Source: Chloracidobacterium validum
GTDB taxonomy: Bacteria > Acidobacteriota > Blastocatellia > Chloracidobacteriales > Chloracidobacteriaceae
DNA: 64,000 nucleotides
Reading direction: 5' to 3'
NCBI RefSeq assembly: GCF_018304825.1
Contig: NZ_CP072648.1
Location: 107,501-171,500 of the forward strand
Positions 1 through 64,000 of this stretch are shown here, piece after piece (the first letter of the stretch is position 1; every line of letters begins with the position of its first letter). The notes beneath the pieces were generated by a model. The model ran no database searches. It worked only from the letters and a program-made list of their open reading frames with translations, and was not told where the DNA came from. The position numbers and the translations under genes were made by a program.

Positions 1-568
<568 letters not shown>

Positions 569-610
569 CAAAATTTGTCGAATATGAACTAACCCCGATG
601 GGGTCAACAC

Positions 611-727
<117 letters not shown>

Positions 728-732
728 TCCAT

Positions 733-769
733 GGGCGAGGCCTAACCAGCCTCGCCCTCTTTGCATTTG
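733..769 (+). terminator. Rho-independent terminator of the rRNA operon
   Basis: A perfect 9-bp stem gggcgaggc (733-741) / gcctcgccc (749-757) with a 7-nt loop is followed by tctttgcattt. It ends the rRNA transcript. The stem also contains the stop codon of the oppositely oriented gene at 742-1101. Confidence 0.85.
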
Positions 770-1101
770 GCTAGCAAAGAAAGCATCAAATGTATCTGAT
801 GCTGGTTGCCTTGCCTGCGAACCTTGACGTGCGCCGTCATGCGCGTGGCAACCTTCTCGCCCTCTACAATTTGGTCATTGACTTCAAATGAGTCCTCGTC
901 ATAAATGAAAGGGTTGTGAAAGTGCAGGATGCTCTGTCGGAATCCTTCAAGGTCGCGGTCACCTGCGGATGCGTGACCGACGTAGTTCGGAGCGAGCACC
1001 TCATCCAGCGCGGATAAGTTGCCGGCTGCATAGATATTGACCAACCTACGAAACACCGCCTTCTTGGACTTGGGTGTGTCGTTCGCTGCTTGAGTGCTCA
1101 C
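742..1101 (-). CDS. SnoaL-like/NTF2-fold ester-cyclase-like protein, apparently C-terminally shortened
   Basis: A 119-residue protein if translation starts at the GTG at 1101, which has an aaggagcg ribosome site just upstream. The N-terminal two thirds resemble SnoaL-like cyclases and NTF2-fold proteins: a helix with FRRLVNIYAAGNLSALDEVL, then NYVGHASAG, then the strand EGEKVATRMTAHVKV. Family members usually run on with a conserved strand and tryptophan-rich end. Here the frame stops inside the terminator hairpin of the rRNA operon, so the gene looks truncated and may be a remnant. Substrate unknown. It is divergent from the mrr-like gene. Confidence 0.6.
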   Translation of the reverse strand: MSTQAANDTPKSKKAVFRRLVNIYAAGNLSALDEVLAPNYVGHASAGDRDLEGFRQSILHFHNPFIYDEDSFEVNDQIVEGEKVATRMTAHVKVRRQGNQHQIHLMLSLLAKCKEGEAG

Positions 1102-1173
1102 GGATCGCTCCTTGGAGAGTGCCCGCACATCGTAACGTTGGTAACACACGCTCATCGCCAATTCGCGCAGCAT

Positions 1174-2079
1174 ATGCCAATTCCAGACTACCAAGCCATA
1201 ATGCTCCCATTGCTCCGGTTTGCCGGTGACGGCATAGAGCATTCGTTGCGCGACGCCATCGAGTCGCTGGCTGCCGAGTTCAAGCTTTCAGACGGGGAGC
1301 GACGCGAGCTGCTTACCAGCGACCAGCAAGAGGTTTTCGCCAATCGTGTAGGCTGGGCGCGCACCTACATGAAGAAGGCTGGTCTTTTGCGCTCGACGCG
1401 GCGAGGATTTTTCCAGATTACCGAGCGTGGACAAGCTGCCCTCGTACAGAAAGCAGCCCGGATAGACAGCAGGTTTCTCAACCAGTATCAGGAATTCAGA
1501 GCTTTTAGGGCATTGCGGAAGCTGCCCACCAACGGCGAGCCGGAAGATGATGAGCAGACGCGAACGCCGGAGGAGGCATTGGAGCGGGCCTACCAGAGTT
1601 TGCGCACTGACTTGGCCGCTGACCTCCTCACGCAAATCAAGCAGAATCCTCCGGCACTTTTCGAGCGTCTGGTCGTCGAGCTTCTCGTCAAGATGGGCTA
1701 CGGCGGCAGCCGGAAGGATGCCGGACGGGCCATCGGGAAGAGCGGCGATGAGGGGATTGATGGCATCATCAAAGAGGACAAGCTCGGCTTGGACGTCATT
1801 TACATTCAGGCCAAGCGCTGGGAACATACGGTCGGCAGGCCCGAAATTCAGAAGTTTGCCGGAGCACTTCAGGGACAGCGAGCGCGGAAGGGCATTTTCA
1901 TCACCACTTCCGATTTCTCGCGGGATGCACACGACTACGCTTCACGGATTGACAGCAAGATTGTGCTGATTGACGGCGAGCAACTTGCTCAGATGTTGAT
2001 TGACCACAACGTCGGCGTCGCCGTCATCGCCAATTACGAGATCAAGCGAGTGGACTTAGATTACTTCACCGAACCCTGA
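1174..2079 (+). CDS. mrr: Mrr-family type IV restriction endonuclease
   Basis: A 301-residue protein, close to the length of E. coli Mrr (about 304). Residues 1-90 form the winged-helix N domain (starts MPIPDYQ, contains NRVGWARTYMKKAGL). Residues about 160-300 form the Mrr-cat nuclease domain of the PD-(D/E)xK fold, with GDEGIDG (Asp196) and YIQAKRW (Gln212-x-Lys214) as the catalytic signature. Mrr enzymes cut foreign DNA carrying methylated bases. The ATG at 1174 is chosen because family homology begins there, although the frame is open upstream to 1090; the ribosome site is weak. No modification gene is adjacent, as expected for a solitary type IV enzyme. The domain looks intact. Confidence 0.9.
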   Translation: MPIPDYQAIMLPLLRFAGDGIEHSLRDAIESLAAEFKLSDGERRELLTSDQQEVFANRVGWARTYMKKAGLLRSTRRGFFQITERGQAALVQKAARIDSRFLNQYQEFRAFRALRKLPTNGEPEDDEQTRTPEEALERAYQSLRTDLAADLLTQIKQNPPALFERLVVELLVKMGYGGSRKDAGRAIGKSGDEGIDGIIKEDKLGLDVIYIQAKRWEHTVGRPEIQKFAGALQGQRARKGIFITTSDFSRDAHDYASRIDSKIVLIDGEQLAQMLIDHNVGVAVIANYEIKRVDLDYFTEP

Positions 2080-2080
2080 G

Positions 2081-2193
2081 GCCTAACAAGCGTGCTGCAC
2101 GAACCAGGGCCACGCCAGTTGCCACCTCGGGCGCGATTGGGTGCCCGCGTCGGTGAGCTTGGTCGTTCGGCCCCATAGAGTGGAGCGTTGTAT
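2081..2193 (-). mobile_element. Candidate integron attC (59-base-element-like) site
   Basis: Read on the minus strand, the element ends in GTTAGGC (2087-2081), a perfect match to the GTTRRRY core site. It begins with ATACAAC (2193-2187), one mismatch from RYYYAAC. Inner boxes pair imperfectly (gctgcac at 2094-2100 with gtggagc at 2180-2186). Further stems nest inside: gggcc 2107-2111 with ggccc 2169-2173, gccacc 2121-2126 with ggtgagc 2152-2158, and cgggc with gcccg around the tip. Length (113 bp) and imperfect hairpin layout suit attC. No integron integrase is present in the window. Confidence 0.4.
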
Positions 2194-2431
2194 GACATCT
2201 TCCGCTGCAACGCTGCCATCGCTGTACTCACAACATCGAGTCCAGTAGTCGCAAAAAACGCCCCTATGATCCGCGCTGTTTGAACAATCCGTAGTGCCAG
2301 TCATCCCGATAGCCGATGGCTTGATGAAGAAGCAAACCTCCCACGGCCGGTCTTTCAAGCCTTGTGATCGGTAGGATATAAACAATCGCCGCGCCTCGTC
2401 CCATCGTTGTTTTGGTTTTGCTCGGAACATC
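2083..2431 (-). CDS. Possible cassette-borne hypothetical protein running into the attC-like site
   Basis: A minus-strand frame from an ATG at 2431 encodes about 115 residues. The first 80 (MFRAKPKQRWDEARRLF onward, with RPWEVCFFI) look protein-like but match no family I recognise. The last 35 are translated from the attC-like hairpin, and the stop TAG lies inside its GTTAGGC core. This arrangement is common for gene-cassette ORFs. No clear ribosome site is visible, so the reading frame may be fortuitous. Confidence 0.25.
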
Positions 2432-2443
2432 TCACTGCGCTGA

Positions 2444-3496
2444 TTGCCTACCGTGGGTTCCCTCCACAAGTTCGACCTGCACACGCACATTTTGCCGCCG
2501 CGCTGGGAAAACCTGCGTGACAAGTATGGCTACCCTGGCTTCCCGCGACTGGAATATGTCAACTCGACCTGTGCGCGGATCATGATTGATGATCGCTTTT
2601 TCCGTGAAGTGCAGGAAAATTGCTGGAACCCAGAGGCCCGTATCAAGGACTGCCAGGCGCAGGGCGTCACGATGCAGGCGCTCTCAACCGTTCCCGTGAT
2701 GTTCAGTTACTGGGCCAAGCCCGCCGATGCCTACGATCTGGCGCGCTTTCTCAACGACCACATTGCCGAAGTCGTCGCCCGTCACCCGGCGTACTTTGTG
2801 GGGTTGGGGACGCTCCCGATGCAGTCGCCCGAACTCGCTATCCGGGAACTGGAACGGTGCACGCAAGACCTTGGTTTTGCCGGCGTCGAGATCGGTACGC
2901 ACATCAACGATTGGAATCTGGACGCCGCCGAGCTATTTCCCTTCTTCCAACGCGCCGCCGAACTCGGCGCAGCCCTGTTTGTCCATCCCTGGGAAATGGT
3001 CGGCCGCGAACGCATGCCAAACTACTTTTTGCCCTGGCTTGTCGGGATGCCAGCCGAAACATCACTGGCGATCTGTTCGATGATCTTCGGCGGCGTGCTG
3101 GAGCGCCTGCCCCGGCTGCGCTGCTGTTTTGCCCATGGCGGCGGCGCGTTCCCTTTTACGTTGGGGCGCATCACGAAAGGATGGGCCGCGCGACCGGATT
3201 TGTGCCAGCTCAACATTACGCAGCCGCCACGTACCTACCTGCCGCAAATGTACGTGGATTCACTCGTTCACGATGCCGATGCCCTGCGCTACATCATCAA
3301 GGTCTTCGGCATGACGCGCGTCGTGCTCGGCAGTGATTATCCCTTTCCACTCGGAGAAGATGAACCCGGACAGCTCATCTGCGCGATTGATGAGTTCTCC
3401 GATGATGATCGGATGCGCCTGCTGTGGAAGAATGCCGTTGAGTTTCTTGGGTTGGAGTCCGGCCACGACTGGGGCGATGACGCCGCACTCGCCTGA
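2444..3496 (+). CDS. Amidohydrolase-2 family decarboxylase, ACMSD-like (2-amino-3-carboxymuconate-6-semialdehyde decarboxylase)
   Basis: A 350-residue TIM-barrel metallohydrolase. Metal ligands are visible: the N-terminal HxH (DLHTH, His13/His15), His181 in FVHPWEM, His231 in FAHGGGAF and Asp298 in GSDYPFPLGE. The latter motifs are characteristic of ACMSD, which removes CO2 from the ring-opened kynurenine or 2-aminophenol intermediate. The start is uncertain: an in-frame TGA at 2441 directly precedes the TTG at 2444, and a GTG lies at 2453. Neither has a good ribosome site, but the conserved domain starts at residue 10, so nothing seems missing. No other kynurenine or aminophenol genes are nearby. 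nadC lies 4 kb downstream on the other strand. Confidence 0.82.
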   Translation: MPTVGSLHKFDLHTHILPPRWENLRDKYGYPGFPRLEYVNSTCARIMIDDRFFREVQENCWNPEARIKDCQAQGVTMQALSTVPVMFSYWAKPADAYDLARFLNDHIAEVVARHPAYFVGLGTLPMQSPELAIRELERCTQDLGFAGVEIGTHINDWNLDAAELFPFFQRAAELGAALFVHPWEMVGRERMPNYFLPWLVGMPAETSLAICSMIFGGVLERLPRLRCCFAHGGGAFPFTLGRITKGWAARPDLCQLNITQPPRTYLPQMYVDSLVHDADALRYIIKVFGMTRVVLGSDYPFPLGEDEPGQLICAIDEFSDDDRMRLLWKNAVEFLGLESGHDWGDDAALA

Positions 3497-3575
3497 AACC
3501 GCGCCTGAAACGGTGACACCGACCTGTCCGGGCAGCGTCACCGATCCAGGACTGGCAATAGTAACGACGCCGGCT

Positions 3576-4532
3576 TCAAGCGGACTGGTTCAGACCCAAC
3601 CAGTCCTGGGGTGTAAAAAAGGTCATGGCCTCGGCTTCACGCGAGCCGGGCAATGGGCGATGGTCATAAACCCACTTTGCCAGCGGCGGCAGTGACATCA
3701 AGATTGATTCGGTGCGTCCGCGAGTTTCAAGTCCAAAGACTGTCCCGCGGTCATACACAAGGTTGAACTCGACGTACCGCCCGCGCCGAATGAGTTGGAA
3801 TTCGCGCTCGGCATCGCCGTACGGTTCTGCCTGCCGCCGCTCAACAATCGGTAGGTAGGCCGGCAGAAACGCCTTTCCGGCCGTCTGGACGAAGGCAAAG
3901 ACAGTCTCCAGGTCGGTTTGCTCGTCGGCCTTGAGGTAGTCGAAGAAAATTCCACTCACACCACGGGTCTCATTCCGGTGCGGGAGAAAGAAGTATTCAT
4001 CGCACCACTGCTTGAAGCGCGGATAGTAGTCTGGATGATGCTGGTCACAGGCGGCCTTGAGCGTCTGGTGGAAGTGAACGGCGTCTTCCCGGTACGGGTA
4101 GTAGGGCGTCAGGTCCGCGCCGCCGCCAAACCAGGCGCTGCTGCCTTGTTCAAGGTAGCGAAAGTTGGCATGCACGGTTGGCACCATCGGGCTCCGTGGA
4201 TGAATAACCAGCGAAATACCGGTTGCGTAAAACGTTCGCTCTTCACCCGGCATCATCCGGGCTGCCAATTTTTCAGGCATGAGTCCGTGAACAGACGAAA
4301 AGTTGACGCCGCCCTTTTCAAAAATCCGGCCGTCCGCCATCACGCGGGTACGTCCGCCACCACCGCCTTCCCGTTCCCAGAGGTCTTCGTGAAACTTGGC
4401 GGCACCGTCGAGCTGGTCGAGTGCCGCGCAAATGTCATCCTGTAGGGACTTGAAGAAAGCTTCTGCCCGCTCGCGTAAGGTGGCGCTTGCGGTTACGGGC
4501 GCGCCACTTGGTTTCAACTCCGTAGCTATCAT
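3576..4532 (-). CDS. hemF: Oxygen-dependent coproporphyrinogen III oxidase
   Basis: A 318-residue HemF, about family length. It oxidatively decarboxylates coproporphyrinogen III to protoporphyrinogen IX with O2 in haem and (bacterio)chlorophyll synthesis; cytoplasmic dimer. Visible family segments are PTVHANFRY, WFGGGADLTPYYPY, HRNETRGVSGIFFDY and the C-terminal EFNLVYDRGT plus ESILMSLPP. The ATG at 4532 has an aaaggatt ribosome site. The gene is divergent from the membrane protein/carotenoid isomerase pair starting at 4649. Use of the aerobic enzyme indicates life with oxygen. Confidence 0.97.
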   Translation of the reverse strand: MIATELKPSGAPVTASATLRERAEAFFKSLQDDICAALDQLDGAAKFHEDLWEREGGGGGRTRVMADGRIFEKGGVNFSSVHGLMPEKLAARMMPGEERTFYATGISLVIHPRSPMVPTVHANFRYLEQGSSAWFGGGADLTPYYPYREDAVHFHQTLKAACDQHHPDYYPRFKQWCDEYFFLPHRNETRGVSGIFFDYLKADEQTDLETVFAFVQTAGKAFLPAYLPIVERRQAEPYGDAEREFQLIRRGRYVEFNLVYDRGTVFGLETRGRTESILMSLPPLAKWVYDHRPLPGSREAEAMTFFTPQDWLGLNQSA

Positions 4533-4648
4533 TCCAAATCAATCCTTTCCCCGTTGAGGTGCGACTCCTTCTTTTGCCAAGCTACACCACGCGCTAGGCT
4601 TACGTCAGACGAAAATCACGCGCCGAACAGGTTTTACGACAACCCCTT

Positions 4649-5176
4649 ATGTTTGACCTTGAAACACAAGCTGCCGCCCCACCCACCACCGCCCGCCGAA
4701 CCATGCTGCTCATCGTGGCCGTGACGTTCTGTCTGGTGTCCGTGGCCGTCGGATTGGTGATGTGGTGGGAAAAAAACAGCCGTGAAACGGCTGCCATCAA
4801 AATGGCCGAGGGCATGCTGCGAGCCGGAGCACCGGAATTTGATGACTACCTCCGGCGCGAAGGCGTCAGCCTGGTGACATTGGATCGCCTGGTGATCAAT
4901 GGCGAAACCAGTGACCGCTACGAATATGTCTGCCGCATCGAAAATCGCGGTGACCGGACCCTTACCGGCCTTGAGCTACGGGTGTATTTGATTGATATGG
5001 AAGAAAAAACCATCGCGGAAAAGCTTGCCTATCCGCTGGCCGCTCAAAACGTCAAGCAACTTGCGCCAGGGCAATCCATCACGGCTCGCCCAACCATGAC
5101 TGGCGTCAAAACGCCGGAGAGTGAAGTCCGCGACTTCTTCTGCGTCATCAACGGACTGCGCTTCGCCAAGCCATGA
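4649..5176 (+). CDS. Single-pass membrane protein of unknown function
   Basis: A 175-residue protein. A short cytoplasmic N-terminus is followed by one hydrophobic helix at about residues 19-42 (LLIVAVTFCLVSVAVGLVMW). The rest is a soluble region with beta-rich character (RYEYVCRIENRGDRTLTGLELRVYLID), resembling an immunoglobulin-like fold as in FxLYD/DUF2393-type proteins. That fold suggestion is only by appearance. The stop overlaps the ATG of the carotenoid isomerase gene by ATGA (5173-5176), so the two are probably translationally coupled. Confidence 0.75.
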   Translation: MFDLETQAAAPPTTARRTMLLIVAVTFCLVSVAVGLVMWWEKNSRETAAIKMAEGMLRAGAPEFDDYLRREGVSLVTLDRLVINGETSDRYEYVCRIENRGDRTLTGLELRVYLIDMEEKTIAEKLAYPLAAQNVKQLAPGQSITARPTMTGVKTPESEVRDFFCVINGLRFAKP

Positions 5177-6714
5177 TGATGCCACACACTGATAGCTGGC
5201 AGCCGGAAGTCGTGGTGATTGGCTCTGGGATTGGCGGTCTTGCCACGGCGGCGCGCTTGGCGCGGCAGGGCGTCCGGGTCTTGGTGCTGGAGCAGCACAG
5301 CGTACCGGGCGGCAGCGCATCGTACTTCACCCGCGCCGGGTACCGTTTCGACGTTGGCGCGTCATTGCTTTATGGGCTGGGCACGGAAGGCACCATCAAC
5401 TTCGTGGCGGAAGCCTTGGCCGAAGTCGGAGAAGCCGTCGAGACGCAGCGCGATGACGTGCAGATTCACTACCACCTGCCGGATGGGATGGAAATTCGTG
5501 CGCACTATGACCGTGAGCAGTTTCTTGATGAGTTGACCGGCTATTTCCCACACGAACGCGCCGGCATCCGCGCTTTCTATGACGCCGCCATGGCGGCGTA
5601 CCGAGTCATGGCCCGGGTGCCGCTGATCGCGCTCGATGACGTGCCGGGGCTTGTCCGGGGCGTGGCCACGGCCCCGTTTGACGCCCTGCGCATGAGCCAG
5701 GCAGCGTTGACCACGCTTGGCGATCTGGCGCGCCGGCATATCCGGGATGTGCGTCTGCGGCGGTTCATTGACATCGAGACCTTTTGCTGGGCGCTGACCG
5801 GCGCGAGCGCAACGCCGCTGGTGAATGCCGCGCTGGTCTTCGGCGACCGTCATGTGAACGGCGTGCGCTACCCGATGGGCGGGTGTAGCGTCATTGCGGA
5901 GAAACTGGCCGCCGGCATCGAGCGCCACGGTGGACGGGTTCGCTACGGGAGCCGCGTGAGCGCCGGCATCCTCGACCGTGGGCGCGTCCACGGCGTCAAG
6001 CTGGCGACCGGCGAAGACATCACAGCCCGCGCCGTCGTCTCAAACGCAACGCTGTGGGATACCTTCGGACGACTTTTCCGCCAGCATCCACTGGCCGGCG
6101 TGACGTTTCGAGAGCAGTCGTTGCGTTATGCCCAGGCCGATAGCTTCACGAGCTTGTTTGGCGGCGTCGCGGTGGCAAACCTGCCATGCGAAACGGTTGT
6201 CCACCACATTGTCGTCAATGACTGGGAAGCCTACGACCGGCCGCGTGGCATGCTGTTTGTCTCGCTGCCATCACTACACGATGCAAGTCTTGCTCCGCCG
6301 GGCTACCATAATGTCCATGCTTTCATGGTGGATCGCTATGATGACTGGTCGGCGCTGACGCAGGCCGGCGCCAATGGCGGTGGCCTGCGCCGGACGCCGG
6401 CCTACCGCGCTGCGAAGGAAACCGCTGCACAGCACATGCTCCAGATGCTTGAGCGGGTCATTCCAAATGCTGTGGAAACAGTGAATGTCGTGTCGGTTGG
6501 GACGCCACTGACCAATGAACGCTACTTGGCGCGTTCCCGTGGCACGTACGGCCCGCTTTTGCGGCGGGGTCCAGACGTGCTGCTCAAGCCGCAGGGTGGC
6601 TCGCTGATTCGCGGACTGTACTGCGCCGGCGATAGCTGTTTTCCAGGGCAAGGGGTGCCCTCGGTGGCGGCGTCGGGCTTGAGTTGCGCCAGCCGCATCC
6701 TCCGAGCGTGGTAA
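5173..6714 (+). CDS. Carotenoid isomerase/desaturase-family FAD oxidoreductase (CrtISO/CrtH-like)
   Basis: A 513-residue flavoprotein. The Rossmann motif VVVIGSGIGGLATAARLA (about residues 13-31) is followed by LVLEQHSVPGGSASYF and YRFDVGASLLYGLGTEG, and the C-terminal FAD segment is GLYCAGDSCFPGQGVPSV. The order VGASLLYGLGT ... QIHYHLPDG ... IDIETFCWALTG matches prolycopene isomerases of the CrtISO/CrtH group more closely than CrtI desaturases. These convert poly-cis carotenes to all-trans carotenes. Translation starts at one of three consecutive ATG codons (5173, 5176, 5179), coupled to the upstream gene. Other carotenoid-desaturase relatives such as retinol saturases remain possible. Confidence 0.8.
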   Translation: MMMPHTDSWQPEVVVIGSGIGGLATAARLARQGVRVLVLEQHSVPGGSASYFTRAGYRFDVGASLLYGLGTEGTINFVAEALAEVGEAVETQRDDVQIHYHLPDGMEIRAHYDREQFLDELTGYFPHERAGIRAFYDAAMAAYRVMARVPLIALDDVPGLVRGVATAPFDALRMSQAALTTLGDLARRHIRDVRLRRFIDIETFCWALTGASATPLVNAALVFGDRHVNGVRYPMGGCSVIAEKLAAGIERHGGRVRYGSRVSAGILDRGRVHGVKLATGEDITARAVVSNATLWDTFGRLFRQHPLAGVTFREQSLRYAQADSFTSLFGGVAVANLPCETVVHHIVVNDWEAYDRPRGMLFVSLPSLHDASLAPPGYHNVHAFMVDRYDDWSALTQAGANGGGLRRTPAYRAAKETAAQHMLQMLERVIPNAVETVNVVSVGTPLTNERYLARSRGTYGPLLRRGPDVLLKPQGGSLIRGLYCAGDSCFPGQGVPSVAASGLSCASRILRAW

Positions 6715-6816
6715 AACCTGAGCATCGGTTTGATTGTGTCCGACCGGATGAAGCGATAATGTGCGCGCTTGGAAGTTGCTTCGCGCCTCGAATTTTTCAA
6801 CGAAAGCCATGCCGCC

Positions 6817-7554
6817 ATGAAATTCGGTGTTGTCGTTTTCCCCGGTTCCAACTGCGACCACGACACCTATCACGTCATCAGCAAGCTCATCGGGCAGCCG
6901 GTGCGCTTTGTGTGGCACGCCGAAACCTCGGTTGCCGACTGTGATGTGGTGATTTTGCCCGGCGGATTTTCCTACGGTGACTATTTGCGCTGTGGAGCGA
7001 TCGCAAGCTGCTCGCCGGTGATGCGTGCCGTGCGAGAGCATGCGGCTGGGGGGGGGTACGTGATTGGTATCTGCAACGGCTTTCAAATCCTGTGTGAAAC
7101 CGGACTCCTGCCGGGCGTCTTGCTGCGCAATGTCAGCTTGCGCTTTTGCTGCGACTTGGTGCGCGTGCGGGTGGAACGTGCTGACACCGCGTTTACGCGC
7201 GCCTACGCCGCCGGTGAAGTCGTTACCCTGCCCATCGCGCACGGCGAGGGAAACTACTATTGCACGCCGGAGGACCTGGCCCAACTGGAGGCCGATGGGC
7301 GAGTACTGTTTCGATACGTGGACGCCCACGGCGCGCCAACTACGGCCGCCAATCCCAACGGGTCGCTGCACAATATCGCCGGTATCCTCAACGCCGAAGG
7401 CAACGTCCTGGGCTTGATGCCCCACCCTGAACGAGCCTGTGAAGAATCGCTCGGCAGCGGTGATGGCTTGCGGTTCTTCCAGTCGCTGATGCTCACGCTG
7501 CACGATGCCGAACGGCGACGCCGGGCCGGGGCTATGGCGACAATTTCAAGCTGA
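6817..7554 (+). CDS. purQ: Phosphoribosylformylglycinamidine synthase, glutaminase subunit PurQ
   Basis: A 245-residue class I glutamine amidotransferase that supplies ammonia to PurL for the fourth step of purine synthesis. It shows [18 protein letters not shown] at the N-terminus, [14 protein letters not shown], the nucleophile Cys86 in GICNGFQ, and the His203/Glu205 pair in [10 protein letters not shown]. The frame is open upstream to 6769, but the conserved protein starts at the ATG at 6817. The 3' end overlaps the convergent nadC by 23 bp. purL and purS are not in the window. Confidence 0.97.
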
Positions 7555-8389
7555 TGTCCGCCGCTTTGACGCTGTGGGTCAACGCCCCGACTGAAATGAG
7601 GTTAGCTCCGGCTTCGGCATAGGCGCGAACGGTGTCGAGCGCCATGTTGCCGGATACCTCGATGAGGGTTTGGCGTCCGGGTGGCTCAAGTTCGCGGACG
7701 AGCGCTACGCACTCGCGCACTTGGTCCACGGTCATGTTGTCAAGCAAGATAACGTCCGCCCCTTCCGAAACGGCTTCGCGGGCTTGGTCGAGCGTACTGA
7801 CCTCGACTTCAATTTTGAGCAAGTGTGAGGCGTTTTTCTTCGCCCGGCGCAACGCCGGCTCGATGCCGCCGGCCAGCGCAATGTGGTTGTCCTTGATGAG
7901 AATCCCATCATCGAGGCCAAAGCGGTGGTTGTGGCCGCCACCGACGTGAACGGCATATTTGTCGAGCAGGCGCAGCCCCGGCGCGGTTTTGCGCGTGTCG
8001 GCAATGACGGCTTCCGTTCCCTCGATGGCCTGGACGAAAGCGCGGGTCAGGGTGGCAATCCCGGACATCCGCTGGAGCAGATTCAGCGCCACCCGCTCTC
8101 CGGCCAGCAGCATGTGCGCCGGCCCGACAATGCGCGCAATCTCCTTGCCGGCGGGTACGGTGTCGCCATCCAGGTAGAAGGTCTGGATTTGAATTTCAGG
8201 GTCAAACCACTGAAACACCATTTCAGCGACTTCAAGGCCCGCAAGCGTCAGGTCTTGCTTGGCCAGAAAACGCCCACGGGCTTTGACGTCCTGGGTCAAA
8301 ATGGCGTCAGTCGTGACGTCGCCGCGTCCCAGGTCTTCAGCGAGAAACTGCGAAATCAGGTTTTCAATAGCAATTGGGTCAAGTCGCAT
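7532..8389 (-). CDS. nadC: Quinolinate phosphoribosyltransferase (nicotinate-nucleotide pyrophosphorylase)
   Basis: A 285-residue enzyme that joins quinolinate and PRPP to give nicotinate mononucleotide and CO2 in NAD synthesis. Conserved segments are [30 protein letters not shown], the catalytic [29 protein letters not shown] and the C-terminal EVSGNM plus [10 protein letters not shown]. The ATG at 8389 ([12 protein letters not shown]) is preferred over longer forms reaching 8476 because family homology begins there. It overlaps purQ tail-to-tail by 23 bp. Confidence 0.96.
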
Positions 8390-8514
8390 CGTGTCTTCTA
8401 TGGGAATCTGTGGGATAGTCACGGGACAGCCAGGCGACGGTTGCTTGCGATAGCCTGCCCGCGCATAATTGCGCACTTCGCCTGAAAATCAAATGGAAGT
8501 GGAGGCAATGTGAC

Positions 8515-9633
8515 GTGGAATTCTCGGTCGCTAAAGCTGATTTACTCAAGGAACTCGCCTTTCTCAACAATGTCGTCGAAAAGAAAACCACCATCCCGAT
8601 CTTATCCAACCTGCTAATTACTGGGGCGTCAGGGGGGCAGCTTTCCCTGGCCGGGACAGACCTCGATGCGACACTCAAGACTTCCTGCCCGGCAACGATC
8701 AAGCAGGGTGGTACGATCCTTCTCCCGGCCCGGCGGTTGTTTGACATCGCGCGCAATCTCCCCGATGCCGACATTCATTTCAAGAGCGACGGCAGCGGCA
8801 ACATGAACCTTACCTGTGAACGCTCGCGGTTTCGACTTTTCAGCCCCACACCGGAAAACTACCCATCGCTGCCTGAAACACCGCCGTTGCCACTGGCGGT
8901 GTCAGCCGGGATTTTGCGGACGATGATTCCGCGCGTGCTCTTTGCGACCTCACAGGAAGAATCGCGCTACCAGCTCAACGGCGTCCAGGTTGCGGTCAAT
9001 GGCCGGCTCCTCCGCATGGTAGCAACGGACGGCCACCGCTTGGCTTTCATCGAGAAACCAGACAGCCTTTCGGTGGGGGAAGCTGGCAAGCCCGTCAACC
9101 TCCTCATTCCAAAAAAGACCTTGGCTGAAGTCGCGCGGCTCGCCGCGGATGCTACCGATGCCGACATTGCCTTTGGTCAGGATGACCACCACGTGTTCTT
9201 CCAGGTTGGCGCGCGAACCTTTGCTTCGCGGCTACTGGCCGGGCAGTTTCCAAACTACGAAGGCGTCATGCCTAAAAGCAATGACAAGAGCATCGTCTTT
9301 GAAACCGACCGGCTGGTGGCGGCATTCAAGCGGGTTGGCGTTGTCGCGGACGAGACGACGCATGCGGTCAAGCTCCACACGGCGGAAGGCCGGGTCGAGA
9401 TTACAGCGCAGTCGCCAGAATCGGGTGAAGCGGTTGAGACCCTCAGTGTGGATTATCCAGGCCCATCCATGACGATTGCGTTCAATGTGAGCTACATGAT
9501 GGATTTCCTCACGGCTGCGCACAGCACCCAAACGCGGTTTGAGTTCAAGGATGAAATTTCACAGATCGAACTGCGCCCGGTGGATGGGGATGGCTATACC
9601 TACCGGTATGTGGTCATGCCGATGCGGGCCTGA
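8515..9633 (+). CDS. dnaN: DNA polymerase III beta subunit (sliding clamp)
   Basis: A 372-residue protein of standard clamp length. It starts at a GTG (8515) with a ggagg site about ten bases upstream. It begins MEFSVAKADLLKELAFLNNVVEKK-type and contains YQLNGVQV, VATDGHRLAF and, at the end, the clamp C-terminus YRYVVMPMRA. Three structural repeats form the ring that tethers polymerase to DNA. dnaA, recF and gyrB are not adjacent, so this copy is not in the usual oriC cluster. Confidence 0.97.
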   Translation: MEFSVAKADLLKELAFLNNVVEKKTTIPILSNLLITGASGGQLSLAGTDLDATLKTSCPATIKQGGTILLPARRLFDIARNLPDADIHFKSDGSGNMNLTCERSRFRLFSPTPENYPSLPETPPLPLAVSAGILRTMIPRVLFATSQEESRYQLNGVQVAVNGRLLRMVATDGHRLAFIEKPDSLSVGEAGKPVNLLIPKKTLAEVARLAADATDADIAFGQDDHHVFFQVGARTFASRLLAGQFPNYEGVMPKSNDKSIVFETDRLVAAFKRVGVVADETTHAVKLHTAEGRVEITAQSPESGEAVETLSVDYPGPSMTIAFNVSYMMDFLTAAHSTQTRFEFKDEISQIELRPVDGDGYTYRYVVMPMRA

Positions 9634-9645
9634 GTTTGCCGCCGG

Positions 9646-10866
9646 CTAATCATCCACGCTGAGCAACAGGCTTTTCAGGTAACTTCCCTCTGGATGAAAA
9701 ATGCTGACCGGGTGATCGAACGCTTGCCGGTGACGGTGCAGCACGCGGACTTGCCGCCCAGTCTCGCCAGCCGCTTGAAAGACAATCTGCCCGAACAGTT
9801 TTTCATCCACGAAATGGGAGCAAGAGCAGGTCAGAACGAGTCCGCCGGGCGCAACGTTGGCGATGGCGAGTCGGTTGAGGTCTTTGTAGGCCCGTCCGGC
9901 GCGCAGCACATCCTCTTTTTTGCGCGCAAAAGCGGGTGGGTCGAGAATGATGACATCAAAGGCCCCAGTATCCGTTGTCCGCAGATAAGCAAACATATCA
10001 GCCTCGATGAAGTCGTCCAGTGCGGTGGAAAAGCCGTTCAGGGAAACGTTGGCCTGTGCCAGCTTGAGCGCCCCATCTGAGCTATCCACGGAAACTACCT
10101 GCCTTGCCCCGCCGCGCCGCGCGTAAACCGAAAACCCACCGGTGTAAGCAAATCCATTGAGAATGCGCCGGCCCGCCGACAGTGTTTCAAGCAGGGCGCG
10201 CATGTCCCGCTGGTCGAGAAACAGCCCGGTTTTCTGCCCACGCTTGATGTCAACGTGAAAGCGTAGTCCGTTTTCAGTGACAATCAGGGGACCGAAGTCG
10301 CGTCCGTGAAGCAGTCCGACAACATCGGTCAATCCCTCTTCGTAACGCGCGGCCACGTCGGATTTTTCGTAAACGGCGCGTGGCTTGACCAGTTCAACCA
10401 GGGTTTCGAGCACGAGCGGCTTGAGACGCTCCATGCCGAGCGTCGAAATTTGAACCACCAGCACATCGGCATACTGATCCACGATGAGGCCCGGCAGGTT
10501 ATCACCTTCGCTGTTGACGAGCCGGACGGCGTTGGTTTGGTCTGGGTTGAAGTGCCGGTGACGGAGCGCAACGGCGCGCGCGAGGTGTTCCCGAATGGCA
10601 GCGTGCGGCTCGGTATCTCCAAACGAGACCATGCGCGCTGCCAGTGAGCACCGGCGATTGACGTAAGCATAGCCAAGGTGATCGCCGTTGTCCGCGACGA
10701 CGGCCGCGAGTCCACCGGCTTCAAGGCAGTTGGGCCAGTCCGCGATGGCCCCGGAGAAAATCCAGGGGTGACGGTTGCGGACGGATTTATCCCGATTGAC
10801 GCGCAATCGAAGGGCTGGGAACAGGGTGGTTTGGGTACGCTGGGTTGGTTGGTTGACGTTCGGCAT
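9646..10866 (-). CDS. PUA-domain class I rRNA methyltransferase (RlmI-like)
   Basis: A 406-residue protein. The N-terminal PUA-like region has RHPWIFSGAI and NRRCSLAARMVSFG. A linker with VNSEGDNLPGLIVDQYADV follows, then a SAM-binding Rossmann domain with ILNGFAYTGGFSVYA and the catalytic DPPAFARKKEDV. RlmI methylates C5 of a 23S rRNA cytidine; target specificity here is inferred from domain order only. The ATG at 10866 has a ggag element about 9 bases upstream; a GTG at 10881 is an alternative. It converges on dnaN with an 11-bp gap. Confidence 0.88.
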   Translation of the reverse strand: MPNVNQPTQRTQTTLFPALRLRVNRDKSVRNRHPWIFSGAIADWPNCLEAGGLAAVVADNGDHLGYAYVNRRCSLAARMVSFGDTEPHAAIREHLARAVALRHRHFNPDQTNAVRLVNSEGDNLPGLIVDQYADVLVVQISTLGMERLKPLVLETLVELVKPRAVYEKSDVAARYEEGLTDVVGLLHGRDFGPLIVTENGLRFHVDIKRGQKTGLFLDQRDMRALLETLSAGRRILNGFAYTGGFSVYARRGGARQVVSVDSSDGALKLAQANVSLNGFSTALDDFIEADMFAYLRTTDTGAFDVIILDPPAFARKKEDVLRAGRAYKDLNRLAIANVAPGGLVLTCSCSHFVDEKLFGQIVFQAAGETGRQVRVLHRHRQAFDHPVSIFHPEGSYLKSLLLSVDD

Positions 10867-11007
10867 TCGGGCGCGCTCCACGGGAACTGCTGGTTAGATT
10901 CGGCGTTTCTCAGTTAGCATACTTGGGCCGTTACGCCTTGTGGACCAACCCGTGCAAGCGCAAGGCGAGGAAGCCTCGACTAGAATGTACCTGTTGGGAG
11001 GGAAGTT

Positions 11008-11730
11008 ATGAACGATTATCGCTATGATCAGTTCGACCGGCAGTCGCCACCAGCTTATGGTTTTGGCAGCACGCTGGCCGCGGCCGATGCCACCCTGGCC
11101 GCGCGCATGGGCTTTATCCGCAAGGTGTATGCGCTGTTTCTCGGCGGTATCTTCTGCGCCATCGCTGGCGTGGTGACCGCCATCGTGACCGGAATCTGGA
11201 TGGCGATTGTCCAGTACTACTGGCTGGCGCTGCTTTTGCTCATTGGCTCGGTGTTCGCGGTAAGTGCCGTTCGCCGCGTCCGGGGCGTCAACTTGGCGGC
11301 GCTCTTTGCTTTTACCTTCTTTGAGGGCTTACTGATCTCGCCGCTCATCCTGTTTGCGCTCGGACGCAATCCGCTGTCGCTTCTGGCGGCGGGCGGGCTG
11401 GCGGTGGCGGCCTTTGGTGGGCTGACGGCGTACACGTTCGTCACTCGCAAGGATTTCAGCTTCCTGGGCGGTTTTCTTTTCACCGGTCTGATCGTCATTC
11501 TGATTGCTTCACTCATCGGTATTTTCGTTGGGTCAAGCGTGCTGTCACTGGCGATTTCTTCAGGCGCGGTGCTGCTGTTTGCCGGCTATGTGCTCTATGA
11601 CACATCAAGCATCATGCGCGACCTGCCGACGGATGAATATGTAGCTGGTGCGTTGAGCTTGTTCCTGGATTTCTTTGGCATGTTCATTCACCTGCTCAAC
11701 ATCTTCAACATCCTGGGTGGGGACGAATAG
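11008..11730 (+). CDS. Bax inhibitor-1/YccA (TMBIM) family membrane protein
   Basis: A 240-residue polytopic protein with about seven hydrophobic segments after a 35-residue N-terminus. It has the family pattern RKVYALFLGGIFCAI early and ISSGAVLLFAGYVLYDTSSIM, then ALSLFLDFFGMFIHLLNIF at the C-terminus. Bacterial members are pH-sensitive calcium-leak channels or interact with FtsH; the role here is not shown. The gggaggg ribosome site precedes the ATG, and tagaat at 10981-10986 may be a -10 element. A strong terminator follows, so it is probably monocistronic. Confidence 0.92.
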   Translation: MNDYRYDQFDRQSPPAYGFGSTLAAADATLAARMGFIRKVYALFLGGIFCAIAGVVTAIVTGIWMAIVQYYWLALLLLIGSVFAVSAVRRVRGVNLAALFAFTFFEGLLISPLILFALGRNPLSLLAAGGLAVAAFGGLTAYTFVTRKDFSFLGGFLFTGLIVILIASLIGIFVGSSVLSLAISSGAVLLFAGYVLYDTSSIMRDLPTDEYVAGALSLFLDFFGMFIHLLNIFNILGGDE

Positions 11731-11754
11731 TCCCGCCAGTTGCTGCTGCTGGTG

Positions 11755-11794
11755 AAACCGAGGCTGCCCTTCGGCGGCCTCGGTTTTCTTTTTT
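11755..11794 (+). terminator. Rho-independent terminator after the Bax inhibitor-1 gene
   Basis: aaaccgaggc (11755-11764) pairs with gcctcggttt (11777-11786). Inner tgcc/ggcg pairing closes a cttc tetraloop, and tctttttt follows. Confidence 0.92.
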
Positions 11795-11915
11795 GGGCGT
11801 GCGCGGGGGATGGCGCTGTTTGGTGTGGGCACAGGCTTGCGTGCCACGGTCGGCCGGACATAAAACTTCAAATCAACCTGGCCAACACTTCAGCTCTCCA
11901 CCCCGCGGAACGTCT

Positions 11916-13631
11916 ATGCGCGACTTACTCACCGATTTTGAACGCGAGGAAATCGTCTTTGAGCGGCTCGATGCCTGGGCCCACACCTCACCGGATGCCG
12001 TGTACTTCTATTACGGTGAAGATGACCGCGCGCTGACCTTTGGCGAAGTGGCGGACATCACCGACCGGATTGCCGGAAACCTGACCCGCCTGGGCATCGG
12101 ACGGGGCAGCCGGGTATCAGTACTCCTGCACAATCCGCTGGTAACGACGCTGGCGATGTTTGGCATCTGGAAAGCCGGCGCGGTCTTTTGTCCGATCAAC
12201 TATACCTTCACCGGAAAGCTGCTTGCCTACACGCTCAACGATACGCAACCGGACTTGTTGCTGACCGAGCCAGGAATAATCCCGCGCTTGGCGGAAATCA
12301 CCGCCGAACTGGCGCGGCCGCCGCGGGCCGTGGTGTATGACGCGCCGGACACCGCTCACGACCACGTGCCACCGTCCGAGCGTGTGCCGCTGCCGTCCGA
12401 GTTTCCGGCCTTGGACTGGGCGGAATTACTGGCCCCGGCCCCGCGCCCGGACCTAACCGTTCGGTACACCGATCCGGCCAGCATCGTCTATACCTCGGGA
12501 ACCACTGGGCCGTCCAAGGGGGTCATCCTGCCCTTCCGCTGTCTGAACCAGTATTGCTTCCTGGCGCGCAAGTTGTTGACCCGCGAGGATGTCATCTACT
12601 GCGACCTGCCGATGTATCACATTGCCGGGGCTTTTGCGCTCATCGCGCGCGCTGCGTGGGTTGGGTGCGAAGTTGCCGTGTGGAATCGTTTCAGCCCACA
12701 GGAGTTCTGGGCGCGAATCGCAAAGCGCGGCGCAACGACGGCCATCTTGCTCGATGTCATGACGCCCTGGTTGATGAAGGCCCCACCACGCGCTGACGAC
12801 CGCGCCACGCCGTTGGCGAAGGTGCATCTCCAGCCGTTGCCACTCAATCATCAGGAAATCGCGCGCCGCTTCGGATTTGACATTGTCACGACCGGCTTCG
12901 GCCAGACGGAGTCTGGCTTGGGGTTGTGCCTGGTCATCGAGGAAATGCCGGAAGGTGAAGGAACGCCACCCGAACACTGGAAAGGCGCGACCCGCGCCCA
13001 CATCCGCCAAGTCGCCGAACGGTTTGGCGTGCCGGTGGTCGCGGGCGCGGCCGTGACGACCAAAGGGGCCATGGGCCACCCGATGCCCTTTCATGAGGTT
13101 GCCATTCTGGACGCCAACGGCTATCCCTGCGCGCCGGGCGAGCTGGGGGAACTCTGTTTTCGTCCCAAAATTCCGGGACTCCTGTTTGACGGCTATCTGG
13201 GCAAACCGGAGGCCACCCTCAGAGCCTTTCGCAACCTGTGGTTCCACACGGGCGATGCGGCCTACGTGAGTGCCGACGGTGAATACTTCTTCGTTGACCG
13301 ACTGGGCGACCGACTCCGGCGACGTGGGGAAAACTTCTCCAGCTATGTTGTCGAAGACCTGCTGCATCAGCACCCAGAGATTGCCTTGTGCGCCGTGTTC
13401 CCGATTCCTGCCGTGGAAGGCGATGAGGACGATATTGTGGCGTTTGTCGTCCCAAAGTCGGATGGTGCGCTCACCGAGGCACAGCTTCTGGCGTGGGCGA
13501 ATGAGCACTTGCCCAAGTTTATGCAACCGCAGTATGTGCGCCTGGTAACGGAGCTACCGCGCACGCTGACCAATAAGGTGGAAAAGTACAAACTGCGCGC
13601 AGCCGTCCTGCGTGAGCTAGGGCGAGCGTAA
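11916..13631 (+). CDS. AMP-dependent acyl-CoA synthetase/ligase (CaiC-like)
   Basis: A 571-residue member of the ANL superfamily that activates a carboxylic acid with ATP and transfers it to CoA. Visible motifs are the P-loop IVYTSGTTGPSKGVI, TTGFGQTESGLG, WFHTGDAAYV, RLGDRLRRRGENFSS and the C-terminal catalytic-lysine segment LPRTLTNKVEKYKLR. Layout resembles crotonobetaine/carnitine-CoA ligases, but no carnitine genes are nearby, so the substrate is open. The frame is open upstream to 11793; the ATG at 11916 (MRDLLTDFE) fits the family start. Confidence 0.9.
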   Translation: MRDLLTDFEREEIVFERLDAWAHTSPDAVYFYYGEDDRALTFGEVADITDRIAGNLTRLGIGRGSRVSVLLHNPLVTTLAMFGIWKAGAVFCPINYTFTGKLLAYTLNDTQPDLLLTEPGIIPRLAEITAELARPPRAVVYDAPDTAHDHVPPSERVPLPSEFPALDWAELLAPAPRPDLTVRYTDPASIVYTSGTTGPSKGVILPFRCLNQYCFLARKLLTREDVIYCDLPMYHIAGAFALIARAAWVGCEVAVWNRFSPQEFWARIAKRGATTAILLDVMTPWLMKAPPRADDRATPLAKVHLQPLPLNHQEIARRFGFDIVTTGFGQTESGLGLCLVIEEMPEGEGTPPEHWKGATRAHIRQVAERFGVPVVAGAAVTTKGAMGHPMPFHEVAILDANGYPCAPGELGELCFRPKIPGLLFDGYLGKPEATLRAFRNLWFHTGDAAYVSADGEYFFVDRLGDRLRRRGENFSSYVVEDLLHQHPEIALCAVFPIPAVEGDEDDIVAFVVPKSDGALTEAQLLAWANEHLPKFMQPQYVRLVTELPRTLTNKVEKYKLRAAVLRELGRA

Positions 13632-13711
13632 AACACTTTGTTTCCTACTTGGCGACTGTGTTACGAACGAACCGCCGCCAAGGCGCAGCTTGTCCCAGGA
13701 AGGTTCATCAC

Positions 13712-14473
13712 ATGCCGCAGTCGGATGTTATTGATTACCGTATTGTTGGGGATGATTTGCAGGGCGTGATCATCACCCTTGACCCAAATGAGCAAGTGCT
13801 TGCCGAAGCCGGCGTGATGCTCTACATGACGGACGGCATTCAAATGCAGACGACCATGGCGACGGATAGCTCCAAGGGCTTCTTCGGCAATCTGGCCAAG
13901 GCCGTTGGGCGCGTATTTTCCGGCGCAGGCTTTTTTATCACGACCTTTACCAACTACGGTCAGGCGCGGGCCGACGTAGCCTTTGCCGCGCCCTATCCCG
14001 GCAAGATCATCCCCATCGATCTGGCCAAGTTTGGCGGCGAAGTGCTGTGCCAGAAGGACTCGTTTCTCTGCGCCGCGCGGGGGACGGACATCAGCGTTGG
14101 CTTTCAGCAGCGACTTGGCGCAGGCTTTTTTGGCGGTGAAGGCTTTATTCTCCAGCGCCTGCAAGGTGACGGATTAGCCTTCATTCACGCCGGCGGGGCC
14201 ATTATCTCCCACACGTTACGGCCAGGCGAAACCCTGCGCGTGGATACCGGCTGCGTCGTGGCTTTCCAGCCGTCGGTGCAGTTCAATATCCAGTTTGTGG
14301 GTGGCTTCAAAAATGCCCTGTTCGGCGGTGAAGGGTTGTTTTTGGCGTCATTGACAGGTCCCGGCTACGTCATGCTCCAGACGCTACCGTTTAGCCGACT
14401 CGTCGGACGAATTGCCACGACCTTGCCACGCGCTGGCAGCACGTCGAGCAGCCTGTTTGGCGACGACAACTAA
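13712..14473 (+). CDS. AIM24/TIGR00266 family protein
   Basis: A 253-residue all-beta, glycine-rich protein of the AIM24 family. Characteristic segments are LDPNEQVLAEAGVMLYM, SGAGFFITTFTN, FLCAARGTD and LTGPGYVMLQTLPFSRL. Yeast Aim24 affects mitochondrial membrane structure; the bacterial function is not established. The ATG at 13712 has an aggaagg site. It follows the acyl-CoA synthetase by 80 bp in the same direction and may share its transcript. Confidence 0.88.
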   Translation: MPQSDVIDYRIVGDDLQGVIITLDPNEQVLAEAGVMLYMTDGIQMQTTMATDSSKGFFGNLAKAVGRVFSGAGFFITTFTNYGQARADVAFAAPYPGKIIPIDLAKFGGEVLCQKDSFLCAARGTDISVGFQQRLGAGFFGGEGFILQRLQGDGLAFIHAGGAIISHTLRPGETLRVDTGCVVAFQPSVQFNIQFVGGFKNALFGGEGLFLASLTGPGYVMLQTLPFSRLVGRIATTLPRAGSTSSSLFGDDN

Positions 14474-14499
14474 GGACGCCAACGAAGTTAGCGCGCCTT

Positions 14500-15009
14500 T
14501 CAGGACTGAGTGCTGGTTGACTGGGGAGCCGGGGTCTCGGCAGCTTGGGCCGGAGTCTGGTCGAGCGGCTTCAGGTTCTGGTCGTCAAATGCCGCCGGCA
14601 GCAGCGCCGCCAGCGACCACTCGCCCGTTACACCCTGTGGGTTGGTGCTGACGATGCGGATGTCGCCGCAGAATTCCCACAAGACCTGTCGGCAGGCGCC
14701 GCACGGCGGCGTTGGGGTCGCGGCATCAGCGGCAATGACAACCGCGCGGAAAGCCCGCTCGCCTTCGGAAAGCGCCTTGAACAGCGCCACGCGCTCGGCG
14801 CAGACCGTGAGTCCAAACGAGGCGTTTTCAATGTTGCAGCCGGTGTAAAAGCGTCCGTCGCGCGTTTGAATGACCGCCCCAACGGAAAACTTTGAATAAG
14901 GCGCATGCGCGTGCCGCCGCGCTGCCTGTGCGGCGGCAATCAGTGCCGCATCGCTGAGGTTCGTTTTCGGCTCTGGCTTGACCGGGTCGGTCGTGGCTGA
15001 TTCAGTCAT
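14500..15009 (-). CDS. cdd: Cytidine deaminase
   Basis: A 169-residue homotetrameric-type deaminase (usual length about 130) converting cytidine and deoxycytidine to uridine forms. Zinc and catalytic motifs are TGCNIENASFGLTVCAERVA (including the catalytic Glu in its wider context) and PPCGACRQVLWEF with two zinc cysteines. The N-terminal 20 residues and a C-terminal proline/glutamine-rich tail of about 30 residues are extra to the core fold. Its ATG overlaps the plsC stop (ATGA, 15006-15009), so the two are translationally coupled. Confidence 0.95.
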   Translation of the reverse strand: MTESATTDPVKPEPKTNLSDAALIAAAQAARRHAHAPYSKFSVGAVIQTRDGRFYTGCNIENASFGLTVCAERVALFKALSEGERAFRAVVIAADAATPTPPCGACRQVLWEFCGDIRIVSTNPQGVTGEWSLAALLPAAFDDQNLKPLDQTPAQAAETPAPQSTSTQS

Positions 15010-15677
15010 GATGGTGGGCGCAGGAGCTTGCTGGCGATTACCTCGCGCACGGCGCGGGCAGCCTCAGCCGTTACTTCCTTCAAATCGCGGTCATTGGCTG
15101 AAAAGTACATTGGCGGGTGAAAGTGAACCCTGATTTTGCCTGGCCGGGGGAGCTTGCGGTACATGCTCCACGCTTCAAATCCGCCGTTGAGCGTGACCGG
15201 CACAATCGGCACCTGCATTTTGACAGCAATTCGAAAGGCCCCGGCTTTGAAATCCTGTAGGTCGCCGTGGGGTGTCCGTCCGCCTTCGGGGAAAATCATG
15301 ACAATCTGGCCAGCGCGAAGCAGGTCTTGTGTGATCTTGAGCGCGCGTTTGTCGAATGGCTTGTCGTGGTCAACTGGAAAGCACTGGAAATAGCGCAGGA
15401 ACGGACGTAAGTACGACACCCGAAAGACACGGCTCCAGGTCATGAAATGAATCGGACGGCGAATCGGCAGCCCAATCCAAAACGGGTCGGCGTAAGCCTG
15501 ATGATTCGGCGCTAACAGCACGGGGCCGGTCTTCGGCACATGCTCGACGCCGGCGTACGTCATCCGAAAGAATGGGTGGAGCGCCAACCGCAAGGCCGGA
15601 CGGGTCATATAGACGATAGTGCGCTGATGGAAATTCATGGCTTGTTTGGAGCCAGCAGTCATCCACCGCAACGGCAT
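15006..15677 (-). CDS. plsC: 1-acyl-sn-glycerol-3-phosphate acyltransferase (PlsC-like)
   Basis: A 223-residue membrane-associated acyltransferase making phosphatidic acid. The HX4D catalytic motif is NHQAYAD (His59, Asp64), and the phosphate-binding motif is FPEGGRTPHG. A third block, VPIVPVTLNG, is also present. The ATG at 15677 with a ggggg element upstream is chosen; a TTG at 15716 and an internal ATG (MNFHQR) are alternatives. It is first in a coupled pair with cdd. Confidence 0.9.
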   Translation of the reverse strand: MPLRWMTAGSKQAMNFHQRTIVYMTRPALRLALHPFFRMTYAGVEHVPKTGPVLLAPNHQAYADPFWIGLPIRRPIHFMTWSRVFRVSYLRPFLRYFQCFPVDHDKPFDKRALKITQDLLRAGQIVMIFPEGGRTPHGDLQDFKAGAFRIAVKMQVPIVPVTLNGGFEAWSMYRKLPRPGKIRVHFHPPMYFSANDRDLKEVTAEAARAVREVIASKLLRPPS

Positions 15678-15763
15678 GCGCAACGCCCCCGCCAAGCTCG
15701 GCGAGGGCGTGAGCAATAATCCGACGCTGTGAACAGGCAGTGCTGCGGAAACCGTGTAAGCGT

Positions 15764-17188
15764 CTATTCACCTCGGACGCCCAGCGCCCGCGCGATGTTG
15801 AGGCGTCCACCCGTTACCAGTCGCCCGTCGAGTGCAGCAACCGGTGTTACCGAGCGGAGCAGTTGGGCTTTGAGCTGCTTGACCGACTGCTTTGGGTCCC
15901 GCGCCAGCACCAGGGCCGCTGCCCCGGCGACGTAGGGCGTTGCCATCGAAGTGCCTGAGAAGTGCTTGTAGCCTTGCCCGAAGATGTGGACGGGGACCGT
16001 GCTGTACACATCCACACCCGGCGCGGCCAGGTGAACCGTTTTCGTGCCATAACAGGAAAACGACGCCAGTGTGTCATTGGGCGCGAGTGCTGCAACCGAA
16101 AGCACATTGGCGACGTTGTAGGAAGCTGGGTAGTGTGGCACTCGGTCATTGTTGGTCCCGCTGTTGCCGGCGGCTGCCACGAAGAGGATGTCGTTCGCAT
16201 TCGCCGTGCGGATGGCGTCTTCCAGTGCCCGCGAGTAGCCGCCGCCACCCCAGCTATTCGAGAGCACGCGCAGGTTGACACCACGCTGCTTCATTGCAAT
16301 CGCGTAATCAATGCACTCCAGGGCGTCGTTGAGCGTGCCGCGCCCATTGGCATCAAGAAACTTCAGCGCCATGATGCGGACATCCCAGTTGACGCCGGCA
16401 ATCCCGGCCCCGTTGTCACCTTTTGCGCCGATGACGCCCGCGCAGTGTGTGCCATGACCGTTGTCATCCATGGGATTGCCGCTGTTACCCACGGCGCTAT
16501 AGCCATAGTAATCGTCCACGATGCCATTGCCGTCATCGTCAATCCCGTTGTTGGGGATTTCACGCTCGTTGACCCACATGTTGTCGGCAAGGTCTTCGTG
16601 CAGGTAGTCAACGCCTGTGTCAATCACCGCCACGACGACATCACGGTTGCCGGTGGTGACATCCCAGGCCGCGAGCACGGCCGAGTCCACGCCAGGAATC
16701 CCCGGACGCCCACCTTTGATGGGCTGCCCATCGTTGAAGTGTCCCCATTGCTCGGCGAAGCCGGGATCGTCGGGCCGCGTGTCGCCAATTTTGTACACGT
16801 AGTTCGGTTCGACATACTCCACGCCCGGATGCTTCCGTAGGCGCTCCAGAAAAGCGTCGGTCGCGCCGGCTTCGCTTTCCGGGTACATGCCAAAGGCGAA
16901 CTGAGGGAGATTGGGGTAGCGATATGGATTGCGAACGTTCATCTGCTCAAGCATCTGCATGATCAGGCTGGGCTTGGCGGTTCGCTTGTATTTGACGATG
17001 AAGCCATAGCTTTCGGGGCGTTCCGCAACGGTTGCCGCCGAAGGCGGCTGGCTCGGCTTGACTTCGACTCGGCAAGATTTTATGCCACGCGGCTTCGGCG
17101 CTGGCAGGCGGCGCATCAGGCCAATCCCGCCAGCCGCTGCAATGACCGCGCAGCCAAGGGCAAGATGCTTGAGTGTAGATGGACGCAT
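15764..17188 (-). CDS. Secreted subtilisin-like serine protease (peptidase S8)
   Basis: A 474-residue preproenzyme. An N-terminal signal or anchor helix covers about residues 8-24. An I9-like propeptide of about residues 60-130 ends in VEYVEPNYVY. The S8 catalytic domain has Asp190 (VIDTGVDYLHEDL), His245 (NGHGTHCAG) and Ser414 (SGTSMATPYVAG), all intact, and the oxyanion Asn in AAAGNSG. A stretch rich in Asp/Gly/Asn (NNGIDDDGNGIVDD) between Asp and His is a likely calcium loop. The ATG at 17188 has a gggag site. Probably an extracellular or periplasmic scavenging protease. Confidence 0.93.
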   Translation of the reverse strand: MRPSTLKHLALGCAVIAAAGGIGLMRRLPAPKPRGIKSCRVEVKPSQPPSAATVAERPESYGFIVKYKRTAKPSLIMQMLEQMNVRNPYRYPNLPQFAFGMYPESEAGATDAFLERLRKHPGVEYVEPNYVYKIGDTRPDDPGFAEQWGHFNDGQPIKGGRPGIPGVDSAVLAAWDVTTGNRDVVVAVIDTGVDYLHEDLADNMWVNEREIPNNGIDDDGNGIVDDYYGYSAVGNSGNPMDDNGHGTHCAGVIGAKGDNGAGIAGVNWDVRIMALKFLDANGRGTLNDALECIDYAIAMKQRGVNLRVLSNSWGGGGYSRALEDAIRTANANDILFVAAAGNSGTNNDRVPHYPASYNVANVLSVAALAPNDTLASFSCYGTKTVHLAAPGVDVYSTVPVHIFGQGYKHFSGTSMATPYVAGAAALVLARDPKQSVKQLKAQLLRSVTPVAALDGRLVTGGRLNIARALGVRGE

Positions 17189-17342
17189 GACGTGATCTCC
17201 CATGGCGGAATGACAGCCGCGTAGCATCGAACGCAGCCCGTAATGGTAGAAAAAACGCTACACCTTCGTCGGCGCGACGGCAAGCGGGTCGTGGTAAGCC
17301 TCGGCGGATTGGCCGGCGTGAAAGCAGGTGCGGCCAGGCTTG

Positions 17343-17975
17343 TCAGACACCGCGCATCTCAGCCGGCCAAATGAGCTTGTGTAACTGCGCCTGAAACCGA
17401 ACCTGAAGACCGTCGGCTAACAGACGCTCAACGATGGGTTGCCGCTCGACGCCATGCACTGTTGAAAACAGGACGTTCGTCCGCTGCTCCAGCCGGTAAA
17501 TGCGGAGGATTTCGCGTGCCCAAAAGTAATCCGACAGGTCGGCGAGCACAAACTTGACCTCGTCGCGCCGGGTGATGTAGTCCAGATTTGACCACAGGTT
17601 TTTTTCCACCATGCCGCTGCCGGGGCACTTGATGTCGAGGATTTTGACGATCCGTGGGTCAAGTGCGGAGACATCCCGGTGTCCGCCGGTTTCAATCAGC
17701 ACCGTGTAGCCTTCGTCGAGTAACTTTTCGGCAAGTTCGTGAATGTCTTTTTGCAGCAGTGGCTCACCGCCGGTGAGTTCGACGAGGCGGGTCGGGTAGG
17801 CATGCACCCGTTCCAGAATCGCTTCGACCGACATGTGCGTTCCGCCGGTGAAGGTGTATTCCGAGTCACACCACGTACACCGGAGGTCGCAGCCGGTCGT
17901 GCGCACAAACGCGCAGGGCAGTCCGGCATAGCTGGATTCCCCTTGGATGCTGAAGAAAATCTCGGTAACGCGCAT
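17343..17975 (-). CDS. queE: 7-carboxy-7-deazaguanine synthase (radical SAM)
   Basis: A 210-residue QueE. It rearranges 6-carboxytetrahydropterin to 7-carboxy-7-deazaguanine, the precursor of queuosine and other 7-deazapurines. The radical SAM cluster motif CX3CX2C is Cys29, Cys33 and Cys36 (TTGCDLRCTWCDSEY). IFFSIQGESSYAGLPCAFVR and VELTGGEPLLQ are typical. queC and queD are not in the window. It lies 46 bp after the glycosyltransferase gene in the same direction. Confidence 0.95.
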   Translation of the reverse strand: MRVTEIFFSIQGESSYAGLPCAFVRTTGCDLRCTWCDSEYTFTGGTHMSVEAILERVHAYPTRLVELTGGEPLLQKDIHELAEKLLDEGYTVLIETGGHRDVSALDPRIVKILDIKCPGSGMVEKNLWSNLDYITRRDEVKFVLADLSDYFWAREILRIYRLEQRTNVLFSTVHGVERQPIVERLLADGLQVRFQAQLHKLIWPAEMRGV

Positions 17976-18021
17976 GGGGAAAACGGCTCACTCCGAAAGC
18001 AAAGCTGACTCAGACAATCGG

Positions 18022-19626
18022 CTACTTCAGCACTATCGTTTCACGGATTGAGCTTCCTGAAATGTACGCCAGCATGCCACGTAGGTGCGCCAGTCCCATC
18101 ATCCACCGGAAGCCAACGGCATGCTTGACTGCGGCGAGCACCAAGCGAAGTATCTCTGCCGTTGAACGACGGCGACGATTGGAGGCTTCGTCACAGAGGA
18201 TGGCGCACAGGCCATCCGCCAGCCCGATGGCGACAAACAGCACCAGGAGCGCCACGAGTTCGCTGAAGGTGAAGCCCCCGGCAAGGGCCGCAATGTCCAC
18301 CAACAGGATGGCGAACCATTCCCAGATAGGCGCGGCGATAGATGCGACAATAAAAATCGGTAGCGCCACCCGCGCGCGCCAGTCACCCTGCCCGCCAAAT
18401 GTCAGGCCCAGATGGCGGACGATGACGCCAAAGGTTTCCCGCGTGGCAACGGCCCGTGCCGTCATGGCGCTATCCAGGGAGCTGGCAGGTGGAATGCGGG
18501 CCATGACTTCCGGCAAAAACAAGACCCTCCGCGTTTCTTCCTGTTTGCGCGCGGCGTAAGCCGTCAACAACAGGTCGAGCGTATCGGCTGCGCGTCCGGT
18601 TCGGTAGCCACCCGCTGCCACAATCTCAGTTTTCTTCAGGAGCGACACCACACCGGGCAGCAGCGCCATGTTTCCAACCCCGGCGCGGAGAAACCACTGG
18701 GCGTGAAACTGGGCCGCCCGGTCAACGCGTTGCAGGTCATCGAGCGGACGCGACGCCGGCGCGGTGCTCACCAACCGCTGCGTCATCACGTAAGACGGCG
18801 CGATACCATCGGCCGATAAACGGATGTCGGAGCTGCTTGGCGTCGAGGTGTCGCCTGGAAACTCGGCCAGGCAGCTCACCGCGACGGTTTGCGCTACCTC
18901 CTCGATAAAGCCTCTGGCAAGTTCAATGAGGGCGTCGGGGTCAAGGGTAACTTGCGCGTCGAGTGCGCAGATGAGCGGGTAGCGTGAGAGGTTGAGTCCG
19001 CAGTTGAGGGAATCTTCCCGTCCGGTTTCCGGTTTGGCGACAACTGTCAGATTGGCATGCTTGGCCGAGGCGTAAAGCGTCGGCTCGGCCTTCATGGGGA
19101 CGCTTTGCTGAATGATGCGTGAGGTTGGGTGGAGTAAAAATGCTTCTTGCAGGCAAGCCTGCGTGCCATCCGTCACCCCATCGTTGACGACAATCACCTC
19201 GAAGCGTGGGTAGTCCAGCACCAGCAGGCGATCAATGGTTTCAACGGCTTGTTCCCGCCCTCCGGACAGCCACAGCACAATCGAAATCGGTCGAATCCGT
19301 TCGGAATTTGGTAGCGTCCACTCCATTTCAACGGCGCGCCGTTTCCGCCGCCGCCAGATTTCAACCAGCGAGCTGCCCATCGCCACGAGGCGAAGCCCCA
19401 GCGCCACCAAACTGGCTAGCACCAGTGCGGTCGCTCCACTTTTGAAACCGAGTTGAAACTCGAATCCAATCCCGCCCGGCGCGGCAACCACGAAGAAGGC
19501 CAGAAATGGCAGTATCCACCAAGTGAGGAGTAAGATGGCGAGCGCCTGCCCCAGCCGGGTTGGTGACGTGGTGGATGCCGTGGATGGACGTGTGACCGAG
19601 GAAACTGGCGGAGCGTCAAAAATCAC
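18022..19626 (-). CDS. Membrane glycosyltransferase, family 2
   Basis: A 534-residue protein. Two N-terminal transmembrane helices (about residues 25-90) precede a GT-A domain with VLDYPRFEVIVVNDGVTDGT and NCGLNLSRYPLICALDAQV. Several C-terminal helices follow (PIFIVASIAAPIW onward). The domain order is that of processive or hopanoid/polysaccharide GT2 enzymes such as those with CESA-like topology. I do not see a clean QxxRW motif, so polymerase activity is doubtful and the acceptor is unknown. The GTG at 19626 overlaps the SDR stop (GTGA) and has an aggag site, so it is coupled to the SDR gene. Confidence 0.8.
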   Translation of the reverse strand: MIFDAPPVSSVTRPSTASTTSPTRLGQALAILLLTWWILPFLAFFVVAAPGGIGFEFQLGFKSGATALVLASLVALGLRLVAMGSSLVEIWRRRKRRAVEMEWTLPNSERIRPISIVLWLSGGREQAVETIDRLLVLDYPRFEVIVVNDGVTDGTQACLQEAFLLHPTSRIIQQSVPMKAEPTLYASAKHANLTVVAKPETGREDSLNCGLNLSRYPLICALDAQVTLDPDALIELARGFIEEVAQTVAVSCLAEFPGDTSTPSSSDIRLSADGIAPSYVMTQRLVSTAPASRPLDDLQRVDRAAQFHAQWFLRAGVGNMALLPGVVSLLKKTEIVAAGGYRTGRAADTLDLLLTAYAARKQEETRRVLFLPEVMARIPPASSLDSAMTARAVATRETFGVIVRHLGLTFGGQGDWRARVALPIFIVASIAAPIWEWFAILLVDIAALAGGFTFSELVALLVLFVAIGLADGLCAILCDEASNRRRRSTAEILRLVLAAVKHAVGFRWMMGLAHLRGMLAYISGSSIRETIVLK

Positions 19627-20495
19627 AAGGTAACTCCTGCCGGCGCGGGAAACACCTGGCCAACGGCTTCTTCGCTCACTTGCCATAAGCGCGTCTGCGC
19701 CACTTGGTCTGTTGCGGCGGCGCTGGCGGGCGTGACGCGGCAGCGTTCAAAGTACTTGCCACTGACCCCTTCCACGTCGGTCGAGGTTGCCAAGTACAGC
19801 GAGGTCTCGGCGCCGCGCGCCGGAGAAATTCCCACCGCCCATTTGAGTGCTTTGGCCGTCAGCCGAAACCATCCGGTCGTGTTATCGGCAAAGTTTGACG
19901 CCACACCGCCCGGATGCAGGCTATTGGAAGTCACGCCCGTGCCTTCCAACCGCCGAGCTAGCATGTGGCTGAACAAAATGTTCATGAGCTTTGATTGCCC
20001 ATAGGCCGTCATGGCGGCGTAGGGCTTCCTCTCAAACTGAAGATCAGCGAAATCTACCCCGGAAACAAAGCGGTGCGCGGTTGAGCTGACATTGACAATC
20101 CGGGCGGGTGCGCTGGCGGTCAGGCGGTCGAGAAGCAGGTTGGTCAGCAAAAAATACGACAGGTGGTTGAGCGCAAAGGTTTGCTCGAATCCGTCGGGCG
20201 TGACGCGCCGCGTGTCAAAGATCGCCCCAGCATTGTTGACCAGAACATCCAGCCGGGCATGGCGCGCGCAAAACTCCGCCGCCACGCGCCGGATGTCATC
20301 CAGGCGCGACAGATCGGCCGTCAGGGCTGTGATGTCGGGGTTGCCGGTGTCGGCGCAGAGTTCCTGGGCAACATCCGCACACTTTTGATGGTTGCGTCCG
20401 ACCAAAACAACGGCGAGTCCGGCCCGCGCCAACCCGCGCACCGTTTCCTTGCCGATGCCAGCCGTGCCCCCGGTCACAAGCGCAATTCGTTTCAT
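19623..20495 (-). CDS. Short-chain dehydrogenase/reductase (retinol-dehydrogenase-like)
   Basis: A 290-residue classical SDR. The cofactor motif TGGTAGIG is at residues 8-15, and VGRN then follows at the second strand, favouring NADP(H). NNAGAIFD, the catalytic Ser in VNVSSTAHR and YGQSK (Tyr-x3-Lys) are present. The overall pattern (LHPGGVASNF) is close to WW-domain oxidoreductase/retinol dehydrogenase relatives. Substrate unknown. It is first gene of a coupled pair with the GT2 glycosyltransferase, which may mean a shared lipid or glycan pathway. Confidence 0.9.
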   Translation of the reverse strand: MKRIALVTGGTAGIGKETVRGLARAGLAVVLVGRNHQKCADVAQELCADTGNPDITALTADLSRLDDIRRVAAEFCARHARLDVLVNNAGAIFDTRRVTPDGFEQTFALNHLSYFLLTNLLLDRLTASAPARIVNVSSTAHRFVSGVDFADLQFERKPYAAMTAYGQSKLMNILFSHMLARRLEGTGVTSNSLHPGGVASNFADNTTGWFRLTAKALKWAVGISPARGAETSLYLATSTDVEGVSGKYFERCRVTPASAAATDQVAQTRLWQVSEEAVGQVFPAPAGVTL

Positions 20496-20644
20496 GTTTC
20501 AGTTGATGGCAACAAATTTAGTATGGTTAGGTTATCTAAGAAACTCCATCCGTCGTCAATTATTCTGTGTTTTTTAGACTGAAAACAAACGTCATTGGCG
20601 GCTGGCAGGTCGTGAGTGATGGTTAGGTCAGCAGGATCAGTCCC

Positions 20645-21667
20645 ATGCGTTTGGTTGCGCGTCCGTGGACACTGGAACTCAAAGCGCCGTTTACCCTGGC
20701 GGTTGGCAGCCGGACGACCACCCCGGCCGTGCTCGTGGAGCTGCACCATGGCGGGTTGATTGGCTACGGTGAAGTTGCCCTGCCGCCGTACTTGGGATGG
20801 ACACCATCCGGCGTCTGCGAGGCGTTGAGCCGGATTGACTGGGCAGACGATGCCGACCCCCTAAACCTGGATGCCCGGCTGGCGACGGCTGCCGCCGCAG
20901 TGGGCGAGCTGCCGCCCGCGCTGGCTGCGGTGGACATCGCGCTCCATGACTTGTTTGGCAAGGTCATCGGACGGCCGCTCTACGTGCTCTGGGGATTTGA
21001 TCTGGCGCGGATTCCGGCGACGTCGTTGACCCTGGGACTGGATACGCCCGAAGCCCTTCGACGCAAGGCATCACAGGCAACTGACTATCGAATTCTCAAG
21101 CTCAAGCTGGGTGGGGCTGATGACCGGGCGCTGGTGCAGGCTGTGCGCGACGTGACTGACCGACCGCTTTCCGTGGATGCCAATCAGGGTTGGCAGGACC
21201 GCGTGGCGGCGCTGGATTTCATCGGCTGGTTGGCTGAACAAAACGTCCTGTTCGTTGAACAGCCGTTTTCGGCCGCGCGGGTCGCCGATCATGCCTGGCT
21301 GACCGAGCGCAGCCCACTGCCGATTATTGGCGATGAGGCCATTCGGACGCTGTCGGATGTCGTTCGCGCGCCGGGGGTTTACCACGGTGTCAATGTCAAG
21401 CTGGCCAAGTGCGGCGGGTTACGCGCCGCCCAGGCCATATTGACGACGGCGCGGGCGCTTGGGCTGCGAACCCTCCTGGGGTGCATGACTGAAACATCCT
21501 GCGCGATTTCCGCTGCCGTCCAGCTTTCGCCGCTTGCCGACTGGGCTGATTTGGATGGCGCGGCGCTCATTGCCCACGATCCCTTTGAAGGCGCGCGGTT
21601 GGTCAATGGGCGGATGCTGCCCCAGCCCGATCCGGGGATCGGCGCGCATCCCAGAACCAGTCAGTGA
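20645..21667 (+). CDS. Dipeptide epimerase (L-Ala-D/L-Glu epimerase), enolase superfamily
   Basis: A 340-residue enzyme of the muconate-lactonizing-enzyme subgroup. Active-site features are the KLKLGG lysine motif, the metal ligands Asp in SVDANQGW, Glu in LFVEQPF and Asp in IIGDEAI, and the second lysine in NVKLAKCGG. The C-terminal CMTETSCAISAA is typical of Ala-Glu epimerases. These recycle murein tripeptide products. It is tail-to-tail with an M14 carboxypeptidase gene, which could act on related peptides. Confidence 0.87.
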   Translation: MRLVARPWTLELKAPFTLAVGSRTTTPAVLVELHHGGLIGYGEVALPPYLGWTPSGVCEALSRIDWADDADPLNLDARLATAAAAVGELPPALAAVDIALHDLFGKVIGRPLYVLWGFDLARIPATSLTLGLDTPEALRRKASQATDYRILKLKLGGADDRALVQAVRDVTDRPLSVDANQGWQDRVAALDFIGWLAEQNVLFVEQPFSAARVADHAWLTERSPLPIIGDEAIRTLSDVVRAPGVYHGVNVKLAKCGGLRAAQAILTTARALGLRTLLGCMTETSCAISAAVQLSPLADWADLDGAALIAHDPFEGARLVNGRMLPQPDPGIGAHPRTSQ

Positions 21668-21679
21668 GCTCAGTCTGGG

Positions 21680-22876
21680 TCAGGAAGGCGCGCTGGGCCG
21701 CGCGATAGCGCGGAGCATGTCCACATCAATCTCGGCGTCGAGGCTGAGTTCGGTGCCATTGACCGATTGCCCGGCCAGCGACCAGCGTTCATTGGCTTCA
21801 TAGTCCCGCAGGTCGCCCACGTCCATCACCCGCCCGCGCGTAATATCCGCCGGCGACGCCTGCCAACTGTCGTTGAGGTTGATGGCAATGTCGGCGGTGA
21901 TTGGCGGAATGCCATTGCCGAAGTCAAGCTTGGCGGACTCAAAAATCAGGTCATAGAAGTGGTTCGTATTGGTGGGAAGCGCTTCATAGGCCGATACTTC
22001 TATCTCGTCACATTCGTCGCCGGCAATGGCGTGAAGCGCGCCTAGCAGCAGAATTGTGTTGAGCTTCCGCAGAAAAGCCTTTTCCGGATCATTGCGCCAG
22101 CCACCTGATTCGACCAGGACGACGCTCGTTCCCCAGCCTTGCATGGCATCGCCAAAGCTACGCGGCTCATGGGTATCGTCAAAGCGGGCCATGTGGCCGG
22201 AAATGTAAGGCGTCAAAAGCTGGACCAGCGCCGCTGCCAGCCGTTTGGCGCGGCGACGGGCGACGTTGTCCTTGCCGGAAGCATCGTGCGCGGGCGCGAG
22301 AAACGCCATGGCGGTCAAGCGGCGACTCTCCCCAACTGTGTAGCGTGGGTTTTGGTCGTGTAGGTTGAAGGCGTAGTCCGGGACGAAGGTATCGTGCGTC
22401 CGCTTGAGGGTTTGCGCTTCGACCGTCCGCAAGCAACGGGCATCCCGGTTGAGATCAATGCCCTGGGCTGTCCGCCGTTGGAAAACCTCTGCCCCGTCTG
22501 GGTTGAGCATTGGAAGGATGCAGACCTGGACTTCCCTGAGCGTCGTATCCAGTGCCGGGTCCTGTCCGAAGTAGTTGAGGGCGCTCAGGATGTCGAGCAC
22601 GGCCAGGGTGGCGGTCGGTTCGTCGCCGTGCATCTGCGTCCACATCAGAACGCGCCGCCGGCCCTGCCCAACCATCACCCGGTGAATCGGCCGCCCGACG
22701 GCTGACCGACCCGCAACATCAACCTTGATGCGCCCGTCTTGAGCCGCGAGGTCTTGCAAGTGAGCCGCCAGCGCCGCCGCCGTCAGGCGGGGCGTGGCTC
22801 CCTGAACGACATAACGGTCATAGTGCGCGGCAAGCCGCTCGACAAAGGCGAGGGTTGCCCCGGATAAGCCCGGCAT
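21680..22876 (-). CDS. M14-family zinc carboxypeptidase-like protein
   Basis: A 398-residue protein with the M14 zinc ligands His83 and Glu86 in MHGDEPTAT. Other M14 features are MLNPDGAEVFQRR, DLNRDA, the third-ligand region FNLHDQNPRY and the catalytic Glu in VVLVESGGW. No signal peptide is visible, so it is probably cytoplasmic. M14 members cleave C-terminal residues or murein peptides; specificity is not evident. It starts at ATG 22876, convergent with the dipeptide epimerase 12 bp away. Confidence 0.85.
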   Translation of the reverse strand: MPGLSGATLAFVERLAAHYDRYVVQGATPRLTAAALAAHLQDLAAQDGRIKVDVAGRSAVGRPIHRVMVGQGRRRVLMWTQMHGDEPTATLAVLDILSALNYFGQDPALDTTLREVQVCILPMLNPDGAEVFQRRTAQGIDLNRDARCLRTVEAQTLKRTHDTFVPDYAFNLHDQNPRYTVGESRRLTAMAFLAPAHDASGKDNVARRRAKRLAAALVQLLTPYISGHMARFDDTHEPRSFGDAMQGWGTSVVLVESGGWRNDPEKAFLRKLNTILLLGALHAIAGDECDEIEVSAYEALPTNTNHFYDLIFESAKLDFGNGIPPITADIAINLNDSWQASPADITRGRVMDVGDLRDYEANERWSLAGQSVNGTELSLDAEIDVDMLRAIARPSAPS

Positions 22877-22921
22877 GGCAAGCGCGCTCCAGTCTGGCGC
22901 GACCTAGTGTCCCACTATCGG

Positions 22922-24049
22922 CTAGCGTTCCGCCATGGGGATGTAGTTCGCCTTTTCCGCTCCGGTGTAAAGCGCAAGTGGACGGATGAGCCGGTTGTCA
23001 CGCAACTGCTCGACCGTATGGGCTACCCAGCCCGCGATGCGGCTGCACGCAAAAATTGGCGTGAACAGGTCTACTGGGATATTGAGCGTGTAAAAGACCG
23101 GCGCGGAGAAAAAGTCCACATTGGGATAGAGCTTCTTGCGGTCAAAAGCGAGTTGCTCAATCCGTTCGGCCATTTCGTACCACTTCGTGTTACCAACGTC
23201 TTCACCCAACTGCTTGGCAAACTTGCGCAGGACGGTCGCGCGTGGGTCCATCGTGCGATATACCCGATGCCCAAAGCCCATGATCTTCTTCTTATTGGCA
23301 AAGAGGTTGTCCACGTAAGCTTCGACTCGGTCGAGTTCCCCAATTTCGAGCAGCATTTCCAGCACGCGCTGGTTGGCCCCGCCGTGGAGCGAGCCGGCCA
23401 GTGCGCCAATCGCGCCAGTAACGGCCGCATGGACATCCGACAACGTTGACGCAATCACCCGGGCGGCGAAGGTCGAAGCGTTCAGCTCATGGTCGGCGTG
23501 CAGGATCAGGCATACGTCAAACACGCGGGCACTGGACGGATGGGGTTTTTCGCCCGTGAGTCCATAGAGGAAGCTTTCTGCCGTGGAAAGCGATGGGTCT
23601 GGTTGGATTGGGTCCAGTCCGCGCCGGATGCGGTCATACGCCGTGGTGAGCGTCGTCATCTGGGCGATGAGGCGCACCGCCTTGCGAACATTGGCCGCAT
23701 CACTATTGTCGTGTCCGTCCGGATCGTAGGCCGAGAGCGCAGACGTTGCCGTGCGCAGCACTTCCATCGGCGTCGCCGTGGACGGCAACGTTCGCAGCAA
23801 GGTGTAGATTTCGGCCGGAACTTCCCGTTCGGTTTGCAGTTGCTTGATAAAGGCGTCCAGTTCAGTTTGCTGGGGTAAAGTGCCGAACAATAAAAAATAC
23901 GCCGTTTCCTCGAACGTCGAGTTTTCAGCCAAGTCCTGAATATCAATCCCGCGATATGTCAGGCGACCCGCCGCGCCATCAATAAAACAAATGGATGATT
24001 GCGCTGCCAACACGCCCTCCAAACCTTTGACAAAGTCCTCGTGCGCCAT
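22922..24049 (-). CDS. gltA: Citrate synthase (citrate/2-methylcitrate synthase family)
   Basis: A 375-residue short-type citrate synthase that condenses acetyl-CoA with oxaloacetate. The catalytic trio is visible as His in DHELNAST, His in GFGHRVYRTMDPRA and Asp in VDFFSAPVFYTLNIP. LHGGANQ and FTPIFACSRIAGWVAH are also typical. An aaaggagcg site precedes the ATG. Short bacterial and archaeal-type forms also include 2-methylcitrate synthase, but no prp genes are adjacent. Confidence 0.94.
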   Translation of the reverse strand: MAHEDFVKGLEGVLAAQSSICFIDGAAGRLTYRGIDIQDLAENSTFEETAYFLLFGTLPQQTELDAFIKQLQTEREVPAEIYTLLRTLPSTATPMEVLRTATSALSAYDPDGHDNSDAANVRKAVRLIAQMTTLTTAYDRIRRGLDPIQPDPSLSTAESFLYGLTGEKPHPSSARVFDVCLILHADHELNASTFAARVIASTLSDVHAAVTGAIGALAGSLHGGANQRVLEMLLEIGELDRVEAYVDNLFANKKKIMGFGHRVYRTMDPRATVLRKFAKQLGEDVGNTKWYEMAERIEQLAFDRKKLYPNVDFFSAPVFYTLNIPVDLFTPIFACSRIAGWVAHTVEQLRDNRLIRPLALYTGAEKANYIPMAER

Positions 24050-24209
24050 GTCCGCTCCTTTGGAGATTGAGATTGTAATCTATTCGGCAACCCTGCCGTC
24101 ATATCTCGAAACTCAACCCGGCCGAAGGGGGATTCCTGTATAAATAAACGTTTCTGGTGGCGGGCTGGTACCGAAGTGTACGAACCATAACAAAGCCTCA
24201 TGCCGCCGG

Positions 24210-25229
24210 TCAACGCGCCGGTGGGAGCGCCGAGGTGGCTTGCCCGGCAAGCACTTCTTCCGGTCGGGCGGTCGCCGTGCCCAGTTTGCCTACCACCACA
24301 CCGGCGGCGCGGTTGGCGATGTGGGCGGATTGGGGCAGGGTGAGTCCGGCACTCAGCCCAAGGGCGAGCGCCGCCAGAACCGTGTCGCCGGCACCGGTCA
24401 CATCATAGACTTCGCGCGCGGCGGCCGGGATGTGCTGCATCTGCCCCGTGGCTTCATAGAGCGTCATGCCCGCTTCGCCACGTGTAACGAGCACATGAGC
24501 TGCGCCAATCATGGCGGAAAGGCATCGGCAGGCCGCTTCCAGTGACGCCTCGTCCGTGATCGGTAGTTGAGCAATGGCCGCGGCTTCGAGGTGGTTGGGC
24601 GTCACGACCGTGACCGGTTGATAAGCGGTGAAGCGGGCCGGCTTCGGATCAAGTGCCACCGGCAGACCACGCTGGCGCGCGCGCGTCAGCACCTGCCGCA
24701 AAAGATTCGGCGTGAGCGCGCCTTTATCGTAATCTGATACGGCGACGGCGCTCACCTGTGGCAACCAGTCATCAATCCTGGCCAGAAGGTCGGCTTCGAT
24801 GGCGGTGGAAATGGGTTGCCGGGATTCGCGGTCGAAGCGGGCCAGTTGGTGGGCGTTGACCATCACGCGGGTCTTGCGCGTCGTCGGGCGGCTGGCATCC
24901 ACGACCAGCCCCTGCCATTCCAGGTGCCAGCGCAGCATGGCGTCGCGGAGGTGCTCGGCGGCAAGGTCGTCGCCAACGACGCCAATCACAAACGGTAGTC
25001 CCCCCAGTGAACGGATGTTGGCTGCGACATTTGCCGCGCCACCCAGCGCGTAGCTCTCACGCTCAACTTCGACCACCGGCACGGGCGCTTCTGGCGCGAT
25101 GCGGTTGGCGCGTCCCCAAAAGAACTCGTCGAGCATCACGTCCCCTAGGACGAGGATGCGCTGCCCATTCAGCGCGGCTAGGGCTGATTCATATTCAGGG
25201 TAGGTCGGCCAAGGTGGTTTCGGGAGCAT
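24210..25229 (-). CDS. rfaE1: PfkB-family kinase, D-glycero-beta-D-manno-heptose-7-phosphate kinase-like (HldE N-domain type)
   Basis: A 339-residue ribokinase-fold enzyme. It shows VLGDVMLDEFFWG, the substrate segment VERESYALGGAANVAANIRSLGG-like region, VSDYDKGALTP and the anion hole with catalytic Asp in DVTGAGDTVLAAL. These are the marks of the heptose-7-phosphate kinase half of HldE, for lipopolysaccharide inner-core heptose. The adenylyltransferase half is absent, so a separate protein would be needed. ATG at 25229 is chosen over a TTG at 25250. Confidence 0.88.
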   Translation of the reverse strand: MLPKPPWPTYPEYESALAALNGQRILVLGDVMLDEFFWGRANRIAPEAPVPVVEVERESYALGGAANVAANIRSLGGLPFVIGVVGDDLAAEHLRDAMLRWHLEWQGLVVDASRPTTRKTRVMVNAHQLARFDRESRQPISTAIEADLLARIDDWLPQVSAVAVSDYDKGALTPNLLRQVLTRARQRGLPVALDPKPARFTAYQPVTVVTPNHLEAAAIAQLPITDEASLEAACRCLSAMIGAAHVLVTRGEAGMTLYEATGQMQHIPAAAREVYDVTGAGDTVLAALALGLSAGLTLPQSAHIANRAAGVVVGKLGTATARPEEVLAGQATSALPPAR

Positions 25230-25458
25230 CTGGGAAGTCGGCGAGCGCAAGCGGTTGATGTGACGCCGGCAGCGCCGGTACGCTCAATGGCTTAGTGTGA
25301 CGAAGACCGCGAAGGGTCGTCAATGGTGGCGTTTGTAGAGTTCACGCGCCGTTTGACCGAGTCCACCGGCCTATTTGGTGGCGCAGACCCGGTTCTTGTC
25401 GTTCGCAGGTGGCTTGGGTAGTCTCTGCGGGCGAAATTTCTAAAGGTGGGAAGGTCTG

Positions 25459-26835
25459 ATGAAACCGTTTGCGTTGCCGCGGTTTTCACGGCGGCATTTT
25501 CTACACGTTTTGGCGACCTGCTCGCCGTTCCTGGCATTGGCGCGCTCAGTGGCTGGACGCCCGGTTGCCGGTAAGGTCGTCGTGATTGGCGCGGGCATGG
25601 CCGGTCTCGCCGCGGGCCGCGCGCTGGCGGATGCCGGAGTTGAGGTCAAGGTGCTCGAAGCGCGGGACTATATCGGCGGACGCATTCACACCGATCGGTC
25701 GCTGGGCTTCCCATTTGATTTGGGCGCGGCTTGGATTCACGGCCCGGAGGGCAACCCGATTACCGAGTTGGCAACCAAGGCCAAGGGACGGATGTTTGTG
25801 ACCGATGATGAAAGCGTTTTGATGTATGACAGCCGTGGCCAGGTTGTGGATGGTCCGTCCATGACCAAGGGCGAGCGGCGCTACCGCGATTTGGTCAAGC
25901 GACTCGAAGCTGACGCGCCAAAGCAAACTCGTGATGAGAGCGTCGCGCTGGCGCTGCGCCGAATCGCGCCGGAAGCCCTGGCTGATCCGCTGATGCGGTA
26001 CTTTCTATCGGCCTACATGGAGTTTGACAGTGGCGGGAGCATCGAACGCCTTTCCGCTGCCGAATGGCAGAATGATGAGAAATATCCCGGCAAGGATGTC
26101 TTGATGATTGACGGCTACGATGCCGTGACGAACTGGCTGGCCCAGGGTCTTGATATCCAAACCGAAACAATAGTGGCGAGTATCGCCTACGACGACGAGC
26201 ACGTGAGCGTGACCGACACGCATGGCGAAACCTATGAAGCCGACGCTGCCATTGTGACATTGCCGTTGGGCGTCTTGCAGTCCGGCGGCGTCACGTTTTC
26301 ACCCGGCCTCCCGGCCCGCAAGCGTGAGGCGATAGCCCGGGTCAGGGTCGGCGTCGTCAACAAGGTTTGTCTGGTGTTTGGCCAGCCCCACTGGGATGTG
26401 AAAACCCAATACTTTGGCTTTCAGTCGAGCGTGATGGGAAAGTATAACTACTTCCTCAACACCCGTACGTTCTGCGATGTCAACGCCCTTGTCACCTTTG
26501 CCTTTGACAGCTACGGGCGGACCTTTGAGCAGCAATCAGACGCCCAGATTACGGACGACGTGATGGCGACGCTACGGACGATGTTTGGCGATGTGCCAGC
26601 GCCGGAGCGGGTTCTCGTCACGCGCTGGGGAAGCGATGCGTTTGCGCGTGGGGCCTATTCGTTTGCTTCCGTTGGAGCGACGCGCCAGGACTTCGAGTCC
26701 TTGGCCGCGCCGGTTGGCAAGCGCTTGCGCTTTGCCGGAGAGCACACGTCGGCGGCCTATCGCGGGACGGTTCATGGGGCCTATCTCTCCGGCTTGCGTG
26801 AAGCCACCCGCATCAAACAGTTGTTGAGCGCCTGA
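25459..26835 (+). CDS. Tat-exported flavin monoamine oxidase family protein
   Basis: A 458-residue protein. Residues 1-32 form a twin-arginine signal (SRRHFL at 10-15, then a hydrophobic stretch). The FAD motif VVVIGAGMAGLAAGRAL follows, then VLEARDYIGGRIHTD and FDLGAAWIHG. The C-terminal FAD-binding segment is RLRFAGEHTSAAYRGTVHGA. It resembles polyamine/lysine-specific amine oxidases that use O2 and give H2O2. Export by Tat implies folding with FAD in the cytoplasm. The stop lies in a 19-bp tandem duplication. Confidence 0.9.
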   Translation: MKPFALPRFSRRHFLHVLATCSPFLALARSVAGRPVAGKVVVIGAGMAGLAAGRALADAGVEVKVLEARDYIGGRIHTDRSLGFPFDLGAAWIHGPEGNPITELATKAKGRMFVTDDESVLMYDSRGQVVDGPSMTKGERRYRDLVKRLEADAPKQTRDESVALALRRIAPEALADPLMRYFLSAYMEFDSGGSIERLSAAEWQNDEKYPGKDVLMIDGYDAVTNWLAQGLDIQTETIVASIAYDDEHVSVTDTHGETYEADAAIVTLPLGVLQSGGVTFSPGLPARKREAIARVRVGVVNKVCLVFGQPHWDVKTQYFGFQSSVMGKYNYFLNTRTFCDVNALVTFAFDSYGRTFEQQSDAQITDDVMATLRTMFGDVPAPERVLVTRWGSDAFARGAYSFASVGATRQDFESLAAPVGKRLRFAGEHTSAAYRGTVHGAYLSGLREATRIKQLLSA

Positions 26836-26855
26836 GCAGTTGTTGAGCGCCTGAG
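26818..26855. repeat. 19-bp perfect tandem duplication across a stop codon
   Basis: cagttgttgagcgcctgag occurs at 26818-26836 and again, without a gap, at 26837-26855. The first copy encodes the end of the amine oxidase and its TGA; the second is non-coding. Confidence 0.97.
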
Positions 26856-26869
26856 TGGTCGCAACGGGC

Positions 26870-29065
26870 TTACCGGTCGGCCTCGCCGTTGGTCACCAAG
26901 CGTTCGAGGCTGGCAACGCCAGAAACATTACGGATGGCGCGCATGACGCGCGACAGGTGCTTGGCGTCATGCACGTCGAGCGTGATGGTAATGCGCCCAA
27001 ATCCATCCGAGCCAACATGCGCATGGGATTCGCGGATGTTGGTTTTGATTTCCGCCACGGCGGTGATCACGTTGGCGAGGATACCGGGACGGTTTTCCGT
27101 GGTGGCCGACAAGGTGACGGGATAGGTGGTCGTTCCTTCAGTTTCGATGACCCAGTCCACATCAATCATGCGTTCCCGGTTGATCATCAGGTTGGCCGCA
27201 TTGGTACAGTCAGCCCGATGAATGGCTACCCCCTTGCCGCGGGTAATGTAGCCGATGATCTTTTCGCCCCGAATGGGCGAGCAACAGCGCGCCCGAAACA
27301 CGAGCACTTCATCAATCCCACGCACTTGAATGCGGTCTGGGCCAAGACGCAGGTACTTCTTGACGAGGCGACTGACTTTGGCGAGTCCGTTGGCGGGGGT
27401 ACGGGCGTCGAGTTCGGTCAGTTTGGACGGCGGCACGAATTTGACCAGCACATGCCGCGCTTCGAGCTTCCCGTAACCAACGGCGGCAATGAGGTCTTCG
27501 TCGCGCTGGTAGCCATGATCCTGGGCAACCCGATTGAGTTCGCCAGCTTCAAGTAACTTCCGCAGGTTGAGCTTGAGGCGGTCGGCTTCGCGTTCGAGCG
27601 ACTTGCGGCCAATTTCGAGTGACCGCTGGCGTTCGGTTTCAACCAAATAGCGCCGGATTTTGTTGCGCGCGCGGGCCGTTTTGACCAGCTTGAGCCAGTC
27701 GCGGTTCGGTTTGCCATTTGGCGAAGTCAAGATCTCGACGACATCGCCGTTTTTGAGTTCGTATGAGAGCTTGACGATATTGCCGTTGACCTTGGCGCCG
27801 ACACATTGTTGTCCGACATCGCTGTGGATGGCATAGGCGAAATCAATCGGACACGAGCCACGCGGCAACTCGAGTACTTTGCCCCTGGGCGTGTAGGTGT
27901 AAACCTCATTGGGGTAAAGGTTGATTTTCAGCTCGTCGAGAAACTCGCGTGAGTCAGAAACTTCCTGCTGCCACTCGACTAGGCGTTTGAGCCAGGCGTA
28001 GGCTTCGTGATCCTCCTTGACGGCAGAGCGCCCTTCTTTGTAGCGCCAGTGCGCCGCAATGCCTTCTTCGGCGATTTTGTGCATTTCGGCCGTCCGAATT
28101 TGCACCTCGAAAGCGTGCCCAATATCGCCGACAACCGAGGTGTGGAGCGATTGGTACAGGTTATTGCGTGGAATGCCAATCCAGTCCTTGAATCGCCCAG
28201 GAACGGGTTTCCAGATGTTGTGAACCACGCCGACGGCCGCGTAGCAGTCAGCAATATCCTGCGTGATGACCCGCACGGCCATCAGGTCATAGACTTGGTC
28301 AATCGAGATCGCTTGCTGCTTGAGTTTGCGGTAAAGGCTGTAAAGCCGCTTGATGCGCCCCTGGATTTCGACGACCTTGACGTTGTGTTCGGGGAGCTTT
28401 TCCTGGAGCGTGGCACGGACGTGCGCTAGGTCGGCTTCGAGCGCCGGACGCCGCTGATCCACGATGGATTTCAGGTGACGGTAGTCATCCGGGTAAAGAT
28501 ATTGAAAGCTGAGGTCTTCGAGTTCGCCACGGATCTTCCCCATCCCCAGGCGGTGGGCAATCGGAGCGTAGATGTCGAGCGTTTCCTGGGCTTTCGCCGC
28601 ACGTTTTTCCGGCGGCATGTGGTCGAGCGTCCGCATGTTGTGCAGACGGTCAGCCAACTTGACCAGCACGACCCGGATGTCATCCACCATCGCCAGGAGC
28701 ATCTTGCGGACGGTTTCAGCCTGGCGGTCTTCGCGCGAGGTGTACTCGATGTTGGAAATTTTGGTGAGCCCGTCCACCAGATGCGCAATTTCAGAACCGA
28801 ACTGAGCCTTGAGTTCATCCAGTGTGACGTGGGTATCTTCGACGACATCATGAAGCAGTCCCGTCGTCACGCAGATGACATCCAGGCGCATTTCAGCCAG
28901 GATATAAGCCACGGTGAGGGGGTGCATGAGGTATGGCTCGCCGGACTTACGCACTTGGCCCTTGTGCATTTGCGCCGACAGCAAGTAGGCCCGGCGTAGC
29001 AGGTCGAGGTCGGCGTTTGGGTGGTAGCGCTCGATTTTTTCGGCAATGTCTTCAAATCGAATCAC
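26870..29065 (-). CDS. rel: Bifunctional (p)ppGpp synthetase/hydrolase (Rel/SpoT family)
   Basis: A 731-residue stringent-response enzyme. The HD hydrolase domain (residues about 35-185) keeps its active motif LLHDVVEDT (His72, Asp73) and KLADRLHNMRTL. The synthetase domain (about 230-350) has VYDLMAVRVI and GRFKDWIGIPRNNLYQSLHT. TGS (VYTYTPRGKVLELPRG), a conserved Cys-containing linker (FRARCCSPIRGEKIIGY) and a C-terminal ACT domain follow. Both catalytic halves look intact. The GTG at 29065 has a gagg site; a GTG at 29095 is possible. It is convergent with the amine oxidase. Confidence 0.96.
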   Translation of the reverse strand: MIRFEDIAEKIERYHPNADLDLLRRAYLLSAQMHKGQVRKSGEPYLMHPLTVAYILAEMRLDVICVTTGLLHDVVEDTHVTLDELKAQFGSEIAHLVDGLTKISNIEYTSREDRQAETVRKMLLAMVDDIRVVLVKLADRLHNMRTLDHMPPEKRAAKAQETLDIYAPIAHRLGMGKIRGELEDLSFQYLYPDDYRHLKSIVDQRRPALEADLAHVRATLQEKLPEHNVKVVEIQGRIKRLYSLYRKLKQQAISIDQVYDLMAVRVITQDIADCYAAVGVVHNIWKPVPGRFKDWIGIPRNNLYQSLHTSVVGDIGHAFEVQIRTAEMHKIAEEGIAAHWRYKEGRSAVKEDHEAYAWLKRLVEWQQEVSDSREFLDELKINLYPNEVYTYTPRGKVLELPRGSCPIDFAYAIHSDVGQQCVGAKVNGNIVKLSYELKNGDVVEILTSPNGKPNRDWLKLVKTARARNKIRRYLVETERQRSLEIGRKSLEREADRLKLNLRKLLEAGELNRVAQDHGYQRDEDLIAAVGYGKLEARHVLVKFVPPSKLTELDARTPANGLAKVSRLVKKYLRLGPDRIQVRGIDEVLVFRARCCSPIRGEKIIGYITRGKGVAIHRADCTNAANLMINRERMIDVDWVIETEGTTTYPVTLSATTENRPGILANVITAVAEIKTNIRESHAHVGSDGFGRITITLDVHDAKHLSRVMRAIRNVSGVASLERLVTNGEADR

Positions 29066-29177
29066 GGTCGTGCGCCTCGCGGAGTGTCTCAGCACTCGGC
29101 AACAATTGGGGACATCACTATAACGCGCCGCGCAAAAATTAGCTGTATGATTTACCTATCAACTTGGGAGATCGCGG

Positions 29178-30143
29178 ATGGCTGGCAGAGCGATACGATA
29201 CTGGATGGTCTGGGTTGGTTTTCTTCTGGTTGGCGGCAGTGGTCTGGCTGGACTTCCAGTTGGTGTCCAGGCCCAGGAAGACATTGTCCTGCGAAGCAAC
29301 CTCGTGACCGTCGAAGTCACCGTTACGGATCCCCAAGGTCGCCCCATTGCCGGCCTGCGCCCGGATGACTTTCTGCTCTACGAAGATGATCAGCCACGCC
29401 GGATTGAGTTTTTTCAAGCCAACGGCGAGCGGGCCCTGCGACCACTCGCCGTGGTTTTTGCCTTCGATGTCTCTGGGAGCGTGACGCCCGAAGAAGCCGC
29501 ACTCCAGCGGCGGGCGCTCGAAGCCTTCCTGGTGGAACGCCATCCCGACTCGATGTTCGCGCTGGTGACCTTCAACAACGAGGTGCGGGTTCTCGAAGGT
29601 TTTACCAAGGACACCTCCAAACTGTTGTCCAAGCTGGACCGCTTCAAGAATTTTGGCGGCTCGACCCGCCTGTTTGACGCGCTGGATCGGTCGGTCACGC
29701 TCTTGAGAAAAGTTCCCAGGCAACGCAACGGACGTCTGCTGCGGCGGTTGATCGTCGTGTTGACGGATGGTTTCGACAGCGCCAGTAACGTCAATCTGGA
29801 TGACTTGCTGCGCCGGGTCAATGAACAGGAAGTGACTGTTTACAGCGTCACCGCGCCGTCCTACACCTTGACCGTGGCCGGCCGCATGCGCGTGCCGACG
29901 CCGCTCGACGCCACCCGTCTCATTTCGCTGACGGGCGGCCGAGACTTTCCCATGACGCCAGGAAAAGATTACAGTGACTCGTTTCGCGCCATCGCCAAGG
30001 ACGCCGCAACCAGCTACACCCTGGCCTATGAGCCAGGCGATACCCCGGCCGGGCGAACTGGCTTTCGTCGGATTTCAGTCCGGTTGCGCCAGTTGGAAGC
30101 CAGGGTCCGCACCAGCCGTGAAGGCTACTACGTGCAGCCATGA
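29178..30143 (+). CDS. Secreted VWA-domain protein (acidobacterial VWFA-related type)
   Basis: A 321-residue protein with a signal peptide (about residues 1-33, ending VQAQ). A conserved N-terminal segment follows (RSNLVTVEVTVTDPQGRPI ... LRPDDFLLYEDDQPRRIEFF), then a von Willebrand A domain with MIDAS motif DVSGS, a Thr in FGGSTRLFDAL and Asp in VLTDGFD. A C-terminal segment YTLAYEPGD then RRISVRLR ends the protein. This organisation is strongly expanded in Acidobacteriota. The ligand is unknown. The ATG has a gggag site and the gene appears monocistronic. Confidence 0.93.
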   Translation: MAGRAIRYWMVWVGFLLVGGSGLAGLPVGVQAQEDIVLRSNLVTVEVTVTDPQGRPIAGLRPDDFLLYEDDQPRRIEFFQANGERALRPLAVVFAFDVSGSVTPEEAALQRRALEAFLVERHPDSMFALVTFNNEVRVLEGFTKDTSKLLSKLDRFKNFGGSTRLFDALDRSVTLLRKVPRQRNGRLLRRLIVVLTDGFDSASNVNLDDLLRRVNEQEVTVYSVTAPSYTLTVAGRMRVPTPLDATRLISLTGGRDFPMTPGKDYSDSFRAIAKDAATSYTLAYEPGDTPAGRTGFRRISVRLRQLEARVRTSREGYYVQP

Positions 30144-30204
30144 GCTGGTGTGGCACTCCAGTTTTTTTCGGTCGCGGAAACTTGGCCTGCCGAAGGTGAC
30201 ACTA

Positions 30205-30239
30205 GACAAAAAGCGGACGAGTGTTGCCACCCGTCCGCT
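30205..30239 (-). terminator. Terminator of the DUF4394 gene
   Basis: On the minus strand, agcggacg (30239-30232) pairs with cgtccgct (30219-30212), extended by gtg/cac across one mismatch. tttttgtct follows. It lies 33 bp past the stop of the gene ending at 30273. Confidence 0.85.
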
Positions 30240-30272
30240 GCGATTTAGAGTCGTTAGGAAAATCCCAACGGT

Positions 30273-30941
30273 TCAGCGAAATTCGCCGTTCCAGTCACCC
30301 ACGATGGGTTGGTCGCCGGCAGATCCAAAGTTGACCAAAAAGTCTGCATTGCCGCTTGTGTTTGAGTTGCGCAGGAAAAAGGCCCCGTTGCGGAAAACAC
30401 CCACGGAGTCAAACCCTTTGCCGGTCCAATCGCCGGCGACGGGGCGGTCACCAGGCAGGCCATACCTGAACGCGAAATCGGCAACGCCAGAGGTGTTGGT
30501 GTTTTTCAGGAAAAACTCACCGTTACGGAACACGCCAACGCTGGTTTTCCCGTCACCATCCCAGTCGCCGACGACAGGCAGGTCTGTCGCTTGACCATAG
30601 TTGACGGCGCGGTCAGCTGGGCCGGCCGTGTTGCTATCTCTTAGGAAAAACACGCCGTTGCGGAAGACGCCCACGGAGTCGAAGCCTTTGCCCGTCCAAT
30701 CCCCAACGACGGGGAGATCACCGGGTGCACCATAGTTGAACGCGACATCGGCGGGGCCGGGTGTGTTGGTGTTTTTGAGGAGGAACTGTGCCGTGGATGG
30801 ACGGAAAACGCCGATAGTGTCCACTCCGTCGCCGTCCCAATCGCCAGCGATTGGAATATCACCGGGAAGCCCATATGCAAAGGCAGCGTCGGCAGGGCCG
30901 GACGTGTTGGTGTTGCGCACGAAAGCAGTCGCTGTCGTTGA
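30273..30941 (-). repeat. Five in-frame ~45-codon repeats (VCBS/FG-GAP-like)
   Basis: The encoded unit is roughly VGVFRNGxFFLxNTNTSGxA, then DFAFxYGxPGDxPVxGDW and DGDG or TGKGFDS. DNA copies stay visibly similar (repeated forms of gtcaccaggcaggccatac and ggcaaccccttgcc-type segments), which points to recent duplication or gene conversion within the array. Confidence 0.85.
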
Positions 30942-32777
30942 TCTGTAAACACCAATTTTGGTGACATCGGTGACCAACCGGCTCGCCACAGTCCCCCCGG
31001 CTAGCCCAGGAACATCGGGCGAGAACTGCGCCAGCAAGTTCGCGCGGCCGGTCACGAGATCCAAGCTGTAAATCTCGCTTCTCTCGCCTGTGCTCGTAAA
31101 GAGCAGTCCACTTCCGCCAAGGACCGGCACATTGCTGGACCGCGTGCGCACGTTCGGTGAAATGTCGAAGCCGTTGATGAAATCAACCGCCAACGGCAGG
31201 TTGTTGCTGGTGATGTTGGCCACAAAAAGTTGCGTCCCGGAATTGGGCGGGCTTTGGATGTAAAGGGCGCGACTGACGGCATCGATTGTGTACTGGGTCG
31301 TGGCCGTAGCACCACCAAAGGAGTTGGTGTAAGCCGTGGCTGACACCCCGGTTGAACCGGTTGGGAGTCCGTTGATGTTGGCATCGGTTTGCGTGCCAAG
31401 TGCGCTCCCATTGCCGTCAATGGGCAATCCATTGTCGGGATTCAGTCGGAAATTAAGTCCACTGTTGGTTGTGACGCGCACGCGATCCACAACCGGATTG
31501 AAGTCCATCCCATAACGCCCCGATGGAAGACTGACTGGCGTCGCCCCGTCATCCTGCACGAACGCGACAGCCGATGGGGCGATGGGACTGCAGGCGCCGG
31601 TCTTAGGGTCAGCCAAGTACAGCGTACCGTTGTTGGCGCTGCTATTGATGCCTAGCGCATAAAACTGTCCAGTGGCTGGGCGATAGTCAATCCCGACGAG
31701 CTGTTCACCGCCAATGACGCCAGAAATCAGGACTTCTTGGGCGAAGGGACTGCCCTGGCTGAATTGAATCAGGCTGGTCCCAGCTTGACTGAGCAAGACG
31801 GCAAATTCACCCCCGTCAATCGGCCTGGTCTGAATGGCCAGGCCCTGAACCGGGGTCATCCCGTTACCAACCGGACCGATGAGCCGTGCTGCGCCGGACG
31901 GAAGGGCTATTGCATACAGCTGATTGACGCCGTCCACCTGAAGAACAGCAAAAGCCAGGCCGGAGGTAACCGGTGTGCCCGATGAGCTTGTATTGACCCC
32001 GTCTGGAACATCGAAACCACCGACGCGGGTGAAGTCGAGAGGGCTTGCATCCACTGTCACAGGAAGCCCAAGGACCTGGGTTCCGCTGTTGGGCGGATTT
32101 TGGATGAACATCTGGTCAGTGCCAGGGTCAAGCGTGTATTGCGTGGTGACGGTTGCCAATCCTGCATTGTTGGTGTAGAGCGTGGAATCCACACTCGTCG
32201 TGCCGCCATTGATGTTGGCATCGGGCTGGACACCCGGCGCCATCGAGTCGCCATCAATCAACAGCCCCGTATTGGGGTTCATGCGAAAGTTTAGGCCAGT
32301 ACTGGTCACGATGCGCAGCCGGTCCACCGCCGGGTTGATGTCAATGCCAACCGTTCCGCTCACCGGACGGGGCGTTATCCCGTCGGTGTCAACGAGGCCC
32401 TGCGCCGGAGCCAGTGGGGTCGCCACACCGTTTCGGTGACTGATGCAGTAAAGCCGAACCTGTCCGCTGGCATTGACGGCCAAGCCATACATCAGCCCGT
32501 TGATTGGGCGGAAATCAATGTCAACCAAGTTCTCACCCATCGCCAACCCAGTAATGGGGATTGGCACGCTCGGGCTGGATGGATTATCGAGACTAAGGGG
32601 AATGAGTTGGTTATTTGACAAGGCAAATGCGCCTTTGAGTCCGGTAACGTTGAATGTTCCGGCTGATGCGACGCGCGCGCCAGGTACGGCACGTTCGAGC
32701 ATCACTTGCGGCGCAAGCGCCCAGCCCAGTAAGGCAATGGCGCTCACAACCAGCAATAGTCTTTGGTTTACGCGCAT
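30273..32777 (-). CDS. Secreted protein with two DUF4394 domains and a C-terminal beta-repeat array
   Basis: An 834-residue protein with an N-terminal signal peptide (residues about 1-38). Two DUF4394-type domains follow (residues about 45-325 and 325-600). Each carries the sequence order GIDINPAVDRLRI or GMDFNPVVDRVRV, then NFRLNPDNGLPIDG and PDANINGG, TQTDANING. Residues about 613-834 form five repeats of about 45 residues related to VCBS/FG-GAP units. The function is unknown; it looks like an exported adhesion or surface protein. aaggagacg precedes the ATG, and a terminator follows. Confidence 0.85.
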   Translation of the reverse strand: MRVNQRLLLVVSAIALLGWALAPQVMLERAVPGARVASAGTFNVTGLKGAFALSNNQLIPLSLDNPSSPSVPIPITGLAMGENLVDIDFRPINGLMYGLAVNASGQVRLYCISHRNGVATPLAPAQGLVDTDGITPRPVSGTVGIDINPAVDRLRIVTSTGLNFRMNPNTGLLIDGDSMAPGVQPDANINGGTTSVDSTLYTNNAGLATVTTQYTLDPGTDQMFIQNPPNSGTQVLGLPVTVDASPLDFTRVGGFDVPDGVNTSSSGTPVTSGLAFAVLQVDGVNQLYAIALPSGAARLIGPVGNGMTPVQGLAIQTRPIDGGEFAVLLSQAGTSLIQFSQGSPFAQEVLISGVIGGEQLVGIDYRPATGQFYALGINSSANNGTLYLADPKTGACSPIAPSAVAFVQDDGATPVSLPSGRYGMDFNPVVDRVRVTTNSGLNFRLNPDNGLPIDGNGSALGTQTDANINGLPTGSTGVSATAYTNSFGGATATTQYTIDAVSRALYIQSPPNSGTQLFVANITSNNLPLAVDFINGFDISPNVRTRSSNVPVLGGSGLLFTSTGERSEIYSLDLVTGRANLLAQFSPDVPGLAGGTVASRLVTDVTKIGVYRSTTATAFVRNTNTSGPADAAFAYGLPGDIPIAGDWDGDGVDTIGVFRPSTAQFLLKNTNTPGPADVAFNYGAPGDLPVVGDWTGKGFDSVGVFRNGVFFLRDSNTAGPADRAVNYGQATDLPVVGDWDGDGKTSVGVFRNGEFFLKNTNTSGVADFAFRYGLPGDRPVAGDWTGKGFDSVGVFRNGAFFLRNSNTSGNADFLVNFGSAGDQPIVGDWNGEFR

Positions 32778-33077
32778 GTACTACGTCTCCTTATGTAAGA
32801 TGGAAATGGGAGTTGGCTTGACCTGTCCACAATGTGCCGAGTTCTTCTCGGCAAACCTCTACCTGTCAGAGGTGCAGAAGAGACCCTTACAAGGTTGCGT
32901 AGGTGAAACTTTGGCGAACCAATCGTTCACTTTGGCTAAGAGATAATGAACCAAGCTACTTGTCCCGACATTCACTCAATTCAAACCCTAAGTCAAGTGA
33001 TTCCCTAGCACAGGTTGGGTTTGGTGGCTTGTTTCCACTGGGTTTTCGAGGCCTATGTTGGGTGAGTCAAGTGTTGT
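32778..33077. other. Intergenic region, 300 bp
   Basis: It lies between the start of the DUF4394 gene and the stop of the macrodomain gene, both on the minus strand. It holds the aaggag ribosome site of the former (about 32783-32790), and presumably its promoter. I see no convincing reading frame or RNA structure. A short inverted repeat gttgtt/aacaac (33073-33087) spans the macrodomain stop. Confidence 0.6.
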
Positions 33078-33596
33078 TTAGAACAACGTTGCCTGAGCAC
33101 GGCAATAATGCTCGGCCGTTGCTTCGGAAAAGCAGACGAGCGTGACCTGAAGTGTTGGGTAGGTCTTGGTGAGGTCCGTCCAAAGTGTTTGGACGGCAAT
33201 CCGGCTGGCGCGCTCGACGGGAAACCCATAAGCCCCAGTGGAAATAGCCGGGAATGCTAGGGTTTGGAGGCCATGCTGAGCCGCCAGCGCCAAGCTGTTG
33301 CGGTGGCAGTCGGCCAGGAGTTCCTCTTCATGATGCTGGCCGCCGCGCCAGATTGGTCCAACCGTGTGGATGATCCACCGGGCCGGCAGGCGATAGCCAC
33401 GGGTGATTTTGGCTTGTCCGGGTAAGCAGCCGCCAAGGGTGCGGCATTCGGCGAGGAGTTCGGGGCCAGCCGCGCGGTGAATGGCCCCGTCTACCCCACC
33501 GCCGCCAAGCAGGGAGGGGTTGGCGGCATTCACAATGGCGTCACCGACAAAGCACGTAATGTCACCAACGGTGACAAGCAAACGGTCGCGGTCCAT
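33078..33596 (-). CDS. Macrodomain protein (ADP-ribose / O-acetyl-ADP-ribose deacetylase type)
   Basis: A 172-residue single macrodomain similar to YmdB and MacroD. Ligand motifs are [54 protein letters not shown] and [11 protein letters not shown]. Such proteins hydrolyse ADP-ribose esters and mono-ADP-ribosylation. The ATG at 33596 lies 8 bp after the lpxI stop, with ggag in the lpxI end, so it is probably cotranscribed with lpxI. Confidence 0.93.
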
Positions 33597-33603
33597 CTTG
33601 GCG

Positions 33604-34440
33604 TCAGACTCCCAGAATGGTGAGCTTGTGGCGGTTGGCCAGGGCGACTGCCGCCTCGCGGTCAAACATCAACGTTTTTCCGGCTGTCACCGCCAGTGCC
33701 GTTGCCCCAGCGGCCAGCATCGTTTCAATCGTCGGCAGTCCGACAACCGGTACATCGAAACGCATATCCTGTTGTGGCTTGGCGACTTTGATGACGGTCA
33801 GTTCACGGCGGTGGGCAAGGTCACCAGCGCGAAGGATGGCGGCGTCAGTGCCCTCCATGGCTTCAACGGCCACCACGGCTCGGTTGCGTACGACAATGGT
33901 CTGCCCAAGGTCAAGCCCGCTGATGACTTGGGCAACTTCCAGCCCATAGTCGATGTCAGCTTGTTCACGGGCGTTTGGCCGCCGTTTGGTAAGGACTGCC
34001 TGAGGAACTAACAAGTGTGGGACGAACAGCGTCGAGTCCACCAGTTCAATGCCATCGGCGGCGAGTTCGGCAACAACAGCCCCGAGTAGCGAATCGGTGT
34101 TATTCCGTGCCAGCTTGAGCAGCATGGTCGCCATGCGCCAGTCGGGCAGTGCCCCACTAAAAATCTGGCGGTGTTTGACCTGTCCGGCCATGATGGCACG
34201 TCGAACGCCTTCCCGCCGAAAAAAGCGAATCATTTTGCCGAGTTGGCCAAGTCCACACCATTCAACCTTGACCCCGGACTGGGCAATGGCCGGCGAGGTC
34301 TCTTCCCGAATGGCCGCCACCACCAAGCGGACACCTGCCGCGCGCGCGCCATCCACGACGTAGAACGGAAACTGCCCATTACCGGCAATGAGTCCGTAGG
34401 TTTCCTGGCTAGCTACCGGCAACGCAAGCGAATCTGACAT
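33604..34440 (-). CDS. lpxI: UDP-2,3-diacylglucosamine pyrophosphatase LpxI
   Basis: A 278-residue protein of the LpxI (DUF1009) family that hydrolyses UDP-2,3-diacylglucosamine to lipid X in lipid A synthesis. Typical segments are [33 protein letters not shown], the long central [20 protein letters not shown], and the catalytic region [36 protein letters not shown] and [10 protein letters not shown] close it. This implies an LPS-type outer membrane. It precedes the macrodomain gene. Confidence 0.93.
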
Positions 34441-34470
34441 AACAGCCGCCGTTGTCTTCGGATTGAGTTT

Positions 34471-35685
34471 TCACCGGCTTCCCTCGGCTGGCTTGGTTTC
34501 CGCTGGTTTGGTTTCGGCTGGTTTGGTTTCGGCTGGCTTGTCCGCGCTGGAGTTGGCCTCCGGCGGTGCAGGGGCCGTCTCCGGCTTGGGAAGCAGGGCC
34601 GAACCAGCCGGACGGGCCGAGCCAAAGTTGACCGGGTTGTCCAGAATGCGCTGGGCGAGGTAGTTTTCGATGCGCGCATCATTCGTTGCCGAGGCCTGGA
34701 GCGCAGCCACCAGGATTTGTTCCCGTTGCTGGCGAATGAGGTCAACGATGCGTTTCCGAATTTCAGGATTGTCCAGCTTGGGTTCGATGGTCTCCGTCCG
34801 TTTTCCGGTCAGTTTGAAAATGTAGAGCCGGCCGTTCGAGCCGGGGATTGGTTCGGTAACTTGTCCTTCAGTCATCCCAAAGAAGCGTTTGGCCAAGGCT
34901 TCGCCAAAGGTTTGACGCAGGACGTCTTCCGGGAAAAAGCCGGCGTCGCCGCTGTTCTGAGCCGTCTGAATATCTTCTGAGACCGTCCGTGCAACAGTTG
35001 CAAAGTCATCACCCGCTTTGAGGCGTTCGGCGATTTTGGCAATTTTTTCTTTGGCCTGGGCTTCACCGATGGCGTCATTCTTCAGCCCGTTATCCGCTGG
35101 GTCCACGGCGATGATGCCCAGCGAAACCCCGCGGTCAAGGCGAAACTGTTCTTTGTTCTGGTTGAAAAACTCTTCGATTTCCTTGTCGGAAGGGGCCGGA
35201 ACCTTGGCCTTGAGCTTTTCCTGAAGCTTGCTGACCAAGAGCGCCTGCCGGGTTTCAACCCGAAATTCTTCCTCGGTCAACCCAGCTTCCTTGAGCTTTT
35301 TACGGTAGTCTTCCTCCGACAGCCCTTCATCCGCAATCTGCCGCTTGACGGCCTGGTCAACTTCGGCATCCGTGACCTGGATTTGCTCGCGCTGCGCGCG
35401 CTGAAGCAGGATTTCTTCCCCGATGAGCGCGTCAAGGGCTTTGAGTTGGGCTGCCGCCAGTTCGATTGGGCTGAGATCGCTGAGTTTGGCGTTGGGTTGT
35501 TGTTGCTTGATGCCTTGCTCGATGCGGCGGTTGACTTTTGAAAGCGGAATGACAACCGCATTAACTTTGGCAGCAATCTCCGCCGTTCCGCCAGTTGCGC
35601 CATCAGTTTTATCGCAACCGGCCAGTAGTCCGGCGCTCCCGCCGGCAAGGGCGAAGGTCAGAATAAATGGGGCTAAACGCTTCAC
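34471..35685 (-). CDS. SurA/PpiC-like peptidylprolyl isomerase lipoprotein
   Basis: A 404-residue periplasmic chaperone-type protein. The signal peptide ends in a lipobox (LLAGC, Cys near residue 24). A SurA-like N-terminal helical domain spans about residues 40-180, then a parvulin domain of about residues 185-300 ([36 protein letters not shown]). The C-terminus is a disordered tail with PAETK repeats. The GTG at 35685 with aaggag is used. Probably assists outer-membrane protein folding. Confidence 0.9.
34486..34543 (-). repeat. 15-bp tandem repeat encoding PAETK
   Basis: Nearly four 15-bp units (34486-34500, 34501-34515, 34516-34530, 34531-34543 partial) of the form ggctggtttggtttc on the plus strand. 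They encode repeated PAETK at the C-terminus of the SurA-like protein. In-frame copy-number changes would be neutral to the frame. Confidence 0.93.
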
Positions 35686-35846
35686 GAATGACTCCTTGGA
35701 AAGGCAACACAGGTTTGACTCGCCTGACCCAATTCTGGTACAAGAACGAGTTTCGCATACTAAAGGAAGACGAATCGAAGAGCAATCTACCAACCATCTG
35801 GCGCTCCCGTTCGTTTTGCCCGCATCGTTTTGGAGGGGACATATTC

Positions 35847-36116
35847 GTGGCACTCAGCGTAGAAGCTAAAAGCAGTATTTTGCAGGAATATGGGCGACAT
35901 GCGACCGACACCGGCTCGTCGGAAGTGCAGATTGCCCTGTTGACCAAACGAATTGAAGAGTTGACACTTCATTTCAAAACGCACGTCAAGGATAACCACT
36001 CACGGCGCGGTCTGCTCAAACTGGTCAGCCAGCGGCGGCGGCTCCTCAACTACCTCAAGCGTCAGGACGCCGAACGTTACCAACAGGTTATTTCAAAACT
36101 TGGTATTCGGAAGTAG
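35847..36116 (+). CDS. rpsO: 30S ribosomal protein S15
   Basis: An 89-residue S15, exactly the family length. It has [40 protein letters not shown] and the C-terminal [12 protein letters not shown]. It binds 16S rRNA helices 20-22. The start is a GTG at 35847 after a tggagggg site. It is followed by pnp, the usual rpsO-pnp order. Confidence 0.97.
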
Positions 36117-36125
36117 GTCTACTGG

Positions 36126-36179
36126 CTTCCGGCCGTTGGTGTGGCGTGCTGTGGCAGGTGCGCCACGGGCGTCTGGAAG
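36126..36179 (+). other. Long imperfect hairpin in the rpsO-pnp spacer
   Basis: cttcc (36126-36130) pairs with ggaag (36175-36179), gcc with ggc, and gtggcg (36141-36146) with cgccac (36161-36166) around a 14-nt loop. No T-run follows, so it is more likely an RNA-processing or stability element than a terminator. Confidence 0.45.
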
Positions 36180-36402
36180 TAGATTGTCAGGGGCGGTTCC
36201 GGCCGAGCCCGTCACCCGTCGAGCGTTCATACGCGCGACGTAGGTGGCGGGCTTGTCTTTTGGCGGTGTTACCGAGCCGGCCCACACGGGGTTATATCTG
36301 GGTTGTCGCTGATTTGATGGATGCAAGCCGTGAGGTGTTGCCATAGGAATTTTTAGGAATAGCACTAGCGTTTTCTCATGGGAGAAGGGAGATAAAAGGT
36401 TT

Positions 36403-38589
36403 ATGTATGTCAAGCAAAGCATAAAAGTCGGTGGGCGCGAACTCTCGCTCGAAACTGGAAAAATCGCAAAACAGGCGGATGGCGCAGTTGTCATGACGTG
36501 TGGCGAAACCGTCGTTCTGGTCACGGCGGTTGCCGCCAAGGAAGCGAGCGCGCGGGGCTTCTTTCCACTGACGGTTGATTATCGAGAGTATGGATATGCT
36601 TCGGGACGCATTCCAGGCGGCTACTTCAAGCGCGAAGGTCGTCCGACGGAACGTGAGATTCTGACGTGCCGCCTGATTGACCGCCCACTTCGTCCATTGT
36701 TTACCGAAGGTTACGACAGCGAAACCCAGGTTATCGCGCTGGTCATGTCGGCTGACAAACAAAACGATCCAGATGTGCTGGCGATTACCGGCGCTTCAGC
36801 GGCGCTCTACATTTCTGACATCCCCTTTGAAACACCGATTGCTGGCGTTCGGGTTGGGATGGTGGACGGTAAACTGGTCATCAATCCAACCTACCAGGAG
36901 ATGCGTGGATCGAACCTCAACTTGACCGTTGCCGGCAGTGAGGATGCAATTGTCATGGTTGAAGCTGGCGCGAAAGAAGTCAGTGAAGAAACCATGGTTG
37001 AGGCGCTGCTCTTCGGTCATAGCGAAATCAAGCGCCTGTGCGCGCTCCAGCACGAGCTGCGCGCCAAGGTTGGGAAACCCAAACGGGTGGTTGCTCCGGT
37101 TGTGCTGGATGAAGCCATGCTGCAATCGCTCACCGCCGACTACACCGACCGCCTGCGGGCAGCGCTCGACGTGCGCGGACGTGACAAGTTGGCGAGCTAT
37201 GCCGAAGTGGATGCGCTTGAAAAAGAGGTCGTCGAGCGTTATCCGGCCGAGGCGCCAGACCAGCGCGCCATGGCGCGGCGGGTGTTTGAGTATCTAAAAG
37301 AGAAAATCTTTCGGGATGACATCTTGCTGAATCGGCGGCGTCCTGACGGGCGCAAGTTTTCTGAAATTCGGCCCATCGAGATTGAGGTGGGCGTTTTGCC
37401 GCGCGCCCATGGCAGCGCCTTGTTCACGCGCGGCGAAACCCAGGCCATCGTCACCGCAACGCTCGGCACGAGCCAGGATGTTCAATATCTGGACGACCTC
37501 GAGTCTGGCGAGGTCAAGCGCGACTTCATGCTGAACTATAACTTCCTACCGTTTAGCGTTGGTGAAGTTGGGCGCATGGGGAGTCCGGGGCGGCGGGAAG
37601 TCGGCCATGGCGCGTTGGCCCACCGGGCGTTGCAGGCCGTCTTACCGACCGAAGATTTTCCCTATGTCACGCGCGTCGTCTCTGACATTACAGAATCAAA
37701 CGGCTCATCCTCAATGGCAACGGTCTGCGGTGGGGCGTTGGCCCTGATGGATGCCGGCGTGCCGATCAAAGCGCCGGTGGCTGGCGTCGCCATGGGGCTG
37801 GTGATGAGCGAGAAGCGATACGCTGTCCTGACCGATATTGCCGGCGCGGAAGATCACTACGGCGACATGGATTTCAAGGTTGCCGGGACGCGGCATGGCA
37901 TCACGGCATTGCAGATGGACATCAAGGTCAAGGGCCTCAATGCCCAAATCCTTGCCGACGCCCTCCAGCAGGCCAAGCAGGGACGGCTTTACATTCTGGA
38001 CAAGATGCAAGCCGCGTTGGCTGCCCCACGCCCGCAAATCAACGCGCTGGCCCCGCGTATCCTGACGCTGCAAATCCCGGTGGCCAAAATTCGGGATGTC
38101 ATCGGCAGCGGTGGCAAGGTCGTGCGTGGGATTGTCGAAAAAACCGGGTGCAAAATTGATATTGAAGACTCCGGGCGCGTCATCATTGCCGCGGCTGACC
38201 AAGACGCCGGCCAGCGCGCGCGGGCAATGATCGAAGCCATCATCGAGGAAGCCGAACCTGGGAAGACCTACCTTGGCACAGTGACGCGCATTGCGGACTT
38301 TGGCGCGTTTGTCGAAATTTTCCCCGGCACGGAAGGGCTGCTTCACATTTCGGAAATTGCCAACTACCGGGTTCGTTCGGTGGCTGATGAGTTGCGGGAA
38401 GGGCAGCAATTGATGGTGAAGTGCCTCAGTACGGACCCGAGCGGAAAAATTCGGCTCAGTCGGCGGGCGTTGCTCGATGAGAATGCATCGGGCAATGGCG
38501 AAGTTGACCCATCGGCGGAACGTTCCTCGACGCCAGAGCGTTCAGCTTCGCCGGAACGGGAAGGCGACCGTCGTCCACGGCGTCGCTGA
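36403..38589 (+). CDS. pnp: Polyribonucleotide nucleotidyltransferase (PNPase)
   Basis: A 728-residue phosphorolytic 3'-5' exoribonuclease. It has two RNase PH domains (residues about 10-220 and 315-550; the second has GSALFTRGETQAIVTATLGT and ESNGSSSMATVCGGALALMD), a KH domain (about 555-620, RDVIGSGGKVVRGIVEKTG) and an S1 domain (about 625-695, YLGTVTRIADFGAFVEIFPG). A 30-residue acidic-then-basic tail rich in Ser/Pro/Arg follows. It is downstream of rpsO and followed by a strong terminator. Confidence 0.98.
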   Translation: MYVKQSIKVGGRELSLETGKIAKQADGAVVMTCGETVVLVTAVAAKEASARGFFPLTVDYREYGYASGRIPGGYFKREGRPTEREILTCRLIDRPLRPLFTEGYDSETQVIALVMSADKQNDPDVLAITGASAALYISDIPFETPIAGVRVGMVDGKLVINPTYQEMRGSNLNLTVAGSEDAIVMVEAGAKEVSEETMVEALLFGHSEIKRLCALQHELRAKVGKPKRVVAPVVLDEAMLQSLTADYTDRLRAALDVRGRDKLASYAEVDALEKEVVERYPAEAPDQRAMARRVFEYLKEKIFRDDILLNRRRPDGRKFSEIRPIEIEVGVLPRAHGSALFTRGETQAIVTATLGTSQDVQYLDDLESGEVKRDFMLNYNFLPFSVGEVGRMGSPGRREVGHGALAHRALQAVLPTEDFPYVTRVVSDITESNGSSSMATVCGGALALMDAGVPIKAPVAGVAMGLVMSEKRYAVLTDIAGAEDHYGDMDFKVAGTRHGITALQMDIKVKGLNAQILADALQQAKQGRLYILDKMQAALAAPRPQINALAPRILTLQIPVAKIRDVIGSGGKVVRGIVEKTGCKIDIEDSGRVIIAAADQDAGQRARAMIEAIIEEAEPGKTYLGTVTRIADFGAFVEIFPGTEGLLHISEIANYRVRSVADELREGQQLMVKCLSTDPSGKIRLSRRALLDENASGNGEVDPSAERSSTPERSASPEREGDRRPRRR

Positions 38590-38618
38590 CGTCACCGTCG
38601 CACAAGTCGCCACAGCGG

Positions 38619-38654
38619 GAAAAAGCCTGGCCTGACTCCAGGCTTTTTCTGTGA
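38619..38654 (+). terminator. Rho-independent terminator after pnp
   Basis: gaaaaagcctgg (38619-38630) and ccaggctttttc (38638-38649) form a perfect 12-bp stem with a 7-nt loop. The run of five T residues lies in the 3' arm. Confidence 0.93.
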
Positions 38655-38801
38655 ACTGGTTTCTGTAAACTGAACGTTTTGGAAGACTTGCCGAAGCTTC
38701 ACGACTCTGCTAGCGTCTTGGCTATAAGGCGTATTTTTGAATCCTGAAGTATTTCATCCACAACACTGATTCCCACGTTCAAGGGCTGGAAGAGGCTGAC
38801 C

Positions 38802-39086
38802 ATGACGAAAGCCGAACTGGTGGAAGCGGTGGCGCGTGCTGCCGACCTGACGAAAAAGGACGCCGAAGTCGTCGTGGACGAGGTCTTCGCTGCCATTATC
38901 GAGTCCTTGAACCGCGGTGAAAAAATTGAATTGCGCGGTTTTGGTTCGTTTCGCATCCGGCAGCGCAACTCACGGCGTGGGCGCAATCCCAAAACTGGTG
39001 ACGCGGTGGACATTCCAGCCAAAGCGGTTCCTTATTTCAAGCCAGGCAAGGAGTTGCGGGAACTGATCAACCACGAAGCGCATTAA
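38802..39086 (+). CDS. HU/IHF-family DNA-binding protein
   Basis: A 94-residue histone-like protein. It begins MTKAELVEAVARAADLTKKD, with the beta-arm signature GFGSFRIRQRNSRRGRNPKTG and the IPAKAVPYFKPGKELRE end. It bends and compacts DNA as a dimer. Close to IHF-alpha/HU length; the exact paralogue is not resolved. It is monocistronic or cotranscribed with the HIT gene 132 bp downstream. Confidence 0.95.
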   Translation: MTKAELVEAVARAADLTKKDAEVVVDEVFAAIIESLNRGEKIELRGFGSFRIRQRNSRRGRNPKTGDAVDIPAKAVPYFKPGKELRELINHEAH

Positions 39087-39218
39087 CCCTGAGCTGCCCT
39101 GGTGCTGGTCATCCGCTCTGGGCGGGGGACTGGTTTGGGTCTGGATGTTCGGCGCGGGGGCATTGGAGGCTGGCGTAGAAGCCCAATCCCTGGTCAGCCC
39201 TAGCCAAGGAGACATCTT

Positions 39219-39752
39219 GTGGACGTACTATGGAGTCCGTGGCGTTACCGGTACATTGCGGGCCTTGATCGCCAGGATGATCTCGTTGTGCCGCCTGACT
39301 GTCCCTTTTGTCGTATTCCGGCTGAGTCACGGGATGTGGATAACTTCGTGCTGTATCGTGGGCGACATAACTTTGTCATTCTCAACATCCACCCGTACAT
39401 CAATGGTCACACGATGGTGGTACCCTATGCGCATGTCGCCACACTCGGCGCGTTGCCGACCGAAGCCGGTTATGAAATGTTTGATTTGACGCGGCATCTG
39501 ACGGAAATTCTCACCAAAGAGTACCGTGCCATGGGGTGCAATGTGGGCATGAATCTCGGTCAAGCCGCCGGGGCCGGGATTGCCGACCACCTGCACATGC
39601 ACATCATGCCGCGCTGGCTTGGCGATGTGAACTTCATTACGACCATTGGCGAAACGCGGGTGCTCCCAGAGGAGCTGGCGACGACCTACGCCCGCCTCCG
39701 TCCGTACTTCGACCACTACGTACCTGCTGACCAGTCGCCAAATGCAAGTTAG
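39219..39752 (+). CDS. HIT-family nucleotide hydrolase/phosphorylase
   Basis: A 177-residue HIT protein related to AP4A phosphorylase-like enzymes. The histidine triad is HLHMHIMPRW. Upstream, CPFCRIPAESRD gives a CxxC found in many members, and NIHPYINGHTMVVPYAH is typical. The start is a GTG with an aaggaga site. It hydrolyses dinucleoside polyphosphates or related nucleotides. Confidence 0.93.
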   Translation: MDVLWSPWRYRYIAGLDRQDDLVVPPDCPFCRIPAESRDVDNFVLYRGRHNFVILNIHPYINGHTMVVPYAHVATLGALPTEAGYEMFDLTRHLTEILTKEYRAMGCNVGMNLGQAAGAGIADHLHMHIMPRWLGDVNFITTIGETRVLPEELATTYARLRPYFDHYVPADQSPNAS

Positions 39753-39764
39753 GTTTGGTTTCTC

Positions 39765-39798
39765 CGAAAGGCAGGGCCTCGCGCCTGTGAGCCTTTCG
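39765..39798. other. Inverted repeat between the HIT and sensor genes
   Basis: cgaaaggc (39765-39772) and gcctttcg (39791-39798) form a perfect 8-bp stem, with further cagg/cctg pairing inside. There is no T-run, so it may be a weak attenuator, a processing site or part of the sensor gene leader. Confidence 0.4.
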
Positions 39799-39820
39799 AG
39801 TCCTGATTGAGCTAGCCGCC

Positions 39821-42800
39821 ATGCGCGAGATTCTTGAACCGATTGCCCATCAGCTTCAAAGCCCACAAGACCTGGATCGGGTGCTCTCTTCGATTGTGCA
39901 GCGGGCGGCGGAAAGCGTCACCGCTGTTTGTGCGCGGCTCTGGCTCATCCGGCGCGGCGATCTGTGCCAAACATGTCGGTGGGCAAATGACTGCCCAGAC
40001 AAGCGGCGCTGCCTGCATTTGAAAGCCAACTTTGGCATTCCCGTGGACGCTCCCTACCGGCGCGCGCCGTTGACGGTGCTGTCCGGCGAACAGTTGGCAC
40101 GGGGTGGGGTCGTGGCCTGGACGCCACCGCCTTCGGCCGCGGCCATGCTCCTTGATCCGCGGTTGGCCGACGAGCAGGGGGTGGTGTCATTTATGGCGCA
40201 TCCGTTGCGAGTTGAAAATCGCGTGCTTGGACTCCTTGCCGTGTTCGGGGCGCGAATGTTTACGGCCGTGGACTTTGAGACCTGTGCTGTACAGGCGGCG
40301 GCGGCCTCAGCGGCCATACGGGTTGCCGAGCTGGCCAATCGCGTTCAGCGAGCTGATGCCACCGTCCGCGATAAAGCCCGCGAATCCGAGCAGCAGTCGC
40401 GGCTGCTCACCGCCGTTCTGACGCATTCATCCGACCGGGCAATTGTCATTGAAGACCTGGATGGCAACATTTTGGCCTTCAATGAAGGCGCGCGGCGTGC
40501 CTATGGCTACGAGCCTGAAGAGGTCATTGGACGGGCGACAGCAGAAAAGCTCCATGCGCCGGATGATTGGCGGCGTGGCGAGGTTTCAAAAATCTATCAA
40601 CACGCGCTCGAACAAGGAACCTACACCGGGGACATTCGCCGGCGGCGGCACGATGGCCAAGTCTTTGTGGAGCGCACGACGCTAACCACCTTGCGTGATG
40701 AAGAGGGCGATCCGGCTGGCTTCATTGCTATTGCTCCTGTGGCGCCAGAGCCGGCGGCGGCGGTGCTGGCCGCGCTCGACGAGGTCGCTGCGGTCCGGCG
40801 GTTAGAAGACTTCGCCCCAGAAACTCTGGCGCAGATGTGTCAGTTGAGTCAGGCGGCGGGCGCAGCGCTGTTCGCGCTCGACGGAGGGGCCCTGTCCGCC
40901 CGTAGCCTTCACGGTGAGTCAGCTTTCGCGCCCGGTTTGCTTGGACAGAAATTGTTTCCAAGTGATGCGCCAGAATTATTCCGGTCGTTGGAGCAAGGGC
41001 AGGTCGAGTCGGTGGGCGCCACGGTGGGGCGGCTTCTCGCTGATGCTTCAGGCGGGGCCTTGGTGATTCCAATGCTGCGCCAACAAGTGCAAGCGGTGGT
41101 CGTGGTGGCGTCTCCACGTCCGGGTTTTGAAATGCCGCTACTCCGTTTGGCGCGTGGCGCTTCGGCGTTGCTGCGGTGGCAACTGCTTTCGGCGGACCTG
41201 AGCGCGCGTGAGCAGTCCCTAGCGGAGGCGGAGGCCGCCCAAACCGCCCGCTATGAGGCGCTTGTGCGCGACCGTGACATGGCTTTGGCAAAAGTGGCTG
41301 ACCTAGAACAGCAGGTGCAGTCTGCGCAAGTGGCTGTCCAGCAAGCAGCCACGGCGCGACAGATCACTGAGGAACGGGCGGTGCAGCTCGAATCGAAGGT
41401 AGCTGAACTCGAGGCCGAGTATGGGCGACTGCAAGAAGTTTGCCGGCAGTCTGAGGTGGCGGCTGAACAGGCGCGCCAGGCAACCACTGAAGCGCTTGCT
41501 CGCTGTGAGGCGCTGAATGCTGGACAGGTGACGGCCCTACGCGAGCGTGACCTGTTCAAGGCGCGCGTCGAGTTGCTTGAAGCAGATTTGCGCCAAACCC
41601 GCCAGCGGGCGGAGCGTTCAGCGCACCAGCATGCCGAGGCGCTTGTGCGCATTCATGAGCTTGAAGGCCAGCTAGCAGAGCTTGCCCAGAAACGCCACGA
41701 GGATGAGCAGACCCTGGCGGAGGCGCAACATCACTATGAGGCGGCCCATCGCCAAATGATGGAGCGTTCGCTGCAACTCGAAGCCATGCTGGCTGAGTCA
41801 CAACAGGTGCAGTCGGCGCACGAAGCCGAGATCGCACAGTTGGCAACTCGCTTGACTTCGCTCGCAACCGAGGTGACGGCTGCCCAGCAGGAGCGCCTCG
41901 ATGCTCAACACCAGGCCGAGGCGCTGCGCCAGGACCTGGAAGCAACCCAGCAGTTGCTCACCGAAGCCATGGCTCTGCGTCAGGCGGCCGAGCGCGCTGT
42001 GGCTGAAATTGAAGAGCGGGCCGCGAAGCTGTTATCCGAGGTCATCGTCTCACAAGAAGAGCAAGCTCGACTCATCAAAGAGTATGAGCACTTGGAAGCC
42101 GAGCTGGCATCTGCCAAGTCCGGGATGGAGCAGCAAGCTCAAGCCATGGCGATGTTGGAAGGGCACATAGACCTGCTTGAACGCTCACTGGCGACCAGCG
42201 AAGTGGCGCGCGCTGCCCTGTCACAGCGCATCGAAACCCTTCTAGAAGAGCGGACGGCCTGGCGTCAGGTGATTGATGGACTGGAGGCTCGTCTTACGGC
42301 ACTATCCACCACAGACCGGTCGGTCGAACACGGAACGCCCTCCACTGTGTCGGAAGCGATGGCGGCTCAGCTCACAGCGCTGCAAGCAACGCTTACCCAG
42401 CGTGAGGCTGAAAACGCCTCTCTGCGCCAGCGGCTGGCGCTGCTACAGGGCACCTATCGGGAAACGGTTGAAGTCCTGCAATCGCGCCTTGACGATCTCA
42501 CCAAACTCTCTGCCATCACAGGCGCGCATCGCAAGCTCGAAGATGTTTTGCTGGGCACTTCGTCCGCGATGGAAGCTTCACCGGTCATTATCGTGGCGTG
42601 TGACGACGAACCATTTCGCGCGACCTTGAGTGGCTGGTGCCAGCAGTCTGGTTATCGGGCAAGTCCGGTGAGCGACGGAGACGCGGCCTTGGCGGCGCTC
42701 ATGCTTGATCTGCCCCACGGTATCGTTCTGGCCGGCGATCCAGTCCATATCAGCGAGACGTACCGCCGGGTACGCCGCAACCCAGACTGGCGTAACCTGC

Positions 42801-42955
42801 CGATTGTCGTTGTAACGCCGGAGTCCTTTACCGGCGTTTCGGCTTCGCCTTCGACAACGACATTGGCGCAACACTCTGCTTCACCGACTGCCTTGCACAA
42901 AGCGTTACGTATGCTGGTCACTGAGCGAACGCGCCATCCATCAGTGCCCGGCTGA
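39821..42955 (+). CDS. Large GAF-PAS-GAF-like coiled-coil sensor with degenerate C-terminal receiver
   Basis: A 1044-residue soluble protein. Residues 1-175 are a GAF domain carrying Cys49-x2-Cys52-x5-Cys58-x5-Cys64. Residues about 195-310 are a PAS domain (VIEDLDGNILAFNEGARRAY, then EEVIGRATAEKLHAPDD). Residues about 320-460 look like a second, diverged GAF. Residues about 470-905 are a long Gln/Ala/Glu coiled coil. Residues about 918-1035 resemble a receiver domain with the acidic pair in VACDDEPF, but the phospho-acceptor region reads GIVLAGDPV, without a clear LLD motif. No kinase or output domain is present. Probably a scaffold or sensory adaptor. Its 3' end overlaps the convergent gene by 15 bp. 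Confidence 0.8.
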   Translation: MREILEPIAHQLQSPQDLDRVLSSIVQRAAESVTAVCARLWLIRRGDLCQTCRWANDCPDKRRCLHLKANFGIPVDAPYRRAPLTVLSGEQLARGGVVAWTPPPSAAAMLLDPRLADEQGVVSFMAHPLRVENRVLGLLAVFGARMFTAVDFETCAVQAAAASAAIRVAELANRVQRADATVRDKARESEQQSRLLTAVLTHSSDRAIVIEDLDGNILAFNEGARRAYGYEPEEVIGRATAEKLHAPDDWRRGEVSKIYQHALEQGTYTGDIRRRRHDGQVFVERTTLTTLRDEEGDPAGFIAIAPVAPEPAAAVLAALDEVAAVRRLEDFAPETLAQMCQLSQAAGAALFALDGGALSARSLHGESAFAPGLLGQKLFPSDAPELFRSLEQGQVESVGATVGRLLADASGGALVIPMLRQQVQAVVVVASPRPGFEMPLLRLARGASALLRWQLLSADLSAREQSLAEAEAAQTARYEALVRDRDMALAKVADLEQQVQSAQVAVQQAATARQITEERAVQLESKVAELEAEYGRLQEVCRQSEVAAEQARQATTEALARCEALNAGQVTALRERDLFKARVELLEADLRQTRQRAERSAHQHAEALVRIHELEGQLAELAQKRHEDEQTLAEAQHHYEAAHRQMMERSLQLEAMLAESQQVQSAHEAEIAQLATRLTSLATEVTAAQQERLDAQHQAEALRQDLEATQQLLTEAMALRQAAERAVAEIEERAAKLLSEVIVSQEEQARLIKEYEHLEAELASAKSGMEQQAQAMAMLEGHIDLLERSLATSEVARAALSQRIETLLEERTAWRQVIDGLEARLTALSTTDRSVEHGTPSTVSEAMAAQLTALQATLTQREAENASLRQRLALLQGTYRETVEVLQSRLDDLTKLSAITGAHRKLEDVLLGTSSAMEASPVIIVACDDEPFRATLSGWCQQSGYRASPVSDGDAALAALMLDLPHGIVLAGDPVHISETYRRVRRNPDWRNLPIVVVTPESFTGVSASPSTTTLAQHSASPTALHKALRMLVTERTRHPSVPG

Positions 42956-43891
42956 TCCAAGGGTGCGGATGAGTCGAATGGCCATGGTCGGTCGAATACC
43001 ATGGGGAAGCGTTCGCTCAACGCCAAGCCCAAATTGAAACGAGTACCGCCGCCATTCAACGTGGGTTTGGGGGAGAACCACCCAGTCGGCTCGGCGTCTG
43101 GCACCCAGCGCCAGGTTGGTCTCCAGTCCAAGCACGAGCCGGTCTGACACTTCCCGAAAGACCGTTGGGTTGAAAACGCCTTTTACGGCGCGTTGTTGTG
43201 CGGTCCGCTTGAACCGCGCGCCCTGCATGGTGAAAACCGACCAGCGTTGGCCGATGCGGTGCCCTGCCAAGTGCAGCATATCGAGCTGGAGGTCTCTGCC
43301 CAGCCGCGCCCGCTCAACAAGTGCCTGCCAGCCATGGATGGAGCGATGCTGGCGGAAGGTGCCAAGTGTGCCTTGAAGCCCAAATTTGAAAGCTTCCAAC
43401 TGTCCGTCCTCAAACGGCAATTCAAATTCCACGGTGTGGCCGGGGGCGAAGGCAAACTCGATTTCTGGTGCCCAAGTCACGCTTTGTCCACGGCGTCCGA
43501 CCGGTGGGCGCAGGAGCGTGTTGACTTCCAGCTCGCCGCGCTCCGCGCCAAGCGGGCGCATCAGGTCAAAGAGCAGTGGCTCTGGCATCCTGGGGATGTG
43601 GCTTGGCTTAACGGTCACTTTCTCTTGGTAGCGGCTTGGGGCACTATCCAGGTCGCTATCCGGCGTGCTTTCATCCCCGTTGCTCCGGAGATTGGTTTCG
43701 GAGGCGTCGTCCTGCGGCCCACTCGTCCGCGCGTCTCGGTGGCGCTGTCCGGTGATGGTGGGCGGCTCGGCTACAAGTGGAAGGTGTTGTCCGTGACTGA
43801 TGGCCGGTGCGGCGTACAGCCCGCCGTACACAGTGAGCACGGCTGTGAGTCGTAAACCAAGACGAGTCAGTTGCGGCGTCAATTTCGGCAT
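42941..43891 (-). CDS. Exported protein of unknown function, possibly outer-membrane
   Basis: A 316-residue protein with a signal peptide (residues about 1-32; starts MPKLTPQLTRLGLRL). A low-complexity Asp/Ser/Pro linker follows to about residue 85. The rest alternates polar and hydrophobic residues (APEIEFAFAPGHTVEFELPF, YSFQFGLGVERTLPHG), consistent with a beta-barrel or transporter-type outer-membrane protein. No family is recognised. aggatg precedes the ATG at 43891. Confidence 0.7.
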   Translation of the reverse strand: MPKLTPQLTRLGLRLTAVLTVYGGLYAAPAISHGQHLPLVAEPPTITGQRHRDARTSGPQDDASETNLRSNGDESTPDSDLDSAPSRYQEKVTVKPSHIPRMPEPLLFDLMRPLGAERGELEVNTLLRPPVGRRGQSVTWAPEIEFAFAPGHTVEFELPFEDGQLEAFKFGLQGTLGTFRQHRSIHGWQALVERARLGRDLQLDMLHLAGHRIGQRWSVFTMQGARFKRTAQQRAVKGVFNPTVFREVSDRLVLGLETNLALGARRRADWVVLPQTHVEWRRYSFQFGLGVERTLPHGIRPTMAIRLIRTLGSAGH

Positions 43892-44035
43892 GGCGACATC
43901 CTTCAGGAACTGCGTTGCAGTCAAAGCTGGCTCGGACAAGCTCCGCCGAGCTAGGTGGGTGGACCGGCGGTGAAGCCGGGCCAGACCATCGGCAAGGTGA
44001 TTTGGACAGGTTGAAAATGCGCGACTGCGTTCCGG

Positions 44036-44707
44036 CTAGCGCTTGAAGGGAGGGCCGCGAGAGGGCAGGGGAGCGAACAGGCCGCACTTCGCTTCAGCTC
44101 GATACTGGAGGTACTGGCAGGCTGGAAAAGCTGTTGCCGAAGCTACCAGGGCGGCAAGCTGGTAGTTCAAAACAATGTCTGGTTGAGGGGGGCGGGTTGC
44201 CTTGCTTGAAAGACTCACCGCCGCGACCGTTTCCTCTGGAACCGGTCCTGACCAGTGGGTTGGCTCGACATCAACGCGCGAGATGAACTGCCCGCGCCCA
44301 TTGTTTTCGAGCTTGGTGAACGAACCGCCAAGCCCCTCCGCGACGAGGATGTCTGGAATATCGTCGGCGTTGACATCCTGAACGGCAAAACCAATGCCGT
44401 TGGCTTCGATAATGAGTTTGCTTGGTCGGCTGCTCAGGCAAACTTCAATACGGTAGCGTCCGTTGGCAACGGCTCGTCCCGCCGCGTAGTCTGGCAGGTG
44501 GTCTTCATCAAAGTGAGCGACAATTCGCCCCACTGGACCGGTAGGTTTGGATTGGCGTGCCGTGATGTCACGCCCCAGCGTTTCCGCGTAGTCCGCTGTT
44601 ACTGGTAGGGGAGCCGGGTTGGGCGTCCCACCCCAGCCGACGCAAGTCCAGCCGACGAGCGCTAGACAGAGCAGCAAAACCAGCGAGCGTTGACGGAAGG
44701 AAAGCAT
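44036..44707 (-). CDS. Exported FG-GAP/VCBS-like protein
   Basis: A 223-residue protein with a signal peptide (MLSFRQRSLVLLLCLALVG, cleavage near residue 28). The body has one recognisable FG-GAP-like calcium motif, VQDVNADDIPDILVAEG. Further beta segments surround it. Function unknown. It lies 144 bp upstream (same direction) of the exported protein at 42941-43891, so the two may be cotranscribed. Confidence 0.65.
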   Translation of the reverse strand: MLSFRQRSLVLLLCLALVGWTCVGWGGTPNPAPLPVTADYAETLGRDITARQSKPTGPVGRIVAHFDEDHLPDYAAGRAVANGRYRIEVCLSSRPSKLIIEANGIGFAVQDVNADDIPDILVAEGLGGSFTKLENNGRGQFISRVDVEPTHWSGPVPEETVAAVSLSSKATRPPQPDIVLNYQLAALVASATAFPACQYLQYRAEAKCGLFAPLPSRGPPFKR

Positions 44708-45163
44708 GATTCGCTCAGTGCAGCGCAGGCGTATCAGTAAAACTTGACGGCACTTGACCAACAGCAATCATCGGCCATAGTGGGCCTTGATGTTTGTTAG
44801 GTTTTTCACATCTCCCCAGACTAGCGTCCGGGGATTTCAGTTGTGGACTGTTCCTCCGGCCCTTAGTACTTGTCTGAAAAGTCCCAACGTGGCACAGGCC
44901 TGCCTCCGAGCAGGTGGACGGCTGGCTTGGGCTGTTCCAATGGTCGCGTTTCTCGCATCCGATGTGTCGCGTTTCTCGCAGCTCGCCGCAACGGTGGGTA
45001 ACGGTCCTCTCCGCTAGCTGTGGAAACATGGTTAGAAAAGGGCTTTTTCCTCGTTAGACCACGTGAGGGGCACGGATGTTGGCTCGAAAGCACTTGCTGA
45101 TTTGCTCGGTTGCGCTATGCTTGGAACTTTTCCAAATCCCGCAGTGCATCGGAAGTTCACGAC
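44708..45163. other. Intergenic region, 456 bp, with a 15-bp direct repeat
   Basis: Divergent spacer between the exported FG-GAP-like gene and secD. No reading frame looks like a protein. gtcgcgtttctcgca occurs at 44943-44957 and again at 44966-44980. A ggaag ribosome site for secD is at its right end. Confidence 0.6.
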
Positions 45164-46852
45164 ATGCGCGAAAATGTTCTCCAACGGGCCATTGTCATTC
45201 TGGTTGTGACGTTAGGGTGTTTGTATGTCACGCTGATTGGCTGGCGTTCCCCACGCCTCGATGACTTCAAGTCGTTTGATCAAATCAAACAGAACCTTGC
45301 GAACAACATCAAACTAGGTTTGGACCTCAAGGGCGGTTCCCATCTTGTGATGCAGGTGATGGTGGATGAGGCGCTCAAAAAACTAACGGATGACAATGCC
45401 GAGAAAGCCAAGAACCTTCTGGAGGGCATCGGCATCTCGGTCAAGGAAACCAAGACCCTCTCTCCGACTCAGCTTGCCATCACGGTGGCGGACGCCGGGC
45501 GCATTGGTGAGGCGCGTGACAAAGTACTGGAAGATTTTGGAAAGTCGGAGTGGGTCGCCACCCTGAGTGGCGATACCGTGACATTCTCGCTCGTTGAGCG
45601 GGTTGCCCAGGAGTATCGGCAGCGGGCGGTCGAGCAAGCCATGCTCATCATCGAGAACCGCATCAACGCTTTTGGCGTGGCCGAGCCGACGCTCCAGCGG
45701 TATGGTGGCGAGCAAAATCACCAAATCTTGCTCCAGTTACCTGGTGTGGATGATCCAGAGCGCGTCAAGAAGACCCTTGTTCTGGAGTCGAACTTGGAGT
45801 TGCGTCCGGTGGATGGCACATACCGGACATACGCGACGCTCGAAGAGGCGCGCCTGGCCGTGGGTGGCCGGACCGATGTTGAAGCTTTGCCGCTGGATGA
45901 GCGCGATGACGATGAAATGCTGGATGAGGAAGGCAATCCGGTCGCACAGCGTAAGTCGCGACCCAAGGCGGATGCGCCAACGCAGTATTTGCTCGTCCTG
46001 AAAACGCCAATCATCGTTGGGCGTGACCTGCGTGATGCGTTTGCTTCGTCAGGCAGTTTGGACGGTGAGGGCGACTACCGCATTGTCTTCAAGCTCAAAG
46101 ATGAAGGAGCGAAAAAGTTTGCAGACTGGACCGGTCAAAACATTGGCAAAGGTTTGGCGATTGTTCTGAACGGTCGGGTTAAGTCAGCCCCAACCATTCG
46201 TGGTCAAATCCGGGAAACCGGTGAGATAACCGGGAACTTCACCAAGGCTTCAGCCGAGGACCTCGCCCTGGTGTTGCGCTCCGGTGCACTGCCGGCACGG
46301 ATTGTTTACTTGGAAGAGCGAACGGTTGGCCCGTCCCTGGGGGCGGACTCGATTCGGCAGGGCGTGGCGGCGTCAATCGCCGGACTGATTTTCATCATGG
46401 TCTTTATGGTCGTGTACTACCGGTTGTCGGGCGTCAACGCCATCATTTCCCTTATTCTCAACTTGGTGATGTTGTTGGCGGTGATGGTGATGTTTGGTGC
46501 GGTGCTCACGCTCCCTGGCATTGCCGGCGTCATCCTCACGATTGGCATGGCGGTGGATTCGAATGTGCTTATCTTCGAGCGGATTCGTGAGGAACTACGG
46601 TTGGATAAACCAGTTCTCACTGCCGTTGAGCTGGGTTTCGACAAAGCGTTTGTGACCATTCTGGATACGCATGTCACAACGGTTGTGTCGTCATTGATTC
46701 TGTTTGTTTTCGGTACGGGACCGATTCGGGGTTTCGCCGTCACACTCTTAGCCGGGCTGTTGGCGAATATCTTCACGGCCACCTTTGTATCGAAGACGAT
46801 GTTTGGGTATGTGTTGTCGCGTTCAGAGCGTCCATCTGAGCTCAGCATCTAG
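45164..46852 (+). CDS. secD: Protein translocase subunit SecD
   Basis: A 562-residue inner-membrane protein. TM1 is at about residues 8-27. The periplasmic P1 region opens with LGLDLKGGSHLVMQV, and the conserved GYRIVFKL-type, RVKSAPTIRGQI and NGR segments follow. TM2-TM6 lie at about residues 400-550 with GVAASIAGLIFIMVFM and IGMAVDSNVLIFERIREE. With SecF it uses the proton gradient to aid late steps of Sec export. An acidic insert DERDDDEMLDEEG lies in the periplasmic part. The ATG at 45164 is preferred over the upstream frame. yajC is not adjacent. Confidence 0.96.
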   Translation: MRENVLQRAIVILVVTLGCLYVTLIGWRSPRLDDFKSFDQIKQNLANNIKLGLDLKGGSHLVMQVMVDEALKKLTDDNAEKAKNLLEGIGISVKETKTLSPTQLAITVADAGRIGEARDKVLEDFGKSEWVATLSGDTVTFSLVERVAQEYRQRAVEQAMLIIENRINAFGVAEPTLQRYGGEQNHQILLQLPGVDDPERVKKTLVLESNLELRPVDGTYRTYATLEEARLAVGGRTDVEALPLDERDDDEMLDEEGNPVAQRKSRPKADAPTQYLLVLKTPIIVGRDLRDAFASSGSLDGEGDYRIVFKLKDEGAKKFADWTGQNIGKGLAIVLNGRVKSAPTIRGQIRETGEITGNFTKASAEDLALVLRSGALPARIVYLEERTVGPSLGADSIRQGVAASIAGLIFIMVFMVVYYRLSGVNAIISLILNLVMLLAVMVMFGAVLTLPGIAGVILTIGMAVDSNVLIFERIREELRLDKPVLTAVELGFDKAFVTILDTHVTTVVSSLILFVFGTGPIRGFAVTLLAGLLANIFTATFVSKTMFGYVLSRSERPSELSI

Positions 46853-46915
46853 CGATTTCTCGGTTCTACCCGGGTGGAATGAACTTACCGGTCGGTTTCT
46901 CACTACAGCGTCATC

Positions 46916-48181
46916 ATGATTGAACTATTTCGCAATCCTAGTTACGACTTCCTTGGCAAGGCCAAGTACTTCATCATCTTTTCGGCGATCGTTCTGGTCG
47001 CTGGGTGTATCTCGATGGTGGTGCGTGGCTTCAACCTCGGCGTGGACTTCGCCGGCGGCACAAAGCTCACCGTGCGCTTCGTCTCGCCACCTGATGAGAA
47101 CCAGATTCGTGACGCCCTCCGCAAAGGCGGTTATTCGCCGGACAAAGTCGTGATTCAGCGAACGGGCAAGCAGTTGAGCCAGTCTGATCGCAATGAGGTC
47201 TTTATCAATACGCCCCAAACCGAGGCAGACGTGGATGGCGATAAGCGCAAAATCACCGAGGCGTTACAGCAGCACTATGGGACGCCGGTTCCGGCTGACA
47301 AGCTTGACCTCAACTTGGTTGGGGCGTCTACGTTGGCGGCCCGTTTGACTGAGCAAGACTTGCTAGAACTGAAGAAAACCCTGCCGCCCGGCGAAGCCGA
47401 AAAGGAATATCAGCGGTTTGCCGAGCAGGTAATTCAGCAGCGGGACGCGGCCGGCGGAACGCTGTCTGACATCAAGCGGATTTCACTTGCCAGCTTTGAT
47501 CCGAAAATGGCCGAAGCCCTCGAACAGGTCGCCGCGATCGGTAGTTTCAATGTCGTCAGCGCCGAGATTGTTGGTCCACAAGTCGGCAAAGACCTGCGCA
47601 ATCGCGCCATCATTGTAACCATCATCGCCTGCTTTGGGATGCTGCTTTTCATTGCTTTCCGGTTTGAGTGGGTTTACGGCGTAGCTGCCGTGATTGCGGT
47701 CGTTCACGATGTCCTGATTACCTTGGGACTCTTTTCGCTGTTCCAATGGGAGATTTCGTTGACGTTCATTGCGGCGATGCTGACGCTGGTCGGCTACTCG
47801 ATGAATGACACGATAGTCATCTTTGACCGAATCCGCGAACAACTCGCCCAGCGACGACGCGAGGATTTTGCGGCGGTCACCAATGACGCCATCAATCAGA
47901 CCCTCTCGCGGACGGTTATTACTTCTGGTTTGACTCTCCTCTCCGTTCTGGCCCTGGTGCTTTTCGGTGGTGAAGTGCTCAAGAGCTTCTCGTTGGCACT
48001 GCTGGTGGGCATTTTGTTTGGAACCTACTCATCCATTGCGATTGCCAGCCCGGTTCTGCTCTGGTGGAAGCGTTATTTCGAGCAGCGCCAGCCGATAGCG
48101 GCGCCGGCCGAGTCACCCTCATCCTCCGCCAGCAGCAAGAAGTCCGCCAGTCCGCGGGCAAAGTCAGCGCCGACTCGCTAA
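46916..48181 (+). CDS. secF: Protein translocase subunit SecF
   Basis: A 421-residue partner of SecD, 63 bp downstream in the same direction. TM1 is at about residues 19-37, then NLGVDFAGGTKLTVRF. The later membrane block contains GSFNVVSAEIVGPQVGKDL, DVLITLGLFSLF and TLVGYSMNDTIVIFDRIREQ. The periplasmic part is longer than in E. coli (323 residues total there). A Ser/Ala/Lys-rich C-terminal tail is unusual but common in this phylum. Confidence 0.96.
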   Translation: MIELFRNPSYDFLGKAKYFIIFSAIVLVAGCISMVVRGFNLGVDFAGGTKLTVRFVSPPDENQIRDALRKGGYSPDKVVIQRTGKQLSQSDRNEVFINTPQTEADVDGDKRKITEALQQHYGTPVPADKLDLNLVGASTLAARLTEQDLLELKKTLPPGEAEKEYQRFAEQVIQQRDAAGGTLSDIKRISLASFDPKMAEALEQVAAIGSFNVVSAEIVGPQVGKDLRNRAIIVTIIACFGMLLFIAFRFEWVYGVAAVIAVVHDVLITLGLFSLFQWEISLTFIAAMLTLVGYSMNDTIVIFDRIREQLAQRRREDFAAVTNDAINQTLSRTVITSGLTLLSVLALVLFGGEVLKSFSLALLVGILFGTYSSIAIASPVLLWWKRYFEQRQPIAAPAESPSSSASSKKSASPRAKSAPTR

Positions 48182-48697
48182 TGACAAGCCAGGGCGACTA
48201 GCCAAGCTACGAACCAGGCGGAAAATGCCTAAGCCCGCCGGAACTTTCCTACGCCACACGTGTCAAAGACATGGAGAGAACAATTCAACGTGGCCAGTCC
48301 GCCTTGCTTGTCGTGCCTGGTGGTGGGATGGGCTGGCCGCTCGATGTGGTTTTGGTCGGGAAAAGCAGTACGAGGAAATGCTTGATGTTGTGGCGTGAGA
48401 GCTGAGGAACGGAAAGTTCTTGACTTAATCCCGCACTCGAAAGTAATGTCTGGCGCACTCACTACACGCCAAAAAGCGATGTGATAGTACTGCCGACAGG
48501 TTCGCTATTTCGGTTTAGCATGTCGAGACAATTGACTGAATGCTGATGCCGAGGCAATGCTACGGGGTTGCTCACACGCCTGATATTTAGATCGTACAAT
48601 CTTCAACTATGCTTTACGGCCGACTCCGTCACTTGGGAACAAGCCGCCTGGTCACAGGGGGTATGTTTCTGGTTGCCTGTGGAAAATGAGGTAAAAC
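48182..48697. other. Intergenic region, 516 bp, upstream of tonB
   Basis: No supported gene. Candidate promoter elements for the tonB operon are weak, for example tatgct near 48606. A gaggt ribosome site for tonB is at the right end. No iron box or clear terminator was recognised. Confidence 0.5.
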
Positions 48698-49486
48698 ATG
48701 TTCGACACGATGGTTGAATCCACTTCGCAAGTCAAAGATGCTGGTCGGCGCTCGGCCTTTATGGCTGTAACTTTCGTCATCTGGGTCGTTGGCTTTACCG
48801 GCCTAGTCATTTGGCAGGTTTGGACGGCGGCGGCTGAGTTGAGCCAATCTGCCAATGATGTCACCCTGCTCGCCCCGCCACCGCCACCACCGCCGCCGCC
48901 ACCACCACCACCGGCCGCGACGACATCGGTGCCGCAGACCAAAGCGCCGGTCGTGGATGACACGTTTACGGCACCAAAGGAAGTGCCGAAGGAAATCAAG
49001 GAAATTCCCAAGCAGGCGCAACTTCGCTCACGGGTTGGTGATGCCAGCAGCAGTGATGCGGCTGGGATGGTTGGTGGTGTCCCAGGTGGTGTGCCGGGTG
49101 GTGTGCCGGGTGGTGTGCCGGGTGGTGTGCCGGGGAGCACTGGCGAGGCTGCCCCGCCACCGCCGCCAGACCCCCCGAAGGATGCTCAGGTGCCAACTGG
49201 CCCCGTACGCAAGAGTGAAGGGGTTCTCAAGGGGAATGCCATCAACCGTGTCCAACCCGATTATCCTCCGGTTGCCAAGTCGGCCCGGATTCAGGGCGCA
49301 GTGGTGGTTGAAATCGTCATAGACGAGAAGGGAAATGTCACGAGCGCACGTGCTGTGAGCGGCCCGGCCCTCCTACAGCAAGCGGCCGTCAGCGCTGCGC
49401 GCCGGTGGACATTCAAACCAACGGTTCTCAACGGTCAGCCAGTGAAAGTGGCCGGAGCGATTACATTCAACTTTGTACTCAACTAA
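48698..49486 (+). CDS. tonB: TonB family protein
   Basis: A 262-residue energy-coupling protein. It has an N-terminal TM helix (about residues 20-43), a run of 13 prolines (about 60-72), a charged segment, GGVPGGVP repeats, and a C-terminal TonB domain (INRVQPDYPPVAKSARIQG, VVVEIVIDEKGNVTSARAVSG, ARRWTFKPT). It transmits proton-motive force to outer-membrane receptors together with ExbB/ExbD. A gagg site precedes the ATG. Confidence 0.95.
   Translation: MFDTMVESTSQVKDAGRRSAFMAVTFVIWVVGFTGLVIWQVWTAAAELSQSANDVTLLAPPPPPPPPPPPPPAATTSVPQTKAPVVDDTFTAPKEVPKEIKEIPKQAQLRSRVGDASSSDAAGMVGGVPGGVPGGVPGGVPGGVPGSTGEAAPPPPPDPPKDAQVPTGPVRKSEGVLKGNAINRVQPDYPPVAKSARIQGAVVVEIVIDEKGNVTSARAVSGPALLQQAAVSAARRWTFKPTVLNGQPVKVAGAITFNFVLN
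49073..49132 (+). repeat. 12-bp tandem repeat in tonB
   Basis: Five units of ggtggtgtgccg (first one ggtggtgtccca) run from 49073 to 49132 and encode GGVP repeats in the periplasm-spanning linker. Four units are identical. Confidence 0.97.
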
Positions 49487-49662
49487 GCTGATTGAAGTTG
49501 CCGTAGAGTCTAGTAAAGATTTTTTGGCGACAAGGTCACTCTGATGAGATTGATGGAATGGAGCGGGAGGTACTTGATTGCCTCCTGCCTGCCCAGTTCG
49601 GCGAATGTAAACCCCCGGACAATATCTTCGAAGCTCTCTCTCTATCTGGAGGATGACATCTC

Positions 49663-50418
49663 ATGACGTTGCTTTTGACAAAATTCGGCTTGCTGGCAAT
49701 GCAGGCGCTCATCACGTTTGCCCAGGAAGGCGGCAAGGCCGAAACGGAAGACTTCACCTTGCTCGGCATGATTCGGAAGATGGGTCCAACGGCGCTGGCT
49801 GTTGCCATCATCTTGTTTCTCATGTCGGTCTATTCCATCGCCATCATGGTTGAGCGGTTTCTGACCTACACCCAAGCCAAGACCCAGTCCCGTGAGTTTG
49901 CGCCAAAGGTGGCGCAAGCACTGAAGAATGACCGCATTGAAGAGGCGATCAACATTGCTGATCAGCATCGCAAGAGCCACCTGGCCGTTGTCGTCAACGC
50001 TGGGTTGCAGGAGTTTCGCGCTCACCAAAATGATACCCAACTTTCAGGCGATGTCATTGAAGCTTCCAAGCGGGCCCTCCAGCGTGCAGTCGCCGTTAAG
50101 ATGGCTGAATTCAAGAAGGGGCTTTCAGGATTGGCCACAATTGGTTCAACGGCGCCCTTTGTCGGCTTGTTTGGTACGGTCATCGGTATCATCAACGCCT
50201 TCCAGGGTATGAAAGAAGCCGAAGGGGCTGGGATTGGAGCTGTGGCTGGTGGTATCTCCGAAGCCCTCATCGAAACCGCCTTTGGGTTGCTCGTGGCGGT
50301 TCCGGCTGTGTGGATGTTTAACTACTTTACCAGCAAGATTGAAGCCTACAACGTCGAGATGGAAAACTCATCGTCTGAGTTGATTGATTATTTCCTCAAG
50401 CGGCGAGGAGCGCGCTAA
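49663..50418 (+). CDS. exbB: MotA/TolQ/ExbB proton channel family protein
   Basis: A 251-residue membrane protein with three TM helices (about residues 45-66, 155-178, 195-222). It shows [40 protein letters not shown] and [21 protein letters not shown], the ExbB signatures. It follows tonB by 176 bp and has a ggagg site. It forms the proton channel with ExbD. Confidence 0.96.
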
Positions 50419-50421
50419 GCC

Positions 50422-50853
50422 ATGGGAATGTCTGCTGGTGGTGGTGGTGGATATAACAGCGATATTAACGTGACGCCGATGGTGGATGTCATGTTGGTGC
50501 TGTTGATTATCTTCATTGTTGTGACCCCTCTGCTGTCTCAGGGTGTCAACGTCAACCTGCCGGAAAATGACAACCCGGATGAAGACCCGAATATCACCAA
50601 AGACACTTCGGTTGTGGTCTCGATTCCTGGGGCCGGACAGTACTTTGTTGGACGCGACGCTGTTCCCCGTACTGAGTTGGTTGAGCGCATCAAACGCTTG
50701 ATGCGTGAAAAAGCCAAGAAAGAAGACCATGTGGTTTACATCCGGGCGGAAAAGACAGTTCCCTATGGTGAGGTCGTCATGACGGTTGATGCCATTCGCA
50801 ATGCTGGTGTTGACCGAATTGGTCTAGTCACTGAAAAACGTAAGAAGAAGTGA
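50422..50853 (+). CDS. exbD: ExbD/TolR family biopolymer transport protein (first copy)
   Basis: A 143-residue protein starting 3 bp after exbB. The single TM helix has [20 protein letters not shown], with the proton-carrying Asp in MVDVML. The periplasmic part ends [21 protein letters not shown] gaggag site lies in the exbB end. Confidence 0.95.
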
Positions 50854-50927
50854 AGCACTAAAACCCTGTCGCTGCTCGGTGTGGAGATGGGGTCATTGTG
50901 CCTTGAGCCTTATGGAGGGTATGCGCC

Positions 50928-51365
50928 ATGGCTATGTCAACCGGCGGCGGACCAAGTGGTAGCGACACCAGCGGTCCACGTCCTGATGTCAATATTACGC
51001 CGCTTATAGACGTCTTGTTGGTGATGATCATTATCTTCATGGTCATCAAGCACAAGGATCCACACCGCTTTGAAAGCAAAATTCCAGAAAAACCTAAGGA
51101 GCAGCAGCAAACGCCGAGCGATACCATCTTTCCGGTACTGACGATTGATCGCCAGGGGGTCATCAAGTGGAACTCGCAAGAAAAAACTGAAGACCAACTC
51201 AAGCGCGAGCTAAAAGAGTTTATGGAGAAACGTCCATCAGACTTACGAGCTGCTTTCATCAAAGGGCCGCGGGATGTTCAGTATGAGCGCGTCATCAAAC
51301 TCATTGACATTGCAAAGGGGGCGGGCGCGGCTCCGATTGGGTTACAAATTGATAATCTCGACTGA
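50928..51365 (+). CDS. exbD: ExbD/TolR family biopolymer transport protein (second copy)
   Basis: A 145-residue paralogue 74 bp after the first exbD. The TM helix shows DVNITPLIDVLLVMIIIFMV with Asp in LIDVLL. The periplasmic part is more charged (FPVLTIDRQGVIKWN ... KLIDIAKGAGAAPIGLQ). Two divergent ExbD copies in one cluster suggest a hetero-oligomeric or dual-function motor. A ggaggg site precedes the ATG. Confidence 0.94.
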   Translation: MAMSTGGGPSGSDTSGPRPDVNITPLIDVLLVMIIIFMVIKHKDPHRFESKIPEKPKEQQQTPSDTIFPVLTIDRQGVIKWNSQEKTEDQLKRELKEFMEKRPSDLRAAFIKGPRDVQYERVIKLIDIAKGAGAAPIGLQIDNLD

Positions 51366-51376
51366 GTAACTTCACT

Positions 51377-52231
51377 ATGACAATGCCGACACAGCCTGGC
51401 TATTCACATTGGTTCACTTCAGCCCTCCGGAAAGCACTACCGCTCGGTGGTGCACTTGTTTTGTCAGTTGGGATGGCGGGGTGCAATAAACTCATTGCTA
51501 AAGATTTACTGAACCAAGGGGCGCGTGAGTACAACAAGGGGCGCTATGAAAAGGCTGAAGCAATTTTCAAAGAAGCCATGGAGCGCGATCCGGATTTCTT
51601 GCAGGCAAAACTGTTCTATGCCACGGCCATTCGCTCCCGTGTCAGTAATGAAGACGGTGAAGAGCAAATCAAGACTGCCAAAATGGCGATTGAGGCCTAC
51701 AAAGAATTGCTCAAGCCTGAGAATGAGCCACGGCTCAAGGAACGTGATCGTGACCAAACCTATGCTTTTATTGCTGACCTCTACAAAACGCTGGATGATC
51801 AAAAAAGCTATCAGGAATGGTTACAGAAGCGAGCTAACCTTCCAAATCAAAGTCCAACCACCAAGGCAGAGTGTTTATACTCAATTGGCGTGACCTATTG
51901 GAACGAGGCCACAAAGGTCTCGAAGAAATATGAAACCCAAGTTCCAGGCAAACTCCCGGAAGTCGCCAAGCCAGACAAGTGGAAGAAAGAAGATATAGAC
52001 GCCCTGATTCAGGCCGCCCAGACTGGGCTGAAGTACATCGAGCAGGCCATTGCCGCCGATCCTAAGTATGCAAACGCATATAGTTACAAGTCTCTTTTGC
52101 TCAAGGAGCAGGCCAAGGCGACTGCCGATGCGCAGCTTGTCAGCCAACTCGAAAAGGATGCGCAGCTTGCGGTCGAGAAGTTTCAGGAGCTGAACCGCGA
52201 GGCAGCCGCGGAATTATCAGGTGGTAGTTAG
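51377..52231 (+). CDS. TPR-repeat lipoprotein
   Basis: A 284-residue protein with a lipoprotein signal (lipobox MAGC, Cys36) and TPR helices (GAREYNKGRYEKAEAIFKEA, ERDPDFLQAKLFYATA; later AIAADPKYANAYSYKS). It starts 11 bp after the second exbD and closes the transport operon before a terminator. Probably a periplasmic partner of the TonB system. The ATG at 51383 (MPTQ) is an alternative start. Confidence 0.88.
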   Translation: MTMPTQPGYSHWFTSALRKALPLGGALVLSVGMAGCNKLIAKDLLNQGAREYNKGRYEKAEAIFKEAMERDPDFLQAKLFYATAIRSRVSNEDGEEQIKTAKMAIEAYKELLKPENEPRLKERDRDQTYAFIADLYKTLDDQKSYQEWLQKRANLPNQSPTTKAECLYSIGVTYWNEATKVSKKYETQVPGKLPEVAKPDKWKKEDIDALIQAAQTGLKYIEQAIAADPKYANAYSYKSLLLKEQAKATADAQLVSQLEKDAQLAVEKFQELNREAAAELSGGS

Positions 52232-52269
52232 GCACTTGCTTTGGCGCTACGTGGCGGTTTAGATCGTCG

Positions 52270-52307
52270 TTGACCGTAGCTACTACTGGCTACGGTCAAT
52301 CTTTTTC
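52270..52307 (+). terminator. Rho-independent terminator of the tonB-exb operon
   Basis: ttgaccgtagc (52270-52280) pairs with gctacggtcaa (52289-52299), a perfect 11-bp stem with an 8-nt loop, followed by tcttttt. It separates the tonB-exb-TPR operon from the E1-like gene. Confidence 0.93.
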
Positions 52308-52381
52308 CCTCATTCTCAACATTTTCTCAGCTCGCTTTTTTTCCGAATGCTCACTGGGGCCGCTTGGCTAAAGCTTCGCGT

Positions 52382-53614
52382 ATGGAATCGTTCTTTGATC
52401 GGCAAGAACGTCTCGGTTGGTGGCGGCAGGATGTGCTTCGGTCAGCTCGTATTCTGGTAGTTGGCGCTGGCGCACTGGGTAATGAAACGCTCAAAAATTT
52501 GGCGTTGCTTGGCGCACGCTGGATGCTGGTTGTTGACCACGATGACATTGCGCCTTCCAACCTCAGTCGGACTGTGTTTTTTCAGCCAACTGACATCGGC
52601 CGTCGCAAGGCGGTGGTTGCTGCGGAGCGGACGCAGGCACTTTGCCGTGAAACATCGAGCACCGTCCGTGCGCTTGATGCTGACTTCGTTTGGGATATTG
52701 GGCTGGGCGTCTTTCGGCGACTTGACCTCATCCTGGGTTGCGTGGACAACGATGAGGCGCGGCTAGCCATCAATCGCGTAGCGCGCGCGGCTGGCGTGCC
52801 ATGGATTAACGCTGGACTCTATGAGCTGACCGGGAGTGTGACTGCTTTCTCGTCGGATGAGGGGCCATGCTTTGAGTGCACGATAACACCGGATCAGGTG
52901 GCCGATGCTCAGTCGCGTTATGATTCCTGTGAGCAGGTGCGCCGCCGCTACTTGATCGAAGAACGCTTGCCGACCATTCAGGTAACATCGGCACTGACAT
53001 CGGCGCTGCAAGTTCAGGAAGCGCTCAAAGTCCTGCATGGTGAGCCGGTCGCCTTTGGGGTTCGGCTTATCTATAACGGTCAAACCCACGGTTTTCATGC
53101 CATCCAACTACCCTATGATCCACACTGTTTAGCGCATGGTCGCCTTGGGGAAGTCGTTGAGCTACCAATTGGCGTGGACGCCTCGCTGGGGCAAGCCCTA
53201 GACGTGCTCGAGGCGCAGCTTGGTAGTGGTGTGACGGTACATCTCGGTCGGCGCTACATCCGCCGCCTCGCTTGTCGTCAGTGTAGTCGCCCGCTCACGG
53301 TTGAGCGGCCGGCCCATGCCCTTTACGAGGATGAGCTGAGATGTACATATTGTTCACCCTTAGCCTCTTTGGCGACCCAGGCGACCCTCCCAAGCCACGC
53401 TGTCACCGAAGGCTATATTGAAGTCGTGACTCAATTTTCACGAGCCCGATTTGGAGATGCACCCATGACGTGCGAAGATGAAAAGCGAACGTTGCGTCAG
53501 CTTGGGTTGCCGCCGTTGCATATCATGAGTGTGGAAGATCGCCATGGGCGTAGCTGGTCGTGTGAGCTGACTGGCGATCTGGCGCTCGTCCTTGGTGACT
53601 GGGGGATGGCATGA
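52382..53614 (+). CDS. E1-like ThiF/UBA-family adenylating enzyme with extra zinc modules
   Basis: A 410-residue protein. The nucleotide-binding Rossmann fold (VVGAGALGNETLKNLALLG), DHDDIAPSNLSR and GRRKA, then the CVDNDEARLAINR segment, are the adenylation signature. The crossover region has CFEC (Cys163/166) followed by DSC (Cys183), in the place of the catalytic Cys of eukaryotic UBA3-type E1s. The helix TSALTSALQVQEALKVLHG follows. Two more CxxC pairs (Cys298/301, Cys321/324) lie toward the C-terminus, more than the usual zinc ligands. It begins a separate unit after a terminator. The ATG at 52382 is chosen; a TTG at 52364 is possible. It probably adenylates the Ubl encoded at 54084. MoeB/ThiF-type sulfur transfer is the alternative. 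Confidence 0.88.
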   Translation: MESFFDRQERLGWWRQDVLRSARILVVGAGALGNETLKNLALLGARWMLVVDHDDIAPSNLSRTVFFQPTDIGRRKAVVAAERTQALCRETSSTVRALDADFVWDIGLGVFRRLDLILGCVDNDEARLAINRVARAAGVPWINAGLYELTGSVTAFSSDEGPCFECTITPDQVADAQSRYDSCEQVRRRYLIEERLPTIQVTSALTSALQVQEALKVLHGEPVAFGVRLIYNGQTHGFHAIQLPYDPHCLAHGRLGEVVELPIGVDASLGQALDVLEAQLGSGVTVHLGRRYIRRLACRQCSRPLTVERPAHALYEDELRCTYCSPLASLATQATLPSHAVTEGYIEVVTQFSRARFGDAPMTCEDEKRTLRQLGLPPLHIMSVEDRHGRSWSCELTGDLALVLGDWGMA

Positions 53615-53727
53615 GACCACACCACCGCACTGGGCGGATGAGCCGCTAACGTACCAGTCTTTGAGCGTTTTTTTGAATATGATAAGGCAGCTTAGTCAAA
53701 TTTCGGCTGAGGAAGGGGGCGAGCTTT

Positions 53728-54048
53728 ATGGAAGGTGTGGCGGTTATGGGTTCGCTCCTATTCATGCTGATTTTGATTGTGTCTTGTGGTTTTGAATTCT
53801 ATGAGCTCTACCTAGGGCGTCGGGAGCAGGAAGAGCGCGGTCGCTCTAGTGAGAGCTTGCTGTTCCCGCGTCGCTATTATGCTGACCTGCATCGGCGTAA
53901 TTATGAAGCCCCCCTTCCACTTGATACGGGCAGCACATTTTTGGTCAAGCGCTCGGAGCGACCAGTCCGGTGCGAAGTGTGTCACCAGGATGATTGCTTT
54001 GAGATAAACACCGGACGTTGTGCCCGCTGCGACCATTACACCCTGTAA
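53728..54048 (+). CDS. Small membrane protein with C-terminal zinc ribbon
   Basis: A 106-residue protein with an N-terminal TM helix (about residues 7-29, GSLLFMLILIVSCGFEFYEL). A basic/acidic linker follows, then a zinc-ribbon C-terminus with Cys82/Cys85 and Cys98/Cys101 plus Cys90. No family is recognised. gaagggggc upstream of the ATG is a strong ribosome site. It lies between the E1-like and Ubl genes, so it may be the membrane partner or target. The 113-bp spacer before it has no gene. Confidence 0.75.
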   Translation: MEGVAVMGSLLFMLILIVSCGFEFYELYLGRREQEERGRSSESLLFPRRYYADLHRRNYEAPLPLDTGSTFLVKRSERPVRCEVCHQDDCFEINTGRCARCDHYTL

Positions 54049-54083
54049 TCTCACGTTACAAATTAGGAGTCGAGGTTGTTCCC

Positions 54084-54362
54084 ATGTCGGATGTTGACAT
54101 TACCTTTCGCAATGAAAACAACGGGAAGGAAGTGGAAGTCACAGTTTCTGACGACATGACCGCAGACGCCATCTTGCGAAACCTTGTTGAAGCAGGTGTG
54201 ATCCCGAACATACCGGGCACGACGCTGGTATTTCGGAATATACAGCTACGTCCCGGTCAAACATTGGCTCAGGCTGGCGTTGTTTCTGGGGATGTAGTTG
54301 GGATTTTTCTCAATACACGCGGCGGGCAGAAGCTGTTTTCGCTATCCAGGGCGCTTGTTTAG
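54084..54362 (+). CDS. Ubiquitin-like (beta-grasp) protein with internal diglycine
   Basis: A 92-residue protein with a beta-grasp sequence pattern: EVEVTVSDDMTADAILRNLV (beta2-alpha1), TTLVFRNIQLRPGQTLAQAG and VSGDVVGIFLNTRGG (last strand). The TRGG at residues 78-81 falls where ubiquitin ends LRLRGG, but 11 residues (QKLFSLSRALV) follow, as in ubiquitin precursors. Similar to EsaB/YukD-type Ubls in the fold. gagg 9 bases upstream decides the ATG at 54084. It is the last gene of the E1 unit, 11 bp before the convergent DICT gene. Ubl assignment is by pattern; function is inferred. Confidence 0.8.
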   Translation: MSDVDITFRNENNGKEVEVTVSDDMTADAILRNLVEAGVIPNIPGTTLVFRNIQLRPGQTLAQAGVVSGDVVGIFLNTRGGQKLFSLSRALV

Positions 54363-54373
54363 GGCAATCGCCT

Positions 54374-54979
54374 TTACTGCACAGCCACCGCCGGGTCGGC
54401 TTGCGGTAGCACACGTAGCTCCTGCCGGATGTAATGCTCTTGGATGCTATTGCGAATAGCATCAATATACTCATCCCGATAAGTCCAAAATCCTTCGAAA
54501 CGCCGCCTTCCATTGGTGTGTCCATTTTTGCCTGGAACTATCGGGGGTGGTCCCGGGTGCGGCCGCTCGCGGGCGAACAAGGCAATGCGGAATCGCGGGT
54601 CATCGCTCAGGACGATCCAGTAATCCCGGCACGCTTGGTCAGCGGGGCGGAAAAACTGGACGCTGTCAGCCAAAAAGGGTGGTAGGACGTCTGGCTCACC
54701 AATAATCCAGACGTCTTTTGAAGTTTTGGCAACGGCTGCGTAGCGCTCTTGCTGCGGTATGAACAGCGAAAGCTTCTGAAACGATGCAATAAATAGCCCA
54801 GAGAGCCGTTTTTCGATGAAGCGGTCTTCAATGTAGTGTGAAATACTGAGCATCAGTGAAAAGTTGAGCGTCCGAAACGTATCAGTCTCGGTAACCGGTA
54901 ACCCTCCCCCATTCTGCTCCGCGCGCGCATCGAGGTGGTTTACAATGTTGTCGAATGTTGTGGCGATGGGTGCTGACAT
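54374..54979 (-). CDS. DICT sensory-domain protein
   Basis: A 201-residue protein made mainly of a DICT (diguanylate cyclase/two-component-associated) domain: ISHYIEDRFIEKRLSGLFIA, then FQKLSLFIPQQERYAAVAK, DVWIIGEPD and WIVLSDDPRFRIALFARE. The C-terminus RRRFEGFWTYRDEYIDAI is typical. No output domain is attached. The ATG at 54979 has a gggag site. It may work with separate signalling partners. Confidence 0.82.
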   Translation of the reverse strand: MSAPIATTFDNIVNHLDARAEQNGGGLPVTETDTFRTLNFSLMLSISHYIEDRFIEKRLSGLFIASFQKLSLFIPQQERYAAVAKTSKDVWIIGEPDVLPPFLADSVQFFRPADQACRDYWIVLSDDPRFRIALFARERPHPGPPPIVPGKNGHTNGRRRFEGFWTYRDEYIDAIRNSIQEHYIRQELRVLPQADPAVAVQ

Positions 54980-55205
54980 GGCGAAACTCCCATGGCAACC
55001 GCGCCCCCATCGGCGACCGGCGGGATAGGCTGCCGGGGACGTAACTCGTCGGAGCAAGCTTGGCATCTGCGACGGTTAAGTTTATTTTCGTACACTTTTC
55101 GATACAACACAACCCCTGTTCGTCAAAAAGTGTGCTTTTCTTCACGTTAGTATGATCGAGGGTGTGATCAAGGCTGGTGCCTAGTTGCCGAATCATGCAA
55201 AAGGC

Positions 55206-55234
55206 TTGACAAATTGGTCAGTGGGTACCATTAT
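55206..55234 (+). promoter_or_regulatory. Sigma70-type promoter of tRNA-Gly
   Basis: ttgaca (55206-55211), a 17-bp spacer and cattat (55229-55234), 32 bp before the mature tRNA. Confidence 0.85.
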
Positions 55235-55266
55235 CCCGAATACCCGTAGGTTGCTTGGGGGCGATT

Positions 55267-55341
<75 letters not shown>

Positions 55342-55353
55342 AGTAAAGCACTG

Positions 55354-55390
55354 AAAAGACGACGAATGTAGTCTGATTCGTCGTCTTTTT
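55354..55390 (+). terminator. Rho-independent terminator after tRNA-Gly
   Basis: aaaagacgacgaat (55354-55367) pairs with attcgtcgtctttt (55376-55389), a 14-bp stem with an 8-nt loop ending in a T-run. Confidence 0.95.
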
Positions 55391-55487
55391 GTTTATGATG
55401 CTCATGACTGCTTGACATCTATGAGGTGCGAGATGTAGAGTCACAGGCTTCCACAAGCACAACTTTAAAAAAGAGATTTCTGAACCC

Positions 55488-57305
55488 ATGGCAGATAATG
55501 TGCAGCCGTCCGGCCCTGAAGGCGTGACCATCACGCCGCTTCGTGCGCCGGTCGTTACTTCTTCACCAGCACCGGAAGAATCCATCCCCGATGCGGAATC
55601 CACCGTTGCATCGGCCGGAGAAGCTTCGGATGACTCCGATTTTGCTTCAATGCTCGATGACTACGAGCAGACTTCGGCCACGGTTTCGCCGGGCGACATC
55701 GTGGTTGGGCAAGTCGTATCAATCACCGAGCGTGGTGTCGTCGTGGACATTGGCTTCAAATCCGAAGGACTGGTTCCGAAGGAAGAGTTCACTGGGCCGG
55801 ATGGCGAGTTGACCATTGCCCGTGGGGCTTCGGTTGAGGTGATGGTCAAGCAAATCGAGGGTGGCGATGGGTATGTCGAGCTTTCCCATGCCGATGCGCG
55901 TCGCCATCACATGTGGGAAGTTATCGAGAAAGCCTTTACTGACAATCAAACGGTTTCTGGCAAGATAACGGAGCGAACCAAGGGGGGGCTACAGGTCGAT
56001 TTGGGCGGCATCACCGCTTTTTTGCCCGGCAGCCAGGCTGACATTCGCCCACTGCGCAATTTGGATGCGCTCCTGGGCCGTGAGATGACCTTCCGCATTT
56101 TGAAACTCAACAAGAAGCGCAACAATATCGTCCTGTCGCGCAAAGTTCTGCTTGAGGAAGAGACATCAGCGCGGAAGGCTGAGACCCTACGCTTACTTGA
56201 TGAGAATGTCATCGTTTCGGGGCAGGTAAAGAATCTGACGGATTATGGGGCATTTATTGACCTTGGTGGGATTGACGGGCTGCTGCACGTGACGGATATG
56301 TCGTGGGGGCGGCTGCCAAAGCCTTCCGACTTGTTCAGCGTCGGCGATACCGTCCAGGTCAAGGTGCTCAAGTTTGACCGTGAGCGTGAGCGCGTCAGCC
56401 TTGGTTATAAGCAGCTTCTCCCTGATCCCTGGGACACGGTCAACGAGCGCTTCCGTCGCAACGACATTGTCAAGGGGCGAGTGGTTTCCGTGACCGATTA
56501 TGGCGCTTTTGTTGAGCTTGAAGATGGGATTGAAGGCCTTGTCCATGTATCTGAAATGACGTGGTCGAAGCGCATCAAGCATCCATCCAAGCTGGTATCG
56601 GTTGGTGATGAGGTCGAGGCGATGGTTCTGGAAGTGGATCAGTCCAATCGCCGGGTCAGCCTGGGGATGAAGCAAATCCAGCCCAACCCCTGGGACTCAG
56701 TTGCCCAGCGCTACTCAGTTGGCTCACGGGTTTCTGGAAAAGTTCGCAACTTGACCGACTTTGGTGCTTTCGTCGAAATCGAAGACGGGATCGATGGCTT
56801 GATTCATGTCTCCGATTTGTCCTGGACCAAGCGCGTCAAGCATCCTTCGGATGTCCTCAAGAAAGGACAGATCATCGAAGCCATTATTACGAGCATTGAT
56901 ACTGTCAACCGGCGGCTCAGCCTCTCTATCAAAGACCTTGAGCCGAATGCTTGGGAGCGATTCTTCCAAAATCACCGGTTGGGAGATGTCGTAACGGGCA
57001 AGGTCGTGCGGATTGCTGGATTTGGTGTCTTTGTGGAGATCGAGGAAGGCATTGAGGGGCTTTGCCACATTTCCGAGCTATCCGATCAACGGATTGATCG
57101 GGCCGAGTCAGTTGTCTCCGTCGGACAAGTTTTACCATTCAAGATACTCAAGCTTGACGAAGCCAATCGGAAAATAGGTCTGTCGGCGCGAGCGGTCGGC
57201 AAGGAAAATGACCCAGAGGATGTCAGCAACTACCTCAGTAGCGAGACTATGACCAGCCTGGGTGAACTGGCGCGTTTTGTGCGCAATGAGAAGGAATCAC
57301 GCTAG
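55488..57305 (+). CDS. rpsA: 30S ribosomal protein S1
   Basis: A 605-residue protein with six S1 RNA-binding repeats (about residues 65-135, 152-218, 235-305, 320-390, 407-477, 494-565). Repeats 3-6 are the most regular, each with a GxVxxxTDYGAFVEL-type core such as VKNLTDYGAFIDLGGIDGLLHV. The first 60 residues are a Pro/Ser/Ala/Glu-rich disordered extension not found in E. coli S1. It initiates translation on structured mRNAs. The ATG is at 55488. Confidence 0.96.
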   Translation: MADNVQPSGPEGVTITPLRAPVVTSSPAPEESIPDAESTVASAGEASDDSDFASMLDDYEQTSATVSPGDIVVGQVVSITERGVVVDIGFKSEGLVPKEEFTGPDGELTIARGASVEVMVKQIEGGDGYVELSHADARRHHMWEVIEKAFTDNQTVSGKITERTKGGLQVDLGGITAFLPGSQADIRPLRNLDALLGREMTFRILKLNKKRNNIVLSRKVLLEEETSARKAETLRLLDENVIVSGQVKNLTDYGAFIDLGGIDGLLHVTDMSWGRLPKPSDLFSVGDTVQVKVLKFDRERERVSLGYKQLLPDPWDTVNERFRRNDIVKGRVVSVTDYGAFVELEDGIEGLVHVSEMTWSKRIKHPSKLVSVGDEVEAMVLEVDQSNRRVSLGMKQIQPNPWDSVAQRYSVGSRVSGKVRNLTDFGAFVEIEDGIDGLIHVSDLSWTKRVKHPSDVLKKGQIIEAIITSIDTVNRRLSLSIKDLEPNAWERFFQNHRLGDVVTGKVVRIAGFGVFVEIEEGIEGLCHISELSDQRIDRAESVVSVGQVLPFKILKLDEANRKIGLSARAVGKENDPEDVSNYLSSETMTSLGELARFVRNEKESR

Positions 57306-57417
57306 GCGTAATCCAGCAAGGGTGCGGCCCTGCTTGGCGGCGCTCATCTGATCAGCATCGGTGCCAAGGCACGCGCTGTGTTGTTTCCCAGCCCATCGTT
57401 TTCTCTGGTGTATCAGC

Positions 57418-58650
57418 ATGGGAAAGCACCGAGTCTTGATTTTGGGGGGTGGGTTCGGAGGCTTGTACACAGCCCGCGCCCTGTGCCGTTCAGCAGCAGC
57501 ACCGGCCGTGGAGGTGACGCTTGTCAGTCGGACGCCGAACTTTCTTTTCCTGCCGCTTTTGTATGAGATTCTGACCGACGAAGTCACCGACTGGCAGATT
57601 GCGCCTCCGCTCACGGAAGTCCTGCCGTCCAACTGCCGTTTCATTCATGGGGATGTGGTTGGCGGGGAGTTCAGTGCGGGCCAGTGTCGGGTCCGCGTCC
57701 ACCAGTCAGACAGTGATCTGCTGCTCGAAGCCGACACACTGGTGTTGGCGCTTGGTAATGTCTCGGACGACTTCGGGCTGCCTGGCGTCAAGACGCATAC
57801 CCGTCCTTTTCGGTCGCTGGCCGATGCTCACGCGCTCAAGTCGGCGGTGGAGGAAGCTGTCCGGCGCGCAACCGGATCGCGTGAAACGGCGGCATTCGCC
57901 ATCATTGGTGCCGGTCCAAGCGGCGTGGAACTAGCGGCCGTTGTGGCGGACAAGCTGCATGCCGAGTTACGAAAGGTTGGGTTGCCACCAACCCAGGTAC
58001 ACCTGCATTTGGTCGATCGTCTGTCTGAAATCTTGCCGCAGTATGCTTCGGCACTACGCCACTTTGCCGAGCGGGAACTGGCCCGGCGGGGGGTTCACCT
58101 GCACCTGGGTGTTGGTGTCGCTGCCTGTTCGGCCTCTGGAGTCGAGCTGGAAAACGGAGCGCACGTTGCGGCCGATACCATCGTGTGGACGGCCGGCAGT
58201 CGTCCGACACCGGTTCTTGCGGAGTTCCCATTTGTCCGCGACCGGCGGGGGCGGATTCCAGTTGCCCGGACGCTTGAGGTTCCCGGTTTTCCCGGTGTCT
58301 ATGCGTTGGGGGATATTGCGGCGAGCGCCGCCGCGCCGGCAACGGCGCAGGTCGCCGTCAGGCAAGCGTTGGTAGTGGCTGACAATATCGCTGCTCGTTT
58401 GCGGGGTGCGCCGTTGCGGGAATACCACTATGAATCGCTCGGAGAAATGATGACACTCGGTCGTGGCACCGGCGCGGCAAATATCTTGGGACTCGCCTTT
58501 GATGGCGTCACCGGCTACTTGACCCGTCGTCTCGTGTATTTGCTCGCCATGCCTGACACCTGGCATGCGACACGGGTTGGACTAAGTTGGCTGGGACAAT
58601 CCATTGAGGAAGTTTGGCAGGCTTGGTCGGTGCCGGCTGCGACGGATTGA
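57418..58650 (+). CDS. ndh: Type II NADH dehydrogenase (NDH-2)
   Basis: A 410-residue FAD-dependent oxidoreductase. The FAD motif is VLILGGGFGGLYTARAL, the NAD(P)H motif AFAIIGAGPSGVELA, and the second FAD segment FPGVYALGDIAASAA. The C-terminal amphipathic region LAFDGVTGYLTRRLVYLLAM supports membrane attachment. It passes electrons from NADH to quinone without pumping. The ATG at 57418 is chosen over an open frame to 57361. It is followed by the tRNA-Lys. Confidence 0.93.
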   Translation: MGKHRVLILGGGFGGLYTARALCRSAAAPAVEVTLVSRTPNFLFLPLLYEILTDEVTDWQIAPPLTEVLPSNCRFIHGDVVGGEFSAGQCRVRVHQSDSDLLLEADTLVLALGNVSDDFGLPGVKTHTRPFRSLADAHALKSAVEEAVRRATGSRETAAFAIIGAGPSGVELAAVVADKLHAELRKVGLPPTQVHLHLVDRLSEILPQYASALRHFAERELARRGVHLHLGVGVAACSASGVELENGAHVAADTIVWTAGSRPTPVLAEFPFVRDRRGRIPVARTLEVPGFPGVYALGDIAASAAAPATAQVAVRQALVVADNIAARLRGAPLREYHYESLGEMMTLGRGTGAANILGLAFDGVTGYLTRRLVYLLAMPDTWHATRVGLSWLGQSIEEVWQAWSVPAATD

Positions 58651-58674
58651 GCCGATGTTGCGCTGGCAGCCAGC

Positions 58675-58704
58675 TTGACAAAGCCGGACTTGCCAGCTTA
58701 TATC
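58675..58704 (+). promoter_or_regulatory. Sigma70-type promoter of tRNA-Lys
   Basis: ttgaca (58675-58680) and tatatc (58699-58704), spacer 18 bp, or ttatat with a 17-bp spacer. It is 14 bp upstream of the mature tRNA. Confidence 0.75.
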
Positions 58705-58718
58705 TAGAGTCAGTTTGC

Positions 58719-58794
<76 letters not shown>

Positions 58795-58809
58795 CAAGCT
58801 CGAAAAAGG

Positions 58810-58843
58810 CAGGCAGCTCATTGAGCTTGCCTGTTCGCTTTTT
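58810..58843 (+). terminator. Probable terminator after tRNA-Lys
   Basis: aggcagctc pairs with gagcttgcct (58811-58832) with one bulged base and a 3-nt loop. ttttt follows after six bases (about 58839-58843). Confidence 0.55.
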
Positions 58844-58906
58844 AGGAAGCAAAATCCGCCAACGCTTTTCAGTCTTGTCTCAAAGGCTTACAGGTTATAG
58901 CCGGGC

Positions 58907-60832
58907 ATGATTGCTTATCTTGTTGCGTGGCTTGGCTTGTCAATCCTGTGCGTGATGATTGGCACTTCGGTGGTGCGGCTTTTCGGTTGTCCGACAAGCA
59001 TCGCGCGTCCAGCCGATCGACTAATCGCCTCACTTTGGGTCGGTTTGTTGACGTTGGCCAGTGCCCTACTGGCTACGTCACTGGTTGTTCCTCTTCGCCC
59101 AGCTTGGTGTTTGCTCGTTGCCTTTGGACTTTCCCTGCCAGCTCTATGTTCAAAAGACTCGACGGATACTCTATGGGACTACGCGCAGTTCCTGACGTTG
59201 CCTTTGATGTTGAGTGGCGTGGCCTTGGCTTTAGCGATGGCTTGGTTTGTCTTGCGTGGCACGCTCTTGGAAGATGCGCATATTTATCATATTCCTCGAA
59301 TTCGTTGGTATAGCGAATATGGCACTGTCCCAGGTTTAGCTCTTCTGGAACCACATTTAGGCTATGCCAGTAGCTGGCACGCACTGACCGCCCCTTTTGA
59401 TGCTGGTTTTTTGTGTGGGCGTGCTTATGCGCTTATCAATGGATTTCTTTGCACGCTATTTTCAGCCAATTTCATTCTTGTTGGCTGGAGATTATATCGA
59501 GCAAAGATGCAAGTTTCAGACTGGTTTTTGGCAACCGCATCTGTTATTTATTTTAGCACATGCTTTAGGCAATGGACTCAAATTATTTTTTCGCCTTCAC
59601 CAGATATTGCTGTCATACTCGTGACCGTCATGATCGGCTGGATGTTGCTGGTTGAAGGTAAGCGGTCAGAACCTAGGCCACGAGCTGCCTTGTTTTGTAG
59701 TCTGGGTGCACTGAGCCTGAAACTTTCACTCGCCCCAGTCGTTGCCATCGTTACACTAGTTGAGTTATGGCAGCTTCACGTGTCGCCGCGGCAGCTCGTC
59801 CGCTTGTCGTTCGTGGCGGTTGGCTACGCGCTTCCTTTCTTGCTGGCACAGTTTATATCAAGCGGATTTCCACTTTATCCGATAACAGTTCCCAATCTTC
59901 AAGTTGATTGGGGAATTGATTTGATGACTGCTGAACTTGAGGCCAAATTGCCAGCACTTACTGTCCCTTACGGGTTTCATCCAACCTCTCCTTCAAACGC
60001 ACCATCAGATTGGTCTGAAATGTTTTCAAATCTTTTTCACAATCAATCTTACTTGATGCTTTTCTCTACCGTAAATTTGATGATTTGCGGGGCGCTTGCA
60101 TTTTCAACTCAAAAATTGAGCTCGATTAAAACATTGGCATGTATTGGACTGATTGGAAATATATTTATACTTTCCTCAGCTCCTGATATCCGTTATGGGC
60201 TTTGCTATGTTCACGTGGGACTCTCAACACTTGTCGCTTTGTTTGCATCTGAATGGCTCGGGAAAAAATTGCTCCTTGCCAACAAAGGTCTGCGTGTCAG
60301 AGTGTTTTACATATACTTGCTGGCCATTGCTCTGGCCTTCTTCCCCTTGAGAATTTCCGTGACGGTGCTCTTGCTGGCCTGGGTCGGGAGTATGGCACTC
60401 CTGTTTCGGGCAAGTCGCTTGGAAGCCCGGTTACGAGCGCTGAATTTACCGCTCCGGTGGACGCCGGCAGCGGCGGCGTTGACCGTCGCCGGTTGTCTGA
60501 CGGCTACGTCCTATGCCAAAGATGCAACGGAGATGGTCATGGCATCTTACGCTGGCGCCGGCCTCTTCAGACTGCCGGATAATTCTGTTCCGAAGTGGTT
60601 GCTCCCACCTCCGACGGTACGTTACCGTTTGACTGTCAAGGGTCCAGAAGCCATTGTCCCGGTCAACGCCCGGTATGAGACCAAAATTGTCGGCGGGCAT
60701 CGCTACCTATATCCCATAGTCGGGTTTTGCAGCGACGCTGAACTGCCATGCGGCTCGTATGGTATTCGTTCCGATATTCGGTGGCGTGATCCCCGGCGGG
60801 GATTGGCCGGTGGATTCTCACGCTCCAGATAG
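58907..60832 (+). CDS. Polytopic membrane protein, LIC_10190/glycosyltransferase-like
   Basis: A 641-residue protein with about 12 TM helices and a soluble C-terminal end. It contains LEDAHIYHIPRIRWYSEYGT, an early acidic-loop motif resembling GT-C membrane glycosyltransferases and the LIC_10190-type family often linked to surface polysaccharides. The middle (about 59400-60300) is clearly richer in A+T than the ends and neighbours. It begins 113 bp after a tRNA-Lys. Function is inferred; no glycan genes lie nearby. Confidence 0.7.
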   Translation: MIAYLVAWLGLSILCVMIGTSVVRLFGCPTSIARPADRLIASLWVGLLTLASALLATSLVVPLRPAWCLLVAFGLSLPALCSKDSTDTLWDYAQFLTLPLMLSGVALALAMAWFVLRGTLLEDAHIYHIPRIRWYSEYGTVPGLALLEPHLGYASSWHALTAPFDAGFLCGRAYALINGFLCTLFSANFILVGWRLYRAKMQVSDWFLATASVIYFSTCFRQWTQIIFSPSPDIAVILVTVMIGWMLLVEGKRSEPRPRAALFCSLGALSLKLSLAPVVAIVTLVELWQLHVSPRQLVRLSFVAVGYALPFLLAQFISSGFPLYPITVPNLQVDWGIDLMTAELEAKLPALTVPYGFHPTSPSNAPSDWSEMFSNLFHNQSYLMLFSTVNLMICGALAFSTQKLSSIKTLACIGLIGNIFILSSAPDIRYGLCYVHVGLSTLVALFASEWLGKKLLLANKGLRVRVFYIYLLAIALAFFPLRISVTVLLLAWVGSMALLFRASRLEARLRALNLPLRWTPAAAALTVAGCLTATSYAKDATEMVMASYAGAGLFRLPDNSVPKWLLPPPTVRYRLTVKGPEAIVPVNARYETKIVGGHRYLYPIVGFCSDAELPCGSYGIRSDIRWRDPRRGLAGGFSRSR

Positions 60833-60901
60833 CGCACGGCTGGCGTGTGAGTGTCGTGCCTTGCCCTGAGTGCGCACTCCATTTGCCAGGATGAGCTGCC
60901 T

Positions 60902-61774
60902 ATGCGTCTTGCCTACCTTCGCCATGCCTTGCGCCCCTCACCTTTCACGGCGGTGGTGGTGAATGACCTTGCTGTGGATGTCAGCCACACGCTGGCGACG
61001 CCAGTAGATAGCTTTGCCCTGGACCAACCCGCTCGCCAGGACTTGATGGAGCGCGCGAACGAAGCAGCCTGCCACCGGGAGGACGGGGTCGTACCGTTAG
61101 CGGAAACAGTCTTCTTACCACCCGTCCCGCGTCCGGGCAAAATCGTCGCCGTTGGGTTGAACTACCGCGACCACGCCGCCGAGCAAGGCAAAACGCCGCC
61201 AGCGGCGCCGGTGGTCTTTGCCAAGTACGCCAGTGCGTTGACGGGCCACGAGTCGCCCATTGTCTTGCCGCCCAACAGCCGCGAGGTGGATTACGAAGCC
61301 GAGTTGGCGGTCGTCATTGGGCGTCCAGCCCGACAGATCGCCCGCGAAGCAGCTTATGACTACGTTGGTGGCTACACCCTGCTCAATGACGTGAGCGCCC
61401 GCGACATGCAGCGCCAAGATAAGCAGTTTACCCGCGCCAAGTCCTGCGACACCTTTGCCCCGATGGGTCCGTGGTTGGTCACGGCCGACGAAATACCCGC
61501 TCCTCACGCGCTTGACATTCGCTTGACGCTCAATGGACAGGTGATGCAGTCCTCCAGCACGCGCGAGATGATCTTTGACATTCCCTACCTCATTTGGTTT
61601 TTGTCGCAGTCCATGACGCTCGAGCCAGGGGATGTCATTTCCACCGGCACGCCGGGCGGCGTCGGTGTTTTTCGCCAACCTCCGGTTTTCCTGAAACCCG
61701 GCGATGAAGTCGCTGTGACCATCGAGGCGTTGGGTACGTTGAAGAACCATGTCGTTGCCGCAGCGGTTGCCTGA
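60902..61774 (+). CDS. Fumarylacetoacetate hydrolase (FAH) family protein
   Basis: A 290-residue FAH-fold enzyme. Metal and active-site motifs are KIVAVGLNYRDHAAE, DYEAELAVVIGR and NDVSARDMQ, then FDTFAPMGPW-type and STGTPGGVGVFR. Such proteins cleave C-C bonds or isomerise 2-hydroxyhepta-dienedioate-type acids, or act as oxaloacetate tautomerase or acylpyruvase. The ATG at 60902 with aggat upstream is chosen. It overlaps selA by 26 bp. Confidence 0.9.
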   Translation: MRLAYLRHALRPSPFTAVVVNDLAVDVSHTLATPVDSFALDQPARQDLMERANEAACHREDGVVPLAETVFLPPVPRPGKIVAVGLNYRDHAAEQGKTPPAAPVVFAKYASALTGHESPIVLPPNSREVDYEAELAVVIGRPARQIAREAAYDYVGGYTLLNDVSARDMQRQDKQFTRAKSCDTFAPMGPWLVTADEIPAPHALDIRLTLNGQVMQSSSTREMIFDIPYLIWFLSQSMTLEPGDVISTGTPGGVGVFRQPPVFLKPGDEVAVTIEALGTLKNHVVAAAVA

Positions 61775-63167
61775 GCGTGCGCGCCGGCTGCGCGCCCTGC
61801 CGTCTGTCGAACGCTTAGCGCAGACGCTCGATGCCGAGACCTCACTGGCAGGATTCACCGCCGCCGAGCGCCGCGCGGCCGCCCGTCAGGCCATTGCTCA
61901 ACTGCGTACTGAACTGCAAAACCAGGCGCTTGAACGAAGCGCTGCCGACCTGTTCGCCCAGAGCCTTGCCGCGGCCCGTGCTTGGTTGGCAGCCCGTGGG
62001 GGCATGCGTCCGGTCATCAACGCAACCGGCGTTATCCTACATACCAATCTGGGACGTGCTCCCCTAGCGCGTGCGGCGCTCGAAGCACTGACAATGATTG
62101 CTGGCGGCTACTGCAACCTTGAGTACGACTTGGCTACGGGCCGACGCGACCGGCGCGACCGGCATGGCGAAGCTCACTGGCAGATGCTGCTGGGCTGTGA
62201 GGCGGCACTGGTGGTCAACAACTGCGCCGCGGCCGTCTGGCTGGTGCTCGATACCTTTGGCCGTGGGCAGACGGCGCTCATCTCGCGGGGTGAGTTAGTC
62301 GAAATCGGCGGTGGGTTTCGGATTCCCGACATCATGGCCAAAAGCGGCGTGACGCTGTGCGAAGTCGGGACGACGAATCGTACCCGCCTGGCAGACTACG
62401 CAGCCGCCTTGGAAACACTTTCCGATGCACGGCTCATCGTGCGCGTTCACCAGTCAAACTTCCGCCTACTGGGCTTTACCGAACGCCCGTCCCTAGCGGC
62501 GCTGGCCGTGCTGGCACGCCAGCGCGGCCTCCTGCTTTTTGATGATATTGGCAGCGGACAACTGACTGACTTGAGTGCCTATGGCGTGTTGGATGAGCCA
62601 TCCCCAGCGCGGTCGTTGGCGGACGGCGCCGATCTCGTTACCTTCAGCGCCGACAAGCTCCTGGGCGGACCCCAGGCCGGCGTCATTGCCGGTCGCCGTG
62701 ACCTCATTGAACAGCTCCGCCGCAACCCGCTTCTGCGCGCGCTGCGTGCCGATAAACTGACCTACGCGGCGCTCGAAGCCACGCTCAAGCTGTACTGCAC
62801 CCGTGCGCCGGAGGCAATTCCGACCGTGGCCATGATTCGGCAAACCCCGGATGCCATCCGGCGGCGTGCCCGGCGATTGCGCCTTCAAATCCAACGCCGG
62901 TGTCCGGCTGAAACCCTGGCGGTACACCTGTCGCCAGGGCATTCCGTCATTGGCGGCGGCTGTGCCCCACAGGTACAACTGCCGACAACGCTTGTCCGGC
63001 TGACCTCGACCACCGTCGCCGCCGATGAACTGGCCACCCGGCTGCGGCAGCGGTCGCCGGCCATTGTGACACGCATCGAAAATGGTTGTGTCGTGCTTGA
63101 TCCGCGGACGATTCTACCGGCACAAGAGCGCGCTCTGCTCCAGGGTATTGTCGAAAGCCTGGCATGA
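61749..63167 (+). CDS. selA: L-seryl-tRNA(Sec) selenium transferase
   Basis: A 472-residue PLP enzyme that converts seryl-tRNA(Sec) to selenocysteinyl-tRNA(Sec) with selenophosphate. The N-terminal tRNA-binding helical region (LPSVERLAQTLD) precedes PVINATGVILHTNLGRAPL. LEYDLATGRRDRRDRHGEA is next, and the PLP lysine is Lys303 in FSADKLLGGPQAG. The start ATG at 61749 lies inside the FAH gene. selB, selD and selC are not seen here, but the genome should encode selenoproteins. Confidence 0.95.
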   Translation: MSLPQRLPERARRLRALPSVERLAQTLDAETSLAGFTAAERRAAARQAIAQLRTELQNQALERSAADLFAQSLAAARAWLAARGGMRPVINATGVILHTNLGRAPLARAALEALTMIAGGYCNLEYDLATGRRDRRDRHGEAHWQMLLGCEAALVVNNCAAAVWLVLDTFGRGQTALISRGELVEIGGGFRIPDIMAKSGVTLCEVGTTNRTRLADYAAALETLSDARLIVRVHQSNFRLLGFTERPSLAALAVLARQRGLLLFDDIGSGQLTDLSAYGVLDEPSPARSLADGADLVTFSADKLLGGPQAGVIAGRRDLIEQLRRNPLLRALRADKLTYAALEATLKLYCTRAPEAIPTVAMIRQTPDAIRRRARRLRLQIQRRCPAETLAVHLSPGHSVIGGGCAPQVQLPTTLVRLTSTTVAADELATRLRQRSPAIVTRIENGCVVLDPRTILPAQERALLQGIVESLA

Positions 63168-63254
63168 AGCGCCAGCGCGGGCTATCCACGGCGACGGCCA
63201 AGCCCATTTCGGCTATGCTCGCCACACCATCAAATTGTCCCGCTGTGACTTGCC

Positions 63255-64000
63255 ATGCGCCTCGTTTTACCCGAACGCTTTGCGCCACTTTTCTCGTCCA
63301 CGGTGATTGTCTCGGCCCTTGGCTACTTCGTGGATATTTATGACCTGCTGCTCTTTGGCATTGTGCGCGTGCCGAGCTTGCAGGCCCTTGGGCTGACCGG
63401 ACAACGCCTGCTGGACGATGGCATCTTGCTGCTCGATGTTCAGATGGTCGGACTGCTCCTGGGTGGGATTCTGTGGGGCATCATCGGCGATAAGCGCGGG
63501 CGACGTTCGGTGCTGTTTGGCTCGATTCTGCTCTACTCCACGGCCAATTTTGCCAATGCCTTCATCATCGAACTGGCTGCCCTGCTGCCCGGCGGCGTCA
63601 CCCCTTTTCAGCTGTATGTCATCCTGCGGTTTCTGGCCGGCGTCGGGCTGGCCGGCGAACTCGGCGCAGCCGTGACACTCGTCAGCGAAAGCCTTCCCAA
63701 GGAACTGCGCGGCTACGGAACGGCCATCGTCGCCGGGGTTGGCGTGTCGGGCGCGGTCGTCGCGGCGACGGTCGGTAAGTACTTCTCGTGGCAGGTGGCT
63801 TACATGACCGGCGGCATCCTGGGATTTTTGCTCCTGGCGACCCGCGCAACGCTGCTAGAGTCACGCATGTTCCACGCCCTTGAGCGCCAGGATGTTTCCC
63901 GTGGCAACTTCTTCGCGCTGTTCACCAACGGCGACCGTTTTCGGCGGTTTTTGTGTTCGATTCTCATTGGCGTACCGCTGTGGTTTGCCATTGGTATTCT
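63255..64000 (+). CDS. MFS transporter (partial, runs off the window)
   Basis: The first 248 codons of a major-facilitator protein, ATG at 63255. It has at least six TM segments and the MFS loop 2-3 motif GIIGDKRGRR. The opening GYFVDIYDLLLFGIVR resembles the metabolite:H+ symporter group (proline/betaine or sugar-acid transporters). The 3' part lies beyond the window, so length and substrate are unknown. Confidence 0.88.
   Translation, partial: MRLVLPERFAPLFSSTVIVSALGYFVDIYDLLLFGIVRVPSLQALGLTGQRLLDDGILLLDVQMVGLLLGGILWGIIGDKRGRRSVLFGSILLYSTANFANAFIIELAALLPGGVTPFQLYVILRFLAGVGLAGELGAAVTLVSESLPKELRGYGTAIVAGVGVSGAVVAATVGKYFSWQVAYMTGGILGFLLLATRATLLESRMFHALERQDVSRGNFFALFTNGDRFRRFLCSILIGVPLWFAIGI

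Follow-up and report, generated by a model that had tools for sequence, protein, structure and literature searches.

The window, the whole stretch of 64,000 nucleotides of Chloracidobacterium validum DNA that was analysed, carries a compact trio of genes on one strand, which we refer to as E1, ZnR and Ubl. The trio and its borders are laid out as follows:

52269..52300, plus strand: terminator-like hairpin (14 pairs and a T-run), 3' of the upstream TPR gene and forming the trio's upstream border.
52382-53614, plus strand: E1 gene, 410 aa, with one ThiF adenylation domain and a predicted C-terminal ubiquitin-fold domain (UFD).
53728-54048, plus strand: ZnR gene, 106 aa; by prediction it spans the membrane once, with its zinc ribbon on the cytoplasmic side.
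54084-54362, plus strand: Ubl gene, 92 aa, a single ubiquitin-like domain.
54374-55066, minus strand: convergent DICT gene, with a DICT domain at Pfam E 1e-9.

All three genes lie at the place and on the strand given in the preliminary description, which had set them between a strong terminator and a convergent DICT gene. The latter is confirmed by its domain match; of the former, the hairpin is present, but the scan as a whole yielded 3 terminator-like sites against 2.8 +/- 1.6 in shuffles, which is no excess. The order E1-ZnR-Ubl is kept in 12/12 related genomes with an E1 orthologue, which excludes chance and answers the concern that the arrangement might not be conserved. Genome G008 was considered as a case lacking E1 and rejected as such, as its Ubl and truncated ZnR lie at the edge of a contig of 3,122 bp, where E1 has probably been cut off. 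Within the genus, the chromosomal setting is also conserved and reads ExbD-TPR-trio-DICT-rpsA. Beyond the order, the E1 family occurs patchily, in 6 of the 242 phylum genomes drawn.

E1 matches ThiF in Pfam at 3e-44, and its 410 residues hold one ThiF domain, both a catalytic-cysteine domain and a second ThiF domain being absent. The span between Cys166 and the helix at residue 200 measures about 30 residues in the model. The following sites and domains were mapped:

52868..52879, plus strand: Cys163/Cys166, presumed first half of a structural zinc site, invariant in 81/81 aligned family E1s.
52928..52930, plus strand: Cys183, invariant in 81/81 aligned E1s, a candidate for the thioester cysteine, within the region of the crossover loop.
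53126..53137, plus strand: Cys249 (invariant) and His252 (at least 90%) of the E1 alignment, presumed second half of the zinc site.
53147..53611, plus strand: UFD of E1, residues 256-410, a predicted fold.
53273..53353, plus strand: zinc ribbon inside the UFD, with Cys298/301/321 invariant and Cys324 at least 90% conserved.

We presume the zinc role of the Cys163/Cys166 site from the layout of MoeB and UBA5. Cys183 is the candidate thioester site, its catalytic role being putative, and the pLDDT of the predicted model drops around it, at residues 180-200. A core of MoeB/ThiF size whose closest fold is MoeB (Z 30.5, predicted model), together with a candidate cysteine at what we take to be the position where MoeB-type enzymes have theirs, would suit a sulfur carrier pathway, in which the sole purpose of Ubl activation by E1 is to supply a thiocarboxylate for a cofactor or tRNA base, as in MoeB/MoaD, ThiF/ThiS and Uba4/Urm1. 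We hold this to be very improbable. E1 falls far below the NCBIfam equivalog cut-offs, reaching 113 of 275 bits for ThiF and 83 of 266 bits for MoeB, and in the tree the window E1 joins 80 family E1s in a clade (support 0.958) apart from a comparison set of 16 further, individually unnamed E1-like proteins. It did not cluster with the MoeB/ThiF-like proteins tested, a grouping that the preliminary description had named as fatal to its own reading. Five matches to the ThiS family occur in the genome itself (one borderline, one sharing an ORF with an E1-like domain), Pfam finds no rhodanese domain, and the pathway set out below includes an E2, plus a predicted UFD that would recruit it. Carrier pathways need neither E2 nor UFD.

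The eukaryote-like layout of E1, previously read from the sequence, is borne out by its predicted C-terminal domain. Taken alone in the structure comparison, this domain has eukaryotic E1 UFDs in all of its best 31 rows, with a best Z of 9.2, a modest step above the 7-8 that is the tool's usual top value when a model has no clear match; Foldseek returned E 0.13, and whole-E1 alignments that take in the UFD have an rmsd of 4-9 A. It is the predicted fold that carries the assignment, because a sequence profile of the domain found no E1 among PDB sequences and Pfam gave zinc ribbons and chance matches only. As modelled, E1 is an adenylation domain plus a UFD with an inserted zinc ribbon, without a catalytic-cysteine domain. 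In eukaryotic E1s, the UFD is the part that recruits the E2.

The modifier itself ends in two short features:

54318..54326, plus strand: Arg-Gly-Gly, the predicted mature C-terminus; Gly81 is invariant in 34 aligned Ubls.
54327..54359, plus strand: tail of 11 residues after Gly-Gly, non-conserved and predicted to be removed.

Pfam scores Ubl against YukD at 9e-5 and Rad60-SLD at 1e-4, each falling slightly short of its curated cut-off, and against ubiquitin at 0.02. YukD is its best family, as it is for 31 of the 34 aligned members, which were picked from 64 single-domain Ubl ORFs and make up about half of them. The profile built from these 34 matches single copies of ubiquitin at about 1e-6 and places Ubl in the ubiquitin family, against the worry that it might fold as something else. 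Within the order, TRGG is invariant and is followed by a non-conserved tail of 0-21 residues, much as processed pro-ubiquitins have a tail after Gly-Gly. In the full set of 64 single-domain ORFs, [AG]G near the end is missing from L072 (truncated at a contig end) and L120, and the L092 Ubl passes the loose [AG]G test solely through an internal GGG.

YukD/EsaB proteins serve type VII secretion. With YukD as its best Pfam family, Ubl could be cast as a non-covalent protein of this type, serving a secretion or membrane complex next to a vestigial E1, a role to which we assign scarcely any probability: the Gly-Gly border is conserved and the tails are free, E1, E2 and JAB are intact and co-conserved, and no type VII gene, WXG100 and EssC included, was recognised by eye near the trio.

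An E2 and a JAB protease had been reported missing, which is true at the locus, but both are encoded elsewhere on the same chromosome:

G000:C1:699122-699655: E2 gene, 0.54 Mb from the trio.
G000:C1:1391780-1392415: JAB gene, 1.23 Mb from the trio.

The two genes are present in 14/14 genomes of the order, that of the window included, and the earlier suggestion that E1 plus Ubl might form a complete, minimal set without them was rejected. JAB scores above the Pfam cut-offs, E2 matches UQ_con at 6e-5, below the cut-off, and the E2 cysteine and the JAMM HTHPGFGVFMSGTD are found in 14/14 order genomes. Of the traits of bacterial E1+E2+Ubl+JAB systems, the genome therefore has an E1-like enzyme, a Gly-ending ubiquitin-fold modifier, an E2 cysteine and a JAMM protease; its pathway genes lie at three places rather than in a single cluster. 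The sister family helps to explain this arrangement: E1-ZnR-Ubl-E2-JAB is clustered in 3/4 of its genomes (1.9 kb separates E2 from JAB in one of the three), the fourth having E1-ZnR-ZnR-Ubl-E2, and because all five genes stand together in those three, the system of the window is that same pathway, broken up on the chromosome. Outside the order, Ubl, E2 and JAB accompany the family E1 at 59/72 loci in the locus DNA examined, and at 38/43 when loci of at least 12 kb are considered. For the five dispersed genes, pairwise identities rise and fall together (r 0.90-0.97). Identity to the window within the genus is 0.86-0.94 for Ubl, 0.87-0.91 for E2 and 0.76-0.80 for E1, and at order depth (G011) it is 0.80, 0.64 and 0.49, respectively; judged by these sequence identities, Ubl and E2 are the most constrained members.

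This distribution also bears on whether the genes could be the dispersed parts of an immune system of the Bil/Bub/CBASS type, with phage or effector proteins as the tagged targets. The PADLOC matches of E1 are the E1-E2 and BilD models (1.7e-14 and 5.7e-8), the E1 family has the patchy range outside the order noted above, and the available portion of PMC12687455 describes bacterial Ubl operons as mainly anti-phage. Even so, we judge a defence role unlikely, since E2, JAB and Ubl occur in 14/14 order genomes, the chromosomal context is conserved in the genus, the genes sit at three places rather than on one island, and no defence gene was recognised by eye adjoining the trio, E2 or JAB; for Bub operons, phage protection is likewise not shown in the portion of PMC13373217 available.

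ZnR, the middle gene, matched no Pfam family and is the least conserved member, with an identity of 0.58-0.65 in the three genus genomes compared. Its features are:

53737..53793, plus strand: predicted TM helix, residues 4-22, mean hydropathy 2.53, with basic residues after the helix.
53938..53949, plus strand: F-L-V-K, residues 71-74, just 5' of the ribbon.
53971..54030, plus strand: ribbon core CEVCHQ...CARC, with Cys82/85/98/101.

By the positive-inside rule, the ribbon is predicted to face the cytoplasm. The ribbon is an order-specific domain, present in at least 33 copies in three genomes and nearly always on membrane-protein-like ORFs; 36/37 ribbon ORFs, from 19 regions, have a strongly hydrophobic stretch. 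The ribbon proteins share the range of the pathway because both belong to one clade, which amounts to a single evolutionary event. Against solved structures, the ribbon gave a single match at E 0.34, which is not meaningful. A ribbon lysine as acceptor site was considered and rejected, no lysine being conserved among 14 aligned ribbons. ZnR occupies the gene position where some relatives have a RING protein, and an E3-like role for it is a guess from that position; its ribbon has four conserved cysteines rather than the eight zinc ligands of a RING cross-brace. A RING E3 elsewhere in the order was also rejected, as none of the 14 genomes has a Prok-RING_1 (PF14446) match over the cut-off, and weak matches (E 0.018-0.096) occur in 4/14.

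The F-L-V-K of ZnR belongs to a motif, F-x-[IV]-[KR], that was picked out post hoc and is shared with the two distant genes. In its strict form it is found in 14/14 E2 tails, with a second copy at the E2 C-end in 12/14, at 14/14 JAB N-termini and in the ZnR of 10/10 genomes of the window's family; the background is 2 matches (one within E1 itself) per 18,285 residues in 46 window ORFs of at least 150 aa. Sister-family ZnRs have the strict motif in 0/5 cases, with F.[IV] followed there by Gln or Asn. In a sister subclade, 14 E2 tails from 13 loci hold 20 F.[IVM] against 2.5 expected, a count in which L070 gave two tails, L067 and L120 were omitted for want of an anchor, four loci had no E2 in the DNA examined and E2/JAB double matches were excluded. 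A matched E2/JAB motif as a general rule found no support: generic similarity between E2 ends and JAB flanks in 22 non-redundant clusters reached p<=0.05 in 1/22, as expected by chance. The shared motif and the ribbon expansion lend some support to the membrane-linked modification system proposed earlier, which is plausible rather than established.

On balance, we consider it likely that the trio provides the activating half of a full Ubl conjugation pathway, and that this pathway is part of the order's core genome. We infer its reactions, conjugation included, along the following lines. The JAB metalloprotease would first cut the pro-Ubl tail to expose TRGG, after which an E1 homodimer would adenylate the Ubl C-terminus with its ThiF domain and then bind it through a thioester, for which Cys183 is the most likely site. 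The UFD would dock the separately encoded E2, so that Ubl could pass to the cysteine of the E2 HPHVWPDGK[IV]C loop. The membrane-anchored ZnR would then replace a RING or other E3-like protein, as an adaptor carrying the loaded E2 to targets in the inner membrane, a role that many further ribbon-bearing membrane proteins may share in large-genome relatives. JAB might also remove the tag. As for F-x-[IV]-[KR], it could serve E2, JAB and ZnR alike as a strand for docking and so bring all three together on a single partner, either Ubl or E1.

A bolder version of this pathway, to which we lean only tentatively and with more doubt than belief, is that a mobile Ubl operon became a permanent, scattered housekeeping network for tagging membrane proteins, built on a minimal E1 that feeds an E2 and on "docking strand plus ribbon" proteins acting as adaptors or self-tagging substrates. 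An undescribed module on ZnR and, in some genomes, on tens of other membrane proteins would then couple E2 and JAB to the inner membrane via F-x-[IV]-[KR].

Descriptions of known bacterial Ubl pathways mostly present them as mobile cassettes of the defence type. A pathway in every order genome examined, with a conserved setting and a strongly constrained modifier, may be a rare case of bacterial Ubl tagging as ordinary physiology. An E1 made of an adenylation domain and a predicted UFD, without a cysteine domain, could plausibly stand between MoeB/ThiF and eukaryotic E1s as a structural intermediate, and the question of which part of the E1 arose first becomes directly testable. The ribbon module and the shared motif are testable candidates for membrane adaptors or substrates of a bacterial Ubl system.

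Several known systems invite comparison. The eukaryotic UBA2, UBA3 and UBA1 also have a ThiF adenylation fold followed by a UFD (predicted in the window's case), whereas the window E1 lacks their catalytic-cysteine domain, has one ThiF domain per chain and carries a zinc ribbon in its UFD. The ThiF core of UBA5 matches E1 in the structure comparison; UBA5 is a small E1 without a separate cysteine domain, and it has no UFD. Prok-RING_1/VWA-type clusters (G017, G041) share the E1 family and have a tandem YukD-like Ubl, E2 and JAB, with a VWA protein bearing a RING-like C-terminus where the 14 order genomes have ZnR instead. The available text on Caldiarchaeum subterraneum (PMC5654768) describes a pro-ubiquitin tail cut by a JAMM protease after Gly-Gly, an E2, a small zinc E3-like protein and an E1 with a C-terminal UBL domain, all of which resemble the present system; its E1 is modelled with active and inactive Rossmann domains and a cysteine domain, whereas in the window the E1 has a single adenylation domain, its UFD contains a ribbon, and the RING is replaced by a ribbon protein anchored in the membrane. 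For Chloracidobacterium, the literature searched, in the portions available, yielded no account of ubiquitin. Iyer et al. 2006 (PMC1779556), again in its available portion, predicted bacterial E1/E2/Ubl/JAB operons, and these, like Bub and Bil (PMC13373217, PMC12687455, PMC11354881, as far as their text extends), have Ubl, E1, E2, JAB and metal-binding accessory proteins in clusters. As described in that text, they differ from the window, which has a single-domain Ubl with TRGG and a free tail, an E1 with a predicted UFD and no fused E2 or JAB, a TM ribbon protein, and genes that are dispersed and fixed in one order. The Bil traits of a two-domain, ISG15-like BilA and an E1 with inactive and active domains (PMC11354881, available portion) are not shared by a single-domain Ubl of 92 aa and an E1 with one ThiF domain. 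The system of the window is a known kind of pathway, in a variant with a minimal E1 plus predicted UFD and a membrane ribbon, which is a fixed part of a single order's core genome.

The system encoded here is, by its parts list and homology, a predicted bacterial ubiquitin-like conjugation system, the chemistry of which we infer. Three of its genes stand together, namely an E1-like enzyme (ThiF adenylation domain plus a C-terminal ubiquitin-fold domain, UFD), a membrane zinc-ribbon protein (ZnR) and a ubiquitin-like protein (Ubl):

Upstream of the trio: hairpin of 14 pairs followed by a T-run
52382-54362: the trio, three genes on one strand
E1: 410 aa, starting with the ATG at 52382
ZnR: 106 aa
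Ubl: 92 aa
54374-55066, minus strand: stand-alone DICT-domain gene, convergent with the trio

Among 58 genomes searched, strong E1 orthologues occur in the source genome (G000; 3.66 Mb, two contigs) and in 12 others, six from the genus, two from the family and four from the second (sister) family of Chloracidobacteriales; three further class members (G015, G017, G041) have weaker ones. The order E1-ZnR-Ubl is kept in 12 of 12 genomes with a strong E1 orthologue. An operon reading is favoured by G010, where the E1 overlaps the first of two tandem ZnR copies by four bases. In G008, a family member with a fragmented genome, the Ubl and part of a ZnR lie where a contig ends. Of the named relatives scanned, a Chloracidobacterium MAG comes closest (E1 identity 80%). 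Within the genus the trio is flanked by ExbD-TPR genes on one side (6/6 loci) and DICT-rpsA on the other (5/6, the sixth locus ending near there). The stretches 48698-49486 and 48855-49322 involve a TonB-like gene, assigned by eye, whose long proline and VPGG-type repeats open a second long frame across it; this overlapping ORF looks like a coding artefact. At E 1e-40 the E1 is found in 11 of 247 genomes sampled across the phylum, five of them in the order: its distribution is patchy outside the order and fixed inside.

The conjugating enzyme (E2) and a JAMM metalloprotease (JAB) are encoded elsewhere in the genome. In three of the four sister-family genomes the Ubl is followed by E2 and JAB (1.9 kb apart in one, L042), while the fourth has E2 at the locus and JAB on a different contig. 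Profiles built from these sister-family genes recovered one E2 and one JAB in each of the 14 genomes of the order, with the E2 cysteine and the JAMM motif present in all 14. The matches in G000 are:

C1:699122-699655, minus strand: E2, profile match
C1:1391780-1392415, plus strand: JAB, profile match

JAB scores above the Pfam cut-offs of PF01398 and PF14464, and E2 matches UQ_con at 6e-5, below the cut-off. In G007 and G009, JAB adjoins E2, both next to a ubiE-like gene; in G008, E2, JAB and an rnd-like gene are consecutive; in G000, E2 is next to the ubiE-like gene and JAB next to the rnd-like gene, at sites far apart (ubiE and rnd assigned by eye). These layouts suggest that the cluster dispersed stepwise. 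Across the five genes, pairwise identities are correlated (r 0.90-0.97), as would be expected under vertical inheritance, a correlation that alone is no proof of interaction.

The E1 was modelled from 81 aligned E1s (mean pLDDT 91.5). In the model, residues 1-255 match MoeB, ThiF and eukaryotic E1s, and alignments to UBA1, UBA2 (9dqb), UBA3 (2nvu), UBA6 and UBA7 extend to residue 398-401 at an rmsd of 4-9 A. The C-terminal 155 residues, modelled separately (pLDDT 90.5), gave weak Foldseek results (E 0.13), with UFD-bearing E1 chains making up nine of the ten best. In a second, Z-scored look at the Foldseek matches, the 31 best rows were all UFDs, belonging to UBA2, UBA3 and UBA1, followed by ISG15 and later Hub1. 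As the best Z (9.2, UBA3, 3fn1; 84 residues aligned at 2.7 A) compares with the 7-8 that this tool typically gives as best for models without a clear match, the assignment depends more on the agreement among the rows than on Z. At the sequence level we found no match of this domain to a UFD in PDB sequences or Pfam; on the models, the E1 C-terminus is a predicted UFD. It holds an inserted CxxC...CxxC ribbon, and the E1 has no space for a catalytic-cysteine domain. Cys183, invariant in 81/81 E1s, is a candidate catalytic residue because of its position, which we take to match the catalytic site of MoeB-type enzymes. In a midpoint-rooted ThiF-domain tree the 81 E1s separate, with support 0.958, from 16 further E1-like proteins; rooting on those 16 splits 15 from 82, which leaves the placement of one of the 16 uncertain.

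From 64 single-domain Ubl ORFs, 34 were chosen for a family profile, which retrieves ubiquitin in the PDB at E ~1e-6 for single copies and far lower for polyubiquitins. Gly81 is invariant in all 34; the residue ahead of it is Gly in 10 and Ala in 24, and the tail behind it, 0-21 residues long, is unrelated in sequence. Among the remaining Ubl ORFs, L072, L092 and L120 are exceptions or unclear as to the Gly ending. In the order, the Ubl end reads FLNTRGG in 13 aligned genomes and in G008, and three terminate exactly there. In Caldiarchaeum, a JAMM protease removes such a Ubl tail, and no activation takes place while the tail is still attached (PMC5654768). Within the genus, constraint is strongest on Ubl and E2 among the five proteins, and at the depth of the order on Ubl, in a comparison where saturation affects many synonymous distances.

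ZnR, predicted to span the membrane once (hydropathy 2.53), has a conserved ribbon, RCExCHQxD...C.RC, and no Pfam match. Its profile matched 17 of 147 class genomes: all 14 from the order, plus three more at weak scores (E 1e-4 to 8e-4); at E 1e-11 it matched order genomes alone, 5 of 247 in the phylum sample. Ribbon matches number two in each of seven genus genomes, four in G010, 12-17 in G012, G008 and G013 and at least 33 each in G007, G009 and G011; scoring covered no more than 33 candidates in any one genome, so the larger counts are lower bounds. Among 37 ribbon-bearing ORFs in 19 fetched best-match regions, the ribbon lies close to the N-terminus in 36, and 36 include a run of 19 residues that is strongly hydrophobic. 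The ribbon is C-terminal in one, an AhpC/TSA-like protein, and two have ankyrin-like repeats by eye (one confirmed by Pfam); the ribbon itself had no match in a Pfam scan of eight ribbon proteins. The consensus RCE[IV]CHQxD recurs in tens of copies in G007, G009, G011 and other order genomes (L201-L218), often in tandem arrays. G000 has a single further copy:

G000:C1:1806633-1807415 (L199:3134-3916): second ribbon protein, 260 aa, hydrophobic C-terminal part

A short strand, F-x-[IV]-[KR], recurs across these proteins. All 14 order E2 tails have it (HTF/QTF copy), and 12 of these E2s carry a second copy at the C-end (FQRR and FRLR in the other two); it is also present at the JAB N-terminus in all 14 and ahead of the ZnR ribbon in 10/10 genomes of the window's family. 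None of five sister-family ZnRs has it; they keep F.[IV], with Gln or Asn as the next residue. Against this, a set of 46 window ORFs that do not overlap and reach at least 150 aa (18,285 residues) contains it twice, once as FGVR in the E1, and in neither terminal 12 residues of any of the 46. A looser hydrophobic version occurs in 38 of the 41 listed ribbon copies and the strict one in 13; at least two of the 41 resemble a frame open by chance and a fragment. Sister-subclade E2 tails (14; Bacteroidetes, Cyanobacteria and others) contain 20 F.[IVM] against 2.5 expected, and a general motif test across 22 clusters was negative. We regard the motif in E2 and JAB of the order as real.

Outside the order, 72 loci with an E1 of this protein family have a Ubl at 64, E2 at 62, JAB at 60 and all three at 59, as counted with profiles iterated on those same loci; ZnR is at none of the 72. 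VWA proteins with a RING-like end adjoin the cluster in two class members. A larger cluster in G015 (L045, 7977-13704) resembles a defence-type version of the pathway: its E1 shares the C-terminal layout, and it also has JAB, a Ubl-E2-like ORF and an ORF that by eye could be a TIR-Ubl fusion. Family E1s from Flexibacter/Bernardetia/Cytophagales (L053, L054, L055) have no Ubl, E2 or JAB recognised at their loci, two of which span 10 kb on each side. Separately, a 488-aa ORF in G000 (L220, region of C2:900441-901466) has an E1-like domain in frame with a ThiS-family match and may be a carrier-E1 fusion; G001, G005, G007, G009 and G010 also have long frames of this kind that match ThiS.

Compared with known systems, the one described here departs from Bil on two features, and among bacterial ubiquitin-like conjugation systems its own traits are the dispersal of its genes, the build of its E1, the membrane ribbon and its fixation.
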